From Bacteroidia bacterium (GTDB taxonomy: Bacteria; Bacteroidota; Bacteroidia; NS11-12g; UBA9320): a stretch of DNA of 57,668 nucleotides. Under the pieces are notes generated by a model, which had not been told where the DNA came from, made no database searches, and saw only the letters and a program-made list of their open reading frames with translations. Positions 1 to 57,668 of the stretch are shown here, one piece after another. Position numbers and translations under genes: made by a program. Location: positions 1 through 57,668 of the forward strand of contig JADLGN010000024.1 in assembly GCA_020849295.1 (NCBI GenBank), read 5' to 3'. Every line of letters starts with the position of its first letter. Within the stretch, counting starts at the first letter, position 1.

Positions 1-65
1 GTTTGAAAGTTTGAAGGTTTGAAAGTTTGAAGGTTTGGAAAGTTTGAAGTTTGGAAAGTTTGAAG
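1..65. repeat. Short tandem repeat, GTTTGAAA/GTTTGAAG units
   Basis: Eight head-to-tail units of 7-9 bases run from the window edge. They alternate between GTTTGAAA and GTTTGAAG, with two GTTTGGAAA and one shortened GTTTGAA variant. The array lies between the window edge and the 3' end of dnaN and has no coding signal. It may continue beyond the left edge. Unit-length variation suggests replication slippage. Confidence 0.85.
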
Positions 66-82
66 GTTGTGAAATTTTTATA

Positions 83-1201
83 TTAATTGTTCAACATTAG
101 CGGCATTATAAGCATAAGTAAATTTTCGCCGCTTTCTTTTTCTGCAGGATATATAATTCCAGCACGACTTGGTGAACTAAGTTCAATTCTTACTGTTTCG
201 CTTTCTAATGAACCGAGCAATTCTAAAAGCATTTTTGAGTTAAAGCCTATTTCAATATTTTCTCCGGTAAATTCACAAGAGAGCTTTTCAGTAGCTTCAT
301 TGCTCATATCATAATCTTCGGCAGATAAGCTAATAGAGTTTTCTGAAATTTTTATACGAATTTGATAGTTTGATTTATTTGAAAAAATAGAAATACGTTT
401 AACTGAATTATATAATTCTTCACGATTTATAAATAGTACATTTGGATTATCTGTAGGAATTACCGAATTATAATCAGGGTATCTTTCGTCTATAAATCTG
501 CAAACAAGTTTTGTGTCGCCAAATGTGAAAAATGCATTGGTTCTGTTGTAGTCAACTTTTACAATTTCATTTGACCCTGCAAGGGTTGTTTTTAATAAAT
601 TTAATGCTTTTTTTGGTAGAATAAAACTATGTTTTACTCCTGGTTTTACATCTGTTCTTTCATCTTTTACAAGTCGGTTTGCATCTGTTGATACAAATGT
701 TATTTTGTCTTCTTCTAGGTCCACATACACTCCAGTAAGATTTATTCTTAGCTCGTCATTACTTGTTGCAAAAATTGTTTTTACAATGCAATCATGCAAT
801 TTGTCGGCAGGGATATTAAATGAAGAGTCTGATTCTGTTTCGGGTATTTTTGGAAAATCTTTTCCAGCTTGGGTTGCAAGTTTGTAGCTGCCGAATTCTG
901 TTTGCAATTGAACTTGGTTTGTGTTTTCGTCAATTGTTATAGTAACAGGCAAACTTGGCAACGACCTTAGTATTTCTATTGTAAGTTTTGATGGTACTGC
1001 TACAGAAGTTTTAGAGTCAGATTCTACAGTCATATAAGTAGTCATACTAGTTTCTAAGTCTGTACTTGTAATACTAAGTTTGTTTTTTTCTAAACTAAAA
1101 AGAAAATTTTCTATAATAGGCAAAGTGGGTTTTGATACTAAAGTACCACTTATTTTTTGCAAATGTTCTACCAGTGTTGATGAATTGGCAATAAATTTCA
1201 T
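83..1201 (-). CDS. dnaN: DNA polymerase III sliding clamp, beta subunit
   Basis: Encodes the ring-shaped processivity clamp that tethers the replicative polymerase to DNA. The 372-residue length and the N-terminal MKFIANSSTLVEHLQKI and PIIENFLF stretches are typical, as is the hydrophobic C-terminus ending LLMLIMPLMLNN, where clamp monomers carry the LMPxR-like end; here the usual arginine is missing and the protein ends MPLMLNN. The reading frame stays open to a TTG at 1210, but that TTG lies inside a TATTTTTG promoter box, so the ATG at 1201 is taken as the start. The gene stands alone, divergent from the thioesterase-smpB pair. Confidence 0.96.
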   Translation of the reverse strand: MKFIANSSTLVEHLQKISGTLVSKPTLPIIENFLFSLEKNKLSITSTDLETSMTTYMTVESDSKTSVAVPSKLTIEILRSLPSLPVTITIDENTNQVQLQTEFGSYKLATQAGKDFPKIPETESDSSFNIPADKLHDCIVKTIFATSNDELRINLTGVYVDLEEDKITFVSTDANRLVKDERTDVKPGVKHSFILPKKALNLLKTTLAGSNEIVKVDYNRTNAFFTFGDTKLVCRFIDERYPDYNSVIPTDNPNVLFINREELYNSVKRISIFSNKSNYQIRIKISENSISLSAEDYDMSNEATEKLSCEFTGENIEIGFNSKMLLELLGSLESETVRIELSSPSRAGIIYPAEKESGENLLMLIMPLMLNN

Positions 1202-1207
1202 AATGAG

Positions 1208-1215
1208 CAAAAATA
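1208..1215 (-). promoter_or_regulatory. Bacteroidetes -7 promoter box (TATTTTTG) for dnaN
   Basis: On the minus strand TATTTTTG fits TAnnTTTG, and a TTG lies 21 bases upstream (CAA at 1237-1239 on the plus strand), the spacing expected of the -33 box. Only six bases separate the box from the dnaN ATG, predicting a nearly leaderless transcript. Confidence 0.6.
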
Positions 1216-1307
1216 CATAACTGATTATATATAATTCAACAATTTTACTTAATAAATTTTATTTTTTATTTGATATGTTGTAATTGATTGATTTTTCAGT
1301 TTTTTAC

Positions 1308-1315
1308 TAATTTTG
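1308..1315 (+). promoter_or_regulatory. Bacteroidetes -7 promoter box (TAATTTTG) for thioesterase-smpB
   Basis: TAATTTTG matches TAnnTTTG, 14 bases ahead of the ATG at 1330. TTG triplets at 1284 and 1288 sit at plausible -33 distance (21 and 17 bases). Confidence 0.55.
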
Positions 1316-1329
1316 AAGTTGAATTAAAT

Positions 1330-1731
1330 ATGAAAAATATTTTTGTTTCAGGTGATATTAAAACATTTGAATTACAGGTAGGAACTGAAAATATTGCCAA
1401 TTTTGACAGCGGTATTGTTCACAATGTATTATCTACTTTTTCAATAGGAAAATATGCAGAATGGGCGAGTCGTTTGTTTGTATTGGAAATGAAAGACAAT
1501 GACGAAGAAGGGATTGGAACATATCTTGAAATTTTTCATAAAAGTCCGGCACTATTAGGCGAAAAAGTTTTGTTTACGGCAATTTTTCATAAACTTGAAA
1601 AGAATAATGTATTTTGTTTTTTTAAAGCAGAAGTAGGTGTGAGACTTGTAGCTCAAGGTAAAACAGGGCAAAAAATTCTTAAAAAGGATTTATTAAATGA
1701 TAAATTTTTAAAACTCAAAACAGATGTCTGA
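1330..1731 (+). CDS. Hot-dog-fold thioesterase (FlK-like)
   Basis: A 133-residue protein resembling small hot-dog acyl-CoA thioesterases of the fluoroacetyl-CoA thioesterase type. The middle reads FSIGKYAEWASRLFVLEMKD and HKSPALLGEKVLFTAIFHKL, and the C-terminal half has the FFKAEVGVRLVAQGKTGQ strand pattern seen in these proteins. The frame extends upstream to a non-ATG codon at 1288, but the promoter box at 1308 and the first ATG favour 1330. Its last eight bases overlap the smpB start, so the two are probably cotranscribed and translationally coupled. The natural thioester substrate cannot be inferred. Confidence 0.7.
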   Translation: MKNIFVSGDIKTFELQVGTENIANFDSGIVHNVLSTFSIGKYAEWASRLFVLEMKDNDEEGIGTYLEIFHKSPALLGEKVLFTAIFHKLEKNNVFCFFKAEVGVRLVAQGKTGQKILKKDLLNDKFLKLKTDV

Positions 1732-2170
1732 AAATACAATTTTGATAAAGAATAAAAAGGCATTATTTGAGTATTTTATCGAAAATACTTTTGAAGCCGG
1801 AATTTTACTTAAAGGTACCGAAGTGAAATCAATTAGAAACGGTCAAGCAAATATTAGTGACTCTTATTGTGTAGTTGACAGTAATAATGTTTATGTAAAA
1901 AACATGCATATATCAGAATATAAAAATGCCGGATTTACTCAACATTCCCCAATATCTGACCGCAAACTGCTATTAAAGAAAAGTGAAATTAAAAAAATAA
2001 ATGATAAACTAAAAAATATAGGATATACTCTTATTCCGCTTGAACTTTTTTTTTCTGATACAGGTTATGCAAAACTTAAAATTGGTATAGCTAGGGGTAA
2101 AAAATTGTACGATAAAAGAGATGATATTAAAAAGAAAGATATTGAAAGAGATATTTTGAGGTTTAAATAA
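1724..2170 (+). CDS. smpB: SsrA-binding protein
   Basis: SmpB binds tmRNA and delivers it to stalled ribosomes for trans-translation. The 148-residue length is standard. Visible family signatures are FEYFIENTFEAGILLKGTEVKS near the N-terminus, the NISDSYCVV strand, NVYVKNMHISEY, and a basic C-terminal tail (RGKKLYDKRDDIKKKDIERD) that helps decode the stalled A site. It overlaps the upstream thioesterase by eight bases. No tmRNA gene is visible in the window. Confidence 0.96.
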   Translation: MSENTILIKNKKALFEYFIENTFEAGILLKGTEVKSIRNGQANISDSYCVVDSNNVYVKNMHISEYKNAGFTQHSPISDRKLLLKKSEIKKINDKLKNIGYTLIPLELFFSDTGYAKLKIGIARGKKLYDKRDDIKKKDIERDILRFK

Positions 2171-2860
2171 TTAATACTCTGAGTTTGTACTGTCGCTTTT
2201 TTGTTCAATAATTAATTTTTCAAATTTTTTCATGTATTTCAATCCTCTTGGTACATATTTTCTGTTATGTGTACGCGGGGGACCATATAGTGGGTGTTTC
2301 TGCCCGGTATTATGCAGATGAAAAGCATCTTTGTATTTTTTCTTTTCAAGGAATTCTCCATACATTTTCTTTATCCACAATGCTCCGTAATAAATAGTAT
2401 TTTTACCTCTTAACTGTTTTATTTTAATATCGAGATGAAAACACTGGTATCCCATTATTTGAAATGGACCCCATGAAGAAGCAAGGTTTTTTAGTGCATC
2501 ATCGTTGCTGTTGTATATATCTTGCTTAACAATTCCTTCAAAATTTTCTAATTTGCCATCTCTTACTTTTTGCAGTTTTTTAAAAATATATGGTTCGAAA
2601 CGACTTTTAACATCTCTGTATCCTTCACATTCAAGAGCAATTAGAGCAAGCAGATAATCGGCGGGGAGTTCAAGTTCTGAGCTTACTTCCATAACTTTTT
2701 CTCCATAATTAAGCCAAGTGCTTTCAACAGTGTTAAGTTTGAAATCGGAATTTTTGTATAAATTGTTGTTGTAATATTTCTGATAAAAAATTATTGCTAT
2801 TGCAATAAATACAATTGCAAATGCTGATATAAACCAAATTTTTTTTGATTTTTTTGACAA
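2171..2860 (-). CDS. Membrane-anchored muramidase / lytic transglycosylase-like protein
   Basis: A 229-residue protein with one N-terminal membrane segment (about residues 8-26, IWFISAFAIVFIAIAIIFY). Its extracytoplasmic domain looks like a peptidoglycan glycosidase. Supporting motifs are LLALIALECEGYRDV, whose glutamate is a candidate catalytic acid, the SRFEPYIFKKL segment seen in N-acetylmuramidase-type domains, and SSWGPFQIMG, the lysozyme/SLT glycine-rich loop. Inference: it cleaves or remodels cell-wall glycan. The only usable start is a TTG one base after the stop of the acyl-CoA ligase gene, so it is probably translated from the same mRNA. Confidence 0.62.
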   Translation of the reverse strand: MSKKSKKIWFISAFAIVFIAIAIIFYQKYYNNNLYKNSDFKLNTVESTWLNYGEKVMEVSSELELPADYLLALIALECEGYRDVKSRFEPYIFKKLQKVRDGKLENFEGIVKQDIYNSNDDALKNLASSWGPFQIMGYQCFHLDIKIKQLRGKNTIYYGALWIKKMYGEFLEKKKYKDAFHLHNTGQKHPLYGPPRTHNRKYVPRGLKYMKKFEKLIIEQKSDSTNSEY

Positions 2861-2861
2861 A

Positions 2862-4514
2862 TTATTCCAGTTTTCTTCTCAAAATTTTCCCAATATTTGA
2901 TTTAGGTAATTCATCTCTAAAAGCAATGTGTTTTGGCAATTTATAAGGGGTTAGCCTTTCTTTGCAAAATTCTTTAATATTATCTTCTGTTACACTTGGG
3001 TCTTTTTTTACAATAAATGCTTTAATTGCTTCTGTTGTTTTTTCATCAGGCACACCTCTTACTCCAACTTCGAGTACGCCAGGGTGTTCTGAAATGACTT
3101 TTTCAATTTCATTAGGAAATACATTAAATCCTGAAACAATGATCATCTCTTTTTTGCGGTCAACAATTCTAAAGAATCCATCTTCGTCCATCACCCCAAT
3201 ATCACCTGTAAGCATAAACTCTCCTTTAAAAACTTTAGCATTCTCATCGGGCTTTTGCCAATAGCCTTGCATTACCTGAGGTCCTTTAATAGCTATTTCT
3301 CCGGGTTGACCTGGAGGAACTTCATTTCCATTATCATCAAATAGTTTGAAAACAGTAGATGGCAGTGGTAAACCGATAGTTCCTATTTTATGTTTGCCAT
3401 CAATTGGATTTACACTTGCACCGGGAGATGTTTCTGACAATCCATAGGCTTCAATTACTGGATTACCGGTTACTTTTTCCCATTTTTTTGCAACTATATC
3501 TTGCATAGCCATGCCTCCAGCCAAAGTGATTTTTAAACCTGAAAAATCAATTTCAGCAAAATCAGGCTGATTAAGCAGCCCGTTGAAAAGTGTATTAACT
3601 CCGGAGAAAAATGAAAACTTTTCTTTTTTCATTTCTTTTATAAAGCCTTTTAAGTCTCTTGGATTAGTAATAAGTTTAATTTTTGCTCCAAGATGAATTC
3701 CGAGTATTAAGTTTGCTGTAAGTGAAAATATATGATAGAGTGGTAGAGGAGTAATAAAAATTTCTTTTCCTTCCTGTAAAACATTGCCCAACCAACCGTC
3801 AACCTGTGCCATATTTGCACATATATTTCCATGAGTAAGGGTTACACCTTTTGAAACCCCGGTAGTACCTCCGGTGTATTGAAGAAATGCAATATCTTTG
3901 ATAGTAAGAGGGTATATTTCGGGCTTATTTTTTTGATTTATGGTTTCTTTGAATGTTGTGAACTTTTCAATTTTATACGGCGGAACCATTTTTTTTACAT
4001 TTCTCACTACAAAGTTTGTAATAGCTCCCTTAATTGTGCCTAACATATCTCCAATAGAGGCTATTATTACATTTTCAATTTGAGTGTCATTTAATATTTT
4101 TTCGAGATTGCAAGCAAAATTTTCAAGTATTACAATAGCTTTTACCCCCAAATCATTAAACTGATGGTGCATTTCATCTGCTGTATATAGCGGATTTACA
4201 TTTACAACTATCATCCCTGCTTTTAAAACTCCAAATGCTACAATTGGAAATTGAATTAAATTTGGAAGTTGAATAGCAACTCTATCGCCTGGTTTTAATT
4301 GTGTTTTGTTTTGTAAATACCATGCAAAGGCATCAGAAAACTTATCGAGTTCAATAAATGAAATTGATTTTCCCATATTTTCAATTGATGGCTTATGCTG
4401 GAATTTTACTACAGCTCTATTTAAAATGTCAATAATTGAACTGTACTTTTCAGGGTCAATTTCGTGCGGTGCAAAACTTGGGTAACTTTTGTACCAAGGG
4501 TAATTTTCTTTCAT
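2862..4514 (-). CDS. fadD: Long-chain-fatty-acid--CoA ligase
   Basis: Activates long-chain fatty acids to acyl-CoA by way of an acyl-adenylate, using ATP and CoA. The 550-residue protein has the ANL-superfamily signatures in order: the P-loop-like LQYTGGTTGVSKGVTLTH (near residue 210), EAYGLSETSPGA (A5 region), LTGDIGVMDEDGFFRIVDRKKEMI (hinge aspartate and arginine) and a C-terminal SNIGKILRRKL with the catalytic lysine. It starts with ATG just downstream of the cyclase gene and is followed after one base by the muramidase-like gene. Substrate chain length is inferred from overall similarity to FadD. Confidence 0.93.
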   Translation of the reverse strand: MKENYPWYKSYPSFAPHEIDPEKYSSIIDILNRAVVKFQHKPSIENMGKSISFIELDKFSDAFAWYLQNKTQLKPGDRVAIQLPNLIQFPIVAFGVLKAGMIVVNVNPLYTADEMHHQFNDLGVKAIVILENFACNLEKILNDTQIENVIIASIGDMLGTIKGAITNFVVRNVKKMVPPYKIEKFTTFKETINQKNKPEIYPLTIKDIAFLQYTGGTTGVSKGVTLTHGNICANMAQVDGWLGNVLQEGKEIFITPLPLYHIFSLTANLILGIHLGAKIKLITNPRDLKGFIKEMKKEKFSFFSGVNTLFNGLLNQPDFAEIDFSGLKITLAGGMAMQDIVAKKWEKVTGNPVIEAYGLSETSPGASVNPIDGKHKIGTIGLPLPSTVFKLFDDNGNEVPPGQPGEIAIKGPQVMQGYWQKPDENAKVFKGEFMLTGDIGVMDEDGFFRIVDRKKEMIIVSGFNVFPNEIEKVISEHPGVLEVGVRGVPDEKTTEAIKAFIVKKDPSVTEDNIKEFCKERLTPYKLPKHIAFRDELPKSNIGKILRRKLE

Positions 4515-4532
4515 TTTTATAATTTTTTATAA

Positions 4533-6002
4533 TTAAACTATTTTTTCTATAAAATACATATCAATCTGTCCTTTGTTTTTTGCATTAATTTTTCCGCGAT
4601 GAACAAAATTATATTTATCTTTTACTTTATTATAAGTAGTTGAAGATATGTTTATTTTTCCTGCTTCGCTGTTTTGTTCCATTCTTGCGGCTGTGTTTAC
4701 TGTGTCTCCCCAAATATCATAAGCAAATTTTTTCTTACCTACAACACCGGCTACCAATGGTCCGCTGTGAATACCTACTCTTATTTTAAAAAATTGTTTT
4801 CCTTCGGTTTTACGTTTCTCATACATGTCTGCCATAAAATCTACTATTTCAAAAGCAGCTTCTATTACTTTGGAAGGGTTGTGATTTGCCGAATTTTCAT
4901 TTTCGTTTGATAATCCATCTGCACATAAATATGCGTCTCCAATGGTTTTTATTTTTTCAATTCCGTATTTTTCTATAATTGTATCAAATGCACAATAGCA
5001 CATATCAATTTCATCAACAAGATTTTTAGGAGTTAAACTTTCGCTAATAATAGTAAAATCAATAAAATCAGTAAAAAGAACGGTTACCATTTCGTAATCT
5101 CTTGCTACAGCTTTCCCGGTTTCTTTCAACTCGTTTGCTGTTTCTAATGGAAGTATATTGAGCAACAAATCTTCTGATATTTTCTTTTCTGCTGAAATTA
5201 TTTCATTTTTTTTGGAAAGTTCTTTTGCGAAGTTTTGTTTTGACCTAAATAACCAGAACAAAATTGCAGAAATTATCAATATTATAATTAAAATAAAGAT
5301 AAGTGCTATCTTTTGATTTTGTTGTTTTTCTAATTCTAGTTTTCTGATGTGTGTTTCTTGTTCAAGTATTTTATTACGAGCTTCAAGTTTCTCAGCTTCT
5401 TCATTTAATACCGTAAGTTTATCATTGGTTTCTGTTAAAACTTTTTCTTTTTCGCTCAGTTCATTTTGTTTTGCTTGTATTAGGCTTTTGTTTGCTATAT
5501 TGTCTTTTGACAAATTAGCAATTTCTTTTTTTATAATTTCTGCATCTTTCTTTTGTTTTTCAAGATCTGCTCTTTGTTTTTCTATATCTTCATTCTGTTT
5601 CTTTATATCTTCATTTTGTTTTTTAATTTGTTCTTCTTGTTTTTTCATCTCTTCACCACGGTCTATCATTGCTGCTTTTGATTTGTATTTAATATATTGA
5701 AGTTGATAATCGAGGATTTTGTAAATTAATGTCAATTGTTCGTAACTACGAGCCATACCTGTTTTGTAATTTATCTTTTCTGCAATTTTTGCTGCCTGAT
5801 GTGCCAGTGGTTTAGCTTTTTTACAATCTTCTTTTGTTGGTTCTTTGCCCAATATTCTATCTACTTCATTGTTTATTTTGTCAACCTTTTCTTTATTGTC
5901 AGGCATCGAATTTATTGATTTTTCAAAATCTTCGTTTGTAGCATTAGATATTGAACAATAAAATGAGAAAACTATTAGAAAAATATATTTCGTTATTTTC
6001 AT
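4533..6002 (-). CDS. Membrane-anchored class III adenylate cyclase with coiled coil
   Basis: Makes a cyclic nucleotide, probably cAMP. The 489-residue order is: signal-like segment (1-21), short helical region (about 22-110), long Lys/Glu/Gln-rich coiled coil (about 111-228, with repeated KKQNEDI-type heptads), transmembrane helix (231-252), then a C-terminal class III cyclase domain (about 300-485). Catalytic residues are visible: metal-binding D312 (in LFTDFIDFT) and D356 (in KTIGDAYL), adenine-specifying K352 and D429 (in YDIWGD), and the transition-state pair N436 and R440 (in VNTAARME). The Lys/Asp pair points to ATP rather than GTP. The periplasmic coiled coil suggests an envelope-sensing input, an inference. 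Confidence 0.88.
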   Translation of the reverse strand: MKITKYIFLIVFSFYCSISNATNEDFEKSINSMPDNKEKVDKINNEVDRILGKEPTKEDCKKAKPLAHQAAKIAEKINYKTGMARSYEQLTLIYKILDYQLQYIKYKSKAAMIDRGEEMKKQEEQIKKQNEDIKKQNEDIEKQRADLEKQKKDAEIIKKEIANLSKDNIANKSLIQAKQNELSEKEKVLTETNDKLTVLNEEAEKLEARNKILEQETHIRKLELEKQQNQKIALIFILIIILIISAILFWLFRSKQNFAKELSKKNEIISAEKKISEDLLLNILPLETANELKETGKAVARDYEMVTVLFTDFIDFTIISESLTPKNLVDEIDMCYCAFDTIIEKYGIEKIKTIGDAYLCADGLSNENENSANHNPSKVIEAAFEIVDFMADMYEKRKTEGKQFFKIRVGIHSGPLVAGVVGKKKFAYDIWGDTVNTAARMEQNSEAGKINISSTTYNKVKDKYNFVHRGKINAKNKGQIDMYFIEKIV

Positions 6003-6053
6003 TTTGTAAATTTAATAATTTTCCTCAAACAAAATCAATTTTACTATTTATAT

Positions 6054-6061
6054 CAAATTTA
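6054..6061 (-). promoter_or_regulatory. Candidate -7 promoter box (TAAATTTG) for the cyclase gene
   Basis: On the minus strand TAAATTTG fits TAnnTTTG, 51 bases ahead of the cyclase ATG at 6002. It lies back to back with a plus-strand box at 6070-6077. Confidence 0.4.
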
Positions 6062-6069
6062 TATTATCT

Positions 6070-6077
6070 TAGTTTTG
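6070..6077 (+). promoter_or_regulatory. Candidate -7 promoter box (TAGTTTTG) for the lipoprotein at 6089
   Basis: TAGTTTTG fits TAnnTTTG and ends 11 bases before the ATG at 6089. No clear -33 TTTG is seen. Confidence 0.4.
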
Positions 6078-6088
6078 TAAATTATTTT

Positions 6089-6661
6089 ATGAAACAATTA
6101 TTTATTTTAGTATTATCTGTTGTATTAGCAATTTCGTGTAATAATAGTGCCATTTTACATAATTCTTCATCTGTTGACAGTGTTTCAAATATTAATACAG
6201 ACACAATAGAAGAGAAGAATATTGAAAAAGAGAAAACCACAATCAAACAAAATCAGGAAGAAATTATTATTTCGAAAGCAATTACAATATCTAATGAAAT
6301 ATACAAAAGTCTTTTAAAACAAAATTATACCGAACCTAACAAATTTCTTCATCCTGATGTTTTTGATGTTTCTACTCCTGATGATTTTACTGCCTCTTAT
6401 AAAAATGCTCAAGTAAAAACAGGAAAACTTGCTTTCGTAAAATTAGTAGATCAAGGTGCAAAGTGCAAAACAGATGGCGAAAATGGGGTAGGAGATTATT
6501 GCGAACTAATATTTGATGCACAGTATAAAGATGGAACTTTGCGTGAAAAATTGATTTTTTTCAGGAAAGACAGCACTCAAGAATTAAAACTATTAGGATA
6601 CCAATATCATCAGTTTGAAGATTATATTACACTAACAGAAAAACTAAGAATTAAAAAATAA
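6089..6661 (+). CDS. Putative lipoprotein of unknown function
   Basis: I do not recognise the family. The 190-residue product starts MKQLFILVLSVVLAISCNNS, a type II signal peptide with the lipidated cysteine at residue 17 in the AISC lipobox. A Ser/Asn/Glu-rich linker (about 20-65) is followed by a compact mixed domain with TSYKNAQVKTGKLAFVKLVDQ-like strands, two cysteines (CKTDGENGVGDYC) and YKDGTLREKLIFF. The last part resembles small DUF-type domains that read out as immunity- or stress-type lipoproteins, but this is too weak for a name. The frame is open to 5951; the ATG at 6089 is chosen for the signal peptide and promoter. It converges on the HmuY-like gene. Confidence 0.7.
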   Translation: MKQLFILVLSVVLAISCNNSAILHNSSSVDSVSNINTDTIEEKNIEKEKTTIKQNQEEIIISKAITISNEIYKSLLKQNYTEPNKFLHPDVFDVSTPDDFTASYKNAQVKTGKLAFVKLVDQGAKCKTDGENGVGDYCELIFDAQYKDGTLREKLIFFRKDSTQELKLLGYQYHQFEDYITLTEKLRIKK

Positions 6662-6672
6662 TTTAAGAAAAT

Positions 6673-7653
6673 TTAAATCTTTTGAAACTCAAACTTTGGA
6701 TATCCTTTTACTCCCAAATCATTGTAAAAATCAACAAAGTGAAGTTTGTAATAAAATCCGTTTTTGATTGAAATTACATAATTGAAATGTGGTAAAACAA
6801 TATATGAATTTGTAGAAAAACTGTATTGTTTCCACTCATAACCAATTGCATCATTATCTGATAAAAATTTATAAGAATCAAGTTTGCTCAATGAAATTTC
6901 ATTAAATGGAGTGTTAAAATCATAAGCTACCGTTACTTTATTCGGATTTATCAGAACTCCTGCAAGTTGGTAATTTTGTACAATTTTTAAATCAGTAGAA
7001 TAAATTCTTTTCACATATTGGGTAAAAAACAAATCCCATTCGTCTTTTGGAGGTTCAATAAGTAATTTTTTATTATTGATAAATGAAAAATGTACAAAAT
7101 TATATTTTGAGTCTTTTTCTATTATTGAAGTTTGGGTATTGTTTTCATTTAGCATACACCATTCAATTTTTAATTTGTTGTCGGAGGTAAGAGTTGGTTT
7201 GCACTTTACAAATCCAACTGGTAATCCTATTTGGTCAACACCAAGATTTACAATAAAAATTTCAGGATTTTTGAGCCACCATTGTCCAAAAGCAAGACTG
7301 TCAATATGAAGTGATGGTTGCCCCCAATTAAATTTGTATCCTGCTGTATCTGTTACTTCATTAAAATTACTTTTGCCGGTAAATGCTACATATACTCCTC
7401 TGCCATTATTAGGATGTATTATATGTTTAGTTTCGCTACAATCAAAGGCAATATCCCAGTCAAGTTTATTTATTACTTTAACTATTTTGTTTGAATCGAG
7501 ATTGAAAAAAACATGTTGGTCATAATTATTCCCCATTTCAGCTACATTTGTAGCAATATTTCCTCTGTCAAAAGGCTTTATTGGCTTTTCTTTCTTTTCA
7601 CATGATGAAAGTATTGAAATAATCGTGAATAATATTATGATTAAGTTTCTCAT
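6673..7653 (-). CDS. HmuY-family lipoprotein
   Basis: The 326-residue product has a lipoprotein signal peptide (ISILSSCEKKE, lipidated Cys at about 18) and two Trp-Asp motifs typical of HmuY-type haem-binding proteins: NKLDWDIAFDCSETKHI early and KDEWDLFFTQYVKRIY in the second half, the latter followed by YQLAGVLINPNKVTVAYDF. HmuY of Porphyromonas gingivalis captures haem at the cell surface and hands it to the receptor HmuR. This gene sits directly after (zero-base gap) a TonB-dependent receptor gene, the expected pairing. Haem as ligand is inferred from family and context; other HmuY homologues may bind other ligands. Confidence 0.72.
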   Translation of the reverse strand: MRNLIIILFTIISILSSCEKKEKPIKPFDRGNIATNVAEMGNNYDQHVFFNLDSNKIVKVINKLDWDIAFDCSETKHIIHPNNGRGVYVAFTGKSNFNEVTDTAGYKFNWGQPSLHIDSLAFGQWWLKNPEIFIVNLGVDQIGLPVGFVKCKPTLTSDNKLKIEWCMLNENNTQTSIIEKDSKYNFVHFSFINNKKLLIEPPKDEWDLFFTQYVKRIYSTDLKIVQNYQLAGVLINPNKVTVAYDFNTPFNEISLSKLDSYKFLSDNDAIGYEWKQYSFSTNSYIVLPHFNYVISIKNGFYYKLHFVDFYNDLGVKGYPKFEFQKI

Positions 7654-9894
7654 TTATTTGGCAAAATTATATTCAATTTTAGCAAAATATATTCTTCCCA
7701 TACCTATTTGCAAATTACCTCCATTACTATGTGAGCCGCCTGTATTTGCAGATGCTGAAAGTGTTTTAATATTAAAAATATTTTTTACACCTAAATAAGC
7801 TGTAATGTTTTTATTAAAAAAGTTTTTGTTCATTGTAAAGTCAGCCCATAAGAATTGGGGTATTTCAGATTTTATGGTTTCACCGTTTTCATTAGTTGTG
7901 AAGTTGTATGAAACGCTGTTATATTTTATAAAAAATGAAAAATTCAAACTGCTTTTTGGTTCTGAATATGTTGTATTACTTGAAATCTCATAAAAGCTTC
8001 CGTCACTATACAATCCATTTTTCCCAGTAGAAATAGTAGAACCTGACAAGCCCAAATTTCCTGAAATGTATTTGAGCCTATATGCAAAATTTGTATTAAA
8101 CCACAAAGACCTGAAATTAGCTATATTCATGTATGTGTAATTTGTATTTTGTAAATAAGAAAGAAATATCCTGTCTTTTATATTGTTTGCATAAAAAGAA
8201 ATCTCTGGATTAAAAATATTTTCTTTTTTAATAATTTTTTTGGAAACAGAAATTTGAAAATTATCAGATTTTTCGGGCTTTAGCTTGGGATTGCCGGTAA
8301 TATCGTGGTTTATATCTACAAAATTCATATAAAGTTCTTTTAAATCCGGGGCTCTAAATCCTCTTGCATAAGATGTTCTGATTACAAGATTATTTTTAAA
8401 CGAATATTTTAAATTAATGCTTGGAATTGGAATAGTTTTAAAAGCCGAATTATATGCGTATCTTATTGCTGGTTTTATCTGAAGTTCTTTTTTGGGCATA
8501 TACTCAAAACTACTGAAAAAAGCTATATCATTTATGTACTCAAATTCATTTTTGAGCCTTTGCCCTGAGCCTTTTTCAAGATTTATATCATACCCGGTTT
8601 GATAGTTTAATTTTGCATTTTTCAGTGATTTTGAAAAAGTGCCTCTCATTACAATATTGGTAAATGTAGTTGTATCTTGTTCATTTGCTTCGGGTACCAA
8701 AGTTTTATCTAAATTTACCCGATTAAAAAGATAGCGGTTTTTTATTCTCGAATAAGTATTATAAGCAAATATTAGATTCAAAAATCTGTTATGTCTGAAT
8801 TTGGTATTTGCAGTGATAGAATTATCAAAACGATTTGTAAAATAGTATTCGTCAAATGCAGTTTCATAATAAGGCATTCGCGGAACTCCCTTGTTTGTCA
8901 GCTTTTCGTTGAAATACTCAGATTTATACTCGGTGTCAAAATTTTTAATTTTTCGCAAATAATGAAATCTGGCAAAATATTGTTCTTTTGGTTTCCATTC
9001 CTGAAATCTTTCTAAATTAACAGATGACCAACCATCAAAATAATACCTGCCAACTGAAAAATTATAAATACCGTTAGCTTTTCTTAGCTTAATTGATGCG
9101 TCAACATTGTATTTACCTGCACTTTCATATAGAAATGAACTAGAAATATTGATTCTTTTTGAGTGTTTCTTTTTGGTAATAATATTAATTGCTCCTCCAA
9201 GAGCATTTGTTCCATAAGCTACAGAAAGTGGTCCTTCAATTACCTCTATTCTTTCTATATCATTAAGATTTATCTGGCTAATATCAATATTTCCGCCAAG
9301 TCTTCCAATTACCGGAATCCCATCAATAAGCAATTTTACATTTTGTCCACCTAAACCCATCAATGATAAATTGCTTCCTAAAACATTGTCCTGACTGATT
9401 TTGAAATTTATCTGATTTGATAATAAATCTGAGAGATTTGCAGCACCCATGCTTTTTATTTTCTTTTCATCAATAACAATAATTTTTTGAATAGCCTTTT
9501 CTGGATTGATAGCGGTGTATTGGTCTGTTACAACTGCTTCGGGCAAATATTTAAGGTCTGTTTTTACTAAAACAGTATAGTTGCCAGTATTTGCAAATGT
9601 ATCAGTTCTTAATTCGTACCCAAGATATGTAAAATAAGCAATCAAACCGCTTTTCTCATTGTCAATCTTTATAGTACCATTAATATCAGTCTGGCATTGC
9701 AGAGTTTTACCACTATTTATAATTTTCCATTTTACAGGAGCAAAAACTATTGGAGATTTTTCTGTTTCGCTTATATAAGTAATACTAATTTGTGCTTGAA
9801 CTAAATAAGTTATAAAAATTAAAATGACTGTAAATACACTTTTGTTACTAATGTATTTTATAACCAAATTTATATACTTATTTAAATAGTTCAA
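7654..9894 (-). CDS. TonB-dependent outer-membrane receptor (HmuR-like context)
   Basis: A 746-residue outer-membrane receptor. After a signal peptide (ending near VQAQ, residue 35) comes a carboxypeptidase-regulatory-like beta-sandwich (about 36-115), then the plug domain (about 135-245) with AANLSDLLSNQINFKIS, LLIDGIPVIG, DIERIEVIEGPLSVAYGTNALGGAINIITKK, and a beta-barrel containing GFRAPDLKELYMNF and GNPKLKPEKSDNFQIS. It should import a scarce ligand, probably haem, powered by TonB-ExbBD. The only start near the signal peptide is TTG at 9894, five bases after the upstream stop, so translation is likely coupled. Confidence 0.9.
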   Translation of the reverse strand: MNYLNKYINLVIKYISNKSVFTVILIFITYLVQAQISITYISETEKSPIVFAPVKWKIINSGKTLQCQTDINGTIKIDNEKSGLIAYFTYLGYELRTDTFANTGNYTVLVKTDLKYLPEAVVTDQYTAINPEKAIQKIIVIDEKKIKSMGAANLSDLLSNQINFKISQDNVLGSNLSLMGLGGQNVKLLIDGIPVIGRLGGNIDISQINLNDIERIEVIEGPLSVAYGTNALGGAINIITKKKHSKRINISSSFLYESAGKYNVDASIKLRKANGIYNFSVGRYYFDGWSSVNLERFQEWKPKEQYFARFHYLRKIKNFDTEYKSEYFNEKLTNKGVPRMPYYETAFDEYYFTNRFDNSITANTKFRHNRFLNLIFAYNTYSRIKNRYLFNRVNLDKTLVPEANEQDTTTFTNIVMRGTFSKSLKNAKLNYQTGYDINLEKGSGQRLKNEFEYINDIAFFSSFEYMPKKELQIKPAIRYAYNSAFKTIPIPSINLKYSFKNNLVIRTSYARGFRAPDLKELYMNFVDINHDITGNPKLKPEKSDNFQISVSKKIIKKENIFNPEISFYANNIKDRIFLSYLQNTNYTYMNIANFRSLWFNTNFAYRLKYISGNLGLSGSTISTGKNGLYSDGSFYEISSNTTYSEPKSSLNFSFFIKYNSVSYNFTTNENGETIKSEIPQFLWADFTMNKNFFNKNITAYLGVKNIFNIKTLSASANTGGSHSNGGNLQIGMGRIYFAKIEYNFAK

Positions 9895-9899
9895 TATTA

Positions 9900-11093
9900 T
9901 TAGTTTTTAATAAACTTCAAAATACCTATTCCGTCTTCTGAGTATATTTTAATTAAATAAATACCCATCTGTAATTCTGAAATATTTATTTTACTACTGT
10001 TTCCTTTAAGAATTTCAGCTCCATTTATTGAACAAATTGTGTAATTTTCTATATTTTTTTCAGAAATAATATTCAAATCATTATTTGCAGGGTTAGGATA
10101 AATACTTAGTGTTTTATTAGAATTATTCTTATTAACTGATGCTACAAAAAATTGCTTAGTGAAATAATAAGTACCGGCAGTACCACCTTTATATCCTGTA
10201 AAATATATTTTCCAATTTGCATTTTTTGAATTTTTTACGAAGTAAACCAAACTGTCGGTAATATCATATTTGCCTAATGACATATTGTATTTTTTCCAGT
10301 CATATCCAATAATAGAATTTGTATCAGAAAAATTATAATTATTGTAGTTTACAATGTCTTTTGAAACTTTTCTGGCTTCGGCACATTTTGTATCTTTATT
10401 AGTCCATATACCTGCAACATTATATTTCTGCGGTATAAAAACAGCGTATTTTGTAAACACAATATCCCAATCAGCATTAGATGGTTCGCGATCTATCACA
10501 GTATCATTATTAAATGCAAAATATGCAAAATTTCTGTTTTTATAATTTGTTTTTGATATAGATTTCAATTTACTGTTTGAGCCATCAATTGATGCATATT
10601 TGAAATTATATATACCAGAAATCAAATTTAATATCATAATTTTCTTTAATGATCCGTCAGCAAATTTTATCAAAAAAATACTATCGCCATTTACTGCATG
10701 TGTGTTCGGGTCATAAGTACCCCAGCCAAGATCATAATTTCCGTCTGTATGCCTATTGAATGCTCCGAGGTTCCATGTATATTCGCTGTTATACATTTTT
10801 TTGAAGTTTTTGTAACCGGTAGTGTCAAATGTTGCCCATTGTGCATTAGCAAAAGGTGTTTGATAAAGTTCAATACCTTTTACATGGTTTACAAGTATGC
10901 TTGCAGCCATTCCGCTCATTTCAAATGCTAAATCCCAATTTGTATTAGAAGAGGTTTTCACTACACCGTTTTCAAAACTGTAATAAACATCGTTTGTGTT
11001 AGAAGTTCCGGTGCTTACAGAGTCTGATGTTTGTGCAGATAATGAAAAATTTGCTGTAATAATCAGTAGAATTATAAATATTTTATTTATCAT
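9900..11093 (-). CDS. HmuY-like secreted protein with T9SS sorting domain
   Basis: The 397-residue product has a Sec signal peptide (ending LSAQ, about residue 20), a body that is clearly related to the HmuY-like lipoprotein at 6673 (NWDLAFEMSG early; NADWDIVFTKY, YNVAGIWTNKDTK and IIGYDWKKYN late), and a C-terminal domain of about 69 residues beginning SIYPNPANNDL and ending YLIKIYSEDGIGILKFIKN, a type A T9SS sorting signal. It is first in the operon 11093 to 6673, ahead of the TonB receptor. Inference: a T9SS-exported partner or scavenger working with the receptor, complementing the lipidated paralogue. Confidence 0.78.
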   Translation of the reverse strand: MINKIFIILLIITANFSLSAQTSDSVSTGTSNTNDVYYSFENGVVKTSSNTNWDLAFEMSGMAASILVNHVKGIELYQTPFANAQWATFDTTGYKNFKKMYNSEYTWNLGAFNRHTDGNYDLGWGTYDPNTHAVNGDSIFLIKFADGSLKKIMILNLISGIYNFKYASIDGSNSKLKSISKTNYKNRNFAYFAFNNDTVIDREPSNADWDIVFTKYAVFIPQKYNVAGIWTNKDTKCAEARKVSKDIVNYNNYNFSDTNSIIGYDWKKYNMSLGKYDITDSLVYFVKNSKNANWKIYFTGYKGGTAGTYYFTKQFFVASVNKNNSNKTLSIYPNPANNDLNIISEKNIENYTICSINGAEILKGNSSKINISELQMGIYLIKIYSEDGIGILKFIKN

Positions 11094-11115
11094 TTTTTTA
11101 TATATTGGATAGCTG

Positions 11116-11123
11116 CAAATTTA
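11116..11123 (-). promoter_or_regulatory. -7 promoter box (TAAATTTG) for the HmuY/TonB operon
   Basis: On the minus strand TAAATTTG fits TAnnTTTG, 22 bases before the first ATG of the operon at 11093. No iron- or haem-responsive operator was recognised. Confidence 0.5.
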
Positions 11124-11213
11124 TTTATAATAATTCTAAATAAGCAAATAATTTTTTAAAAAAAACAATGATTATTGTCATTTAATATCTCAGGATTTTA
11201 AAAAATAATAAAA

Positions 11214-11221
11214 TAAATTTG
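11214..11221 (+). promoter_or_regulatory. -7 promoter box (TAAATTTG) for trxB
   Basis: TAAATTTG fits TAnnTTTG; eight bases separate it from the trxB ATG, so the predicted leader is only a few bases. Confidence 0.5.
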
Positions 11222-11229
11222 TAGCAATT

Positions 11230-12159
11230 ATGATAGAAAAAATAAAGTGTTTAATTATTGGGTCGGGTCCGGCTGGATATACAGCTGCAATCTATGCATC
11301 AAGAGCAGATATGAAACCTGTAATATATGAAGGTTTGCAACCTGGCGGGCAACTAACTATAACAACAGAAGTTGAAAATTTTCCCGGATTTCCGCATGGA
11401 GTACAAGGTCCTGAATTAATGAATTTGTTCAAAAAACAAGCTGAAAGACTGGGTACTGATATTCGCTATGGTTTGGCAACATCAGTTGATTTTTCACAGA
11501 GACCATTTAAAGTAGTTATAGACAACAATCATGAAATAGAAGCCCAGACAGTAATAATTGCTACCGGTGCATCTGCCAAATGGTTAGGCATTCCGTCCGA
11601 AAAAAGACTTAATGGAGTTGGGGTATCAGCATGTGCTGTTTGCGATGGTTTTTTTTATAGAGGAAAAGATGTGGCAATTGTAGGGGCTGGTGATTCAGCA
11701 GCAGAAGAAGCAAGTTATCTCGCAAATATTTGTAATAAAGTTTATATGCTTGTGAGAAAAGATAAGATGAGAGCTTCAAAAGCAATGATTCACAGAGTTA
11801 GTGAAACCAAAAATATTGAGATTTTGTATAATACTGAAACCGATGAAATACTTGGCGAAAATGCAGTTGATGGTGTAAGAGTAAGAAATAATATTACCAA
11901 TGAATTAAGAACTTTAGCAATAGATGGTTTTTTTGTAGCTATTGGTCATAATCCAAATACAGAAATTTTTAAAAACTATATTGATTTAGATGAGCAAGGG
12001 TATATAAAGACTATTCCGGGAAGTACAAAAACAAATATTGAGGGGGTGTTTGCTTGTGGTGATGTACAGGATAAAAATTACCGACAAGCTATTACAGCAG
12101 CAGGTTCAGGATGTATGGCAGCTCTTGATGCTGAAAGATTTCTGGCTTTAAGCCATTAA
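11230..12159 (+). CDS. trxB: Thioredoxin-disulfide reductase
   Basis: Flavoenzyme that passes NADPH electrons to thioredoxin in the cytoplasm. The 309-residue protein shows the FAD-binding GSGPAG (11-16), the redox-active CAVC (135-138) followed by DG, the NADPH-binding GAGDSA (152-157) and a C-terminal VFACGDVQD FAD contact. The length is exactly that of low-molecular-weight TrxB. It has its own promoter box and converges on the RMD1-family gene with four bases between stops. Thioredoxin reduced by this enzyme would also be the electron donor for the ArsC encoded at 53704. Confidence 0.96.
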   Translation: MIEKIKCLIIGSGPAGYTAAIYASRADMKPVIYEGLQPGGQLTITTEVENFPGFPHGVQGPELMNLFKKQAERLGTDIRYGLATSVDFSQRPFKVVIDNNHEIEAQTVIIATGASAKWLGIPSEKRLNGVGVSACAVCDGFFYRGKDVAIVGAGDSAAEEASYLANICNKVYMLVRKDKMRASKAMIHRVSETKNIEILYNTETDEILGENAVDGVRVRNNITNELRTLAIDGFFVAIGHNPNTEIFKNYIDLDEQGYIKTIPGSTKTNIEGVFACGDVQDKNYRQAITAAGSGCMAALDAERFLALSH

Positions 12160-12163
12160 TAGT

Positions 12164-12955
12164 TTATATTATATATTCGATTAAAGTATTGAATATTTCA
12201 AATACTATTAATCCTATTATTATTATTTCTAGTTTTACATCAAGTTCGTGGTCAACTATGTCATTAAAAAGTTCGAGTTGTTCACGTATTACTAATAGTT
12301 CGCTATGCAGGGTATCGCTTCTTTTGTACATATTCAGGTTTTCTTTTAATCCTAAATCAAGTGTTTGAAGTTTTTCATTCTGATATGTTCCCGGAGATGC
12401 ATCTAAAATATATAAATTAGTAATTAAGCGGTTTTTAATACTCAATACTTTTCCTATTATTCTTTTAAGTTCCTTGTTAGAAACGTTTAATTTTTGAAAT
12501 TTTTCAAGAGATTCTGAGTGCAAATTTACATCATTGTATAATATTTTGGCTTGCAATGAATAGTAATCAAGAGTGAGAGATTGAGCTACATTAAGCATAA
12601 TCAACTTTATAATTTCACTTTCGGGATATCCTATTTCAAGTTTATTAAAACTAAATTTTATACCGTGAGAATAAGTTTCTACATCAAATTCTTTTATTAG
12701 TTCCCAGTCAATTCGGGTTAAAGCAAATGGATATATCAGTTTTAAAAATCTTTCAGTTTGATCTGGTTTTATGTTGAAAAAACATACAATACCATATTTA
12801 TATACAGAAATATATTGTTCTTTATAAATTTGGTAGAACAGCTCACTTTCTATAGTAGGATCAAAATAAATCAATTCAGCAGGTTTGGTATCTTTAAATT
12901 TTAAGATATCTATTTTTTCTGCTATTTGATATGCTACTATCTTTATTTTAGCCAT
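12164..12955 (-). CDS. RMD1 family protein (DUF155)
   Basis: A 263-residue protein with the layout of the RMD1/YagE/Sif2 family: an N-terminal alpha/beta region containing YISVYKYGIVCFFNI and a C-terminal helical region ending in a membrane-spanning hydrophobic helix (about 238-262, LEIIIIGLIVFEIFNTLIEYII). Signature pieces are AQSLTLDYYSLQAKILYNDV, IGKVLSIKNRLITNLYILDASPGTYQNEKL and HSELLVIREQLELFNDIVDHELDVKLE. Yeast homologues act in mitochondrial translation and meiotic division; the bacterial role is unknown. It stands alone on the minus strand. Confidence 0.75.
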   Translation of the reverse strand: MAKIKIVAYQIAEKIDILKFKDTKPAELIYFDPTIESELFYQIYKEQYISVYKYGIVCFFNIKPDQTERFLKLIYPFALTRIDWELIKEFDVETYSHGIKFSFNKLEIGYPESEIIKLIMLNVAQSLTLDYYSLQAKILYNDVNLHSESLEKFQKLNVSNKELKRIIGKVLSIKNRLITNLYILDASPGTYQNEKLQTLDLGLKENLNMYKRSDTLHSELLVIREQLELFNDIVDHELDVKLEIIIIGLIVFEIFNTLIEYII

Positions 12956-13011
12956 TCAGATATTTTTTTGATTTTTATTGTTTTCAAAGGAATAATTTAT
13001 TTAAAATTAAA

Positions 13012-13052
13012 AAAAGCCGATATTTTCAACATTATTTAAAATATCGGCTTTT
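13012..13052 (-). terminator. Rho-independent terminator of the surface-protein operon
   Basis: A perfect 15-bp stem (arms 13012-13026 and 13038-13052, core AAGCCGATATT) with an 11-base loop. On the minus strand it is followed by seven T residues. It lies 18 bases past the stop of the T9SS protein at 13070, closing the operon that begins at 16281. Confidence 0.85.
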
Positions 13053-13069
13053 ATGTCTTAAAAATAAAA

Positions 13070-14449
13070 CTATTGAATTATTAACTTATTAGTTTCAGTA
13101 ATCGAATTATTAATCAACTTTACAAAATATAAACCTTTGTTTAAAAAATTGAGATTCAAATTGTATTTTGAAAACTCTAAAGTACCTATGTTTTCTGAAA
13201 AAACAATTTTACCCTTAATATCTGAAACTTGGATTTTACTGTTTGGCTCAATCAGATTTTTAAATACTAATGTGATTTTTCCATCTGCAGTGGGGTTTGG
13301 ATAAATATTTATTCCATTGTTTTTAATAACATTAACAGGGACAAGATTAGAATATGAAAATGTATTATCGTAATTAGTTTGCTTTAGTCTGTAATATGAA
13401 ATTCCATCGAAAGGTTGAGGGTCAATAGTGTGATATTTCAATTTTTGGCTGCTGTTTCCTGCACCATCAATTTTATCAACAAATATAAAATCTTTACCAT
13501 TAATTGTTTTTTCTACTGTAAAGTAGTCATTATTTACTTCTGTTGCCGTTGTCCAGTCAAGGTCAACTACATCATAATTTAATTTGGCAGTAAAACTCAT
13601 TAGAGTTACAGGCAGAGGGTTAAGATTAGAAATTGTACCAAATGCAAAACCTCCAAAATTGCTTGAAGATGATGACGCTGTTAATGTACCTGCCGAAGTT
13701 GTACCTGTTGTACTTGCATTTCCTAAGTTACTCCAAAGTGAGCCATTCCATTGAGTTACCCTTAAGTCACTTAAATTACCAATATTACTTGTATTTCCAC
13801 TCCAGTGTAAAGTTACTGTTACATTTGATGAACCTGTAGTGCGGTCAAGTTGCCAGTATTCGTTATCAGTTACTTTATTTAATGAAACATCTTTTGAAGA
13901 ACCAAAAGTAGATTTTGGATCTGTTCTGAAATATTCCGCAGTAAATGCATCTGTGGCATTGCTTGGTGCTGTTATAGAAATAGGCATGTAATAGCCTGTT
14001 TTACCAATATGATAAGTAAATGATTCATCACCAATTTTCTTTACCGGACCAATAATATAACTGTCTGACGAACCTCCAGAAATGGTCGCCCCGTCATTCA
14101 ATACAAGTAAATTTGAATTATTTGTGTAAACCATTCCATCGGTAAGAGTTAATAAATTTGTTACAACTACATTCCCGCCACTGAATGTTACACCCGTACT
14201 GCTGGTGTTATTTATTACCAAATTGTAAAATGTAGTAGAACCGCTACCCGATAGCGTTTGGGCACTTGTACCGTCAAAAGTAAATGTCCCTGAACTTTGA
14301 GTATATGTTCCGTTATTGGTAAAATTTCCGAAGAAAACCATATTAGCCCCCGAGTGAATTTGCAGGTTGCCTGTGTTTACTATATTATCTTGTGCATTTA
14401 AGCTATAAATAAAAATTATAGATATAAATGAAAAAATTATTTTTTTCAT
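13070..14449 (-). CDS. Secreted protein with T9SS type A sorting domain
   Basis: The 459-residue product has a signal peptide (ending SLNAQ, residue 19), an N-terminal repetitive region rich in Ser/Thr/Gly/Asn (FFGNFTNNGTYTQ, TFTFDGTSAQTL, then TFYNLVINNTSSTG and GNVVVTNLLTLTDG) that looks like a beta-solenoid, a PVTLMSFTAKLNYDVVDLDW segment common in front of sorting domains, a fibronectin-like stretch (EVNNDYFTVEKTINGKDF, ISYYRLKQTNYD), and an 80-residue C-terminal T9SS domain beginning NIYPNPTADGKITLV. It is the last gene of the operon, before the terminator. The role is probably cell-surface adhesion or structure; no enzyme motif is visible. Confidence 0.78.
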   Translation of the reverse strand: MKKIIFSFISIIFIYSLNAQDNIVNTGNLQIHSGANMVFFGNFTNNGTYTQSSGTFTFDGTSAQTLSGSGSTTFYNLVINNTSSTGVTFSGGNVVVTNLLTLTDGMVYTNNSNLLVLNDGATISGGSSDSYIIGPVKKIGDESFTYHIGKTGYYMPISITAPSNATDAFTAEYFRTDPKSTFGSSKDVSLNKVTDNEYWQLDRTTGSSNVTVTLHWSGNTSNIGNLSDLRVTQWNGSLWSNLGNASTTGTTSAGTLTASSSSSNFGGFAFGTISNLNPLPVTLMSFTAKLNYDVVDLDWTTATEVNNDYFTVEKTINGKDFIFVDKIDGAGNSSQKLKYHTIDPQPFDGISYYRLKQTNYDNTFSYSNLVPVNVIKNNGINIYPNPTADGKITLVFKNLIEPNSKIQVSDIKGKIVFSENIGTLEFSKYNLNLNFLNKGLYFVKLINNSITETNKLIIQ

Positions 14450-14475
14450 AATTTTAAAAATTAGGTTAATTTAAT

Positions 14476-15681
14476 TTATTGTGTATTAGTAAACCATTGC
14501 AAATCTTGCATTTTTATTGTATAATTACTTGCACTTGTATTGCTTGAAAATATTTCAAAATAATCATTTTGTGATACATTTTCTATATATGCAATAAATG
14601 AAAACTGAAATGGTTGGTTTGACGTAAGTGTTCTCAATGTTGTTGTCCCATACTTATTTGCTGTATTTCCATTTTTTACTATACAAACATTAATGTTTTG
14701 GTTACTGGCATTAACCACCGATAAGTTTCCGGAAACAAAAATTACAACATTTCTTTTATTAGTAGGTTGATATGTTATTTTATTGTTATTAATAGTCCAT
14801 TTGCATGTTTCAGAAGATGTGTTACTACCCCAATTTACTTTGTAATATGTATTAATTGTAGTTAATGTAGTTGTTGTTGCAGTATTATCTAGTACATTTA
14901 TAAAACAATTTGGTTTTTGGTCTGCCATGCCTGCATTACTTTCGAGAGTGGCATTTTTATCTCTGCCGTCTGTTCTTGTAAAATCAAAGCCTGAAATATA
15001 GCTTCCCTCATTATTCCACGAATTTCCTGTTATTGCCATATTTGTAAAACTAAATGTATAAGGATGATAAGTTATTGCGGAGTCGCTACTGCCATTGTAA
15101 TATCCCCCTGACGCTAATTGAATAGTAGTTGAAGAACCTTTATCAAGATTAACTCCATGCGTACAATCTATGAAATCTGTTTCTGCAACTTTAAGTATAG
15201 CACCGGCTGTAGCACTATGCAATAATATTCCGTTTAAGGTAGCATTTTGAATATCAGTTTCAAAAACCCAAAGTTCAGCATTACTTGAATCGGTAATTGT
15301 ATTATAAAATCCATCAAAAGTGCAATCTTTTATTTCATTATAGGTATCTTCTCCAAGAAAACGAATAGCATCTTCCCCAGAAGAATTACCATGATCTCCG
15401 GATCCTCCACCATCATTAAAACCAAGCATTTTAAAGTAGCAATCAGTTTTACATCTGAACATTGGTTTTCCACTCAAAGCTGTTGTATCTGCTACAATTG
15501 ATGATGTACTATATGACAATCCTTGTATTGTAAGAGAATATGGTAAGTCAATAATAATTGTTTCATCTATTACATATTCTTCATCCCCAAGTCTTAAAAT
15601 CATAGGTTGTGCCATGTGTTCTTCTAAAAATGCAATAGCCTCGGCTATTGTTGTCCAACTGCCTTCTGCATTCACATCCAT
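14476..15681 (-). CDS. Right-handed beta-helix-like protein, downstream half of a TAG-split ORF
   Basis: If read from its first ATG this gives 401 residues. SWTTIAEAIAFLEEHMAQPM followed by DEEYVIDETIIIDLPYSLTIQG and repeats of short strands with Asn/Gly turns (YNEIKDCTFDGF, VFETDIQNATLNGILLH, AETDFIDCTHGVNL) suggest a parallel beta-helix of the pectate-lyase/tail-spike type. It has no signal peptide of its own. The frame is open upstream of the ATG and meets the TAG stop of the preceding gene in the same frame, so this is most likely the C-terminal half of one 601-residue secreted protein. It has no T9SS domain at its end (DLQWFTNTQ). Confidence 0.6.
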   Translation of the reverse strand: MDVNAEGSWTTIAEAIAFLEEHMAQPMILRLGDEEYVIDETIIIDLPYSLTIQGLSYSTSSIVADTTALSGKPMFRCKTDCYFKMLGFNDGGGSGDHGNSSGEDAIRFLGEDTYNEIKDCTFDGFYNTITDSSNAELWVFETDIQNATLNGILLHSATAGAILKVAETDFIDCTHGVNLDKGSSTTIQLASGGYYNGSSDSAITYHPYTFSFTNMAITGNSWNNEGSYISGFDFTRTDGRDKNATLESNAGMADQKPNCFINVLDNTATTTTLTTINTYYKVNWGSNTSSETCKWTINNNKITYQPTNKRNVVIFVSGNLSVVNASNQNINVCIVKNGNTANKYGTTTLRTLTSNQPFQFSFIAYIENVSQNDYFEIFSSNTSASNYTIKMQDLQWFTNTQ

Positions 15682-15717
15682 TATATTATCCGGAATATTT
15701 TCTTTGCGTTTTGTAAT

Positions 15718-16281
15718 CTAGTTTCCGCCATTTGCTATAAAAGTCATACCAATATAACGAGTTTCATTGTACTGCAATTGACCGTCAATGGTTGCCGATC
15801 CATACCCATCAACAGTTACCAAATCATCATAAGAGCCATTGTTTTTTACTGTAATTTCAAGCCCATTGTCAATAGAGGTAATTTCAGGAAGCGTAATGGT
15901 TGCACTTGTTGTTGCAGGGTTTACCAAAACAAATGTTTCATTTTTTGTTAATGTGGCATTTGCAGTTTTACTTGCAGGGTTCGAAGCTCCATTTAAAATT
16001 TTTGCCCATTTGGTACCATCCCAATAATAAAATCCTTTAGAAAGAGTGCTACCGCTGTTATATACAATCATTCCTTCAGGGATTGGGTCTGAAAGAGGTG
16101 CTACAATACTAACTCCTGTAAGTGTAACACGCGGAATTAAAAAACCTTTAGTAGTACTTTCAAGTTCAAGAATTGAATTTGAATTAATTGTTCCGGGATT
16201 GTCCCCGATCTTAACTTGTGAATTTGCAATTTTGCTTGTAATAAATAACAAGCACATTGAATAGAAAATTTTCTTTGTCAT
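15718..16281 (-). CDS. Secreted protein, upstream half of the TAG-split beta-helix ORF
   Basis: 187 residues from the ATG at 16281. A signal peptide (MTKKIFYSMCLLFITSKIAN) is followed by NSILELESTTKGFLIPRVTL and GMIVYNSGSTLSKGFYYWDG, a module common at the front of Bacteroidetes surface proteins, then a region with TLTKNETFVLVNP and GNGLEITVKN-like strands (seen as NGLEITVKNNGSYDD) ending ETRYIGMTFIANGGN at a TAG. The next in-frame codons run without another stop into the beta-helix ORF. A TTG at 16305 overlaps the promoter box and is not used as the start. Confidence 0.62.
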   Translation of the reverse strand: MTKKIFYSMCLLFITSKIANSQVKIGDNPGTINSNSILELESTTKGFLIPRVTLTGVSIVAPLSDPIPEGMIVYNSGSTLSKGFYYWDGTKWAKILNGASNPASKTANATLTKNETFVLVNPATTSATITLPEITSIDNGLEITVKNNGSYDDLVTVDGYGSATIDGQLQYNETRYIGMTFIANGGN

Positions 16282-16302
16282 AATAAAATAAATTAGGTAA
16301 CA

Positions 16303-16310
16303 CAAAAATA
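16303..16310 (-). promoter_or_regulatory. -7 promoter box (TATTTTTG) for the surface-protein operon
   Basis: On the minus strand TATTTTTG fits TAnnTTTG, 21 bases ahead of the ATG at 16281. A CTTG at roughly 22 bases further upstream may serve as the -33 box. Confidence 0.5.
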
Positions 16311-16435
16311 AAGCATATTTATATTAAAAAAACAAGTAACAAAATTATTATTAACATGCAATATTTTGTTTCCATTGTTTTGGACATGATGAGTAAATGT
16401 GAAAAACTTATATAATATAAAAAAAAACTATTATT

Positions 16436-16443
16436 TATCTTTG
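16436..16443 (+). promoter_or_regulatory. -7 promoter box (TATCTTTG) for the transglycosylase-like gene
   Basis: TATCTTTG fits TAnnTTTG, 21 bases before the ATG at 16465. No convincing -33 box. Confidence 0.45.
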
Positions 16444-16464
16444 ATTAATCAAACAAAAAAGCTT

Positions 16465-16965
16465 ATGCTAAAATATTACAAAATACCTCAACTAGCAATC
16501 GTTGTGTTGTTTGTAGCACATATTTCAACTGCACAATCAAAACCAAAAACAAGAGAGCAAATATTATCATTTAGTGATAGTGTGTGTCGTGCAGCAGGTG
16601 TTCCAGAAGGTTTAATAAGAGATATAGGGAACAATGAAACCGGATGGAGATTTATTCGCGACTTTAGTGGAGGAACTGCACATGGCGATTTGCAAATTGT
16701 TAATAATACTTTTAACCATTGGTATAAAAAGTTAAATCTAAAAGGTGGGAAAACCCGTGAAAATTATCTGATAGTTGGTATTTATTACCTGAAATTTTTG
16801 CATAAGCAATTTGGTAGTTGGCAAAAAGCTCGCTATGCTTATGCACGAGGACATTGGAAAGAACCAACTAAATGGAGTCAACTTGAAAAAAAGTTTATGG
16901 GTAAAATAGACTGGGCAAAGTATGATTCAGTAAAGGTATCTAAAAAAGATACAGTATCACCATAG
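16465..16965 (+). CDS. Secreted lytic transglycosylase-like protein (SLT fold)
   Basis: 166 residues from the ATG at 16465, which is preferred over an upstream GTG because it begins the signal peptide (ending HISTAQ). The mature protein resembles a small goose-lysozyme/SLT domain: VCRAAGVPEGLIRDIGNNETGW (the Glu is the candidate catalytic residue), then GGTAHGDLQIVNNTFNHWY in place of the SAxGLMQI loop, LIVGIYYLKFLHKQFGSWQKARYAYARG and a Lys-rich tail. Inference: periplasmic or outer-membrane cleavage of peptidoglycan glycan strands. It precedes recN by 30 bases, but recN has its own promoter box. Confidence 0.65.
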   Translation: MLKYYKIPQLAIVVLFVAHISTAQSKPKTREQILSFSDSVCRAAGVPEGLIRDIGNNETGWRFIRDFSGGTAHGDLQIVNNTFNHWYKKLNLKGGKTRENYLIVGIYYLKFLHKQFGSWQKARYAYARGHWKEPTKWSQLEKKFMGKIDWAKYDSVKVSKKDTVSP

Positions 16966-16982
16966 TATTATATTAAAAATAA

Positions 16983-16990
16983 TACTTTTG
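16983..16990 (+). promoter_or_regulatory. -7 promoter box (TACTTTTG) for recN
   Basis: TACTTTTG fits TAnnTTTG and is separated from the recN ATG by only five bases (CAGTA), predicting an almost leaderless mRNA. Confidence 0.5.
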
Positions 16991-16995
16991 CAGTA

Positions 16996-18645
16996 ATGCT
17001 TGCTGAATTACGGGTAAATAATTATGCACTTATTAAAAATCTGGTTTTTACTCCTGAAAATGGATTTAATGTAATTACCGGTGAAACAGGAGCAGGAAAA
17101 TCTATTATACTCGGGGCACTCGGACTTATACTTGGCGAAAGGTCAGAAAATTTTTCGATAGCCGAGAATGAAGAAAAGTGCATTATCGAAGGAGTTTTTG
17201 AAATTAAAAATTACAATTTGGAAAAATGGTTTAATGAAAACGAATTTGATTACAACAACCAATTAATTATAAGAAGAGAAATATCACTACATGGACGTTC
17301 TCGTGCTTTTATAAATGATACACCGGCTCAACTAAATCAACTTAAAGATTTGAGCAAAAATCTTATTGATATTCACTCTCAACATCAAAATCTTGATTTG
17401 TTCCAAAAATCATTTCAATTCAAAGCACTTGATAGTTATTGTGGGACAACAGATTTGCAAGAAGATTATTTTAAAAAATATAATAATTTAAAAAATCTAT
17501 ATAAAACACTTGAATCAATAATAGAAACAGAAAGGAAAATTGCGGAAGCAAAGGATTACAAACAATTTTTGTTTGAAGAACTTGAAAATGCCGGTTTAAA
17601 AGAAAACGAAACTGAAGCACTTGATGAAGAATACAACATACTAAACAGTGCCGAAGAAAATTTAAAATCAATTTCTGAAATAAAGAATATGTTTGTTGAT
17701 TCTGATTTTGCAGTATTAGAGCAAATTTCTGCTGTAAAAAATCTGTTAAGAAATATTTCTAAAAACGACAAGCGATTTGAAGATTTACTTGAAAGAACTG
17801 AAAACACTTTTTTTTCATTAAAAGAAATAGTTTCAGATATAGATAAAATAGAATCACAAATTGTAATTGACCCACAACGACTTGAATTAATAAATCAAAG
17901 AATTAGTTTTTTGCACAGTCTTACTCAAAAACACAAAGAAACTGATTTAATTAAGGTGAAATTAAAACTTGAAGAAGAACTCGGAAAATTCAATGATATA
18001 AATGTTCAAAAAAACGAAATACAGAATCAAATTTCATTATTAGAAACTGCATGTAAGAAAATAGCTTTCGAACTTTCAATAAAAAGAAATGAAGCCAAAA
18101 CAGAATTAGAAGAAAAAATAAATAATATGGTTGAAAGCCTTGGGATGAAAGGAGCGTCAGTAAAAATAGACCTGAGCGAAAACAAAGATGCTGAACTCGG
18201 AAATTTTGGAATTAATGATACAAACTTTCTTTTGTCAGCGTCAAAAGATAAAATGTTCAATCCAATACAAAACATTGCTTCGGGAGGTGAAATTTCAAGA
18301 TTAATGCTTATTTTAAAATCGGTAATTGCAGAAAAAAATATTATGCCTACAATTATTTTTGACGAAATTGATACCGGCATTTCAGGTGATACTGCACTTA
18401 AAATAGCAGATTTGATGAAGCAATTAGCAACAAAAACTCAATTAATAGTAATTACGCATTTGCCACAAATTGCCGCATCTGGCAAAAGTCATTTTTTTGT
18501 TTACAAAGACTTACAAAATGGCATTACTTCAACAGGAATAAAAAAGTTGAACAAAGATCAAAGAATAGAAAATATTGCAGAAATGATAGGTGGAAAAAAT
18601 TACAGCAATTCAATATTTGAAGGTGCTAAGCAAATGATAGATTAG
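16996..18645 (+). CDS. recN: DNA repair protein RecN
   Basis: SMC-like ATPase that acts in recombinational repair of double-strand breaks. The 549-residue protein has the Walker A GETGAGKS (29-36), a central coiled-coil region rich in Glu/Lys/Leu (about 150-360), the ABC signature ASGGEISRLML (from about 428) and the Walker B IIFDEIDTG (around 455), followed by the ITHLPQIAA switch-like motif. Length and motif order match the family. It may be followed by the metalloprotease gene as a separate unit. Confidence 0.95.
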   Translation: MLAELRVNNYALIKNLVFTPENGFNVITGETGAGKSIILGALGLILGERSENFSIAENEEKCIIEGVFEIKNYNLEKWFNENEFDYNNQLIIRREISLHGRSRAFINDTPAQLNQLKDLSKNLIDIHSQHQNLDLFQKSFQFKALDSYCGTTDLQEDYFKKYNNLKNLYKTLESIIETERKIAEAKDYKQFLFEELENAGLKENETEALDEEYNILNSAEENLKSISEIKNMFVDSDFAVLEQISAVKNLLRNISKNDKRFEDLLERTENTFFSLKEIVSDIDKIESQIVIDPQRLELINQRISFLHSLTQKHKETDLIKVKLKLEEELGKFNDINVQKNEIQNQISLLETACKKIAFELSIKRNEAKTELEEKINNMVESLGMKGASVKIDLSENKDAELGNFGINDTNFLLSASKDKMFNPIQNIASGGEISRLMLILKSVIAEKNIMPTIIFDEIDTGISGDTALKIADLMKQLATKTQLIVITHLPQIAASGKSHFFVYKDLQNGITSTGIKKLNKDQRIENIAEMIGGKNYSNSIFEGAKQMID

Positions 18646-18741
18646 ATAGTTTTGAAATTTTAATTTTAAAATATCATTTAAATTGAGATTTTAAAAAATT
18701 AATATTGCACAATTTTTGTGAAGAGCAAATTTAAAATAAAT

Positions 18742-20850
18742 ATGATTAAAAATAGAAATATAATACTTGCATTACTAATTATACTGTCAGCATTAAACCT
18801 GATGGCACAGCATAATACATGCGGTACTGACAAATACACATCTGATATTATTAAATCAGACCCTGAAATACAGAAAAGATATAATGAATATAATGAGAAT
18901 ATTCAGAAAATTTCAGACAATGAAAAAAAGCAGTTCAAAAAAGGAACAACCCGAACTATACCGGTGGTATTTCATGTAATTCATACTTACGGTAGTGAAA
19001 ATATTACAAAAGCTCAAATAGAAGACCAGCTTAGAATATTAAATGAAGCATATCAACGTCAAAACGCCGATACTGTAAATACACGCAGTATTTTTAAAGG
19101 ATTGGCTGCCGATATGGATATTGAGTTTAAGCTTGCTCGAAAAGATCAAAATGGAAATTGTACAGAAGGAATTACAAGAACATTTTCATACCTTACAGAC
19201 GGGGGAGATGATGCAGTAAAAAATATTATAAGATGGGATTATCGCAAATATTTAAATATTTGGGTTGTAAAAAATATAGCAATGGATGCTGGCAGCGGTG
19301 GCAGAGTATTGGGATATGCTACATTGCCAAGTTCTACTAATTCTACCAAAGACGGAATAGTAATTCTTTCAGATTTTGTTGGAAGTATAGGAACAGCTAC
19401 AAGCAATAATTACAAAGGACGAACCTTAGTGCATGAAGTAGGACACTGGCTAGGATTGTATCATCCGTTTCAGGGAGGCTGCGGCGGAAATTGTAATAAT
19501 TCCGGTGATTATGTATGCGATACTCCTCCGGTAAAAGAGCCAAGTTATGGTTGTCCAAATACAAATAATACCTGTTCAAATGATTTTCCTGACCAGTTAG
19601 ATATGATTGAAAATTTTATGGATTATGCAACAGGTTCTTGTCAAAATATGTTCACTAAAGGACAAAAAGCTGTAGTTGATTATTCCCTTGGAAATGCAAA
19701 TTACAGAGCACAAAATATATCTACGGCAGCACACAATGCAACAGGTATTTTTACAAATCCTTCATGTACGCCAATTGCAGATTTCAATACTTCAAATAAT
19801 ATTATTACAGTTTGTGAAAAAGGCTCTGTTACATTTAAAGATTATACATATAATGCAACTGCTACTACATACTCATGGACTTTTGAGGGTGGTACACCTT
19901 CAACATCAAGTTCAAGCAATCCTACGATAACTTATAATACTGCCGGTACATATAAGGTTACACTTACTGTAAGTAATGCCACAGGGCAAAACACTAAGAT
20001 AGTTGATAAAATGATAACTGTAATAGCTGCCGAATCACAGTTGAAATCGCCCTATACCGAAGGGTTTGAAAATAGTCAGATACTAAATGGTTTTTGGAAA
20101 GCATGGGAAGCCGGAGATTATGGATGGCGAAGAATAACAACCACAAAATACGAAGGAGTTGCAGGTATGCAAGCTTATATTGATGCTGGTTCGGCTTCAA
20201 ATACATTGTATAGTCTTGTTTCTGATAATTTTGACCTTAGTACAATCAAAGGTAGAAGTCCATTGTTGAAATTTAGAGTGGCATACCGTCCGGCAGTTGC
20301 AAATAGCACAGAAGTATTAACAATATATGTATCTACAAATTGCGGACAAACATGGCTTCCATTAAAAGCAATTTCAAATGCAAACGGACTTGGAGTTGAT
20401 AAAGTAATAGAAAATGGATGGCAACCTACAATGCAATCACATTGGAACGAAATAAGTCTTGATATTACAAAATATGAAAGTACAAAAAACTTGATATTGA
20501 AATTTGAAGCACGAAGCCGTAGTGGAAATAGTATTTATCTGGATAATGTGAAAATTGAAGCATTGTTGCCGGCAAAAGTTTCGGAAATTGAAAATGAAAA
20601 TTTGTTTCAAGTTTATCCAAATCCAAATAATGGAAAATTCAATATAGTAATTAATCATGGAAAATTTAAAATTAATGATTTGAAAATAACTGATATTTCA
20701 GGAAAGGTAATTACTATTAAAGATTCAAATTACCAAAATGGTGCAAACGAAAGCAAAATAGAGTTAGATAATATACCTGCCGGGATGTATTTTATAAATC
20801 TTAATATTGAAAATAAAATAATAACTAAAAAAATAACAGTATTACCATAA
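18742..20850 (+). CDS. Secreted M43-family zinc metalloprotease with PKD and T9SS domains
   Basis: 702 residues from the ATG at 18742 (an upstream GTG at 18718 would precede the signal peptide and is not preferred). Order: signal peptide (ending NLMAQ), propeptide-like segment, pappalysin-type catalytic domain with the zinc motif HEVGHWLGLYH (231-241) and the Met-turn region ENFMDYATGSCQNMFT, a PKD-like domain (VTFKDYTYNATATTYSWTFEGG, YNTAGTYKVTLTVSN), a jelly-roll-like segment (YTEGFENSQILNGFWKAW ... LILKFEARSRSGNSIYLDNV), and a C-terminal T9SS domain starting QVYPNPNNGKFNI. It probably digests extracellular protein. topA follows after six bases. Confidence 0.9.
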   Translation: MIKNRNIILALLIILSALNLMAQHNTCGTDKYTSDIIKSDPEIQKRYNEYNENIQKISDNEKKQFKKGTTRTIPVVFHVIHTYGSENITKAQIEDQLRILNEAYQRQNADTVNTRSIFKGLAADMDIEFKLARKDQNGNCTEGITRTFSYLTDGGDDAVKNIIRWDYRKYLNIWVVKNIAMDAGSGGRVLGYATLPSSTNSTKDGIVILSDFVGSIGTATSNNYKGRTLVHEVGHWLGLYHPFQGGCGGNCNNSGDYVCDTPPVKEPSYGCPNTNNTCSNDFPDQLDMIENFMDYATGSCQNMFTKGQKAVVDYSLGNANYRAQNISTAAHNATGIFTNPSCTPIADFNTSNNIITVCEKGSVTFKDYTYNATATTYSWTFEGGTPSTSSSSNPTITYNTAGTYKVTLTVSNATGQNTKIVDKMITVIAAESQLKSPYTEGFENSQILNGFWKAWEAGDYGWRRITTTKYEGVAGMQAYIDAGSASNTLYSLVSDNFDLSTIKGRSPLLKFRVAYRPAVANSTEVLTIYVSTNCGQTWLPLKAISNANGLGVDKVIENGWQPTMQSHWNEISLDITKYESTKNLILKFEARSRSGNSIYLDNVKIEALLPAKVSEIENENLFQVYPNPNNGKFNIVINHGKFKINDLKITDISGKVITIKDSNYQNGANESKIELDNIPAGMYFINLNIENKIITKKITVLP

Positions 20851-20856
20851 TCTGAT

Positions 20857-23178
20857 ATGACCAAAAACCTCGTAATTGTTGAGTCACCTGCAAAAGCAAA
20901 AACTATTGAAAAATTTCTTGGTTCTGATTTTACCGTGAAATCATGTTTTGGTCATATACGCGACCTTGACAAGGGAGATGATGCAATAAAAATTTCTGAT
21001 AATTTTAAGCCTACATATATAGTACCTAGTGATAAAAAATCAGTAGTTGCAGAACTTAAAAATTTAGCTAAGAATTCTGAAACTGTTTGGCTCGCATCCG
21101 ACGAAGACCGTGAAGGAGAAGCAATTTCATGGCATTTGTCAGAAGTTTTAGGATTAAATGCAAAAAATTCAAAGCGTATAGTTTTTCATGAAATAACAAA
21201 ACCGGCTATACTTAAAGCTATTGAAAATCCACGTGAAATTGATAAAAACCTTGTAGATGCACAACAAGCAAGACGGCTTTTAGACAGAATAGTAGGATTT
21301 GAATTATCTCCGGTATTATGGAAAAAAGTAAAACCCGCACTATCAGCAGGCAGAGTACAAAGTGTAGCTGTAAGATTAATAGTAGAAAGAGAAAGACAAA
21401 TTACTGATTTTGTTACAAAATCTGCATATAAAATTGTAGCAGAGTTTGAATTTAATAATAAAAAATTTAATGCCGAATTACCTGAAAGATTTGATAAAAG
21501 AGAAGATGCAATAAAATTTTTAGAATCCTGCAAAAACTCAGAATTTATTGTAGAATCAGTAGAAATAAAACCGGGGACCAAAAAGCCGTCTGCACCATTC
21601 ACTACATCTACATTACAACAAGAAGCTAGCAGAAAACTTGGTTTTTCGGTTTCGCAAACTATGACTCTTGCTCAAAAACTATATGAAGAAGGGCATATTA
21701 CATATATGAGAACAGATTCGGTAAATTTGTCGGAACTTGCAATAAGTGCAGCAAAAAGTGAAATAGTAAATAATTACGGCGAAAAATACAGCAAGCCACG
21801 CAGATACCAAACAAAAAGCAATAGTGCACAAGAAGCACATGAAGCAATAAGACCTACATATTTCGAAAAACAAACAGCCGGAGCAGATGCTCAGCAAAAA
21901 AAACTTTATGATCTTATTTGGAAACGTACAATAGCTTCACAAATGAGCGAAGCCGAAATAGAAAGAACTGAAGTAAAAATTAAAATATCGAATAATGGAA
22001 AAATTTTGCTCACAATAGGTGAAGTGATAAAGTTTGACGGATTTTTGAAAGTATATCTTGAAGATAAAGACGAAACATCTGTTGAAGACGAATCTCAATT
22101 ATCTGTTTTGCCGGCAATGAAAAAGGGCGATATATTAAAAAATTTATTAATTACCGCAACCCAGCGTTTTACCAAACCGCAACCGCGTTACACAGAAGCA
22201 AGCCTTGTAAAAGATATGGAAGAATTAGGCATAGGGCGACCATCTACTTATGCACCCACAATTACTACAATTCTAAAAAGAGGCTATGTAGAAAAAGAAT
22301 CAAGAGAAGGAATTAAGAGAAATTATGAAATAATAAAACTAAAAGACAATATAATAAGCGATGAAATAAAAACTGAAATTACCGGTGCTGAAAAAAACAA
22401 ATTATTTCCAACTGATATAGGAACAGTAGTTACAGATTATTTACTTAAAAATTTTATCCAGATAATGGATTATAACTTTACAGCAAATGTTGAAAAAGAA
22501 TTTGATGAAATAGCACAGGGAATGATAGAGTGGACAAAAATGCTAAATGAATTTTATCATCCATTTCACAATCTTATTGATTCCACAATGAAAATTTCAG
22601 AAAAGGTAACAGGAGAAAGAGATTTGGGCATTCATCCAATAACAAAACAACCGGTATTTGCAAAAATCGGAAGATTTGGACCCATGATTCAAGTTGGCGA
22701 TGGAACAGACGAAATTAAACCTGTATTTGCAAGGCTTAAAAAAGGTCAAAGTATTGAAAAAATTACTTTAGATGAAGCATTAGAACTTTTTGAATTGCCC
22801 AGAACACTTGATGAGTTTGAACAAAAACCTATAAAGGTAGGTGTTGGCAGATTTGGCCCTTATATACAACACAACAATAAGTTTTATTCATTAGCAAAAA
22901 CTGATGATCCATACCAAATAAGCTATGAAAGGGCAATTGAATTAATAAACGAAAAGCGTAAAGCAGAAGCTGAAAAAGTAATTTTGGTTTTGCCAGAAAA
23001 TATTTCAGTATTAAATGGTAGATATGGACCATACATAACTCAAAATAAAGAAAATTATAAAATTCCAAAAGGCATTGAGCCAAAATCATTAACTTTAGAA
23101 CAATGTCTTAAAATAATTGAAGAAGCAAAAAACAATTCAACGCCCAAAAAGACGTTTTATAAGAAAAGTAAAAAATAA
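20857..23178 (+). CDS. topA: DNA topoisomerase I
   Basis: Type IA topoisomerase that relaxes negative supercoils. The 773-residue protein begins with the Toprim domain (LVIVESPAKAKTIEKFLG, then ASDEDREGEAISWHL with the metal-binding DxE) and has the active-site tyrosine Y283 in GHITYMRTDS, followed by SAQEAHEAIRPT and GIGRPSTYAPTI. The C-terminus carries three repeats of the type KIGRFGPMIQVGDG, VGRFGPYIQHNNKF and NGRYGPYITQNKENY instead of the zinc fingers of enterobacterial enzymes, as in other Bacteroidetes. A Lys-rich tail ends the protein. The next gene starts five bases downstream. Confidence 0.97.
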   Translation: MTKNLVIVESPAKAKTIEKFLGSDFTVKSCFGHIRDLDKGDDAIKISDNFKPTYIVPSDKKSVVAELKNLAKNSETVWLASDEDREGEAISWHLSEVLGLNAKNSKRIVFHEITKPAILKAIENPREIDKNLVDAQQARRLLDRIVGFELSPVLWKKVKPALSAGRVQSVAVRLIVERERQITDFVTKSAYKIVAEFEFNNKKFNAELPERFDKREDAIKFLESCKNSEFIVESVEIKPGTKKPSAPFTTSTLQQEASRKLGFSVSQTMTLAQKLYEEGHITYMRTDSVNLSELAISAAKSEIVNNYGEKYSKPRRYQTKSNSAQEAHEAIRPTYFEKQTAGADAQQKKLYDLIWKRTIASQMSEAEIERTEVKIKISNNGKILLTIGEVIKFDGFLKVYLEDKDETSVEDESQLSVLPAMKKGDILKNLLITATQRFTKPQPRYTEASLVKDMEELGIGRPSTYAPTITTILKRGYVEKESREGIKRNYEIIKLKDNIISDEIKTEITGAEKNKLFPTDIGTVVTDYLLKNFIQIMDYNFTANVEKEFDEIAQGMIEWTKMLNEFYHPFHNLIDSTMKISEKVTGERDLGIHPITKQPVFAKIGRFGPMIQVGDGTDEIKPVFARLKKGQSIEKITLDEALELFELPRTLDEFEQKPIKVGVGRFGPYIQHNNKFYSLAKTDDPYQISYERAIELINEKRKAEAEKVILVLPENISVLNGRYGPYITQNKENYKIPKGIEPKSLTLEQCLKIIEEAKNNSTPKKTFYKKSKK

Positions 23179-23183
23179 ATAAA

Positions 23184-24086
23184 TTGATTAACGAGTCAGA
23201 ATTAAAAGCATTGATATATTTGCTTGATGATACCGATGACGATGTGGTAAATCAGGTAGAACAAAGACTGTTTCAGTTAGGACCTGATGTTATTCCGACA
23301 CTTGAACAAACCTACGAACAATCTGATATTAATGAACTAAGACAAAAACGCGTTGACGAAATTATCAGAAAAATTCAATCACATTATTTAATTGAAGAGC
23401 TAAAAAAATGGAAAGAAAATAATCAGGATGATTTACTTGAAGGAGCTTTAATTATTAATAAAATTAAATACCCTGAAATAGACAGGCAATACATTGAAAA
23501 TATTTTAAATAAAATAAAGCTCGATGTTTGGCTTGAACTGAATTATGACCTGACTTCATTTGAAAAAATTAAAATATTAAACTATATAATGTTTGATGTT
23601 CATCGTTTCTCAGGAGATAATGAAGATTATCACAACCCTGATAACTCATATTTGTCAAAGGTGTTAGACAGAAAAAAAGGAAATCCTATTTCTCTGGCAA
23701 TTATATATTCATTAGTAGCTCAAAGACTCAATTTGCCTGTGTTTGGTGTAAATTTGCCACAGCATTTCATAGTTGGATATCTTGAAGACAAAACTGATAT
23801 AAAACCCGTAAAACTGAATGAATCTAAATTTATGATACCAAATCAATCATCAATTGTTCAGTTTTATATTAATCCATTTAATAAAGGTTCTGTTTTTCCG
23901 AGAGAAAACTTGTTTGTATTTTTAAATCAAGTAAATATTGAACCAAAAGATGAGTATTTTTTACCATGTAAAAATATTGAAATAATAAAAAGAATGGTTC
24001 GAAATTTACATTCGTCTTACGAAAAATTGAAAAATACAAATCTTATGCAACAATGCGAGCTTATATCAAATATACTTGAAAATTAA
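23184..24086 (+). CDS. SirB1-like transglutaminase-fold protein
   Basis: The 300-residue protein has an N-terminal HEAT-like helical stretch (LIYLLDDTDDDVVNQVEQRLFQLG, IPTLEQTYEQ) and a C-terminal transglutaminase-like core of the SirB1 type: LDVWLELNYDLTSFEKIKILNYIMFD, YLSKVLDRKKGNPISLAIIYSLVAQRLNLPVFGVNLPQHFIVGY, where the usual catalytic Cys position is taken by Ser/Leu and the conserved His is in PQHF. The family is widespread, has no agreed function and is probably non-catalytic here. The start is a TTG; no ATG exists before residue 130. Probable cotranscription with topA. Confidence 0.78.
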   Translation: MINESELKALIYLLDDTDDDVVNQVEQRLFQLGPDVIPTLEQTYEQSDINELRQKRVDEIIRKIQSHYLIEELKKWKENNQDDLLEGALIINKIKYPEIDRQYIENILNKIKLDVWLELNYDLTSFEKIKILNYIMFDVHRFSGDNEDYHNPDNSYLSKVLDRKKGNPISLAIIYSLVAQRLNLPVFGVNLPQHFIVGYLEDKTDIKPVKLNESKFMIPNQSSIVQFYINPFNKGSVFPRENLFVFLNQVNIEPKDEYFLPCKNIEIIKRMVRNLHSSYEKLKNTNLMQQCELISNILEN

Positions 24087-24131
24087 TTTTATTTTGCTCT
24101 TAATAAATTTTACTTTACAGATTAATTATAT

Positions 24132-24518
24132 ATGAGAATTGAGTGTTTATATGAAATAATTTTTTATGTAGCCGACCAAAACAGAAGTTCTGATTTTTAT
24201 TCTCATATTTTGAATTTAAAACCTACGCTATATGTCCCCGGTATGACAGAATTTGAACTTTCAGATAATTTAAAATTAGGTATAATGCCTGAAAACGGAA
24301 TAGCAAAAATTTTAAAAAACAAAACTCCACATCCACAAAGTGGAAATGGAATACCGCGTTGCGAATTATACATTAAAACAGATAATGCCGAAGAATTTTA
24401 TCAAAGAGCAATAATTTCTGGTGCTAAATCTGTAAGCAAAATGCAAAAACGCGACTGGGGAGATACAGTAGGATATGTGGCAGATTTTGACGGACATATT
24501 ATTGCTTTTGCAAAATAA
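24132..24518 (+). CDS. VOC-superfamily (glyoxalase/bleomycin-resistance-like) protein
   Basis: A 128-residue single-domain protein with the paired beta-alpha-beta-beta-beta modules of vicinal-oxygen-chelate proteins: EIIFYVADQNRSSDFYSHILNLKP with MTEFELSDNLKLGIMPENG, then RCELYIKTDNAEEFYQRAIISGAKSVSKMQKRDWGDTVGYVADFDGHIIAFA. The second module has the WGDxxGYVxDxDGH end typical of this group. Substrate and metal cannot be read from sequence; drug sequestration or an unknown lyase activity are both possible. Confidence 0.8.
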   Translation: MRIECLYEIIFYVADQNRSSDFYSHILNLKPTLYVPGMTEFELSDNLKLGIMPENGIAKILKNKTPHPQSGNGIPRCELYIKTDNAEEFYQRAIISGAKSVSKMQKRDWGDTVGYVADFDGHIIAFAK

Positions 24519-24533
24519 AAAAATAAAAAAAAT

Positions 24534-25442
24534 ATGAAAATATTAAGACCAACAATTTATTTTACTTTTATTTTAACATTAATTTTTTCTTCAAACAGTT
24601 GTAAAAAAAAGGATGACCCTGATATCAACTCAAGAGAAACAGTAATTGATGACTATAAAAATATATATTTAGCTACAATGGTTACCAACACTGGTTGGAC
24701 AGGAAATACTGCTAACTGTGTAGCAGGCAGAGCCTCAAATAATACATCTGAAATGGTAATAAAACGAATTAACTATTTCAGAAAACTTGTAGGATTAAAT
24801 TACAATACAACACTTGACACATCAAAATATGAAATGTATCAGCAGGCTGCCCTAATTATGGCTGCTAATTCACAACTTAGCCATAACCCACCAAACAATT
24901 GGAAATGTTGGACACAAAAAGGATTAGACGGTGCTAAAACAAGCAATTTAAGTCTTGGAAGTCACTCAACTAATGCAATTACTTCTTTTATAAACGATTT
25001 TGGCTCAAACAATAAACCATGCGGACACAGAAGATGGATATTACACTCAACAAAAACACAATTTGGTTACGGTACTACAAATATGAGTATGTCGCTTGGT
25101 ACTATTGGTTTTGCAGGAGGCAATACTGTAATTCCTGAATTTATTGCATATCCAGCAAAAGGTTTTATGCCTCAGGCATTAGTATTTGCAAGATGGAGTT
25201 TTGGAATTCCGGGTGCAGATTTTTCAAATGCTACAATTACTATGACAGGCCCGCTGGGAGCTATTGTACTTACAATTGTTTCAAAAACCGACAATGGTTA
25301 TGGCGACAATACTATAGTTTGGGAACCCCAGGGAATAAACACTACAAGTGCAGAAGATATTGAATATACTGTAACTGTAGATGGTGTACAGAAAGCACCG
25401 CAATCAAAATATACTTATGCAGTAACTTTAATAAAAATCTGA
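24534..25442 (+). CDS. CAP-domain lipoprotein
   Basis: 302 residues with a lipoprotein signal (LIFSSNSCKKKDD, Cys at about 23). The body is a bacterial CAP/SCP (PR-1-like) domain: MVIKRINYFRKLVGLNYNTTL, YQQAALIMAANSQLSHNPPNNWKCWT and a second half with GHRRWILHSTKTQFGYG, where the paired His/Glu-type pocket residues of CAP domains are expected. A C-terminal beta-rich segment (ATITMTGPLGAIVLTIVSKTDNGYG) follows. The function of bacterial CAP proteins is mostly unknown; an outer-surface location is inferred. Confidence 0.78.
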   Translation: MKILRPTIYFTFILTLIFSSNSCKKKDDPDINSRETVIDDYKNIYLATMVTNTGWTGNTANCVAGRASNNTSEMVIKRINYFRKLVGLNYNTTLDTSKYEMYQQAALIMAANSQLSHNPPNNWKCWTQKGLDGAKTSNLSLGSHSTNAITSFINDFGSNNKPCGHRRWILHSTKTQFGYGTTNMSMSLGTIGFAGGNTVIPEFIAYPAKGFMPQALVFARWSFGIPGADFSNATITMTGPLGAIVLTIVSKTDNGYGDNTIVWEPQGINTTSAEDIEYTVTVDGVQKAPQSKYTYAVTLIKI

Positions 25443-25563
25443 TTTGAAATTGGTTTTTTATTCTGATTATCTTATAAAAAAACATACATGTTTAATTAGG
25501 GGAAAAGCATAGATTTATATAAATTTCTTAAAAAAATCATTGCATAAATTCTTAAAATTAATG

Positions 25564-25571
25564 TATGTTTG
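25564..25571 (+). promoter_or_regulatory. -33/-7 promoter (TTG-N21-TATGTTTG) for the APC permease
   Basis: TATGTTTG fits TAnnTTTG, with a TTG at 25540-25542 exactly 21 bases upstream and the ATG 13 bases downstream. The remaining intergenic DNA (25443-25563) holds nothing else recognisable. Confidence 0.6.
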
Positions 25572-25584
25572 ACTGCTATAATAT

Positions 25585-27036
25585 ATGTCAAATTCAGTAA
25601 AATTTAAGAAGGAACTTGGTCTGTTCGACAGCAGTATGCTTGTTGCAGGCTCTATGATTGGTTCAGGTATTTTTATTGTTACAGCCGAAATGTCAAGACA
25701 AGTAGGCTCTCCGGGCATTGTATTGTTAATTTGGCTTTTTACCGGAATTTTAACAATTATGACTGCACTTGGCTATGGCGAACTTGCAGGAATGTTTCCA
25801 AAAGCCGGCGGTCAATACGTGTATCTTACAGAAGCTTATGGCAAAGGAACCGGTTTTGTATTTGGATTAATTACATTTTTCGTAGTTCAAACAGGTGTAA
25901 TAGCTGCTGTAGCTATTGCGTTTGCAAAGTTTTCGGGTGTTTTATTTCCGTGGGTTAATCCTGAAAATGTATTATTAGATTTAGGTTTTTTTCAATTTAA
26001 CTCTCAACAATTAATAGGAATTTTACTTATTGCAATACTTTCAATAAATAATATATTAGGATTAAGAAATGCTAAGATTGTTCAAGGAATTTTTACAGTA
26101 GCCAAAATTGGTTCTTTACTTTTTTTAATTATTGCCGGTATTTATGTAGGAATAAACAGTGAGGCACTTGCACATAATTTTTCACATTTTTGGGAAACAT
26201 ATTCAACAAAAGCAAGCGAATCAGGAATATTTAAAGAATCATTAAGTGGGCTTCAACTTTTGATTGTTATTGGTTTAGCAATGGTAGGTTCACTTTTTAG
26301 TTGCGATGCATGGAATAATATTACTTTTACAGCAGGTGAAGTAAAAAATCCTCAGAGAAATATTCCGTATAGTTTAATAATAGGAGTAGGGCTGGTAGTT
26401 TTACTGTATTTTTTTGCAAATATTGCATATTTTATGCTTTTGCCTGTAGATGGCAGTATTCAAGGTGCTTCAATAATTGAAAGAGGAATAATGTGGGCAG
26501 AAAATGATAGAGTGGGAGTAGCGGCGGCAGGAATTATTTTTGGCAATTCGGCTATAATTCTTATGGCTATTTTGATAATGGTTTCTACCTTTGGCTGTAA
26601 CAATGGGATGATACTTGCCGGAGCAAGACTATATTATGCAATGGCAAAAGATAAACTTTTTTTTAAGCAAGCAGCTACACTTAATAAAAATCACGTACCA
26701 GGGAATGCAATTGTTATGCAGGCTGTATGGGCAAGTGTTTTGTGCCTTAGCGGTACTTACGGTAAATTATTAGATTATACAACTTTTGCTTCATTATCAT
26801 TTTATGTTATTACTATCGGTGGAATTATTGTTTTAAGAAAAAAACAACCCAATACGCCAAGACCATATAAAACCTTGTTTTACCCGTATTTGCCAATTTT
26901 ATATATATTACTTGCAGGTATAATTTCATTTGATTTGTTAATTTACAAATGGGAAACAAGTCGTATAGCAGTTGGTATTATTGGAGCAGGGATAATATCA
27001 TATTTCTTAATAACAAGATTAAAAAAAGCTGTTTGA
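25585..27036 (+). CDS. APC-family amino acid permease
   Basis: A 483-residue polytopic inner-membrane transporter with about twelve hydrophobic segments. The N-terminus has the APC signature around TM1 (LFDSSMLVAGSMIGSGIFIVTAEM) with the unwound GSGIF substrate-binding motif, followed by ALGYGELAGMFPKAGGQYVYLTEAYG (TM2-3 loop) and, later, FTAGEVKNPQRNIPYSLIIG (conserved E of TM6 loop). Similar sequences transport neutral amino acids or polyamines, often by exchange. Substrate is not resolved. Its stop overlaps the next start by one base. Confidence 0.9.
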   Translation: MSNSVKFKKELGLFDSSMLVAGSMIGSGIFIVTAEMSRQVGSPGIVLLIWLFTGILTIMTALGYGELAGMFPKAGGQYVYLTEAYGKGTGFVFGLITFFVVQTGVIAAVAIAFAKFSGVLFPWVNPENVLLDLGFFQFNSQQLIGILLIAILSINNILGLRNAKIVQGIFTVAKIGSLLFLIIAGIYVGINSEALAHNFSHFWETYSTKASESGIFKESLSGLQLLIVIGLAMVGSLFSCDAWNNITFTAGEVKNPQRNIPYSLIIGVGLVVLLYFFANIAYFMLLPVDGSIQGASIIERGIMWAENDRVGVAAAGIIFGNSAIILMAILIMVSTFGCNNGMILAGARLYYAMAKDKLFFKQAATLNKNHVPGNAIVMQAVWASVLCLSGTYGKLLDYTTFASLSFYVITIGGIIVLRKKQPNTPRPYKTLFYPYLPILYILLAGIISFDLLIYKWETSRIAVGIIGAGIISYFLITRLKKAV

Positions 27037-28457
27037 TGAGGTTTTTTCTGACAATTTTTATAGCAATATATTTAACAAATAATATTTTTTGCCAAAATCT
27101 TGAATGGAGCAATACAACTAAAATAAGAGGCAACTCGCTTTACACAACCGTAATTGGCGAAAATGAACAGGGAATTTATTTGCTTCGTCATCGCAATAAG
27201 TTTTTATCGAAGTTTGTTGTTATAGAAAGGTATCGTCACAATTTAGGACTTGAATCAAGTAAGAGTTATTTAATGAAAAATTCAAGAGTTTTATACTCTG
27301 ATATTAATAGAAAAGGCATTTTAATTATAAAACAGATTTATCAAAAAAAAAGCAAAACCTATATTATTTCAGCATTTTATTTAAACAACAATTTTGAACA
27401 AATTACTAATGAAAAAATTTTGCAAAAATTTATCAATCACGACTATTATTCAGAGCCTAAAGTTATTGTAAAATCTGATGATAATCATGAAAACTATCTA
27501 ATATTAAATTCAACAAACCTTAGTACTAAAACCAAAAATTTTGAATATATAATTTTTGATATAAATCTTGAAGCTAAAATTGATAAAAGCATTAAACTAG
27601 AGAAAATTTATAAAATAAATGATGTTTATTTTGACTTAAAATTTGAATTGAAAATTCTGGCAGAAAATAAAAATACAGAAAAACCATTTTCAGATTATTA
27701 TTTAATATTTCAAAAAAGCGACAGTTTTACAAGCAAAAAAATCAGTGACTCAAATTATGTATTTGATAAGGTAAAACTAATTTATAGTCCGGTATTGAGA
27801 AAAGGAATAATTAGCGGATTTTATACTTCGTCATATAAAAGCGGGTACGAGGGGCAGTTTTGGTGCAGTGTCGCAGATAATATAAAATATATAAAAACAC
27901 CATTTTCTAATGAAATAATCAAAGAAACCGAAAGTGATATTGGTTCGCATTATGGGTTTATTCCTACTTCATACAATCATTTAAAAACCATAAATTGTAC
28001 AAATGGTGGCATTATTAAAATTATAGAAAATTCAATAGTAAATAAAGATCAGGAAATACTAATGTTAAACGGGAGTCCTACGGCAAAAGGGAAATACATT
28101 TTTATTTATGAAAATATGATAATACAGAATTTTGACAGCACCGGAAAACTTATTTGGGAAAATAATGTAAATAAATTGCAAAATTCTGTAAACGATGATG
28201 GGGTACTTGGTTCAGTATTTATTTCAACAACACCAAGCAAAATTTTTATTTTATATAATTATCCTATCACAAATGGGGGTGATGTGTTTATGGTTAGTTT
28301 TAATTATTTAGGAGAAAAAAAAATACAAAAATTAATAGACGGCAATCTTTATAATGCATTAATAATACCCGAAGAATGTAAGCAAATTTCATCAAATAAA
28401 ATTATTGTTCCTGTTATAAAAGAACGTAAGTTTGCTTTATTAAAAATTCAGTTTTAG
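27036..28457 (+). CDS. Secreted protein of unknown function
   Basis: I do not recognise this family. The 473-residue product has a signal peptide (MRFFLTIFIAIYLTNNIFCQ) and a body of repeating short strands separated by Asn/Lys-rich turns (GENEQGIYLLRHRN, KGILIIKQIYQKKSKTYIISAFYLN, NYLILNSTNLSTK, DYYLIFQKSD, KIFILYNYPITNGGDVFMVSFNY), a pattern that suggests a beta-propeller. The start ATG overlaps the permease stop (TGATG), so it should be translationally coupled, and it is followed after four bases by a membrane protein. The frame stays open upstream but only inside the permease gene. Confidence 0.6.
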   Translation: MRFFLTIFIAIYLTNNIFCQNLEWSNTTKIRGNSLYTTVIGENEQGIYLLRHRNKFLSKFVVIERYRHNLGLESSKSYLMKNSRVLYSDINRKGILIIKQIYQKKSKTYIISAFYLNNNFEQITNEKILQKFINHDYYSEPKVIVKSDDNHENYLILNSTNLSTKTKNFEYIIFDINLEAKIDKSIKLEKIYKINDVYFDLKFELKILAENKNTEKPFSDYYLIFQKSDSFTSKKISDSNYVFDKVKLIYSPVLRKGIISGFYTSSYKSGYEGQFWCSVADNIKYIKTPFSNEIIKETESDIGSHYGFIPTSYNHLKTINCTNGGIIKIIENSIVNKDQEILMLNGSPTAKGKYIFIYENMIIQNFDSTGKLIWENNVNKLQNSVNDDGVLGSVFISTTPSKIFILYNYPITNGGDVFMVSFNYLGEKKIQKLIDGNLYNALIIPEECKQISSNKIIVPVIKERKFALLKIQF

Positions 28458-28461
28458 GCAA

Positions 28462-29439
28462 ATGGTACAATTGATAAGAAATAGAACAATTGGGGGAATT
28501 ATACTTGGATTGATTATATTATCACTTTCAAAAATGTTTTTTGAATTTGTTCCCGAACCACCAAATGTAACATATACTCCATTGTTTAACAACATAAAAA
28601 AAATGTTTGAAGGGTATCAACTTGCCGAAATTATAACAGCTTCAATTTTTGTAGTATTACAAGCAATTTTTCTTACTTTTATACTTCAATATCATAAAAT
28701 AATCAAAAAAAAAACATTTTTCCCATTTATTATTTACATACTTTTAGCAATAGTTTATAATGAACAGTTTTATTTAAATCCAGCTTCATTTTTCAATTTT
28801 TTTTTATTAATAATTACGGAAAGAATGCTCAGATTGCAAGATGCCGGTAAATCTGCCGGCTTATTGTTTCTTGACATAGGGACTATAGTTGGTTTGTTAT
28901 TGCTGTTTTCAAAAGAAGCTATTTTTTTTATTCCTGCCATTATAATTGGGATAATATTAATTTCAACCTATGATGTTTCAAATATTCTGATTCTTATTTT
29001 ATCTCTTATTATGGTGTTAATTATTACTTCAGGTATATATTATCTTACGGGAAACATCAGGCAATTTGTTTCATTCTTTTCTTTCTCTCCTGTTAATATT
29101 GATATAATAATTAATCATTGGCAAGAAAGATTTTATTACTTAATGGCTTTAATATTGGTTTTAACAATTATAACTTATACTTTCTTTCAGTTTAAAAGTA
29201 CAATTGTGTCAAACAAAGCAAAAAGATTTGCAGGAGTGTTTTTACTCATTTTTTTTACAAGTCAAATAATTGTAGTAATTCAAGAAGTAAATATATGGTG
29301 CAATATGGCATTATTTGCAATACCTACAAGTGTATTTGCTGCCAATTATTTTCAAGAAACAAAAGGAAATAACTGGTTTAAAAATATAGTTTTTCTATTA
29401 TTGATTATTGCATTAGTAAGCATTCAACTCAATTATTGA
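28462..29439 (+). CDS. Polytopic membrane protein, resembles DUF6427
   Basis: A 325-residue integral membrane protein with about nine to ten hydrophobic helices. The first segment (RTIGGIILGLIILSLSKMFFEF) and a later conserved-looking LPASFFNF-type motif (seen as NEQFYLNPASFFNFFLLIITERMLRLQDAGKSAGLLFLDIGTIVGLLLLFSKEAIFFIPAIIIG) resemble the Bacteroidetes-specific DUF6427 family. No enzymatic motif is seen. It probably belongs to the operon of the permease and the unknown secreted protein. Function unknown. Confidence 0.6.
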   Translation: MVQLIRNRTIGGIILGLIILSLSKMFFEFVPEPPNVTYTPLFNNIKKMFEGYQLAEIITASIFVVLQAIFLTFILQYHKIIKKKTFFPFIIYILLAIVYNEQFYLNPASFFNFFLLIITERMLRLQDAGKSAGLLFLDIGTIVGLLLLFSKEAIFFIPAIIIGIILISTYDVSNILILILSLIMVLIITSGIYYLTGNIRQFVSFFSFSPVNIDIIINHWQERFYYLMALILVLTIITYTFFQFKSTIVSNKAKRFAGVFLLIFFTSQIIVVIQEVNIWCNMALFAIPTSVFAANYFQETKGNNWFKNIVFLLLIIALVSIQLNY

Positions 29440-29474
29440 AATTATCTTAAATAATCAAGCCAAAACGGCAATTC

Positions 29475-29504
29475 TTTTTTTAGTTAAGTGAAAAACTAAA
29501 AAAA
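29475..29504 (+). terminator. AT-rich inverted repeat, possible terminator
   Basis: A perfect 11-bp inverted repeat (TTTTTTTAGTT and AACTAAAAAAA) with an 8-base loop lies 35 bases after the DUF6427-like gene. It contains one G:C pair only, so termination would be weak; T- and A-rich arms fit either strand. Confidence 0.4.
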
Positions 29505-29512
29505 TAAGTTTT

Positions 29513-29520
29513 TATTTTTG
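29513..29520 (+). promoter_or_regulatory. -7 promoter box (TATTTTTG) for frr-uvrC
   Basis: TATTTTTG fits TAnnTTTG, 18 bases ahead of the frr ATG and directly after the possible terminator. Confidence 0.5.
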
Positions 29521-29538
29521 TAATAAATTTCAAGATAT

Positions 29539-30099
29539 ATGAACGACTTACCATCAATTTTAAGATACACAAAAGAGCACATGGAAAAAGCTATCGAACA
29601 TACTCGTATTGAGTTTTCGAGACTTAGAGCAGGTAAAGCTTTACCATCATTATTAGATGGAGTTATGGTAGAATATTACGGAGCACTTATGCCACTAAAT
29701 CAAGTTTCGAGTGTAAATACGCCAGATTCACGCACATTGTCAGTTCAGCCTTGGGAAAAAACAATGATTCCGATAATTGAAAAAGCTATTTTAAATGCTA
29801 ATTTGGGATTAAATCCGCAAAATGATGGTACAGTAATTTTAATTCCTATACCAATGCTTAATGAAGAAAGAAGAATATCGCTAGTTAAACAAGTAAAACA
29901 CGAAGCAGAAAATTCAAAAATTGCTATAAGAAACCTTCGTAAAGACGCTAATGAAAAAATAAAAAAGCTACAAAAAGACGGATTAAGTGAGGATTTGGCA
30001 AAAGATGCCGAAGATGATGTACAAAAAATGGTTGACAGCTATATTAAGAAAATAGATGAACTTATCGTTCTTAAAGAAAAAGAAATTATGACTGTGTGA
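29539..30099 (+). CDS. frr: Ribosome recycling factor
   Basis: Splits post-termination ribosomes together with EF-G. The 186-residue protein has the expected three-helix bundle plus beta domain: an N-terminal helix with EHTRIEFSRLRAGKALPSLLDGVMVEYYG, then the beta-rich NTPDSRTLSVQPWEKTMI, PIPMLNEERRISLVKQVKHEAENSKIAIRNLRKDANE and a C-terminal helix. Length and motifs match the family closely. Nine bases separate it from uvrC. Confidence 0.97.
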   Translation: MNDLPSILRYTKEHMEKAIEHTRIEFSRLRAGKALPSLLDGVMVEYYGALMPLNQVSSVNTPDSRTLSVQPWEKTMIPIIEKAILNANLGLNPQNDGTVILIPIPMLNEERRISLVKQVKHEAENSKIAIRNLRKDANEKIKKLQKDGLSEDLAKDAEDDVQKMVDSYIKKIDELIVLKEKEIMTV

Positions 30100-30108
30100 T
30101 ATTGCAAT

Positions 30109-31908
30109 TTGAAAAACGATGAGATAAAAAAAACAATATCTGAATTGCCCGATAAGCCGGGGATATACAAATATTTTGATAAAACAGATACAATAATTTA
30201 TATTGGCAAAGCCAAAAATCTAAAAAAAAGAGTAAGCAGTTATTTCAGCAAAAAAAAATTTGACAACAGAAAAACTGAAATCTTAGTTTCTAAAATTTTC
30301 AAAATTGAATACACTTTAGTAAATACCGAACTTGACGCACTTTTACTTGAAAATTCATTAATCAAAGAATATCAGCCAAAGTACAATGTAAACCTAAAAG
30401 ACGATAAATCATTTCCATTAATAAAAATTACAAATGAGCAGTTCCCCAGGGTTTTTTCAATGAGAAATCCTGTAAAAGACGGTTCTGAATATTTTGGGCC
30501 TTATTCATCTCCAAGAATTATGAATATAGTGTTAGACCTGGCAAAACTTCTATATCCTGTAAGAAGTTGCAATTTGCCACTAACTACAAAAGGAATTCTT
30601 TCAGGCAAATTCAAAATATGTCTTGATTATCAAATAGGGAAATGTCGAGGACCGTGTGAAAATTATGAAACGGAAGATGAATATAAAGAATCAGTAAAAA
30701 ATATAAAACATATTTTTAGAGGAAATCTTACACCTGTAAAAAATCATCTTAAAAAACTAATGCTTGGTGCTGCTAAAGAACTAAAGTTTGAAGACGCAGA
30801 ATTATTTAAAAATAAACTGAAATCATTAGACGAATTTCAAGCCAGAACAATGGTGGTAAGCCATAAAATCAACAATATTGACGTGTTTAATATTAGTACA
30901 ACAGAGCAATTGGCATTTGTAAATTATCTTAAAATTTCAAATGGTATGATTATTCAAACCCAAACCATTGAATATAGAAAAGTGCTAAACGAAAAAGATA
31001 GCGAAATTTTACTTATGGCAATTGCCGAAATGAGGCTTAGATACAATAGTAACGCAAAAGAAATAATATTGCCAATAGAAACGGATTTGAAAGTAGATGA
31101 TGTAAAACTTACAATACCTAAGTCGGGAGATAAACTAAAATTATTGCAAATAAGTATGGCAAATTTGCTGCATTATAAAAAAGAAAAACTTGAGCAATAC
31201 GACAAATTAGACCCAGAACACAGAATAAATAGATTGATGAATCAAATGAAAGAAGATTTAAGACTTAGTTCGCAGCCTAGATATATCGAATGCTTTGATA
31301 ACTCTAATATACAAGGCAATTATCCCGTATCTGCTTGTGTAGTATTCAAAGACGGTAAAGCATCAAAAAAAGATTATAGAATTTTTAATATTAAAACAGT
31401 GCAAGGACCAGATGACTTTGCAACCATGCAAGAAGTTATATCAAGAAGGTATAAAAGACTTACAGAAGAAAAAAGCTCATTGCCAGATTTGCTTATAATT
31501 GATGGTGGCAAAGGACAACTTAGTTCAGTTATAGAAGAATTAAAAAAAATAAATTTATATGGTAAATTTCAAATTATTGGAATAGCAAAACGCCTTGAAG
31601 AAATATATTACCCTGATGATTCTATACCTGTTTATATTGATAAAAAATCTGAAACATTAAAAATTATACAACAAATAAGAGATGAAGCACATCGCTTTGG
31701 AATTTCAAAATATCGGAATCGGCACAAAAAAGCACTTGTACAAACAGAACTTATCCAAATAAAAGGTATAGGAGAAGAAACCGCAGAGATTTTGCTTAAA
31801 AATTTTAAAAGTATTAAAAATATTAAACTTCAAACTTTAGATACACTTACAAATATTATAGGAAAGCACAAATCAAAAATTTTGATAGAATATTTCAAAA
31901 ATAAATAG
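30109..31908 (+). CDS. uvrC: Excinuclease ABC subunit C
   Basis: Makes the dual incisions in nucleotide-excision repair. The 599-residue protein carries, in order, the GIY-YIG nuclease (KPGIYKYFDKTDTIIYIGKAKNLKKRV, for 3' incision), a cysteine-bearing segment (KICLDYQIGKCRGPC), a UVR-type helical hairpin (about 205-235), the RNase-H-like 5' nuclease domain (ECFDNSNIQGNYPVSACVVF, LLIIDGGKGQLSSV) and a C-terminal helix-hairpin-helix (IKGIGEETAEILLKNFKSI). No in-frame ATG precedes the GIY motif; the start is a TTG nine bases after frr, so the two are likely cotranscribed. Confidence 0.96.
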   Translation: MKNDEIKKTISELPDKPGIYKYFDKTDTIIYIGKAKNLKKRVSSYFSKKKFDNRKTEILVSKIFKIEYTLVNTELDALLLENSLIKEYQPKYNVNLKDDKSFPLIKITNEQFPRVFSMRNPVKDGSEYFGPYSSPRIMNIVLDLAKLLYPVRSCNLPLTTKGILSGKFKICLDYQIGKCRGPCENYETEDEYKESVKNIKHIFRGNLTPVKNHLKKLMLGAAKELKFEDAELFKNKLKSLDEFQARTMVVSHKINNIDVFNISTTEQLAFVNYLKISNGMIIQTQTIEYRKVLNEKDSEILLMAIAEMRLRYNSNAKEIILPIETDLKVDDVKLTIPKSGDKLKLLQISMANLLHYKKEKLEQYDKLDPEHRINRLMNQMKEDLRLSSQPRYIECFDNSNIQGNYPVSACVVFKDGKASKKDYRIFNIKTVQGPDDFATMQEVISRRYKRLTEEKSSLPDLLIIDGGKGQLSSVIEELKKINLYGKFQIIGIAKRLEEIYYPDDSIPVYIDKKSETLKIIQQIRDEAHRFGISKYRNRHKKALVQTELIQIKGIGEETAEILLKNFKSIKNIKLQTLDTLTNIIGKHKSKILIEYFKNK

Positions 31909-31922
31909 TTAAAGTTTTTTTG

Positions 31923-31995
31923 TGAACCCGGAGGGACTCGAACCCCCAACCTTCTCATCCGTAGTGAGATGCTATATCCATTAAGCCACGGGTCC
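31923..31995 (-). tRNA. tRNA-Arg (ACG)
   Basis: A complete cloverleaf folds on the minus strand. The acceptor arm GGACCCG pairs with CGGGTTC (one G-T pair), the D arm has GCTT/TAGC, the anticodon stem TCTCA/TGAGA frames the loop CTACGGA with anticodon ACG at 31962-31960, and the T arm has TTCGAGT as its loop. The discriminator base is A; CCA is not encoded. It reads CGN arginine codons by wobble after A34 deamination. Confidence 0.95.
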
Positions 31996-32109
31996 TTAAT
32001 TTTTAATTGAGCATGCAAATTTAATATTTTTTGAACACAAAATATTTTTGATTTTGAATTTTAGTCAAAATTTTTTAAAAACTTCATTTGATTAATTAAA
32101 ATTAATATT

Positions 32110-32127
32110 TAATTTTGCAGCCCTTAA
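32110..32127 (+). promoter_or_regulatory. Extended -7 promoter (TAATTTTG plus CAGCCCTTAA) for rplU
   Basis: TAATTTTG fits TAnnTTTG and continues with CAGCCCTTAA. The same 18 bases occur upstream of ribF at 50376. The G/C-rich CAGCCC is conspicuous in AT-rich surroundings and would lie at or just after the transcription start. Confidence 0.6.
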
Positions 32128-32132
32128 AACAA

Positions 32133-32444
32133 ATGTACGCAATAGTAAATATAGGAGGTCAACAGTTTAAAGTTACAGAAAAACAGAATATTTACGTTAA
32201 TCGTCTTTCTGACGAAGAAGGAAGTTCTGTAAACTTTGATAATGTATTATTGATAGACAATAATGGCTCTGTTACAGTGGGAAGCCCTGTGGTAGAAGGA
32301 GCAACAGTAAAAGCAAAGATTATTTCGCATCTAAAAGGTGACAAAGTTATTGTTTTTAAAAAGAAACGCCGTAAGGGGTATAAAAACAAAAAAGGTCATA
32401 GACAATATTTAACAAAAATTGAGATAGAAACTATAAAAGGATAA
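32133..32444 (+). CDS. rplU: 50S ribosomal protein L21
   Basis: The 103-residue product starts [18 protein letters not shown], the L21 signature, and ends with the basic [25 protein letters not shown] segment that contacts 23S rRNA. A TTG at 32115 is in frame but sits within the extended promoter motif, so the ATG at 32133 is used. rpmA follows after four bases, the nearly universal rplU-rpmA pair. Confidence 0.97.
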
Positions 32445-32448
32445 AGCA

Positions 32449-32706
32449 ATGGCACATAAAAAAGGAGCAGGTTCATCAAAAAACGGTCGTGAGTCGCATA
32501 GTAAACGTCTTGGCGTAAAACTATTTGGAGGACAAACTGTAAAAGCAGGAAATATTCTTGTAAGACAAAGAGGAACAAAACATCATCCAGGTAGAGGAGT
32601 AGGTATGGGAAAAGACCATACTTTGTTTGCCCTTATTGACGGAAAAGTTGTATTTAAAAAGAAAGAGAATGACCGTTCATTTGTTTCAGTTGAGCAAACA
32701 GTATAA
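32449..32706 (+). CDS. rpmA: 50S ribosomal protein L27
   Basis: The 85-residue protein starts [19 protein letters not shown] and contains [22 protein letters not shown], the L27 core near the peptidyl-transferase centre. There is no cleavable N-terminal extension of the Firmicute type. The gene is followed by a strong hairpin terminator shared with the convergent phosphatase gene. Confidence 0.97.
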
Positions 32707-32733
32707 AAAGAAATTAATTTAATTAAGAATTAT

Positions 32734-32764
32734 AAAAAAAGCATCCTATTAAGATGCTTTTTTT
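32734..32764 (+). terminator. Bidirectional Rho-independent terminator (rpmA / alkaline phosphatase)
   Basis: A perfect 12-bp stem (AAAAAAAGCATC with GATGCTTTTTTT) and a 7-base loop, with a T-run on the plus strand and seven A residues before it giving the T-run on the minus strand. The right arm overlaps the stop codon of the minus-strand phosphatase gene, so one element ends both convergent units. Confidence 0.88.
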
Positions 32765-33836
32765 ATTTTATATCTAAGAGCTTTGTTATTTTATGAAAAA
32801 TATCAGTATTTTCATAAATTCCTGTGAAGTTATCAGAGCCTGGTCCATAAGCAAATACTGGAACCATAATACCTGTATGTTCGGTAGTTGAAAATTTACC
32901 TGTTAATTTTTTATCTTTTAATGAACCGCCTGTTAGACTAAGTCCACCGGTTTCGTGGTCGGCTGTAATAATTACTAGTGTGTTGCCGTCTTTTTCTGCC
33001 CAATCAAGCACTTTGCCAATTGCATTGTCGAAATCCAGCATTTCATTTACTGTATATGAAAGAGATGTGTCATGACTACCCCAGTCTATTTGAGAACCTT
33101 CAATCATTAAAAAAAATCCTTTTTTATTTTTACATAAGGTTTCAATTGCTTTCATAGACGCATTTTCTGAATAATTACCTCTTCCTTCACTCATTTTTGG
33201 CAAGTGATAGTTATTGGTAAATTTGTAAAACTTATTGCTTTTTATTTTGTCAATTTCATAAGTGCTATCATAAACAGTGTAATTATTTTTAATTAATGTA
33301 TCAATAAGATTTATTTTGTCTGGACGCTTGGTAAAGTGCGCCATTCCACCTCCAATTACCACATCTATGTCAGTTTTTGTAAAATCTTTTGCAATTTCGT
33401 ACTTCTTTTTTCTAGAGTCAACATGAGCAATAAAAGAACCAGGTGTGGCATGGGTAATAGCACAAGTAACTACCATACCGGTTGATAAATTATTTTTTTC
33501 AGCTAACTCTAATATTGTTGCTTGAGGTTTTTTAAGTGAATCTACTCCAATTGCACCATTAAAAGTTTTTTTACCAATTGAAAACGCTGTTGCACCTGCA
33601 GCACTATCAGTTACATAATCATCGGAACTGTTTGTTTTTATCAGACCTATTTTTTTAAATCTTGAAAGATTAAGGTCTCCTTCTCTGTAAACCATACCCG
33701 CACAAATTTGTGCTAATCCCATTCCATCTCCAATCATTAAAATTACATTTTTAGGTTTCGGTCTTTTTTGTGAAAATGAATTGAAATTAAAAGCAATTAT
33801 GAGTAAAAATAGAGTTAGATAATGTAGTTTTTGCAT
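32763..33836 (-). CDS. phoA: Alkaline phosphatase
   Basis: Periplasmic or secreted phosphomonoesterase. 357 residues from the ATG at 33836: signal peptide (ending FNSFSQ, about residue 23), the metal-binding LMIGDGMG (34-41), the nucleophile serine S78 in VTDSAAGATAF, histidine-bearing THATPGSFIAHVDSR, the ligand segment MIEGSQIDWGSHD and ITADHETGG near the C-terminus. These match the PhoA family. An upstream GTG at 33857 would overlap the previous gene and lacks merit. No PHO-box-type operator was seen; it follows the SPOR gene closely, perhaps in one transcript with secA. Confidence 0.9.
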   Translation of the reverse strand: MQKLHYLTLFLLIIAFNFNSFSQKRPKPKNVILMIGDGMGLAQICAGMVYREGDLNLSRFKKIGLIKTNSSDDYVTDSAAGATAFSIGKKTFNGAIGVDSLKKPQATILELAEKNNLSTGMVVTCAITHATPGSFIAHVDSRKKKYEIAKDFTKTDIDVVIGGGMAHFTKRPDKINLIDTLIKNNYTVYDSTYEIDKIKSNKFYKFTNNYHLPKMSEGRGNYSENASMKAIETLCKNKKGFFLMIEGSQIDWGSHDTSLSYTVNEMLDFDNAIGKVLDWAEKDGNTLVIITADHETGGLSLTGGSLKDKKLTGKFSTTEHTGIMVPVFAYGPGSDNFTGIYENTDIFHKITKLLDIK

Positions 33837-33846
33837 TTTAATAATT

Positions 33847-34287
33847 TTAATCTTCACTTTCTTTTTGTGGTTTGTTTTTTATATAAATTATTTTATCTCT
33901 CACTGCAAATACATTGTCAAAATATTTTAAGAGTCTTTTCTCGAGTGTTTTTGAATCGGCTTCTTTTACAAAATTACCAATTCTAACTTTGTAGTTTGGC
34001 GACTGGTATATAAGAAATATTTCGTTTTCGTATTCTGGAAACAGTTTTATTAACTTTTCTTTTATTTTAATGGCTTTTTGCCTGTCATTGCTAAAAAAAA
34101 CTTGTAAGCGATATCCTGGAATTATTAATGTGTCTGGTTTGGCATCGGCTATTTTTTTGTTTTCAAGTCTTTTACTCATTAGAAGATAAAGTTGCGAATC
34201 TGCTACAATTTCAATACTTCCTTGTGCATGAATAGTTTTTGAAACAAGTATTAAAATAATTATTACAAACAGATTTTTCATTTTCAT
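33847..34287 (-). CDS. Secreted SPOR-domain protein
   Basis: A 146-residue protein with a signal peptide (ending TIHAQ) and a C-terminal SPOR-like domain of about 70 residues: GYRLQVFFSNDRQKAIKIKEKLIKLFP, EIFLIYQSPNYKVRIGNFVKEADSKTLEKRLLKYF. SPOR domains bind glycan strands lacking stem peptides and often mark division proteins. The start ATG shares one base with the secA stop (TGATG). The protein probably sits in the periplasm; its cellular job is not clear. Confidence 0.75.
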   Translation of the reverse strand: MKMKNLFVIIILILVSKTIHAQGSIEIVADSQLYLLMSKRLENKKIADAKPDTLIIPGYRLQVFFSNDRQKAIKIKEKLIKLFPEYENEIFLIYQSPNYKVRIGNFVKEADSKTLEKRLLKYFDNVFAVRDKIIYIKNKPQKESED

Positions 34288-37200
34288 CAATTTAAATCTT
34301 TACCATGACATTTTTTGAATTTTTGCCCACTACCACATGGGCAAGGGTCGTTTCTGCCTACTTTTGGACCAGATATAATTGGACTTTGGGGCACTCTTTC
34401 GGTTTCAATATTTCCAGCTTGCTGATTACTTGTTTGTGCAATTTCATCTCTGCCGGTTTTCATCCTGCTCATATCAGTTTTTTTGCGATCTTTTGCCTCT
34501 TTCAGATCGCTTTCACCAGTGCCAGGAATATATGATTTGAATAATATCGATAGTACTTCATTGTTCAGTTTTGATATCATTTCTCCGAAAAGACTAAATG
34601 ATTCTTTTTTGTATATTAAAAGAGGGTCTTTTTGCTCAAGATATGCAGTACCTACAGCTTGTTTTAGGTCGTCAAGTTCGCGTAAATGTTCTTTCCAATT
34701 TTCATCAATATTATTCAGAGTAACAAATTTTTCAAAACTATTTATCAATTCTTGTCCATCGGTTTCAATGGTTTTATTCACGTTAGAAATTACATTTATA
34801 TCTTTTATCCCATCAGTAAATGGAACGATAATATTATCTATTTGTCCATTTTTTTCCATTTGCAAACGTTTGAAAACAGGAATTGCTGTCTGGCGAAGAT
34901 GTAATGATTTTGAATTGTAATGTTCAGTAAGTTCATCAAAAAGTTTGTCTGAGAGGTCATCTGGTTTTATTGAATTAAATTCATCAATTTCTAATGGTGT
35001 AGAATAAGCGAAATTTCTTAATATCTCAAGTTTGAAATTTTCTAAATCACCCGATTCTTTTACTTGAATTGAGTTTTCTTCGCACCATTGAAATAGCATA
35101 TTGCTTAAATCAACAGACAATCTATCTCCAAATAGAGCATTCTTTCTTAAGGAGTAAATTACTGTTCTTTGCTTGTTCATAACATCGTCATATTCAAGTA
35201 AGCGTTTTCTTATACCGAAATTGTTTTGTTCTACCTTTCGTTGCGAACGTTCTATGGTTTTAGAAATAAGTGAATGTTGTATTACTTCGCCTTCTTTATA
35301 ACCAAATCTATCCATAATTTTTGAAACCTTTTCGCTGCCGAACAATCTCATCAAATCATCTTCAAGACTTACAAAAAACTGAGAACTTCCAGGGTCACCC
35401 TGTCTTCCAGCTCTACCTCTCAACTGTCTGTCAACCCTTCTGCTTTCGTGCCTTTCTGTTCCTATTATTGCAAGTCCACCACTCTCTTTTACTCCTTCGC
35501 CTAATTTTATGTCAGTTCCACGACCAGCCATATTTGTAGCTATTGTTACAGAAGATGCTCTTCCGGCTTCAGTTACTATATCTGCTTCTCTTTGATGTTG
35601 CTTAGCATTTAATACATTGTGCTTTATTTTTCGCATTGAAAGCATTTTGCTCAACAATTCCGAAATCTCTACAGATGTTGTACCTACAAGCACAGGTCTG
35701 CCTTTTGAAGTTAAATTTACTATTTCTTCTATTACAGCATTATATTTTTCTCTTTTTGTTTTATAAACTAAGTCTTCTCTGTCGTCTCTAATTACGTTTT
35801 TGTTAGGAGGAATAACTACAACATCTAATTTGTAAATTTCCCAAAGTTCGCCGGCTTCTGTTTCGGCAGTACCGGTCATACCGGCTAATTTGTGGTACAT
35901 TCTGAAAAAGTTTTGAAGAGTAATTGTTGCAAAAGTTTGTGTGGCATTTTCTACTTTCACATTTTCTTTGGCTTCAATAGCCTGATGTAATCCGTCAGAA
36001 TAACGCCTGCCATCAAGAATTCTTCCAGTTTGTTCGTCAACAATTTTTACTTTACCATCTTGAATAATGTATTCAACATCTTTTTCAAACAACGTGTATG
36101 CTTTTAATAACTGATTTATAGAGTGAATTCTTTCTGATTTTATTGCAAATTCCCTCATCAATTCTTCTTTTTTTATTGCTTTTTCTTTCTCATTTGCAAT
36201 ATTTTTTTCAATTTCTGCTATTTCAGAACCTACATCAGGTAGTACAAAAAAATGCTTGTCTTCGCCACCTGCCGTAATTGTGTCAATACCTTTATCGGTA
36301 AGCTCAATACTGTGGTTTTTTTCATCAATAGTAAAGTACAATTCTGCATCAGCTTTTGGCATTTCTCTTTGATGATCTTGAAGGTGATGATTTTCAGATT
36401 TTGTAAGTACTGCTTTAATTCCAGGCTCGCCGAGATATTTAATTAATGCTTTATTTTTGGGTAAACCTCTGTAACAACGCAGTAATGCAAGACCTGCACC
36501 TTTTTCATCATTTACTTCTAATAGTTTTTTTGCTTCGGCAAGAGCAGAAGTAACATAGCGCTTTTGCAATTCAACAAGTTTTTCTATTCTTGGTTTTAAT
36601 TCGCCAAATTCATGTTGGTCGCCTTTGGGTACAGGACCTGAAATAATTAATGGTGTTCGTGCATCGTCAATAAGTACCGAGTCAACCTCGTCAACCATAG
36701 CAAAATGATGTTTTCTTTGAACTAATTCTTCAGGGTCATGGCACATATTATCTCGCAAATAATCAAAGCCGAATTCATTATTTGTGCCATAAGTAATATC
36801 AGCTTGGTAAGCATTGCGTCTTTCCGGCGAATTCGGTCTGTGATAGTCTATGCAATCTACTTTTAATCCGTGAAATTGAAATATAGGTCCATTCCATTCG
36901 CAGTCACGTCTGGCAAGATAATCGTTTACAGTAACTATATGTACGCCCTTTCCCCCTATTGCATTTAAAAATGCTGGCAAGGTTGAAACTAATGTCTTTC
37001 CTTCGCCAGTAGCCATCTCGGCAATTTTACCGGAGTGCAAAACTATACCGCCAATCAACTGTACATCATAATGTACCATGTTCCACTTTACACTTTGACC
37101 TGCTGCGTCCCATGAATTTTTGTAAATAGCTTTATCTCCTTTTATACTTACAAAATCTTTGTTAATGGCAAGTTCACGGTCATAGTCAGTAGCTGTAACT

Positions 37201-37598
37201 TCAATCTCTGTATTTTCAGTAAATCTGCGGCTGGTTTCTTTTACAATAGCAAATGTTTCAGGCAATATTTCTTTTAAAATTTCTTCTAATAAACTGTCAT
37301 GTTCCTTGTCAAGTTTGTCAATTTTGTCATAAACTTCCTGTTTTCTTTGAATTTCTTCACTAAGCAAATGTTCAGTTTCATGTTTTAAGGCTATGATTTC
37401 TTCATTTATTTCTTTTAAATAATCTTTTATACGATTTTTTAATTCAAGAGTTTTTGCTCTTAATTCATCATTTGAAAAAGATTTGTAAATATTAAAATGC
37501 TCATTTATTTTATCTACTAATGGTGTTAAGTCCTTTACGTCTCGCTGAGATTTATTTCCGAAAATGCTTGAAATGCTTTTTACTATACTGCCTATCAT
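34287..37598 (-). CDS. secA: Protein translocase ATPase SecA
   Basis: Drives post-translational export through SecYEG, the route on which all the secreted and T9SS proteins here depend. At 1103 residues it is longer than the Escherichia coli protein (901), as is usual for Bacteroidetes. Motifs: Walker [10 protein letters not shown] (195-202 for MATGEGKT), [12 protein letters not shown] (Walker B region), GTDIKLGEG and a [18 protein letters not shown] helicase VI-like block. Extra sequence appears between about residues 340 and 430 ([27 protein letters not shown]). The C-terminus has a zinc/SecB-binding tail [14 protein letters not shown]. Confidence 0.97.
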
Positions 37599-37659
37599 AC
37601 CGAATTATTGATTCAAATGTTATACCAAATAAACGGACAAATATCGGTTAATTGGATTT

Positions 37660-37667
37660 TATTTTTG
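37660..37667 (+). promoter_or_regulatory. Candidate -7 promoter box (TATTTTTG) for purD
   Basis: TATTTTTG fits TAnnTTTG, 66 bases before the purD ATG in the divergent region between secA and purD. The rest of 37599-37733 shows no other feature. Confidence 0.4.
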
Positions 37668-37733
37668 TATTCTTTAATTTATAAATTATTTTTTGCTATG
37701 AAATAAACTTCAAAGGGTAATTTTGTAAAGAAT

Positions 37734-39014
37734 ATGAGAATACTTATTTTAGGTTCGGGAGGTAGAGAGTGTGCTTTTGCATGGAAATTTTCTAAAGAAT
37801 TGGCAATTGAAAATATTTTTATTGCTCCCGGAAATGCTGGGACATCGCAATATGGTACTAATGTTAATTTGAGTATAACAGACTTTAACCAAATTGGAAG
37901 TTTTTGCATCAAAAATAATATTGATTTTATTTTACCTGGAGGTGAAGATTCACTAGTAGCAGGCATAAGAAATTATTTCGAAAACAGAGAAGATTTAAAA
38001 AAAATATATGTATTTGGCCCTGATGTGCAGGGAGCAATGCTTGAAGGCAGTAAAGAGTTTTCAAAAAAATTTATGACTAAATACAATATCCCTACTGCAA
38101 GATTCAAGTCATTTAATAAAGAACAAATAGAACTAGCTTTTGAATTTTTAAAAACATTAAAATCTCCTTATGTAATAAAAGCTGATGGACTTGCAGCAGG
38201 AAAGGGTGTATTGATTTGCAACTCAATTAGTGAAGCTAAAGATGCAATAAAAGATATGCTCAAAAATGACATATTCGGAACAGCCGGCAATACAATTGTT
38301 ATTGAAGAATTTTTAAGTGGCATAGAAGTATCGTTTTTTGCAATTACAGATGGAAATAATTACATTTTATTGCCAGAAGCAAAAGATTATAAAAGAATAG
38401 GAGAAAATGATACAGGTTTGAATACAGGTGGCATGGGTGCTGTTTCGCCGGTAATATTTGCTGACAATAAATTTAAAGAAAAAGTTGTTGAAAAGATTGT
38501 TAACCCTACAATTTACGGTTTGAAAAATGAAAACATTAATTATCGAGGTTTTATATTTTTTGGTTTAATAAATGTAAATAACGAGCCTTATGTGATTGAG
38601 TATAATTGCAGAATGGGCGACCCTGAAACAGAAACTGTATTACCAAGATTGAAAACTTCACTTTCAGAAATTATAAAAAAATCGAAAATGGGACAATTAA
38701 GTAGCTTGCAACCAGAGTTTATAAATGAATATTGTACTACAGTAATTTTGGTATCAAAAGGATATCCGGGCAATTATGAAAAAGGAAAAAAAATAATAAT
38801 AAACGATGTAAATGATAGTTTAATTTTTCATGCGGGTACAAAATTTGAAAATGCTGAAACACAATCAAACGGAGGGAGAGTTTTGGCAGTTACATCTATA
38901 GATAATTCTCTTGAAGGTGCTTTAAAAAAGTGTTATAACAGCATAAATAAAATTCAGTACGATGGTATGAACTTTAGAAAAGATATTGGCAAAGATTTAT
39001 TAAATTATAAATAA
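37734..39014 (+). CDS. purD: Phosphoribosylamine--glycine ligase
   Basis: Second step of de novo purine synthesis: joins glycine to phosphoribosylamine using ATP. The 426-residue protein starts with MRILILGSGGRECAFAWKF (N-domain glycine loop) and has the ATP-grasp core YVIKADGLAAGKGVLICNS, NTIVIEEFLSGIEVSFFAITDG, NTGGMGAVSP and YNCRMGDPETETVLPRL. Length is as usual. A small membrane ORF and the cobalamin adenosyltransferase gene follow with 7-base and overlapping junctions, suggesting one transcript. Confidence 0.96.
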   Translation: MRILILGSGGRECAFAWKFSKELAIENIFIAPGNAGTSQYGTNVNLSITDFNQIGSFCIKNNIDFILPGGEDSLVAGIRNYFENREDLKKIYVFGPDVQGAMLEGSKEFSKKFMTKYNIPTARFKSFNKEQIELAFEFLKTLKSPYVIKADGLAAGKGVLICNSISEAKDAIKDMLKNDIFGTAGNTIVIEEFLSGIEVSFFAITDGNNYILLPEAKDYKRIGENDTGLNTGGMGAVSPVIFADNKFKEKVVEKIVNPTIYGLKNENINYRGFIFFGLINVNNEPYVIEYNCRMGDPETETVLPRLKTSLSEIIKKSKMGQLSSLQPEFINEYCTTVILVSKGYPGNYEKGKKIIINDVNDSLIFHAGTKFENAETQSNGGRVLAVTSIDNSLEGALKKCYNSINKIQYDGMNFRKDIGKDLLNYK

Positions 39015-39021
39015 TATTACA

Positions 39022-39180
39022 ATGGAAATTTTTAAAAAATTTTTAAACTATTTGTTATTTAAAAAAACGAGTAATAGCAATAGTAATTTAAGCATGAATC
39101 TTATGAATCGTTCTAATACAATTTCGATTATTATGTTTGTGCTCTGCATGATTATTTTAATTTATAAATGTGTGAAATGA
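39022..39180 (+). CDS. Candidate 52-residue membrane miniprotein
   Basis: An ATG seven bases after purD opens a 52-codon frame. The peptide starts MEIFKKFLNYLLFKK, continues with a Ser/Asn linker (about 17-31) and ends with one hydrophobic helix (about 34-48, ISIIMFVLCMIILIY) and KCVK. Its TGA overlaps the ATG of the adenosyltransferase gene (ATGA at 39177-39180), the kind of junction seen in coupled genes. I know no family for it. It could instead be a leader peptide, or chance, but spacing on both sides argues for a real gene. Confidence 0.45.
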   Translation: MEIFKKFLNYLLFKKTSNSNSNLSMNLMNRSNTISIIMFVLCMIILIYKCVK

Positions 39181-39716
39181 AAATTTATACTAAAAAAGGC
39201 GATAGGGGCGAAACATCTATAATTGGTGGTGTAAAACTGAAAAAATCAGATTTAAGAATTAATGCTTATGGTACTGTAGATGAGTTAAACTCATGGATTG
39301 GTGTTTTAAAAAATATTAAAGAAATAGAAAACGAAAATATCTTATATCAAATACAAAACACTTTATTTACTATCGGTTCGCATCTGGCTTCACATCCCGA
39401 AAAGTCAAAAATGAAATTACCTGAAATAAAACTAGAACATACCCTTTTGCTTGAAAATGAAATAGACCGAATGGAATTGTGTTTACCTCAATTGACAAAT
39501 TTTATATTACCCGGAAGTTCAATAGATAATGGATTTTGCAATATAGCAAGAAGTGTTTGTCGTAGAGCAGAAAGATGTGTTGTAGAGTTATCATTATGTT
39601 CAACTGTAAATGAACAAATAATTATTTATCTGAATAGATTGTCAGATTACTTATTTGTTCTATCAAGATACATTACACTAAAACAGGGTGACAAAGATGT
39701 TTTGTGGAATTCCTGA
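39177..39716 (+). CDS. Cob(I)alamin adenosyltransferase, PduO type
   Basis: Adenosylates cob(I)alamin to make coenzyme B12. The 179-residue product starts MKIYTKKGDRGETSIIGG, the ATP-binding N-terminal motif of PduO/MMAB proteins, with AYGTVDELNSWIG, FTIGSHLAS, FILPGSSIDNGFCNIARSVCRRAERCVVEL and LNRLSDYLFVLSRY. An in-frame ATG at 39168 would add MCE; 39177 is preferred because it matches homologue starts and overlaps the preceding stop. No cobalamin riboswitch was recognised upstream. Confidence 0.92.
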   Translation: MKIYTKKGDRGETSIIGGVKLKKSDLRINAYGTVDELNSWIGVLKNIKEIENENILYQIQNTLFTIGSHLASHPEKSKMKLPEIKLEHTLLLENEIDRMELCLPQLTNFILPGSSIDNGFCNIARSVCRRAERCVVELSLCSTVNEQIIIYLNRLSDYLFVLSRYITLKQGDKDVLWNS

Positions 39717-40835
39717 TTAAAGTCTTTTTTTAAATGACTTTACTAAATCATTTTTCCATTTTGCAAATTCTCCGTCAATAATTTTTTGTCTGGCAGTACT
39801 TACAAGCCACATATAAAATTTCAGATTATGAATACTTGCAATTTGACTTGCAAGATATTCGCCTGCAACAAAAAGATGTCGTAAATATGCTTTTGAATAA
39901 TCAGAAGTAAGTTCATCATCAATTGCCGTAAAATCATTTTCCCACTTTTTATTTTTGATGTTTATTGTGCCATTTTTAGTAAAAAGCATACCGTTTCTTG
40001 CATTTCTTGTAGGCATTACACAATCAAACATATCAATTCCAAGCGAAATACATTCTAGTATATTTTCAGGGGTACCCACACCCATAAGATAACGGGGTTT
40101 GTCTGAAGGTAAAATATTACATACTTGTTCAGTTATTTCATACATAAGTTCAGCAGGTTCGCCAACCGAAAGCCCTCCAATGGCATTTCCACAACATTGT
40201 GTATTTGCAATGTATTCTGCCGAAATTTTTCTTAAATCATTATAAACACTGCCTTGTACAATAGGGAAAAGACTTTGTTTATATTGATAATATCCCTCAG
40301 TTTCATTAAATCTTTTGATACATCTATCGAGCCAGCGATGAGTTAAATGCATACTGTTTTGAGCATAATTTTTTTCACATGGAAATGGTGTACATTCGTC
40401 AAAAGCCATTATAATATCAGCACCTATCATCCTTTGTGTATCAATTACACTCTCAGGAGAAAAATGCAATTTTCTGCCGTCAATATGGCTTCTAAACTCA
40501 ACTCCGTATTCTTTTAATTTTCTTGTTGATGAAAGTGAATATACCTGAAAACCTCCACTATCAGTCAATATTGGTCTGTCCCAATTGATGAATTGATGAA
40601 GCCCACCTGCTTGTTTTATTATTTCTTGTCCTGGTCTTAAAAAAAGATGATATGTATTGCCTAATATAATTTGTGCATTTATATGTGTTTTTAATTTTTT
40701 TTGATCAACAGCTTTTACGGTGCCTTGTGTACCCACAGGCATAAATATAGGTGTATTAATTGAGCCATGCTCAGTACTGATTATGCCAACTCTGGCATTG
40801 GTTTTATTGTCTGTTTTTAAAAGATTAAATTTCAA
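39717..40835 (-). CDS. tgt: tRNA-guanine transglycosylase
   Basis: Exchanges guanine-34 of GUN-anticodon tRNAs for preQ1, a queuosine step. The 372-residue enzyme has the general acid/base D92 (LTDSGGFQVYS), AIGGLSVGEPAELMYEI, and the nucleophile D271 in MFDCVMPTRNARNG. The usual zinc motif CxCxxC between this and YSKAYLRHLF is replaced by AIDDELTSDYSKAYLRHLF (305-322), with only H320 of the four ligands left. It ends one base past the convergent adenosyltransferase stop and lies one base upstream of porT, in the run ubiE-porT-tgt. Confidence 0.95.
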   Translation of the reverse strand: MKFNLLKTDNKTNARVGIISTEHGSINTPIFMPVGTQGTVKAVDQKKLKTHINAQIILGNTYHLFLRPGQEIIKQAGGLHQFINWDRPILTDSGGFQVYSLSSTRKLKEYGVEFRSHIDGRKLHFSPESVIDTQRMIGADIIMAFDECTPFPCEKNYAQNSMHLTHRWLDRCIKRFNETEGYYQYKQSLFPIVQGSVYNDLRKISAEYIANTQCCGNAIGGLSVGEPAELMYEITEQVCNILPSDKPRYLMGVGTPENILECISLGIDMFDCVMPTRNARNGMLFTKNGTINIKNKKWENDFTAIDDELTSDYSKAYLRHLFVAGEYLASQIASIHNLKFYMWLVSTARQKIIDGEFAKWKNDLVKSFKKRL

Positions 40836-41528
40836 TTATTCGAAATGAAGAGAAAATTGAATTAATTTAGGATATAGTCCGCCGAGTGATTTTGTAAAAA
40901 TAAAACCATCTTTTACGATAGCATTTGTAATATCGTTGCTGATTTTTATTTCAGGCGAAAATTTGAAATACGGATAGTACAAATCAAAGCCAAATCCTAT
41001 ATCGTAATTGAAAGTATTAGGCTTAAGAGCAACTATTGGCTTAGTAGTACTTCTTTGAGTTTCTACATCATTTGTAAAATTATACCTATATCCTAAACCT
41101 CCAATTATATAAAATCTGTGGTTTTTCTTTCTTTCCGATTTATATTTTATTAAAAGTGGAAGTTCAAAGTAAGTTGATTGAAGATATGCTGTTTTTTCAA
41201 TACCGCCCCTGAAATGATAAGTCAAATTTCGTTGAGTCATTACTTGTACAATAATCATTGACCTTAAATCCCAGTTTTCGTTTAAGTGATAATTGAAAAT
41301 TCCACCAACTCCAAGCCCTGGAAAATTTTTTGTTGAAATATAATTTAATGTATCATTTTCTAATGTGAAAATTTCCTGACTTCCTGAAAATTTCATTTTA
41401 CCATAAGTGCCTATAATTGAAAATCCAAAATGTACTTTTTGACTTCTGTCGTATAAAGGGTCGTTTTGCTGAGAGAAAGATTTTACAGAAATAAAAATCA
41501 AGATAAATATCAATATTTTTTTCTTCAT
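40836..41528 (-). CDS. porT: PorT-like outer-membrane component of the type IX secretion system
   Basis: 230 residues from the ATG at 41528 (the longer frame to 41588 runs into ubiE). A signal peptide (ending VKSFSQ) precedes an eight-strand-type beta-barrel pattern: HFGFSIIGTYGKMKFSG, LGVGGIFNYHLNENWDLRSMIIVQV, STYFELPLLIKYKSERKKNHRFYIIGGLGYRYNF, GFGFDLYYPYFKFSPEIKISNDI and a final aromatic strand ending FSLHFE, as in outer-membrane barrels. Size, layout and the neighbouring ubiE gene fit PorT/SprT, needed for T9SS export in Porphyromonas and Flavobacterium. It is a sequence-level match, not proof; other OmpA-like barrels look alike. Confidence 0.72.
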   Translation of the reverse strand: MKKKILIFILIFISVKSFSQQNDPLYDRSQKVHFGFSIIGTYGKMKFSGSQEIFTLENDTLNYISTKNFPGLGVGGIFNYHLNENWDLRSMIIVQVMTQRNLTYHFRGGIEKTAYLQSTYFELPLLIKYKSERKKNHRFYIIGGLGYRYNFTNDVETQRSTTKPIVALKPNTFNYDIGFGFDLYYPYFKFSPEIKISNDITNAIVKDGFIFTKSLGGLYPKLIQFSLHFE

Positions 41529-41530
41529 AA

Positions 41531-42250
41531 TTATTTTTGACCGTTGTAAAGTGTGCAAATACCGAACAATAAACGCTTTTGAGTACAATAATTATATCCG
41601 CAGTTTTGCATTATTTGCAAAAAAGCTAAACTTTCAGGAAAATTCATAACCGAGTTTGGAAGATATTTATATGCTAAATTATTTTTTGAAAATATTTTTC
41701 CAATAAAAGGTAGAACTTTTAGAAAATAAAAATTATAAAGTTGTTTTACCGGAAAATTTGCAGGCTTCGAAAATTCTAATATTGCAACCATACCGCCGGA
41801 TTTAAGAACTCTGTTCATTTCTTTAAGACCTGTTTCTAAATTTTCAAAATTTCTTACTCCAAAGGCTACTGTTACTGCGTCAAAGGTTTCGTTTGCAAAT
41901 TCAATATTTTCTGAATCTCCTTTTCTAAGTTCTATATTATTGATTTTTTTGTCTGCAATTTTCTTTTTCCCAATTTCAAGCATACCTTCAGAAATGTCAA
42001 TACCTATTACTTTTTCAGGATTAAGTTTTAAAGCTTCAATAGACATATCGCCTGTACCTGTTGCCACATCTAAAATTATTTTAGGATTAATTTTAATTAA
42101 AGAATTTATTGCTTTTTTTCTCCATAATTTGTCTATACCCAAAGATAAAGTGTGGTTAAGAAAATCATACTTGTGACTTATTGTGTCAAACATTTTAATA
42201 ACCTGTGTTTTTTTGGTTTCTTCTGAATATATATCAGGTTTTACAAGCAT
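41531..42250 (-). CDS. ubiE: Demethylmenaquinone / ubiquinone C-methyltransferase
   Basis: SAM-dependent C-methyltransferase that makes menaquinone (the likely quinone here, so menG in function). 239 residues from the ATG at 42250: KMFDTISHKYDFLNHTLSLGIDKLWRKKAI, then the SAM-binding ILDVATGTGDMSIEAL, GIDISEGMLEIGKKK, DAVTVAFGVRNFENLETGLKEMNRVLKSGG and LEFSKPANFPVKQLYNFYFLKVLPFIG. The start at 42250 is fixed by a promoter box only eight bases upstream. porT follows after two bases. Confidence 0.95.
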   Translation of the reverse strand: MLVKPDIYSEETKKTQVIKMFDTISHKYDFLNHTLSLGIDKLWRKKAINSLIKINPKIILDVATGTGDMSIEALKLNPEKVIGIDISEGMLEIGKKKIADKKINNIELRKGDSENIEFANETFDAVTVAFGVRNFENLETGLKEMNRVLKSGGMVAILEFSKPANFPVKQLYNFYFLKVLPFIGKIFSKNNLAYKYLPNSVMNFPESLAFLQIMQNCGYNYCTQKRLLFGICTLYNGQK

Positions 42251-42258
42251 TTGGGCTG

Positions 42259-42266
42259 CAAATATA
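42259..42266 (-). promoter_or_regulatory. -7 promoter box (TATATTTG plus CAGCCC) for ubiE-porT-tgt
   Basis: On the minus strand TATATTTG fits TAnnTTTG and is followed by CAGCCC and then AAATG. This is the third occurrence of TTTGCAGCCC in the window (also rplU and ribF). Only eight bases lie between the box and the ATG. Confidence 0.55.
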
Positions 42267-42369
42267 GTATAATTTAAATGAACTCTGAAAATGAGTTTAA
42301 CCACAATTTTATAACTTTAATTTTCTTTGATAGTCAATTTAATTGTTATAAAATTTAATCTTTGCATTA

Positions 42370-42972
42370 ATGTTTGAGATTAAAAAAGCTGAATTTGTAA
42401 AGTCATTTGATACTGTTTCAAAAATGCAGGATAACAAAATTCCCGAATTTGCTTTTATTGGCAGAAGCAATGTTGGGAAATCTTCACTTATAAATATGTT
42501 GTGTGGTAACAAAGAGCTTGCAAAAACTTCATCAGTTCCAGGGAAAACCAAATTAATAAATCAATTTGAAATTAATGATAACTTATATTTTGCTGATTTG
42601 CCCGGATATGGATATGCTAAAGTGTCAAAAAAGGAGAGGAGTATATTTGAAAAACTAATTGAAGATTATATTTTATATAGAAAAAATTTGTATTGTTTAT
42701 TTATTTTAATTGATAGCAGGATTATACCACAAAAATCAGATATTGCTTTTATAAATAACTGCGGAGAAAATAACATACCGATATGTCTTGTATTTACTAA
42801 AACAGATAAATATAAAGGTAAAAATGTAGATGAAAATGTAAAGTTGATGAAAGATGAACTTAAGAAAAGTTGGGGCAAATTACCACACTGTATTTTTACT
42901 TCTGCTCAAACAGGATATGGAAAAATTGATTTTTATAAATTTATAAACGACGCATTAAAATGCTGGGAATAA
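42370..42972 (+). CDS. engB: Ribosome biogenesis GTPase EngB (YihA/YsxC)
   Basis: Small GTPase needed for 50S assembly. The 200-residue protein has G1 GRSNVGKS (31-38), G3 ADLPGYG (75-81), G4 TKTDKY and a G5-like TSAQTGYG. N-terminal FEIKKAEFVKSFDTVSKM and the switch SSVPGKTKLINQFE match the family. Length is normal. It overlaps the convergent membrane gene by 18 bases at their 3' ends. Confidence 0.96.
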   Translation: MFEIKKAEFVKSFDTVSKMQDNKIPEFAFIGRSNVGKSSLINMLCGNKELAKTSSVPGKTKLINQFEINDNLYFADLPGYGYAKVSKKERSIFEKLIEDYILYRKNLYCLFILIDSRIIPQKSDIAFINNCGENNIPICLVFTKTDKYKGKNVDENVKLMKDELKKSWGKLPHCIFTSAQTGYGKIDFYKFINDALKCWE

Positions 42973-43422
42973 GGCTCTGCCAGCTTCACGCCAAGGCCAA
43001 GGAATACTTATTAGAATGAGAAAAATTCCTATTGAATACCATATTAAAGCTTTTTTATGCTTTAATTTATCTGTATTTGCTTTTTTAGATAATATTCTTG
43101 CTATTTGAACAATAACAATTGCTATTAACATTCCGGTAATATGCTCAACTCCCCAAAATCTTGTAATTGAATTTTTCATACCTTCGCCCATATTGCTAAA
43201 AATGGTGTAGTGCCCAGAATAAATATACAGAAATAACCCGGTAAGCAGTTGGGTATGGCAACTCATCACAAACCAAAACCCAGCACTTTCGTCTGTGCTG
43301 CTCCATGATTTATTGTTTTTATATCCGCTGTATGCTCTTAAAATTGCCCAAAATCCGGTAAAGAAAACTGCCCAACGAAGTAAGTTGTGAATATGGTGTA
43401 ATGCTAAATTAAAATATTCCAT
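42955..43422 (-). CDS. Four-helix membrane protein, cytochrome-b-like
   Basis: A 155-residue inner-membrane protein with four hydrophobic segments and histidines placed at helix ends: MEYFNLALHHIHNLLRWAVFF, FVMSCHTQLLTGLFLYIYSGH, FWGVEHITGMLIAIVIVQIA and a final IWYSIGIFLILISIPWPWREAGRALFPAF. This pattern is the short protein family usually labelled cytochrome B in Bacteroidetes. Haem binding by the four His residues is inferred, not proven. It overlaps the end of engB on the other strand. Confidence 0.65.
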   Translation of the reverse strand: MEYFNLALHHIHNLLRWAVFFTGFWAILRAYSGYKNNKSWSSTDESAGFWFVMSCHTQLLTGLFLYIYSGHYTIFSNMGEGMKNSITRFWGVEHITGMLIAIVIVQIARILSKKANTDKLKHKKALIWYSIGIFLILISIPWPWREAGRALFPAF

Positions 43423-43436
43423 TCGATTTTTTTTTT

Positions 43437-43444
43437 CAAAATTA
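43437..43444 (-). promoter_or_regulatory. Candidate -7 promoter box (TAATTTTG) for the cytochrome-b-like gene
   Basis: On the minus strand TAATTTTG fits TAnnTTTG, 14 bases before the ATG at 43422. Confidence 0.45.
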
Positions 43445-43511
43445 TTACAAAAGTTTAATAAAACACAATCTGATTTATATAAAACACAAATTTTGAAAAA
43501 CTATTGGCAAG

Positions 43512-44378
43512 CTACTCTAGTCTATATTTATGAGGGTTTTTAGAATTTTTATAAAAATCCATATATCTCACCCAAAATCCTTTTTCAAACTTAAAGAAAT
43601 CATAAGAGCCATCAGGCAAATAATATTGAAATTTACCTTTTAAATATGGGTTTGGCGGAACGGTATTGGCTAGTACAATTACATTTTTATCTTTTTCATA
43701 TCTCAAAAGCATGGTTGCTTCTTCAGCAAATGTAAAAACCATTCGCGATTGTATATTTCCGCCATTGTCAAATACAGGTTGCCCAAATTGAGGATTCCCA
43801 TTATCATCAAACCAAAGTATTTCTATAATCTTACGATTTACCTTCGCATCCTCGCCGTCCCATCCCATTAACAAATATTTTGTTTTCTTTTTGTATTTGT
43901 ATTGATGTATTTGGTAATACAAAGCCCCAACCCAGTGTCGGTTATCAAATGTATTATAAGATATTTTTTCGATGTAATGACTGCTGTCGTATAATCCAAA
44001 AATTTTTACTGAATCTTTTTGATTCATTTGTATTACGCCAAAATACATGTATTTTCCACTGTCGAGCAATAAGTTCCATGTAAAAATCCTAAATTTATTA
44101 TCATCAGGTTTTAGTATAGAAACTGTTTTGATTAAAGTAAAATTATAATTGAAAGAATTTTTAATAACAAGTACACTTTTGAGTTTTTGTATAAAATAAT
44201 ATGTGCTTACTATTCTTGTTTTTTGATCTTCACCGTTTATTATATTATTACTTAATCCCTCAAGCTGATATTCGAGATTTCTTATAGAATCGAAATTTGT
44301 TGTATCTTTTCCGTTAAGTGATTTTGCAAATGCATTTACGGAAATTAGTAATAATGAAATAAAGCAAATTTTTTTCAA
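43512..44378 (-). CDS. Secreted protein of unknown function
   Basis: A 288-residue product with a signal peptide (ending VNAFA, about residue 18). I do not recognise a named family, though the FRIFTWNLLLDSGKYMYFGVIQM, RHWVGALYYQIHQYKYKKKTKYLLMGWDGEDAKVNRKIIEILWFDDNGNPQFG pattern is common in conserved hypothetical proteins of Bacteroidetes. Trp, Tyr and Asp residues cluster in the middle, and the C-terminus ends GFWVRYMDFYKNSKNPHKYRLE. It lies 19 bases after the thiolase stop and may be cotranscribed with it. Confidence 0.65.
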   Translation of the reverse strand: MKKICFISLLLISVNAFAKSLNGKDTTNFDSIRNLEYQLEGLSNNIINGEDQKTRIVSTYYFIQKLKSVLVIKNSFNYNFTLIKTVSILKPDDNKFRIFTWNLLLDSGKYMYFGVIQMNQKDSVKIFGLYDSSHYIEKISYNTFDNRHWVGALYYQIHQYKYKKKTKYLLMGWDGEDAKVNRKIIEILWFDDNGNPQFGQPVFDNGGNIQSRMVFTFAEEATMLLRYEKDKNVIVLANTVPPNPYLKGKFQYYLPDGSYDFFKFEKGFWVRYMDFYKNSKNPHKYRLE

Positions 44379-44397
44379 TTAATTAAAATTTTAAAAA

Positions 44398-45576
44398 TCA
44401 TAAATTTTCAATAACAATAGCACTTGCCCCTCCGCCACCATTACATATTGCAGCGGCACCATACTTTGCATTATTTTGCTTTAATACATTAATAAGTGTA
44501 ACTATAATTCTTGCACCAGAGCAACCCAAAGGATGTCCAAGCGAAACCGCTCCTCCATTTACATTTACTTTGTCTGCACTTAGTCCGAGAATTTTATTAT
44601 TGGCAAGACCTACAACCGAGAAAGCTTCATTAAACTCAAAAAAATCTATATCCGAAATATTCAATCCAGCTTTTTCTGCAGCTTTGGGCAATGCAAGCGA
44701 AGGGCTTGTTGTAAACCATTCTGGAGCTTGCTCAGCATCTGCAAAACCTGAAATTTTTGCTAATGGTTTTAAGTTCAGTTGTACCATTTTTTCTTTACTC
44801 ATTAGAATTAACGCAGCAGCTCCGTCATTCATTGTGCTTGCATTTGCGGCAGTTACTGTTCCGTCTTTTTTGAAAACTGTAGGTAATGATGGAATTTTGT
44901 CAAATTTTACATTTTTATATTCTTCATCTTCGGCAAAAATTATTGGTTCACCTTTTCTTTGTGGAATTTCTACAGGTACAATTTCTGCATCAAATTTTTT
45001 GTTTTGCCATGCAGAGGCAGATCTTTTGTATGATTCAATTGCAAAATCATCTTGCATTTGGCGGGTTATTTCATATTTATCGGCACACAACTCAGCACAA
45101 GAACCCATTATTTGCTGGTCATATACATTTACAAGACCATCAAACTGCAATCCATCTATCATATTAATGTTGCCGTATTTTGTACCATTTCGCGAACCAA
45201 TAAGATAATGCGGAACCATGCTCATATTTTCCATACCTCCCGCTATTACAACATCTGCATTGCCAAGCATTATAGATTGTGCAGCAAATGCAACTGATTT
45301 CATTCCGCTTGCACATACTTTATTTACAGTGGTACAAACTACTTTTTCAGGCAATCCTGCAAATATTGCAGCTTGGCGTGCCGGAGCCTGTCCGAGACCA
45401 GCTTGCAAAACACAACCCATTATTACCTCATCTATTTCATTTGGGCTTAGCCCTATTTTGTTAATAGCACCCTTAATTGCTGCTGCACCGAGTTTTGGGG
45501 CTGAAACAGTTGACAAACTACCCATAAAACTTCCCATTGGTGTACGAACTGCTGATACAATATATACTTCTTTCAT
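44398..45576 (-). CDS. Acetyl-CoA C-acyltransferase (thiolase)
   Basis: Condenses or cleaves acyl-CoA thioesters. The 392-residue protein carries the three catalytic sites of degradative/biosynthetic thiolases: C88 (TVNKVCASGMKS), H348 (GHPLGCSGAR) and C378 (CNGGGGAS), as well as NASTMNDGAAALI. Whether it serves acetoacetyl-CoA formation or beta-oxidation is unresolved, so no symbol is given; the fadD gene in this window would feed beta-oxidation. It has its own promoter box. Confidence 0.94.
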   Translation of the reverse strand: MKEVYIVSAVRTPMGSFMGSLSTVSAPKLGAAAIKGAINKIGLSPNEIDEVIMGCVLQAGLGQAPARQAAIFAGLPEKVVCTTVNKVCASGMKSVAFAAQSIMLGNADVVIAGGMENMSMVPHYLIGSRNGTKYGNINMIDGLQFDGLVNVYDQQIMGSCAELCADKYEITRQMQDDFAIESYKRSASAWQNKKFDAEIVPVEIPQRKGEPIIFAEDEEYKNVKFDKIPSLPTVFKKDGTVTAANASTMNDGAAALILMSKEKMVQLNLKPLAKISGFADAEQAPEWFTTSPSLALPKAAEKAGLNISDIDFFEFNEAFSVVGLANNKILGLSADKVNVNGGAVSLGHPLGCSGARIIVTLINVLKQNNAKYGAAAICNGGGGASAIVIENL

Positions 45577-45592
45577 TTTTTTAAATTTTGTG

Positions 45593-45600
45593 CAAATTTA
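45593..45600 (-). promoter_or_regulatory. -7 promoter box (TAAATTTG) for the thiolase gene
   Basis: On the minus strand TAAATTTG fits TAnnTTTG, followed by CAC and 16 bases ahead of the ATG at 45576. Confidence 0.5.
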
Positions 45601-45607
45601 AAATTTT

Positions 45608-46342
45608 CTACCTTTTGTTTTCTCTAAGTTTATACATAATTCCAAAAGAAAGAAACGGACTTAATCCTTTAGTTTCAAAAATTGCTTTATTGTAATTAGT
45701 TGTAGAATTAATTGCATAATTTATTTCTGCTTTGCTTAGCTGGCTTGTGCTGCTTGTAACGGCAAGAGTTGTTACAAATTTTATATCGCTGTTTATTAAA
45801 TAAAGCAACTTTAGATCAGCGTTAAGCAATATTGCACTACCAGTCATTCCATAAGTTTTTATTGAATAATTTATACTTTGAGTTCCTTTTGAGTTTTGAA
45901 ATTCGCTGTTTCTGTATAAAATTACATCGTAAGGATTTTTAGCTGTAATAATTAATGATGTTCCTAATGAGCTAAATAGTTCTAAATTGTCATTTAATTT
46001 TTTGCTTAGATAATTTATATTAAAAAATATTCTGTTACTTCTCATAATACTTACAAGTTCACGTTCTGTAAACAATTCGCCAGTAGGTGAGTTTATTCTA
46101 AAATTTAGTTTGTAATTGTTTGTAGCAAATCCCAGTTGCCACAATAGTTTTTCATTTATTTTTTTTGAAAATGAAAAATGTATTAAAGCTCCAAAATCAA
46201 AATTTGTTTTAAAGTAATTATTGCTTTGTTTTATAGTATAAAAATCATTTTTTGCTCCTATCCCAAATTCTAAATATTTAGATTGACTGAAAGAAAATTT
46301 TGGAAATATTAAAATTAATAACAAATAAAATTTAAGATTCAA
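45608..46342 (-). CDS. Outer-membrane beta-barrel protein
   Basis: 244 residues with a signal peptide (ending PKFSFSQ) followed by alternating hydrophobic strands and polar turns: LEFGIGAKNDFYTIKQ, NFDFGALIHFSFSKKINEKLLWQLGFATNNYKLNF, NRIFFNINYLSKKLNDNLELFSSLGTSLII, ILLNADLKLLYLINSDIKFVTTLAVTSS and a C-terminal LSFGIMYKLRENKR. The architecture is that of OmpA/PorT-type small barrels of Bacteroidetes. No ligand can be suggested. It lies three bases after rnhB, in the same direction. Confidence 0.65.
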   Translation of the reverse strand: MNLKFYLLLILIFPKFSFSQSKYLEFGIGAKNDFYTIKQSNNYFKTNFDFGALIHFSFSKKINEKLLWQLGFATNNYKLNFRINSPTGELFTERELVSIMRSNRIFFNINYLSKKLNDNLELFSSLGTSLIITAKNPYDVILYRNSEFQNSKGTQSINYSIKTYGMTGSAILLNADLKLLYLINSDIKFVTTLAVTSSTSQLSKAEINYAINSTTNYNKAIFETKGLSPFLSFGIMYKLRENKR

Positions 46343-46345
46343 ATT

Positions 46346-46942
46346 TTAAAAAATTGATAGTTGAATTGATTTTAATTTAAAACTTTTGCGATGATTCGGT
46401 GTAAGACCAAAATTTAATATAGCATCAATATGATCTTTAGTGCCATATCCTTTATTGTTTTTCCATTTGTATTCGGGATACAATTTGTCGAGTTGAGCCA
46501 TAAACTCATCTCTATTTGTTTTTGCAAGAATAGATGCTGCAGCAATGTTCAAAAATTTACTGTCGCCTTTAATTATTGTTTTATATTCGATATCACTATG
46601 TGGAATGAAATAATTACCATCAATAATTAAATGATTTGGTTTTATTGATAACATATCAATACAGTTGTGCATTGCAAGTATTGATGATTTAAGTATATTT
46701 ATATGGTCAATTGTAGTTTCGTCAACTTTAAAAACACTGTAACAAATAGCGTTTTTTTCAATTTCTAATCTTATTAAATCTCTTTTTTTGGCTGACAACT
46801 GTTTTGAATCATTGATTGAAGAATTTTTATAATCGTCAGGAAAAATCACAGCCGCTGCAAATACCGGTCCTGCAAGGCATCCTCTGCCAGCTTCGTCAAG
46901 TCCGGCTTCATTGCAATTTTTTTTAAAACAAGTTTCAAGCAC
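46346..46942 (-). CDS. rnhB: Ribonuclease HII
   Basis: Removes ribonucleotides from DNA. The 198-residue protein has the type 2 RNase H signature EAGLDEAGRGCLAGPVFAAAVI (D16 and E17), DSKQLSAKKRD with the third carboxylate region, and KGDSKFLNIAAASILAKTNRDEFM with the catalytic-lobe residues, then YPEYKWKNNKGYGTKDHIDAI. The only available start is a GTG (46942). It ends with LSIF, short of longer family members. Confidence 0.95.
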   Translation of the reverse strand: MLETCFKKNCNEAGLDEAGRGCLAGPVFAAAVIFPDDYKNSSINDSKQLSAKKRDLIRLEIEKNAICYSVFKVDETTIDHINILKSSILAMHNCIDMLSIKPNHLIIDGNYFIPHSDIEYKTIIKGDSKFLNIAAASILAKTNRDEFMAQLDKLYPEYKWKNNKGYGTKDHIDAILNFGLTPNHRKSFKLKSIQLSIF

Positions 46943-46996
46943 TTGGTAAAAATAACCTTAATTTGTGAAATTATTTAGAAATCAAAATTTTTATTA

Positions 46997-47728
46997 ATGT
47001 ACAAATACCGCGATATTTTTTATAAACAATACTTTTCAAGTCAAGCCGGAAAAGCTGACCCATCAGCATTTGCTAAAATATTTAAAGAACAGAAATGGTG
47101 TTTTGCAAAAGAAATTATTCCGCTTTTTCCAAAAAATAAAAATGTTGAAATTTTGGATATTGGAAGCGGAATAGGTTCGCTAATTATGGCTGCAAAAGAA
47201 AATGGTTATAATAATATTATAGGAATAGATATAAGTGCAGAACAGGTAATGATAGCAAACAAACTCGGGGTTGGTGAAGTAACTGAAGGCAATTTGAATG
47301 ACTTGATAAACAAAAGCGAAAAAAAGTTTGATTTGATTACAGGTATGGATATTATTGAACATTTCTCAAAAGACGAACTTGTAGAATTGATAATAAAACT
47401 TAAAAAATTGCTTTCAGAAAATGGAATGGTGATTTTTAGAACTCCCAATACTGACGCACATCTTGGGACTGTTTTTGCAAATGGAGATTTTACACATGAG
47501 TGTCTTTTGAATAAGAGTTCTGCATTGCAATTGATGAAATCATGCGGGTACAAAAATATTGAAGTATTGCCCTCAAATATTTCAATGAAAAATTCATTTA
47601 AAGAAGTTTTAAGAGCTATACTTTGGTTTTTTGTAAAACTATTTCTAAAAGTATCATTGTTTAGTACAGCCCGTACGTGGCATCAAGTTGTTTTTACTCC
47701 AAATCTAATTATCAAAGCAAATAAATAA
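46997..47728 (+). CDS. Class I SAM-dependent methyltransferase
   Basis: A 243-residue protein with SAM-binding motifs: EILDIGSGIGSLIMAAKENGY (motif I), IIGIDISAEQVMIANKLGV (post-I acid loop), FDLITGMDIIEHFSKDELVELIIKLKKLLSENGMVIFRTPN (motifs II-III, with the EHF typical of Methyltransf_23 members) and a hydrophobic C-terminal segment VLRAILWFFVKLFLKVSLFS that may associate with the membrane. Related proteins methylate lipids, quinones or sugars, often in surface-polysaccharide clusters. No substrate is suggested by the neighbours. Confidence 0.82.
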   Translation: MYKYRDIFYKQYFSSQAGKADPSAFAKIFKEQKWCFAKEIIPLFPKNKNVEILDIGSGIGSLIMAAKENGYNNIIGIDISAEQVMIANKLGVGEVTEGNLNDLINKSEKKFDLITGMDIIEHFSKDELVELIIKLKKLLSENGMVIFRTPNTDAHLGTVFANGDFTHECLLNKSSALQLMKSCGYKNIEVLPSNISMKNSFKEVLRAILWFFVKLFLKVSLFSTARTWHQVVFTPNLIIKANK

Positions 47729-47740
47729 ATAAATAAATAA
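47719..47740. repeat. AAAT tetranucleotide repeat
   Basis: Five and a half copies of AAAT cover the stop codon of the methyltransferase gene and the bases after it. Slippage here would add or remove TAA stops and alter little. The rest of 47729-47781 shows no other signal. Confidence 0.8.
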
Positions 47741-47781
47741 TCAGCTTTTTAAAAATTTCAGAAGTAAAAATTATAAGTATT

Positions 47782-49677
47782 ATGCAAAATCTATGTATGT
47801 TTGAACTTGTGAAATTAAGGTATTTTTTTATAGCTTTTTGCTTCATTTCTTTAAATAAAATTAATGCTCAAAGCAACTTTTCATACAAAGAGATTAATAT
47901 GAAAACTTCGATTTTGCAATGCGGAAATTTTGGTGAAAACACAAATGAAATAGTGCAATTTATTATAGCAAATGAAGCACCACTGCCAGGTGGAAATTAT
48001 TTAGAATCCAAAAAAATTGTAAACAAGCAACGTCAAGAATATTATAGAAAATTGTATAAATCGGGCAACTATAAAACTACAGACGATGAACTTTTGCCTG
48101 AAATTGACACATCTTTTGACGGACAAGCAACCGGCTCGAGAGGAATACCAAACGACAATCATATTGCGGTATCAAATGAAGGGAAAATAATTAGCGTTCA
48201 AAATTCATCGATTAGAGTTTTAGATGAATTTGGCAAAACTTTAATGTTTAAATCTCTTTATGCATTTGCAAATGGTAAAATTTTAGGTTTTACAAATTAT
48301 TGCTATGACCCAAAAGTGCTTTATGACCCGATAGCAGACAGGTTTATACTTTTTTTTCTTCATGAAAGTAAAGTTATTTCGAGTTTTGGAGTTATAGCAT
48401 TTTCAAAAACAAATGACCCTACCGGAGAATGGAACTATTATAAAATACCGGGCAATCCATTGAAAAACGATAAATGGAGCGACTACCCGATTTTGTCACT
48501 TTCAAAAGATGAAGTTTTTTTAACTTTAAATTTATTATCTGAAAACAAAGACTGGCGTGATGGTTTTAATCAAAGTGTAATTTGGCAGATTTCAAAAAAT
48601 GAAGGGTACAATGGCGATACACTTGTTCAAAAAATGTATTATGATATAAAATTCAAATCTAAATCTATATGGAGTATTTGTCCTGTTCAGGGCAATTTTG
48701 ATTCAACAATAAATGAAAATTATTTTTTATCAGTACGTCCCGGAGATTTAGAAAATGACACACTTTTTTTACATAAAATAAGCAATACTGTTAAAAGCGG
48801 AAAATCTACTTATAGCTTAAAAATATTGAAGACAGATAAAAAATACGGATTACCTCCGGCTGTGCCTCAGCCTAAAGGAGGCGATACATTGCAAACTAAT
48901 GATTGCAGAGTTCTGGGAGCTATTTTACACAAAAATAAAATTCAATATGTGCAAACAACTGTTATAAAACCCTACTTTGGCTCTGGAATTTTTCATGGAA
49001 TTTTTGATATCAAAACTTTAAATACTGTAAAATCAAAATATATTTCATCAGATAGTATTGATTATGCTTATCCATCTATTTGCTACGCCGGTGATGGAAG
49101 CAATTCTGACCAATCGAGTGTGATAACATTTTCCCACGTTTCTTCTAAATCATTTCCGGGGACATCAGCAGTTTTTCATACAAAAGCTTCAAATTTGATA
49201 AGTAAATTTTCGCAAGTTTTAAAAGTGAAAGATGGAGAAGCAAATATTGAACGTTTGCCTTCAAGTCAAGTAAAACATGAGCGATGGGGCGATTATACAG
49301 GCATTCAAAGACAATTTAGTAAACCAAATATAATATGGCTTGCAGGTTCTTATGGAAACAAGTCGCAATTTAATGGTACGTGGATAGGCAAGCTTAGAGT
49401 AATAGATAAAGTAGAAATAGAAAATATACTAAAAACATATCCTAACCCATCATCATCAAATATTACAATTGGAGTAAATTGTGATACAGAACAACTGTTA
49501 AATATTCAATTGTTCAATGATAAAGGGAAAATAATAGCCTCAGTTTTCAAAGGAAAATCAGCAGTTGGATATAATGAATTTATATTTGATATTTCTATGC
49601 TTTCTCATGGATTTTATTATGTAAGAGTTTATGATGAAACAAATTCAAAATACTATTCAGAAAAAATTATTAGATGA
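47782..49677 (+). CDS. Large secreted T9SS cargo protein
   Basis: The 631-residue product has a signal-like N-terminus (hydrophobic RYFFIAFCFISLNKINAQ, cleavage near residue 31). Its middle reads as a beta-rich domain: GIPNDNHIAVSNEGKIISVQNSSIRVLDEFGKTLMF, CYDPKVLYDPIADRFILFFLHESK, TGEWNYYKIPGNP, KWSDYPILSLSKDEVFLTLNL, HERWGDYTGIQRQF. This is the pattern of a beta-propeller or exo-sialidase-like fold without visible Asp boxes. A type A sorting domain starts at TYPNPSSSNITI and ends FYYVRVYDETNSKYYSEKIIR. The role is unknown; truB overlaps its stop by four bases (ATGA), an odd pairing with a housekeeping gene. Confidence 0.75.
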   Translation: MQNLCMFELVKLRYFFIAFCFISLNKINAQSNFSYKEINMKTSILQCGNFGENTNEIVQFIIANEAPLPGGNYLESKKIVNKQRQEYYRKLYKSGNYKTTDDELLPEIDTSFDGQATGSRGIPNDNHIAVSNEGKIISVQNSSIRVLDEFGKTLMFKSLYAFANGKILGFTNYCYDPKVLYDPIADRFILFFLHESKVISSFGVIAFSKTNDPTGEWNYYKIPGNPLKNDKWSDYPILSLSKDEVFLTLNLLSENKDWRDGFNQSVIWQISKNEGYNGDTLVQKMYYDIKFKSKSIWSICPVQGNFDSTINENYFLSVRPGDLENDTLFLHKISNTVKSGKSTYSLKILKTDKKYGLPPAVPQPKGGDTLQTNDCRVLGAILHKNKIQYVQTTVIKPYFGSGIFHGIFDIKTLNTVKSKYISSDSIDYAYPSICYAGDGSNSDQSSVITFSHVSSKSFPGTSAVFHTKASNLISKFSQVLKVKDGEANIERLPSSQVKHERWGDYTGIQRQFSKPNIIWLAGSYGNKSQFNGTWIGKLRVIDKVEIENILKTYPNPSSSNITIGVNCDTEQLLNIQLFNDKGKIIASVFKGKSAVGYNEFIFDISMLSHGFYYVRVYDETNSKYYSEKIIR

Positions 49678-50327
49678 AGTTTGAAAATCCCGATAACATT
49701 ATTCTTTTTGATAAACCATACGGCAAAACTTCATTTGATATAGTAAAGTTTCTAAAAAAACAAACAGGTCTTGCAAAAATAGGTCATGCAGGAACTCTTG
49801 ACCCTCTTGCTACTGGACTTTTGGTATTGTGTACAGGAAAATTTACTAAAAAAATAAGCGAAATACAGCAATTAGAAAAAGAATATACCGGCACATTTAT
49901 TCTTGGTGCAAGCAGACCATCTTATGATATGGAAACTGAAATTGATAAATATTTTGAAATTTCTAAATTGACAAATGAAAAAATCATAAGTATATGCAAA
50001 AAATTTGTTGGAGTGATAGATCAAACTCCACCAATATATTCTGCCGTAAAAGTAAATGGAAAAAGAGCCTATGAAAGTGCAAGAAAAGGCGAGGAACTTA
50101 AAATTGAATCGAGAAAAGTAGAAATAAAACAGTTTGAAATTACAGATATAAGAATTCCTGCAGTTGATTTTAAAGTAGTTTGCAGCAAGGGAACATATAT
50201 TCGTTCATTGGTAAATGACATTGGAAAAGAATTGGAAAATGGGGCTTACTTATCATCCTTGAGACGTACCAAAATAGGTGATAACAAGGTAGAAAACGCA
50301 ATATGTTATGATGATTTTGCAAACTAA
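49674..50327 (+). CDS. truB: tRNA pseudouridine-55 synthase
   Basis: Makes pseudouridine at position 55 in the T loop of tRNAs. The 217-residue protein has the catalytic D43 in GHAGTLDPLATGLLVL, the ILFDKPYGKTSFDIV start, SAVKVNGKRAYESARKGEE and CSKGTYIRSLVNDIG. It ends shortly after the catalytic domain, lacking the PUA-like extension of longer TruB proteins, which is common in this phylum. Translation probably couples to the preceding T9SS gene through ATGA. Confidence 0.94.
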   Translation: MKFENPDNIILFDKPYGKTSFDIVKFLKKQTGLAKIGHAGTLDPLATGLLVLCTGKFTKKISEIQQLEKEYTGTFILGASRPSYDMETEIDKYFEISKLTNEKIISICKKFVGVIDQTPPIYSAVKVNGKRAYESARKGEELKIESRKVEIKQFEITDIRIPAVDFKVVCSKGTYIRSLVNDIGKELENGAYLSSLRRTKIGDNKVENAICYDDFAN

Positions 50328-50375
50328 AATTTATTAAATATACTTGTAATCGTAGAAGACTTTAGATAAAAATAC

Positions 50376-50393
50376 TAATTTTGCAGCCCTTAA
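50376..50393 (+). promoter_or_regulatory. Extended -7 promoter (TAATTTTG plus CAGCCCTTAA) for ribF
   Basis: Identical over 18 bases to the motif at 32110 ahead of rplU. The ATG of ribF begins two bases after its end, so the transcript start would be within a few bases of the start codon. Confidence 0.6.
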
Positions 50394-50394
50394 T

Positions 50395-51348
50395 ATGCAG
50401 GTAATTTCAGGGCTTGAAAATATTTATAAAATTAAAGATTCAATTTTAACACAAGGAACATTTGATGGTGTTCATACAGGGCATTTAAAAATATTGAATA
50501 GCATTGTAAGTCTTGCCAAAGTTAGTAATTGTAAATCAGTATTACTCACTTTTGATCCACATCCAAGACAAATACTTTCAAGCGAAAATAATAACATAAA
50601 ACTTTTGTCATCACTTGATGAAAAACTTGAACTTTTAGAAAATACCGGACTTGACTATGTAATTGTTATAAATTTTGACAAAAATTTTGCAGAAATGAGC
50701 GCAGAAGATTTTGTAAAAAAAATACTAGTAGAAAAAATTGGTGTAAAAACAATGGTTGTTGGATATGATCATAGATTTGGCAGAAATAGAGAAGGTACAT
50801 TTGCCGATTTAGAAAAATTATCAAACAAATACAATTTTAACGTAAAAGAAATTGAGGCATTTGATATAGAAAATGCAGTTGTAAGTTCTACAAAAATCAG
50901 AAAAAGTTTGCTTCAAGGCGATGTACTAACTGCAAACAAATATATTGGAAGATTCTATCAATTGGGAGGCACAGTAATAGAAGGCAAAAGGCTTGGGACA
51001 GAAATAGGGTATCCAACAGCTAATATAAAAGTAGATAATAATGAAAAATTAATACCTGCAAACGGTGTGTATGCTGTAAAAGTGAAGTATAAAAATAAGT
51101 TATATGGCGGAATGTTAAATATTGGCAATCGCCCTACAATACAAAATGCAAAATGGAGTGTAGAAGTAAATATTTTTGAATTTAATAAGAATATTTATAA
51201 TGAAAACTTAACAATATACTTTATTAGCAGAATGAGGGAAGAAAAAAAATTTGATTCAATTGAAGAATTGAAAAATCAATTGACAAAAGATAAACACAAT
51301 GCAAATAAAATATTAGAAAAAATAGAACTTGAAGATTGTAAAAAATAA
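50395..51348 (+). CDS. ribF: Bifunctional riboflavin kinase / FAD synthetase
   Basis: Converts riboflavin to FMN and then FAD. The 317-residue protein has an N-terminal nucleotidyltransferase domain (LTQGTFDGVHTGHLKIL, LLTFDPHPRQIL, VVGYDHRFGRNREG) and a C-terminal riboflavin kinase domain (GGTVIEGKRLGTEIGYPTANI, GVYAVKVKYKNKLYGGMLNIGNRPTI). Length is normal. The last 20 bases overlap the start of the M23 peptidase gene, so the two are likely coupled. Confidence 0.96.
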   Translation: MQVISGLENIYKIKDSILTQGTFDGVHTGHLKILNSIVSLAKVSNCKSVLLTFDPHPRQILSSENNNIKLLSSLDEKLELLENTGLDYVIVINFDKNFAEMSAEDFVKKILVEKIGVKTMVVGYDHRFGRNREGTFADLEKLSNKYNFNVKEIEAFDIENAVVSSTKIRKSLLQGDVLTANKYIGRFYQLGGTVIEGKRLGTEIGYPTANIKVDNNEKLIPANGVYAVKVKYKNKLYGGMLNIGNRPTIQNAKWSVEVNIFEFNKNIYNENLTIYFISRMREEKKFDSIEELKNQLTKDKHNANKILEKIELEDCKK

Positions 51349-52321
51349 AATATATGAAAAAATATTATTAGCTATTTTCATTTTACTTTGTTGTTTTACA
51401 GAAGTAAAGTCGCAGGATTTTGAAGCAGATTCAACAGAAACCGACTCATTTGAATTTTATGAATACATATTTGAAAAAGAAAATACAAAACTGTGGGATA
51501 CATCAAAAATAGGTATTATTTCTCTTTCGCAATCTCGACGCGAAACCTTGTGCATTGATTTAATAGACAATGTTCATTGTTGTTTTTCGGCACCGTGCAA
51601 AGGCAAGGTAACAAGTAATTTTGGATGGAGATGGGGGCGAATGCACGCAGGTATTGATATTGATTTGGAAACCGGAGATCCAGTATTTGCAGCATTTGAT
51701 GGCATAGTGCGACAGGCCGGTTGGAACAGAGGGTATGGATATTATGTAATTATAAGTCATTTTAATGGTCTTGAAACACTGTACGGGCATCTTTCTTCAT
51801 TAAAAATAACAACTTTTCATCCAGTAAAATCAGGCCAATTAATAGGTTTAGGCGGAAATACTGGTCATAGCAGAGGCTCACATCTGCACTTTGAAATAAG
51901 GTATTTCGGTCGTGCTCTTAATCCGCGAATTATTGTAGATTTTGATAATTATTCTCTAAATTCAGGAACGCTTATGGTAGGAAATTATGCTACTTTTTCA
52001 ACTTCACATTATCTTAACGAAGTGCAAAGTATAGTAGAAGTAGTAAATGATAGTTTGTTTGCCAAAAAAGAAGCTCAATACGAGTATAAGAGAATGCAGG
52101 TATTGAGAGAAAAAGAAAAAAGAAGAGCAATAGAAAAGCGGAAAAAACAAGAAGCAAAACGAAAAGCCAAGCGAAATCAGAAATATCATGTAGTAAAAAG
52201 AGGCGATACTTTGTCATCAATAGCACGCAAATACAATACATCAGTTGCAAAATTGTGTAAACTAAATAAAATGGATTCTGAAGATAAACTTAGCCTTGGC
52301 AGAAAGATAAAATTGAAATAA
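51329..52321 (+). CDS. M23 peptidoglycan endopeptidase with C-terminal LysM
   Basis: The 330-residue product has a signal-like N-terminus (LLAIFILLCCFTEVKSQ, cleavage near 29), an M23/LytM domain with intact zinc and catalytic residues (H106 and D110 in MHAGIDID, H154 in YGHLS, H185/H187 in SHLHFE), a basic coiled linker rich in Lys/Arg/Glu (about 240-285) and a LysM repeat (286-330, YHVVKRGDTLSSIARKYNTS). It should cut peptide cross-links and bind glycan. The in-frame ATG nearby (51354) is out of frame; a TTG at 51329, inside ribF, is the only start. Confidence 0.88.
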   Translation: MKIVKNKIYEKILLAIFILLCCFTEVKSQDFEADSTETDSFEFYEYIFEKENTKLWDTSKIGIISLSQSRRETLCIDLIDNVHCCFSAPCKGKVTSNFGWRWGRMHAGIDIDLETGDPVFAAFDGIVRQAGWNRGYGYYVIISHFNGLETLYGHLSSLKITTFHPVKSGQLIGLGGNTGHSRGSHLHFEIRYFGRALNPRIIVDFDNYSLNSGTLMVGNYATFSTSHYLNEVQSIVEVVNDSLFAKKEAQYEYKRMQVLREKEKRRAIEKRKKQEAKRKAKRNQKYHVVKRGDTLSSIARKYNTSVAKLCKLNKMDSEDKLSLGRKIKLK

Positions 52322-52346
52322 ACATTTGAATATTAAATTCAATAAT

Positions 52347-52354
52347 TAACTTTG
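52347..52354 (+). promoter_or_regulatory. -33/-7 promoter (TTTG-N18-TAACTTTG) for tRNA-Ala
   Basis: TAACTTTG matches TAnnTTTG and TTTG lies at 52325-52328, 18 bases earlier. The distance to the tRNA 5' end is 14 bases. An inverted repeat TTGAAT-attaa-ATTCAA (52326-52342) spans the -33 area. Confidence 0.7.
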
Positions 52355-52368
52355 CAAATCTCAAAAAT

Positions 52369-52442
52369 GGGGGGTTAGCTCAGTTGGCTAGAGCGTTTGC
52401 ATGGCATGCAAAAGGTCATCGGTTCGACTCCGATACTCTCCA
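52369..52442 (+). tRNA. tRNA-Ala (GGC)
   Basis: Complete cloverleaf: acceptor GGGGGGT pairs with ACTCTCC, D stem GCTC/GAGC, anticodon stem TTTGC/GCAAA around the loop ATGGCAT with anticodon GGC, T arm ATCGG-TTCGACT-CCGAT and discriminator A. CCA is not encoded. It reads GCC and GCU alanine codons. Immediately past its 3' end begins the recombinase remnant, so it marks the boundary between backbone and accessory DNA. Confidence 0.96.
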
Positions 52443-53037
52443 CTAAACCCGACAAATCCAATTTATAGTTGTTTTCTAGAGTTTCTTTTTTGTCTAAAAC
52501 CCCCGTCATTTGGGCAATCAGAGAAAAAACTAAATTGACTCTTTCGGTTCGAACTGTATCTTTTTTGTGATTGTAGTAAATACCCTCAGGAAAGAGTAGG
52601 TTCTGTAATTTTTCTATGGTAGTAACATTCCCAGAATCCCATAGTGACGAGAGTTTACAGCTTAAATCAAGGGCTATGTCAATTGCAGCGTCAGGGTTCG
52701 ACATCTTTAAGGCACTTCACTCTAATTTTTTAGTGATATTAATCTTTTCCTGATTGTATCGGTCGTTTAATTTATTGAAAGTATTAATGTCCATTTGGCC
52801 TAGGGCATAATACTTTTCTTCAATCGTTTCCAGCTTTTTATTAACCTCAATCAAGTTCAATTTCAAGGAGTGTTCCAATTCTCTGTTTTCTTTTGTTACC
52901 TCATCATAGGTTAAAGCCAGTTGATATTTTAGAGGCTCAATCAGTTCATTTTTGACCGAATATTTATTCAATACCTTTTTAAATTTTTCGTGAATATGCC
53001 TGTTGGGTTTGAAATATAGGTGGGTTAAGAAATGGCG
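52443..53037 (-). pseudogene. Decayed 3' part of a large serine recombinase
   Basis: Reading the minus strand, one frame runs from 53037 into the tRNA with a single TGA at 52717-52719. The upper piece (start near 52971) is a coiled-coil stretch (KNELIEPLKYQLALTYDEV, KKLETIEEKYYALGQMD) and the lower piece is SNPDAAIDIALDLSCKLSSLWDSG followed by KLQNLLFPEGIYYN and RTERVNLVFSLIAQMTGV, the C-terminal end typical of Bacteroidetes large serine recombinases. The resolvase catalytic domain and zinc ribbon are absent. After LDLSG the frame enters the antisense of tRNA-Ala, so any codons beyond 52443 are not original. Non-functional relic of an integrase. Confidence 0.7.
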
Positions 53038-53261
53038 TTAATGGATACGCCATATTTGAGTCGCGGTCATCGGCAAGCTTGATTGCTTCACCTCCGGTTC
53101 GTGAAAACCGATAACCGTATAGACCAGTATTTGATAGATACTGCCCTTGCTTTTCTTGTTATAATCAAGCATCAGGTTAAATTCCATGAGGCCAACGCTA
53201 TCTTTGGCTGATTCATGTTTGCCACCGAAGTATGCTACTATAGTCAACCCTTAACGACAGT

Positions 53262-53282
53262 CTGTCTCCCGCCAAGTCGGGA
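53262..53282 (+). repeat. Inverted repeat copy A, CTGTCTCCCGCCAAGTCGGGA
   Basis: A 21-base sequence with its own 5-bp stem (TCCCG and CGGGA around CCAAGT-type loop). Its exact reverse complement occurs at 53531-53551, 248 bases away. GC content is well above the neighbourhood. Confidence 0.9.
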
Positions 53283-53530
53283 CCTCTTTTATTTTCATAA
53301 TTCTATTAAAAAATAGCAGAATAAATCAATTATAAGAGAGTTTTATTTGAGAAAAATTATGTTTATCTTTATTTTCATCAACTGCCTACTCCAAACAAAA
53401 AAACTCTAATTGGTTTCTATTTTTACATGCTATAAATTTCATGGCATAAATATACTGAAAATCAAAATAGTAGCAAAGAAAAACATCAACAACTTATTCA
53501 CACTCAAATTGTTAACAAGAATAAATGAGT

Positions 53531-53551
53531 TCCCGACTTGGCGGGAGACAG
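53531..53551 (-). repeat. Inverted repeat copy B (exact reverse complement of copy A)
   Basis: Reverse complement of 53262-53282 without a mismatch. Together the copies bracket 248 bases of gene-free AT-rich DNA, as in a MITE-like element or a pair of identical hairpins. Flanks differ after one more base on each side. Confidence 0.9.
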
Positions 53552-53563
53552 TTTGACGAGCGG

Positions 53564-53683
53564 CAAATTGGCGATGGAGCCGACTTTAAGCACAAATGTT
53601 GAATAGAATTACTACCGTTCAAACTTGCACAAAAACTCAATAGAAGCACTTCACCGGCTCTATTGCCAATTTGTTTGTTAGGT
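53564..53683 (-). repeat. attC-like imperfect palindrome beyond arsC
   Basis: Arms 53564-53582 (CAAATTGGCGATGGAGCCG) and 53655-53673 match as inverted repeats at 17 of 19 positions, with a 72-base loop that holds two 19-base direct repeats starting GCACAAA and ending AATAGAA (53590-53608, 53627-53645). The outer right end carries GTTAGGT (53677-53683), which on the minus strand reads ACCTAAC, the RYYYAAC core of an attC site. The left end lacks the matching GTTRRRY core. It lies 21 bases after the arsC stop, where an attC would be. Confidence 0.5.
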
Positions 53684-53686
53684 GCA
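53677..53686 (+). repeat. Flanking core site GTTAGGTGCA, left
   Basis: Ten bases that recur exactly in inverse orientation at 55469-55478. The pair brackets the arsenic operon. GTTAGGT fits the GTTRRRY integron core consensus. Confidence 0.7.
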
Positions 53687-53703
53687 TACCCTTGTGTTTC
53701 AGC

Positions 53704-54120
53704 TTATAAGTAGTCTATTACAAACTGTTTACAATATTCCTTAATTAACTGTCTAACCTTTCTAAATTCAGCAATAATTTCTTCTTCTGCTCCAGTTGCT
53801 TTTGCAGGGTCAGGGAAGTCTTTATGAAACTTTTTTGCTTTGGTAGGGAAGTATGGACAACGCTCTTTTGCATTATCGCAAACCGTAATTACATAATCAA
53901 AGTCAATGTTGCGATATTCGTCAATATTGTTTGAAGTGTGATTTGAAATGTCAATGCCGTCTTCTTGCATTGCCGCAATGGCTTTGGGATTTACTCCGTG
54001 CGTTTCAACTCCTGCACTGTAAACATCGGCTTTATTGTCTGCAAAATATCGTAAGTAACCTTCGGCTATTTGACTTCTACAACTGTTTTCTGTGCAAAGT
54101 ACTAAAATTTTCTTTGTCAT
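53704..54120 (-). CDS. arsC: Arsenate reductase, thioredoxin-coupled low-molecular-weight type
   Basis: Reduces arsenate to arsenite. 138 residues from the ATG at 54120 (the frame is open further but ends inside arsM). The phosphatase-like loop CTENSCRS (9-16) has the nucleophile C9 and R15 (CX5R); C81 and C88 in VCDNAKERCPYF form the redox pair that is recycled by thioredoxin, as in the Staphylococcus pI258 enzyme. ADVYSAGVETHGVNPKAI is the second family signature. It is the last gene of arsR-arsM-arsC, four bases after arsM. Electrons would come from thioredoxin and the TrxB encoded at 11230. Confidence 0.93.
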   Translation of the reverse strand: MTKKILVLCTENSCRSQIAEGYLRYFADNKADVYSAGVETHGVNPKAIAAMQEDGIDISNHTSNNIDEYRNIDFDYVITVCDNAKERCPYFPTKAKKFHKDFPDPAKATGAEEEIIAEFRKVRQLIKEYCKQFVIDYL

Positions 54121-54124
54121 AGTT

Positions 54125-54964
54125 TTAGCAACAACCAGAGTTTGGTGAACAACAATCTGTTGGTTTTTCTGCATAAACAGTTATACTTCTAATGACAGTT
54201 TCGTTCGCTTTGTACTGAGCAATTTCTTCATCATTCAAATAGTTTTTCAGAATATCGTCAGGCACAATGATAGCTTTGTCTTTCTGAATTTGCATATTGG
54301 CAAAACCCACTTTGCTTATATAACTCAAATATTCGTCTTTGTCAATCGCGCTTGCTACGCAACCGGCATACATTTCTGCAGCAGATTTTATTTTTTCAGG
54401 CAATTCACCCGTCAAGACAATATCCGATATACTGAAATGTCCGCCTGGTTTTAAAACTCTATAAATTTCTGCAAATACAGCTTGTTTATTCGGTACAAGA
54501 TTTAAAACACAATTACTCACAATCACATCAGCGACATTAGCAGTTACAGGCACATTTTCAATATCGCCTTGTCTAAACTCCACATTGTTGAAACCCAATT
54601 TTTCAGCATTGGATCGGGCTTTATCTATCATTGCTTCTGTAAAATCAATGCCGATAACTTTTCCTGTTTCGCCCGTTTCTGCTCTTGCAACAAAGCAATC
54701 ATTACCTGCTCCGCTACCCAAATCAATTACGGTGTCTCCTTTTTTTATTTTGGCAAATTGAGTGGGCAAACCGCAACCCAATCCTAAATCAGCGTCTGGA
54801 TTATAGCCTTCAAGGTTGTTGTATTCTTCACTCATTATGTTATAAACTTCGGTACTACAACCACCGGCACCACAACAAGATGAAGCGTTGGTTTCTTTGT
54901 CTTGCAAGGCTATTTCACTGTATTTCTGCCTTACCATTTCTTTGATTTCTTGTTCTTTGTTCAT
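54125..54964 (-). CDS. arsM: Arsenite S-adenosylmethyltransferase
   Basis: Methylates As(III) to less retained or volatile forms using SAM. 279 residues from the ATG at 54964. SAM site: DLGSGAGND (81-89) with GIDFTEAMIDKAR. Three cysteines match the As(III)-binding set of algal ArsM: C64 (LGCGLP), C152 (SNCVLNLV) and C202 (AGCVASA). There are extra Cys clusters near the N-terminus (SSCCGAGGC) and at the end (CCSPNSGCC). It starts 28 bases after arsR, within one transcript. The longer frame (to 55090) overlaps arsR and is not used. Confidence 0.92.
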   Translation of the reverse strand: MNKEQEIKEMVRQKYSEIALQDKETNASSCCGAGGCSTEVYNIMSEEYNNLEGYNPDADLGLGCGLPTQFAKIKKGDTVIDLGSGAGNDCFVARAETGETGKVIGIDFTEAMIDKARSNAEKLGFNNVEFRQGDIENVPVTANVADVIVSNCVLNLVPNKQAVFAEIYRVLKPGGHFSISDIVLTGELPEKIKSAAEMYAGCVASAIDKDEYLSYISKVGFANMQIQKDKAIIVPDDILKNYLNDEEIAQYKANETVIRSITVYAEKPTDCCSPNSGCC

Positions 54965-54992
54965 TGTATTTATATTATTAATTGATATTTGA

Positions 54993-55319
54993 TTAACAGC
55001 AGTTTTGCTTAGTAACTGTTGTGATGATTTTTGAAAAATAATTTTTAAGGACTTCAAAAGTTTTTTCATCAATGCAGTAGCATATCGCATTGCCTTCGAT
55101 GTTTCCTTTGATTAGCCCTGCGTTTTTTAGTTCTTTAAGATGTTGCGAAACGGTTGGTTGAGCAAGCGGTAATTCGTTTACGATGTCTCCGCAAATACAA
55201 GCGTTTACTTTCAACAAATGCTCTATGATAGACACTCTTGCAGGATGTCCCAATGCTTTTGAAATAGTTGCGATTTGATTTTGTTGGTCTGTAAAGTGGT
55301 CAGTTTTTGTTGCTCCCAT
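54993..55319 (-). CDS. arsR: Arsenic-responsive repressor ArsR
   Basis: ArsR/SmtB winged-helix repressor, 108 residues. GHPARVSIIEHLLKVNACICGDIVNELPLAQPTVSQHLKELKNAGLI contains the As(III)-sensing Cys pair C41 and C43 (ACICGD) followed by the recognition helix (PTVSQHLKEL). A terminal NCC adds further cysteines. As the first gene it should repress its own operon and release it when arsenite binds. A 14-bp palindrome lies 15 bases upstream of its start. Confidence 0.93.
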   Translation of the reverse strand: MGATKTDHFTDQQNQIATISKALGHPARVSIIEHLLKVNACICGDIVNELPLAQPTVSQHLKELKNAGLIKGNIEGNAICYCIDEKTFEVLKNYFSKIITTVTKQNCC

Positions 55320-55334
55320 TTTTGCTATTTATTT

Positions 55335-55348
55335 AATATTGCAATATT
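55335..55348 (-). promoter_or_regulatory. Probable ArsR operator, AATATTGCAATATT
   Basis: A perfect 14-bp palindrome 15 bases ahead of the arsR ATG, in the position of an autorepressor site; ArsR-type operators are short AT-rich dyads. The AT-rich sequence beyond (55349-55380) could hold the promoter, but no clean TAnnTTTG is seen. Confidence 0.55.
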
Positions 55349-55468
55349 ACGATAATTATTTTAATTGTAAAATAATTTTCGTGATTTTTTTTAAGTGGAT
55401 TAATGATTTAAAGTTTGTTCAGACTGTTTTATGTCTGTCTGTTGATGTTAGCACGGTCGTTTGTAAGG

Positions 55469-55478
55469 TTGCACCTAA
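55469..55478 (-). repeat. Flanking core site (TGCACCTAAC), right
   Basis: Exact reverse complement of 53677-53686. On the minus strand it reads GTTAGGTGCA just ahead of the ars operon promoter region. It runs on into CGTCAGTCTGTCT, which nearly repeats CGACAGTCTGTCT at 53255-53267. Confidence 0.7.
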
Positions 55479-55490
55479 CGTCAGTCTGTC

Positions 55491-55790
55491 TAAAAACCCC
55501 TTTCAATTCTCAAACGGAATTCAATGATACGCATTTATTTTCATTTTAAGGCTACTTCAACTGTTCTTTTTTCAAAGTTTGGATGTTTTGTTTTTAAAAA
55601 TAAAATGCGGTAAATCGTCTTAAAATAGCTTCTCAGAACGAGAAAATAAAGGGCAAGCTCTCTTAGGAACTTTTTAAGCAGATTTGGGTCTAAAATATTG
55701 AATATTCGGCGGAGATCCGTCTACTCGATTATCGCTTCGGTGTTCTTTTTCGTCCACTGGTTTGTAGGTTATTTTGGTTGTGCGGTTGGA
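55491..55790. other. Gene-free spacer in the island
   Basis: No start-to-stop frame here shows a family signature. A minus-strand frame over 55674-55871 overlaps the palindrome and looks like chance. I see no tRNA, promoter consensus or repeat beyond the flanking elements. Confidence 0.5.
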
Positions 55791-55857
55791 CAGACACACT
55801 CTTTGCCAAGCTTGGGTTCTAGCGTTGGTTTGAGCGGCTTGGCAATGTGTGTGGCTG
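55791..55857 (-). repeat. Second attC-like imperfect palindrome
   Basis: Arms 55791-55811 (CAGACACACTCTTTGCCAAGC) and 55837-55857 pair at 18 of 21 positions around a 25-base loop. It lies 17 bases after the stop of the AAA ATPase remnant, the same gene-then-palindrome order seen after arsC. GCGTTGGCA just outside the right arm resembles a GTTRRRY core with one mismatch. Confidence 0.5.
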
Positions 55858-55874
55858 TGAAGCGTTGGCATTTT

Positions 55875-56857
55875 CTATAGGTTTATATTTGTCAAAGTTG
55901 ATACCTGTTCTAATGTTTCAATTGCTCTTTTTAAGTCATTTTGGAATATTGGAGTATAAACGTCATAATGTGAACCTGGATTAAAAATATGTGTCCGCAT
56001 TAAATCAAGGTCTTGTATTAGTGAAACAGGTAAACCGTTAATTCTTGCTACTGCTCTTGATTTTCCAATCAGTGAACTTAAATCAAGTGGTTTAAAATTA
56101 CGGTCATATTGGTTTCTTGCTGGTACATATTCGTGAACAAAACATTCCGTTGCTTTTCTCATATGGTTTGCAGATGCAGCAAATTCCTTTTGTTTAAAAA
56201 AACTTTTTGCTCTTTCTAAATTGGTTTTAGATTTTAGAATTAATGGTGTTGCATTGCAGCATTTGGAAAAATCATTTTATCAATTTCATCAAAGGCTTTA
56301 ACCTTGGCAGGACCTCTTTTTAAAACTTTCAATACATCTCCAACGCTTTTAGTGCTGTTGATGCTGGCAATTAGTATGTAAGGAAATATTTCGTCTTCAA
56401 ACCATCCGAAAAGATTGTTTTCTTTGGAATGTTTAAGATTATGCAGTCTGAATATTACTCTGTAATTGATAAAATCACTTGCCTTACCGCTTTCTCGAAC
56501 GGCAGAATTTGAACAGACGTCTTCAATTGTAGAAGTTTCACCGTCAACATAATATTCAGTGTCAGGAACTCCGTTTCCTCTTAATACTGCTTTGATATGA
56601 GCCTTGTGGTTTTTAGGTGACTGAATATTTACTAAACCGTGTTTGCCACCTTTTTCAAAATACTTTGAAACTTCTACATTTTCTGTTTTAAAAGCACTTT
56701 CGAGCAAAGTATAAATTGACCAATAAATGGTTGATTTACCACTTCCGTTTTCACCGTAAACCAATAAGTTTTTCCCATCTATTTTGTGCAAAGGACTGCT
56801 TGGATCTTGCTTTGAGAAGAACTTAAAGTTGTTGATATGTAATTCGTGTAATTTCAT
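55875..56857 (-). pseudogene. AAA/SMC-like ATPase gene with internal deletion and frameshift
   Basis: Frame 1 (56857-56240, 205 codons) starts MKLHELHINNFKFFSK and contains the Walker A YGENGSGKST, as in RecF/SMC-type defence ATPases. It ends FPNAAMQHH. A second frame begins where the first fails (NATPLILKSKTNLERAKSF near 56250) and continues to 55875 as NHMRKATECFVHEY, LDLMRTHIFNPGSHYD and LKRAIETLEQVS, a C-terminal helical domain. Removing eight bases (AATGCTGC, flanked by AATGC repeats) at about 56250 joins the frames. Even joined, the product (about 325 residues) lacks a signature motif and Walker B, so several hundred residues seem deleted. Non-functional as an ATPase. Confidence 0.6.
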
Positions 56858-56859
56858 CT

Positions 56860-56973
56860 CTAACTCGTTGCTGCATTAATTCTTGCAATGGTTTCACTAC
56901 GGCTGCTGGCTACCAAAATGCGGTTGCGGATGGGGTTGTCTTTTTGTTGCAATAATTTAAACCAATCTCTCTT
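56860..56973 (-). pseudogene. Orphan C-terminal gene tail upstream of the ATPase
   Basis: A 37-codon open stretch ends TAG two bases before the ATPase ATG and contains RNRILVASSRSETIARINA, which looks like real protein rather than chance. It has no start: its frame is closed by a TAA where it overlaps the last 17 bases of the resolvase gene. Most likely the 3' end of a gene that formed an operon with the ATPase and was cut by the resolvase-carrying DNA. Family not recognised. Confidence 0.4.
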
Positions 56974-57553
56974 TTACAAAACTACTTACAGTCAATCTGT
57001 GTACTCCTAAAATTCTACCAATTGCCGAATAGGACACTTTTTTATCTACCAATTCCTGTATCTTTTTTTCTTGACCTGTAAGTTTTGTTTTTGAAGATTT
57101 ACTTCCCTTGGGTCTGCCTAATATAACACCTTCGGCTTTTTTGCGTGCTAAGGCATCTTTGGTACGTTGCGAAATAAGATTACGTTCTATTTCTGCCGAT
57201 AAACCAAAGGCAAATGCCAATACTTTAGAACTAATGTCGCTTCCTAATCGGTAATTGTCTTTGATGGTCCAAACCTGAATATCACGGTTCATACACTCGT
57301 TGAGAACACCCATAATCATTAACAAATTTCTGCCTAAACGAGATAATTCTGAACAAATTAATATATCGTCTTTTTTCATTTTTTTGAGAAGTTTACCAAG
57401 TTTCCTTTCATCTATGTTTTTTGAGCCAGAAATGGTTTCTTCTATCCATTTATCCACCACCAAAGTATTAGTAGTGCAATAGTTGTTAATTTCGTAGCGT
57501 TGGTTTTCTACTGTTTGCTTGTCGGTGCTCACACGAATATAAGCGTAAATCAT
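56957..57553 (-). CDS. Small serine recombinase (resolvase/invertase, Mpi-like)
   Basis: 198 residues with the complete resolvase layout: catalytic N-terminus MIYAYIRVSTDKQTVENQ (nucleophile S9 in RVST), ICSELSRLGRNLLMIMG, NRLGSDIS-type region seen as DNYRLGSDISSKVLAFAFGLSAEIERNLISQRTKDAL (E-helix) and a C-terminal HTH (YSAIGRILGVHRLTVSSF). It resembles the master DNA invertase Mpi group of Bacteroides, which flips promoters. Intact and probably active. A 10-bp inverted repeat lies 12 bases before its start. Confidence 0.88.
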   Translation of the reverse strand: MIYAYIRVSTDKQTVENQRYEINNYCTTNTLVVDKWIEETISGSKNIDERKLGKLLKKMKKDDILICSELSRLGRNLLMIMGVLNECMNRDIQVWTIKDNYRLGSDISSKVLAFAFGLSAEIERNLISQRTKDALARKKAEGVILGRPKGSKSSKTKLTGQEKKIQELVDKKVSYSAIGRILGVHRLTVSSFVKERLV

Positions 57554-57564
57554 AATTTTTCTTT

Positions 57565-57601
57565 GTTTAAATGAATACTATTTGAAATGTATCATTTAAA
57601 C
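57565..57601. repeat. Inverted repeat GTTTAAATGA / TCATTTAAAC
   Basis: Perfect 10-bp arms (57565-57574 and 57592-57601) separated by 17 bases, with TAC/GTA extension after a one-base bulge. Just upstream of the resolvase start, it could be an operator, a recombination half-site pair or a terminator of the gene to the right. Confidence 0.7.
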
Positions 57602-57621
57602 GGAAAGTACATAGAGAAAAC

Positions 57622-57668
57622 CTAAGCAATTTTAGTGGCAATCATTCCAGCGTTTTTGTTAGACAAAA
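57622..57668 (-). CDS. Partial CDS, 3' end only, entering at the right edge
   Basis: A minus-strand frame enters from the edge and stops at TAG (57622-57624). The last visible residues read LSNKNAGMIATKIA. Too short to identify; included because the composition looks coding and it would be the gene upstream of the resolvase. Confidence 0.3.
   Translation of the reverse strand, partial: LSNKNAGMIATKIA

Follow-up and report, generated by a model that had tools for sequence, protein, structure and literature searches.

The window, that is, the whole stretch of 57,668 nucleotides that was analysed, carries between positions 11093 and 6673 three minus-strand open reading frames. They follow the order that the initial annotation had given for the operon, with a T9SS-tagged HmuY-like protein, a TonB receptor and a HmuY-like lipoprotein. 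The features considered here are the following:

Positions 9900 to 11093, minus strand: gene 1, open reading frame for the T9SS-sorted HmuY-like protein (P0003, 397 aa)
Positions 7654 to 9894, minus strand: gene 2, TonB-dependent outer-membrane receptor (P0002, 746 aa, TTG start; Plug 73.3 bits, TonB_dep_Rec 70.9 bits)
Positions 6673 to 7653, minus strand: gene 3, HmuY-like lipoprotein (P0001, 326 aa; PF14064 52.9 bits over residues 43-323)
Positions 8236 to 8361, minus strand: haem-receptor box in gene 2, receptor residues ~512-553, GFRAP...NH530DITGNPKL (His530 counts given below)
Positions 11116 to 11148, minus strand: candidate Bacteroidota-type promoter from sequence inspection, TTTG (11148-11145), a 21-bp spacer and TAAATTTG (11123-11116)

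The intergenic gaps are 5 bp between genes 1 and 2 and 0 bp between genes 2 and 3. A flavoprotein reductase-like gene is divergent to gene 1, an unrelated open reading frame is convergent with gene 3, and no hmuSTUV genes were found inside or beside the trio. The candidate promoter ends ~22 bp upstream of the first ATG of gene 1; elements resembling its -7 element were seen upstream in some relatives and were absent from others, and a search for upstream promoter conservation across relatives gave no clear conserved promoter. Elsewhere in the window, a protein with a T9SS sorting domain is encoded at 13070-14449 (minus strand), and one relative has a similar protein upstream of its trio (L025, 1489-2868). 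A DUF155/RMND1-like protein (67.6 bits), of a family better known from mitochondria, is encoded at 12164-12955 (minus strand), while the two adjoining open reading frames at 14476-16305 (minus strand) had no Pfam match.

The lipoprotein P0001 is composed of a lipobox (LSSC) with Cys18 and two HmuY-like units at ~40-175 and ~176-326, and Cys18 was invariant in its orthologues (30/30). Acidic residues follow the cysteine in most lipoproteins, and the strict K-(D/E)2 motif, the consensus surface-lipoprotein export signal (PMC5080379), was present in several relatives, not in P0001. All 30 lipoprotein relatives matched the HmuY profile PF14064. No His or Met was invariant among these 30 proteins; characterised HmuY proteins ligate haem by His-His or Met-Met. 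Tyr213 and Tyr228 were conserved, and could be haem ligands.

The layout of P0003 comprises a Sec signal peptide (~1-20) ending in Ala-Gln, HmuY-like units at ~30-178 and ~179-322, and at the C-terminus (~331-397) a sorting domain of T9SS type A, which was recognised by PF18962 (Por_Secre_tail, 42.8 bits) and by TIGR04183 (39.7 bits, where the cut-off is 23). In its relatives, the sorting domain was found in 28/28 and a HmuY match in 17/28. His132 of the T9SS form was kept in 26/28 and was conserved only in this family, not in the lipoprotein family, and is a candidate haem ligand.

The two binders had been described as paralogues sent to the surface by different routes, and both parts of this claim held. 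BLASTP aligned 272 aa of P0001 and P0003 at 25% identity (E = 3e-15), and a profile-profile comparison of 30 lipoproteins with 28 T9SS forms gave E = 9.6e-49; these two values rule out a chance similarity. By these comparisons the proteins are true paralogues, with the lipobox Cys18 on one side and the PF18962 sorting domain on the other. The Trp-Asp motifs said to be shared are indeed common to both binders, but they come twice per protein because P0001 and P0003 are each internally duplicated, with similarity between the N- and C-terminal halves at E = 3e-6 within the lipoprotein family and E = 4e-7 within the T9SS family. Each binder is, as judged from its sequence, a double HmuY-like protein, and PF14064 often matched twice in long HmuY proteins of other genomes. 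Receptor-linked HmuY lipoproteins of ~470 aa, with an extra N-terminal region of ~150 aa before the double HmuY, were observed in seven loci (L074, L075, L085, L086, L087, L104 and L105).

The profile search proposed earlier against PF14064 supported the lipoprotein well (52.9 bits), and the T9SS protein just reached the cut-off (27.0 bits, exactly the cut-off, in a search of the whole genome). P0003 was not called HmuY by a single-protein Pfam scan, and NCBIfam recognised HmuY in neither protein. Profile searches outdid PDB searches with single sequences for both binders: the latter retrieved only HmuY-like lipoproteins, weakly (E = 0.4-0.6), for P0001 and no HmuY entry for P0003. AlphaFold2 models built from three-sequence alignments were weak (mean pLDDT 64 for the lipoprotein and 51 for the T9SS form). 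Among VIA matches, HmuY structures ranked top for the lipoprotein model (Z 7.5-9.3, with unrelated folds well below) and reached Z 5.1-6.8 for the T9SS-form model, with 3h8t as the best match (Z 6.8). Structure prediction thus gave HmuY structures as the best-matching solved folds for both binders, but with low model confidence. The haem ligands of P. gingivalis HmuY could not be placed by profile alignment, since this alignment spans only the domain ends. In the 2.68-Mb host genome (99.99% complete), P0001 and P0003 were the only two HmuY matches in a profile search.

We then considered the receptor. His530 of the haem-receptor box was present in 21/21 trio receptors and in 29/29 HmuY-linked receptors elsewhere (50/50), compared with 0/8 other TBDRs of the host genome, and a conserved histidine together with FRAP/NPNL motifs has been reviewed as the mark of haem receptors (PMC6449446). 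A further histidine near the C-terminus, His722, was found in 21/21 trio receptors and 23/29 other HmuY-linked receptors, while the plug domain contained no conserved His. The best PDB match of the loop region was the haem receptor PhuR.

Conservation of the trio and of its gene order, a check raised by the initial annotation, was borne out in 45 genomes of the host's order (completeness at least 95%), in which neighbour counts were taken from positions in the search tables. The T9SS paralogue was present in 45/45, and the lipoprotein gene lay ~3-4 kb downstream of it, on the same contig and strand, in 41/45; in the remaining four genomes, the lipoprotein was on another contig in three and missing from one. 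With this order kept in 41 genomes, and with HmuY structures as the best matches of both (weak) models, neither of the results that the initial annotation had named as refuting its reading was obtained. When relatives' loci were inspected, the trio order was the same in 21/22, and in the other locus the contig ends before the T9SS gene; among these 22, L023 and L034 appear to be one genome and L040 has a masked stretch within the T9SS gene. The genes were close or overlapping in most loci (20 with small gaps or overlaps). In one genome (G452, contigs C26 and C56) there were apparently two complete pairs of T9SS-HmuY and lipoprotein-HmuY genes at trio spacing.

In a wider sample of the phylum, HmuY was detected in 137/392 genomes, and outside the order the receptor-lipoprotein pair was a common unit while the T9SS paralogue was patchy. 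A strong match to the latter (E < 1e-60) was obtained in 18 genomes, host included, and its arrangements ranged from trio spacing (G434, G289 and G162) to adjacent genes (G253), a nearby gene (G370) and a receptor with the T9SS form only (L095). In L081-L084 the T9SS-paralogue gene is divergent, with a 260-aa sorting-domain protein in between. A sorting-domain protein of ~260 aa was observed divergent beside the receptor in L081, L082, L083, L084 and L102, and in L081-L084 its gene adjoins that of the T9SS-HmuY. In a tree of 58 proteins, a single branch with 100/100 support parted the lipidated from the T9SS-tagged forms, both sides echoed similar subgroupings, and no switch of export route was seen. 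It follows that the split is ancient and that, within this sample, neither side has taken up the other's export route; the same tree rules out a recent lineage-specific duplication.

Profile searches of the host genome found no ferrochelatase and, in a search of the host alone, no ALA dehydratase (ALAD), yet two COX1 matches, i.e., haem-copper oxidase subunit I, were found, also searched in the host alone. This very likely makes the host a haem auxotroph that respires; the trio is the strongest candidate for its haem route and probably the main source of its haem, or the only one. Ferrochelatase was likewise not found by profile search in 44/45 genomes of the order, for which an environmental habitat was assumed from MAG-type records. 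Since its members mostly appear unable to make haem, the trio is probably how bacteria of this order obtain it. The T9SS components SprA and PorU are encoded in the host genome; the search for PorU, the T9SS sortase, gave one more match, of lower score, in a 1660-aa open frame (G000:C20:82443-87260). At 18718-20850 (plus strand) the window also encodes an M43 pappalysin-like metallopeptidase with PKD and T9SS sorting domains, possibly a secreted enzyme able to release protein-bound haem.

We put at roughly two in three the probability that the trio is one haem-uptake operon, which would supply an exported hemophore, a lipid-anchored receptor partner and an importer for capture in two tiers. 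The receptor would import haem across the outer membrane, energised by TonB, and the lipoprotein would be a HmuY-type partner tethered close to it. The T9SS-sorted paralogue would be exported across the outer membrane and then released or anchored further out, where it may take haem or haemoproteins and hand haem inward, directly or via the lipoprotein. P. gingivalis HmuY is bound to the outer membrane and can be released by proteases, which presumably makes capture and delivery more effective (PMC11442138); since proteolysis can set the anchored form free, a single protein does both jobs there. In the trio, these two jobs would be divided between two dedicated genes after the ancient duplication, and such a division of labour between a T9SS-exported and a lipid-anchored binder would be the simplest reading of the anatomy. 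Gene order, paralogy, export signals, conservation, the receptor signature, the missing synthesis genes and the presence of a T9SS are observed, whereas we infer that haem is what both proteins bind, that the T9SS form is set free and which way haem passes. The two-stage capture suggested initially is plausible, and both the haem-receptor box and the host's apparent auxotrophy for haem add weight to it. Counting against this model, F. columnare showed no growth defect when its T9SS-secreted HmuY was deleted (PMC9618737); the lack of an invariant His or Met in the lipoprotein family, the weak AlphaFold2 models and the slight lead of B12 over hemin in generic receptor profiles also weigh against it. 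More tentatively, the order may have lost haem synthesis and come to depend on a two-tier hemophore relay, in which an ancient HmuY split would have produced a T9SS scavenger and a lipid-anchored partner, both double.

The locus might also be a haem system without a relay, in which the binders serve different haem sources (e.g., free haem and cytochromes) and supply the receptor independently of each other. Haem coordination differs greatly among HmuY relatives (PMC12106395, PMC9331221), each of the two families has its own conserved residues, such as His132 in the T9SS form only (26/28), and the T9SS and lipoprotein genes stand apart or alone in some genomes. However, the two genes keep strictly together and in the same arrangement in 41/45 genomes of the order, which hints that the binders depend on each other, and we regard independent delivery as rather unlikely. 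It seems less probable still that one of the pair, probably the lipoprotein, has lost its haem binding and acts as a lid or a docking subunit for the receptor, leaving the T9SS protein as the only hemophore. Of the two proteins, it is the lipoprotein that resembles HmuY more closely (52.9 bits, against 27 for the T9SS form), and its conserved tyrosines 213 and 228 could ligate haem, although the lack of an invariant His or Met in its family leaves room for docking, and the receptor-lipoprotein pair is a widespread core unit that recalls SusC-SusD pairs.

A ligand other than haem, be it a different tetrapyrrole (e.g., cobalamin) or an iron chelate of another kind, is in our view very improbable. 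This idea draws on the generic receptor profiles, where TonB-B12 scored 113.6 bits and TonB-hemin 98.7 bits, although these and the other receptor profiles that matched all stayed far below cut-off, and on B12 uptake in Bacteroides, which involves surface lipoproteins (PMC6143338). It is opposed by the invariant histidine of the FRAP-NPxL box (50/50 versus 0/8), by the HmuY family members that flank the receptor on both sides, and by a host without haem synthesis genes that nevertheless has haem-copper oxidases.

The initial annotation took one HmuY with HmuR as the canonical system, which holds only in part: two or three HmuYs are present in P. intermedia, B. fragilis and several Porphyromonas (PMC12106395), and a T9SS-secreted HmuY is known from F. 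columnare (PMC9618737), so that neither multiple HmuYs per genome nor a T9SS-tagged HmuY is new. The P. gingivalis HmuY-HmuR system (hmuYRSTUV) resembles the trio in that a HmuY-family lipoprotein adjoins a TonB-dependent haem receptor and serves a haem auxotroph. It differs in having one HmuY gene, before the receptor, with a single HmuY unit, whereas in the trio two paralogues of two units each, one of them T9SS-sorted, flank the receptor; it also includes hmuSTUV. The F. columnare protein C6N29_01035 combines a HmuY domain with Por_Secre_tail and is T9SS-secreted, like P0003 by its layout, but was reported as a single secreted HmuY, with no lipidated partner or receptor trio described (PMC9618737). 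In F. psychrophilum, HfpY binds haem and its gene is co-transcribed with that of the receptor; hfpR-hfpY, which is induced by iron scarcity, joins a receptor and a HmuY-like gene in one transcript, but has a DoxX-family gene in between, one HmuY-like protein and no reported T9SS paralogue (PMC9331221). The hmu operon of P. endodontalis contains a gene for a T9SS-sorted protein, POREN0001_0445, co-transcribed with hmuY, but its product was described as beta-barrel-like and not as a HmuY paralogue (PMC11208336). P. intermedia and Porphyromonas species, like the host, have several HmuY homologues per genome, which were described as further homologues and not as a T9SS/lipid split around one receptor (PMC12106395). 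In the open-access papers that we consulted, we found no description of the T9SS-receptor-lipoprotein trio or of the double-HmuY pair.

That environmental Bacteroidota can be haem auxotrophs is known in general, but the uptake route has been described as a gap: haem acquisition by auxotrophs outside animal hosts is nearly unstudied, and 60% of surveyed genomes had no receptor (PMC11139205). The trio is a concrete, order-wide candidate for such acquisition, and its gene order is diagnostic for finding haem systems of this kind. It also hints at how these bacteria may be cultivated, namely with added haem, and is a natural case in which to test why a hemophore comes in anchored and exported forms.
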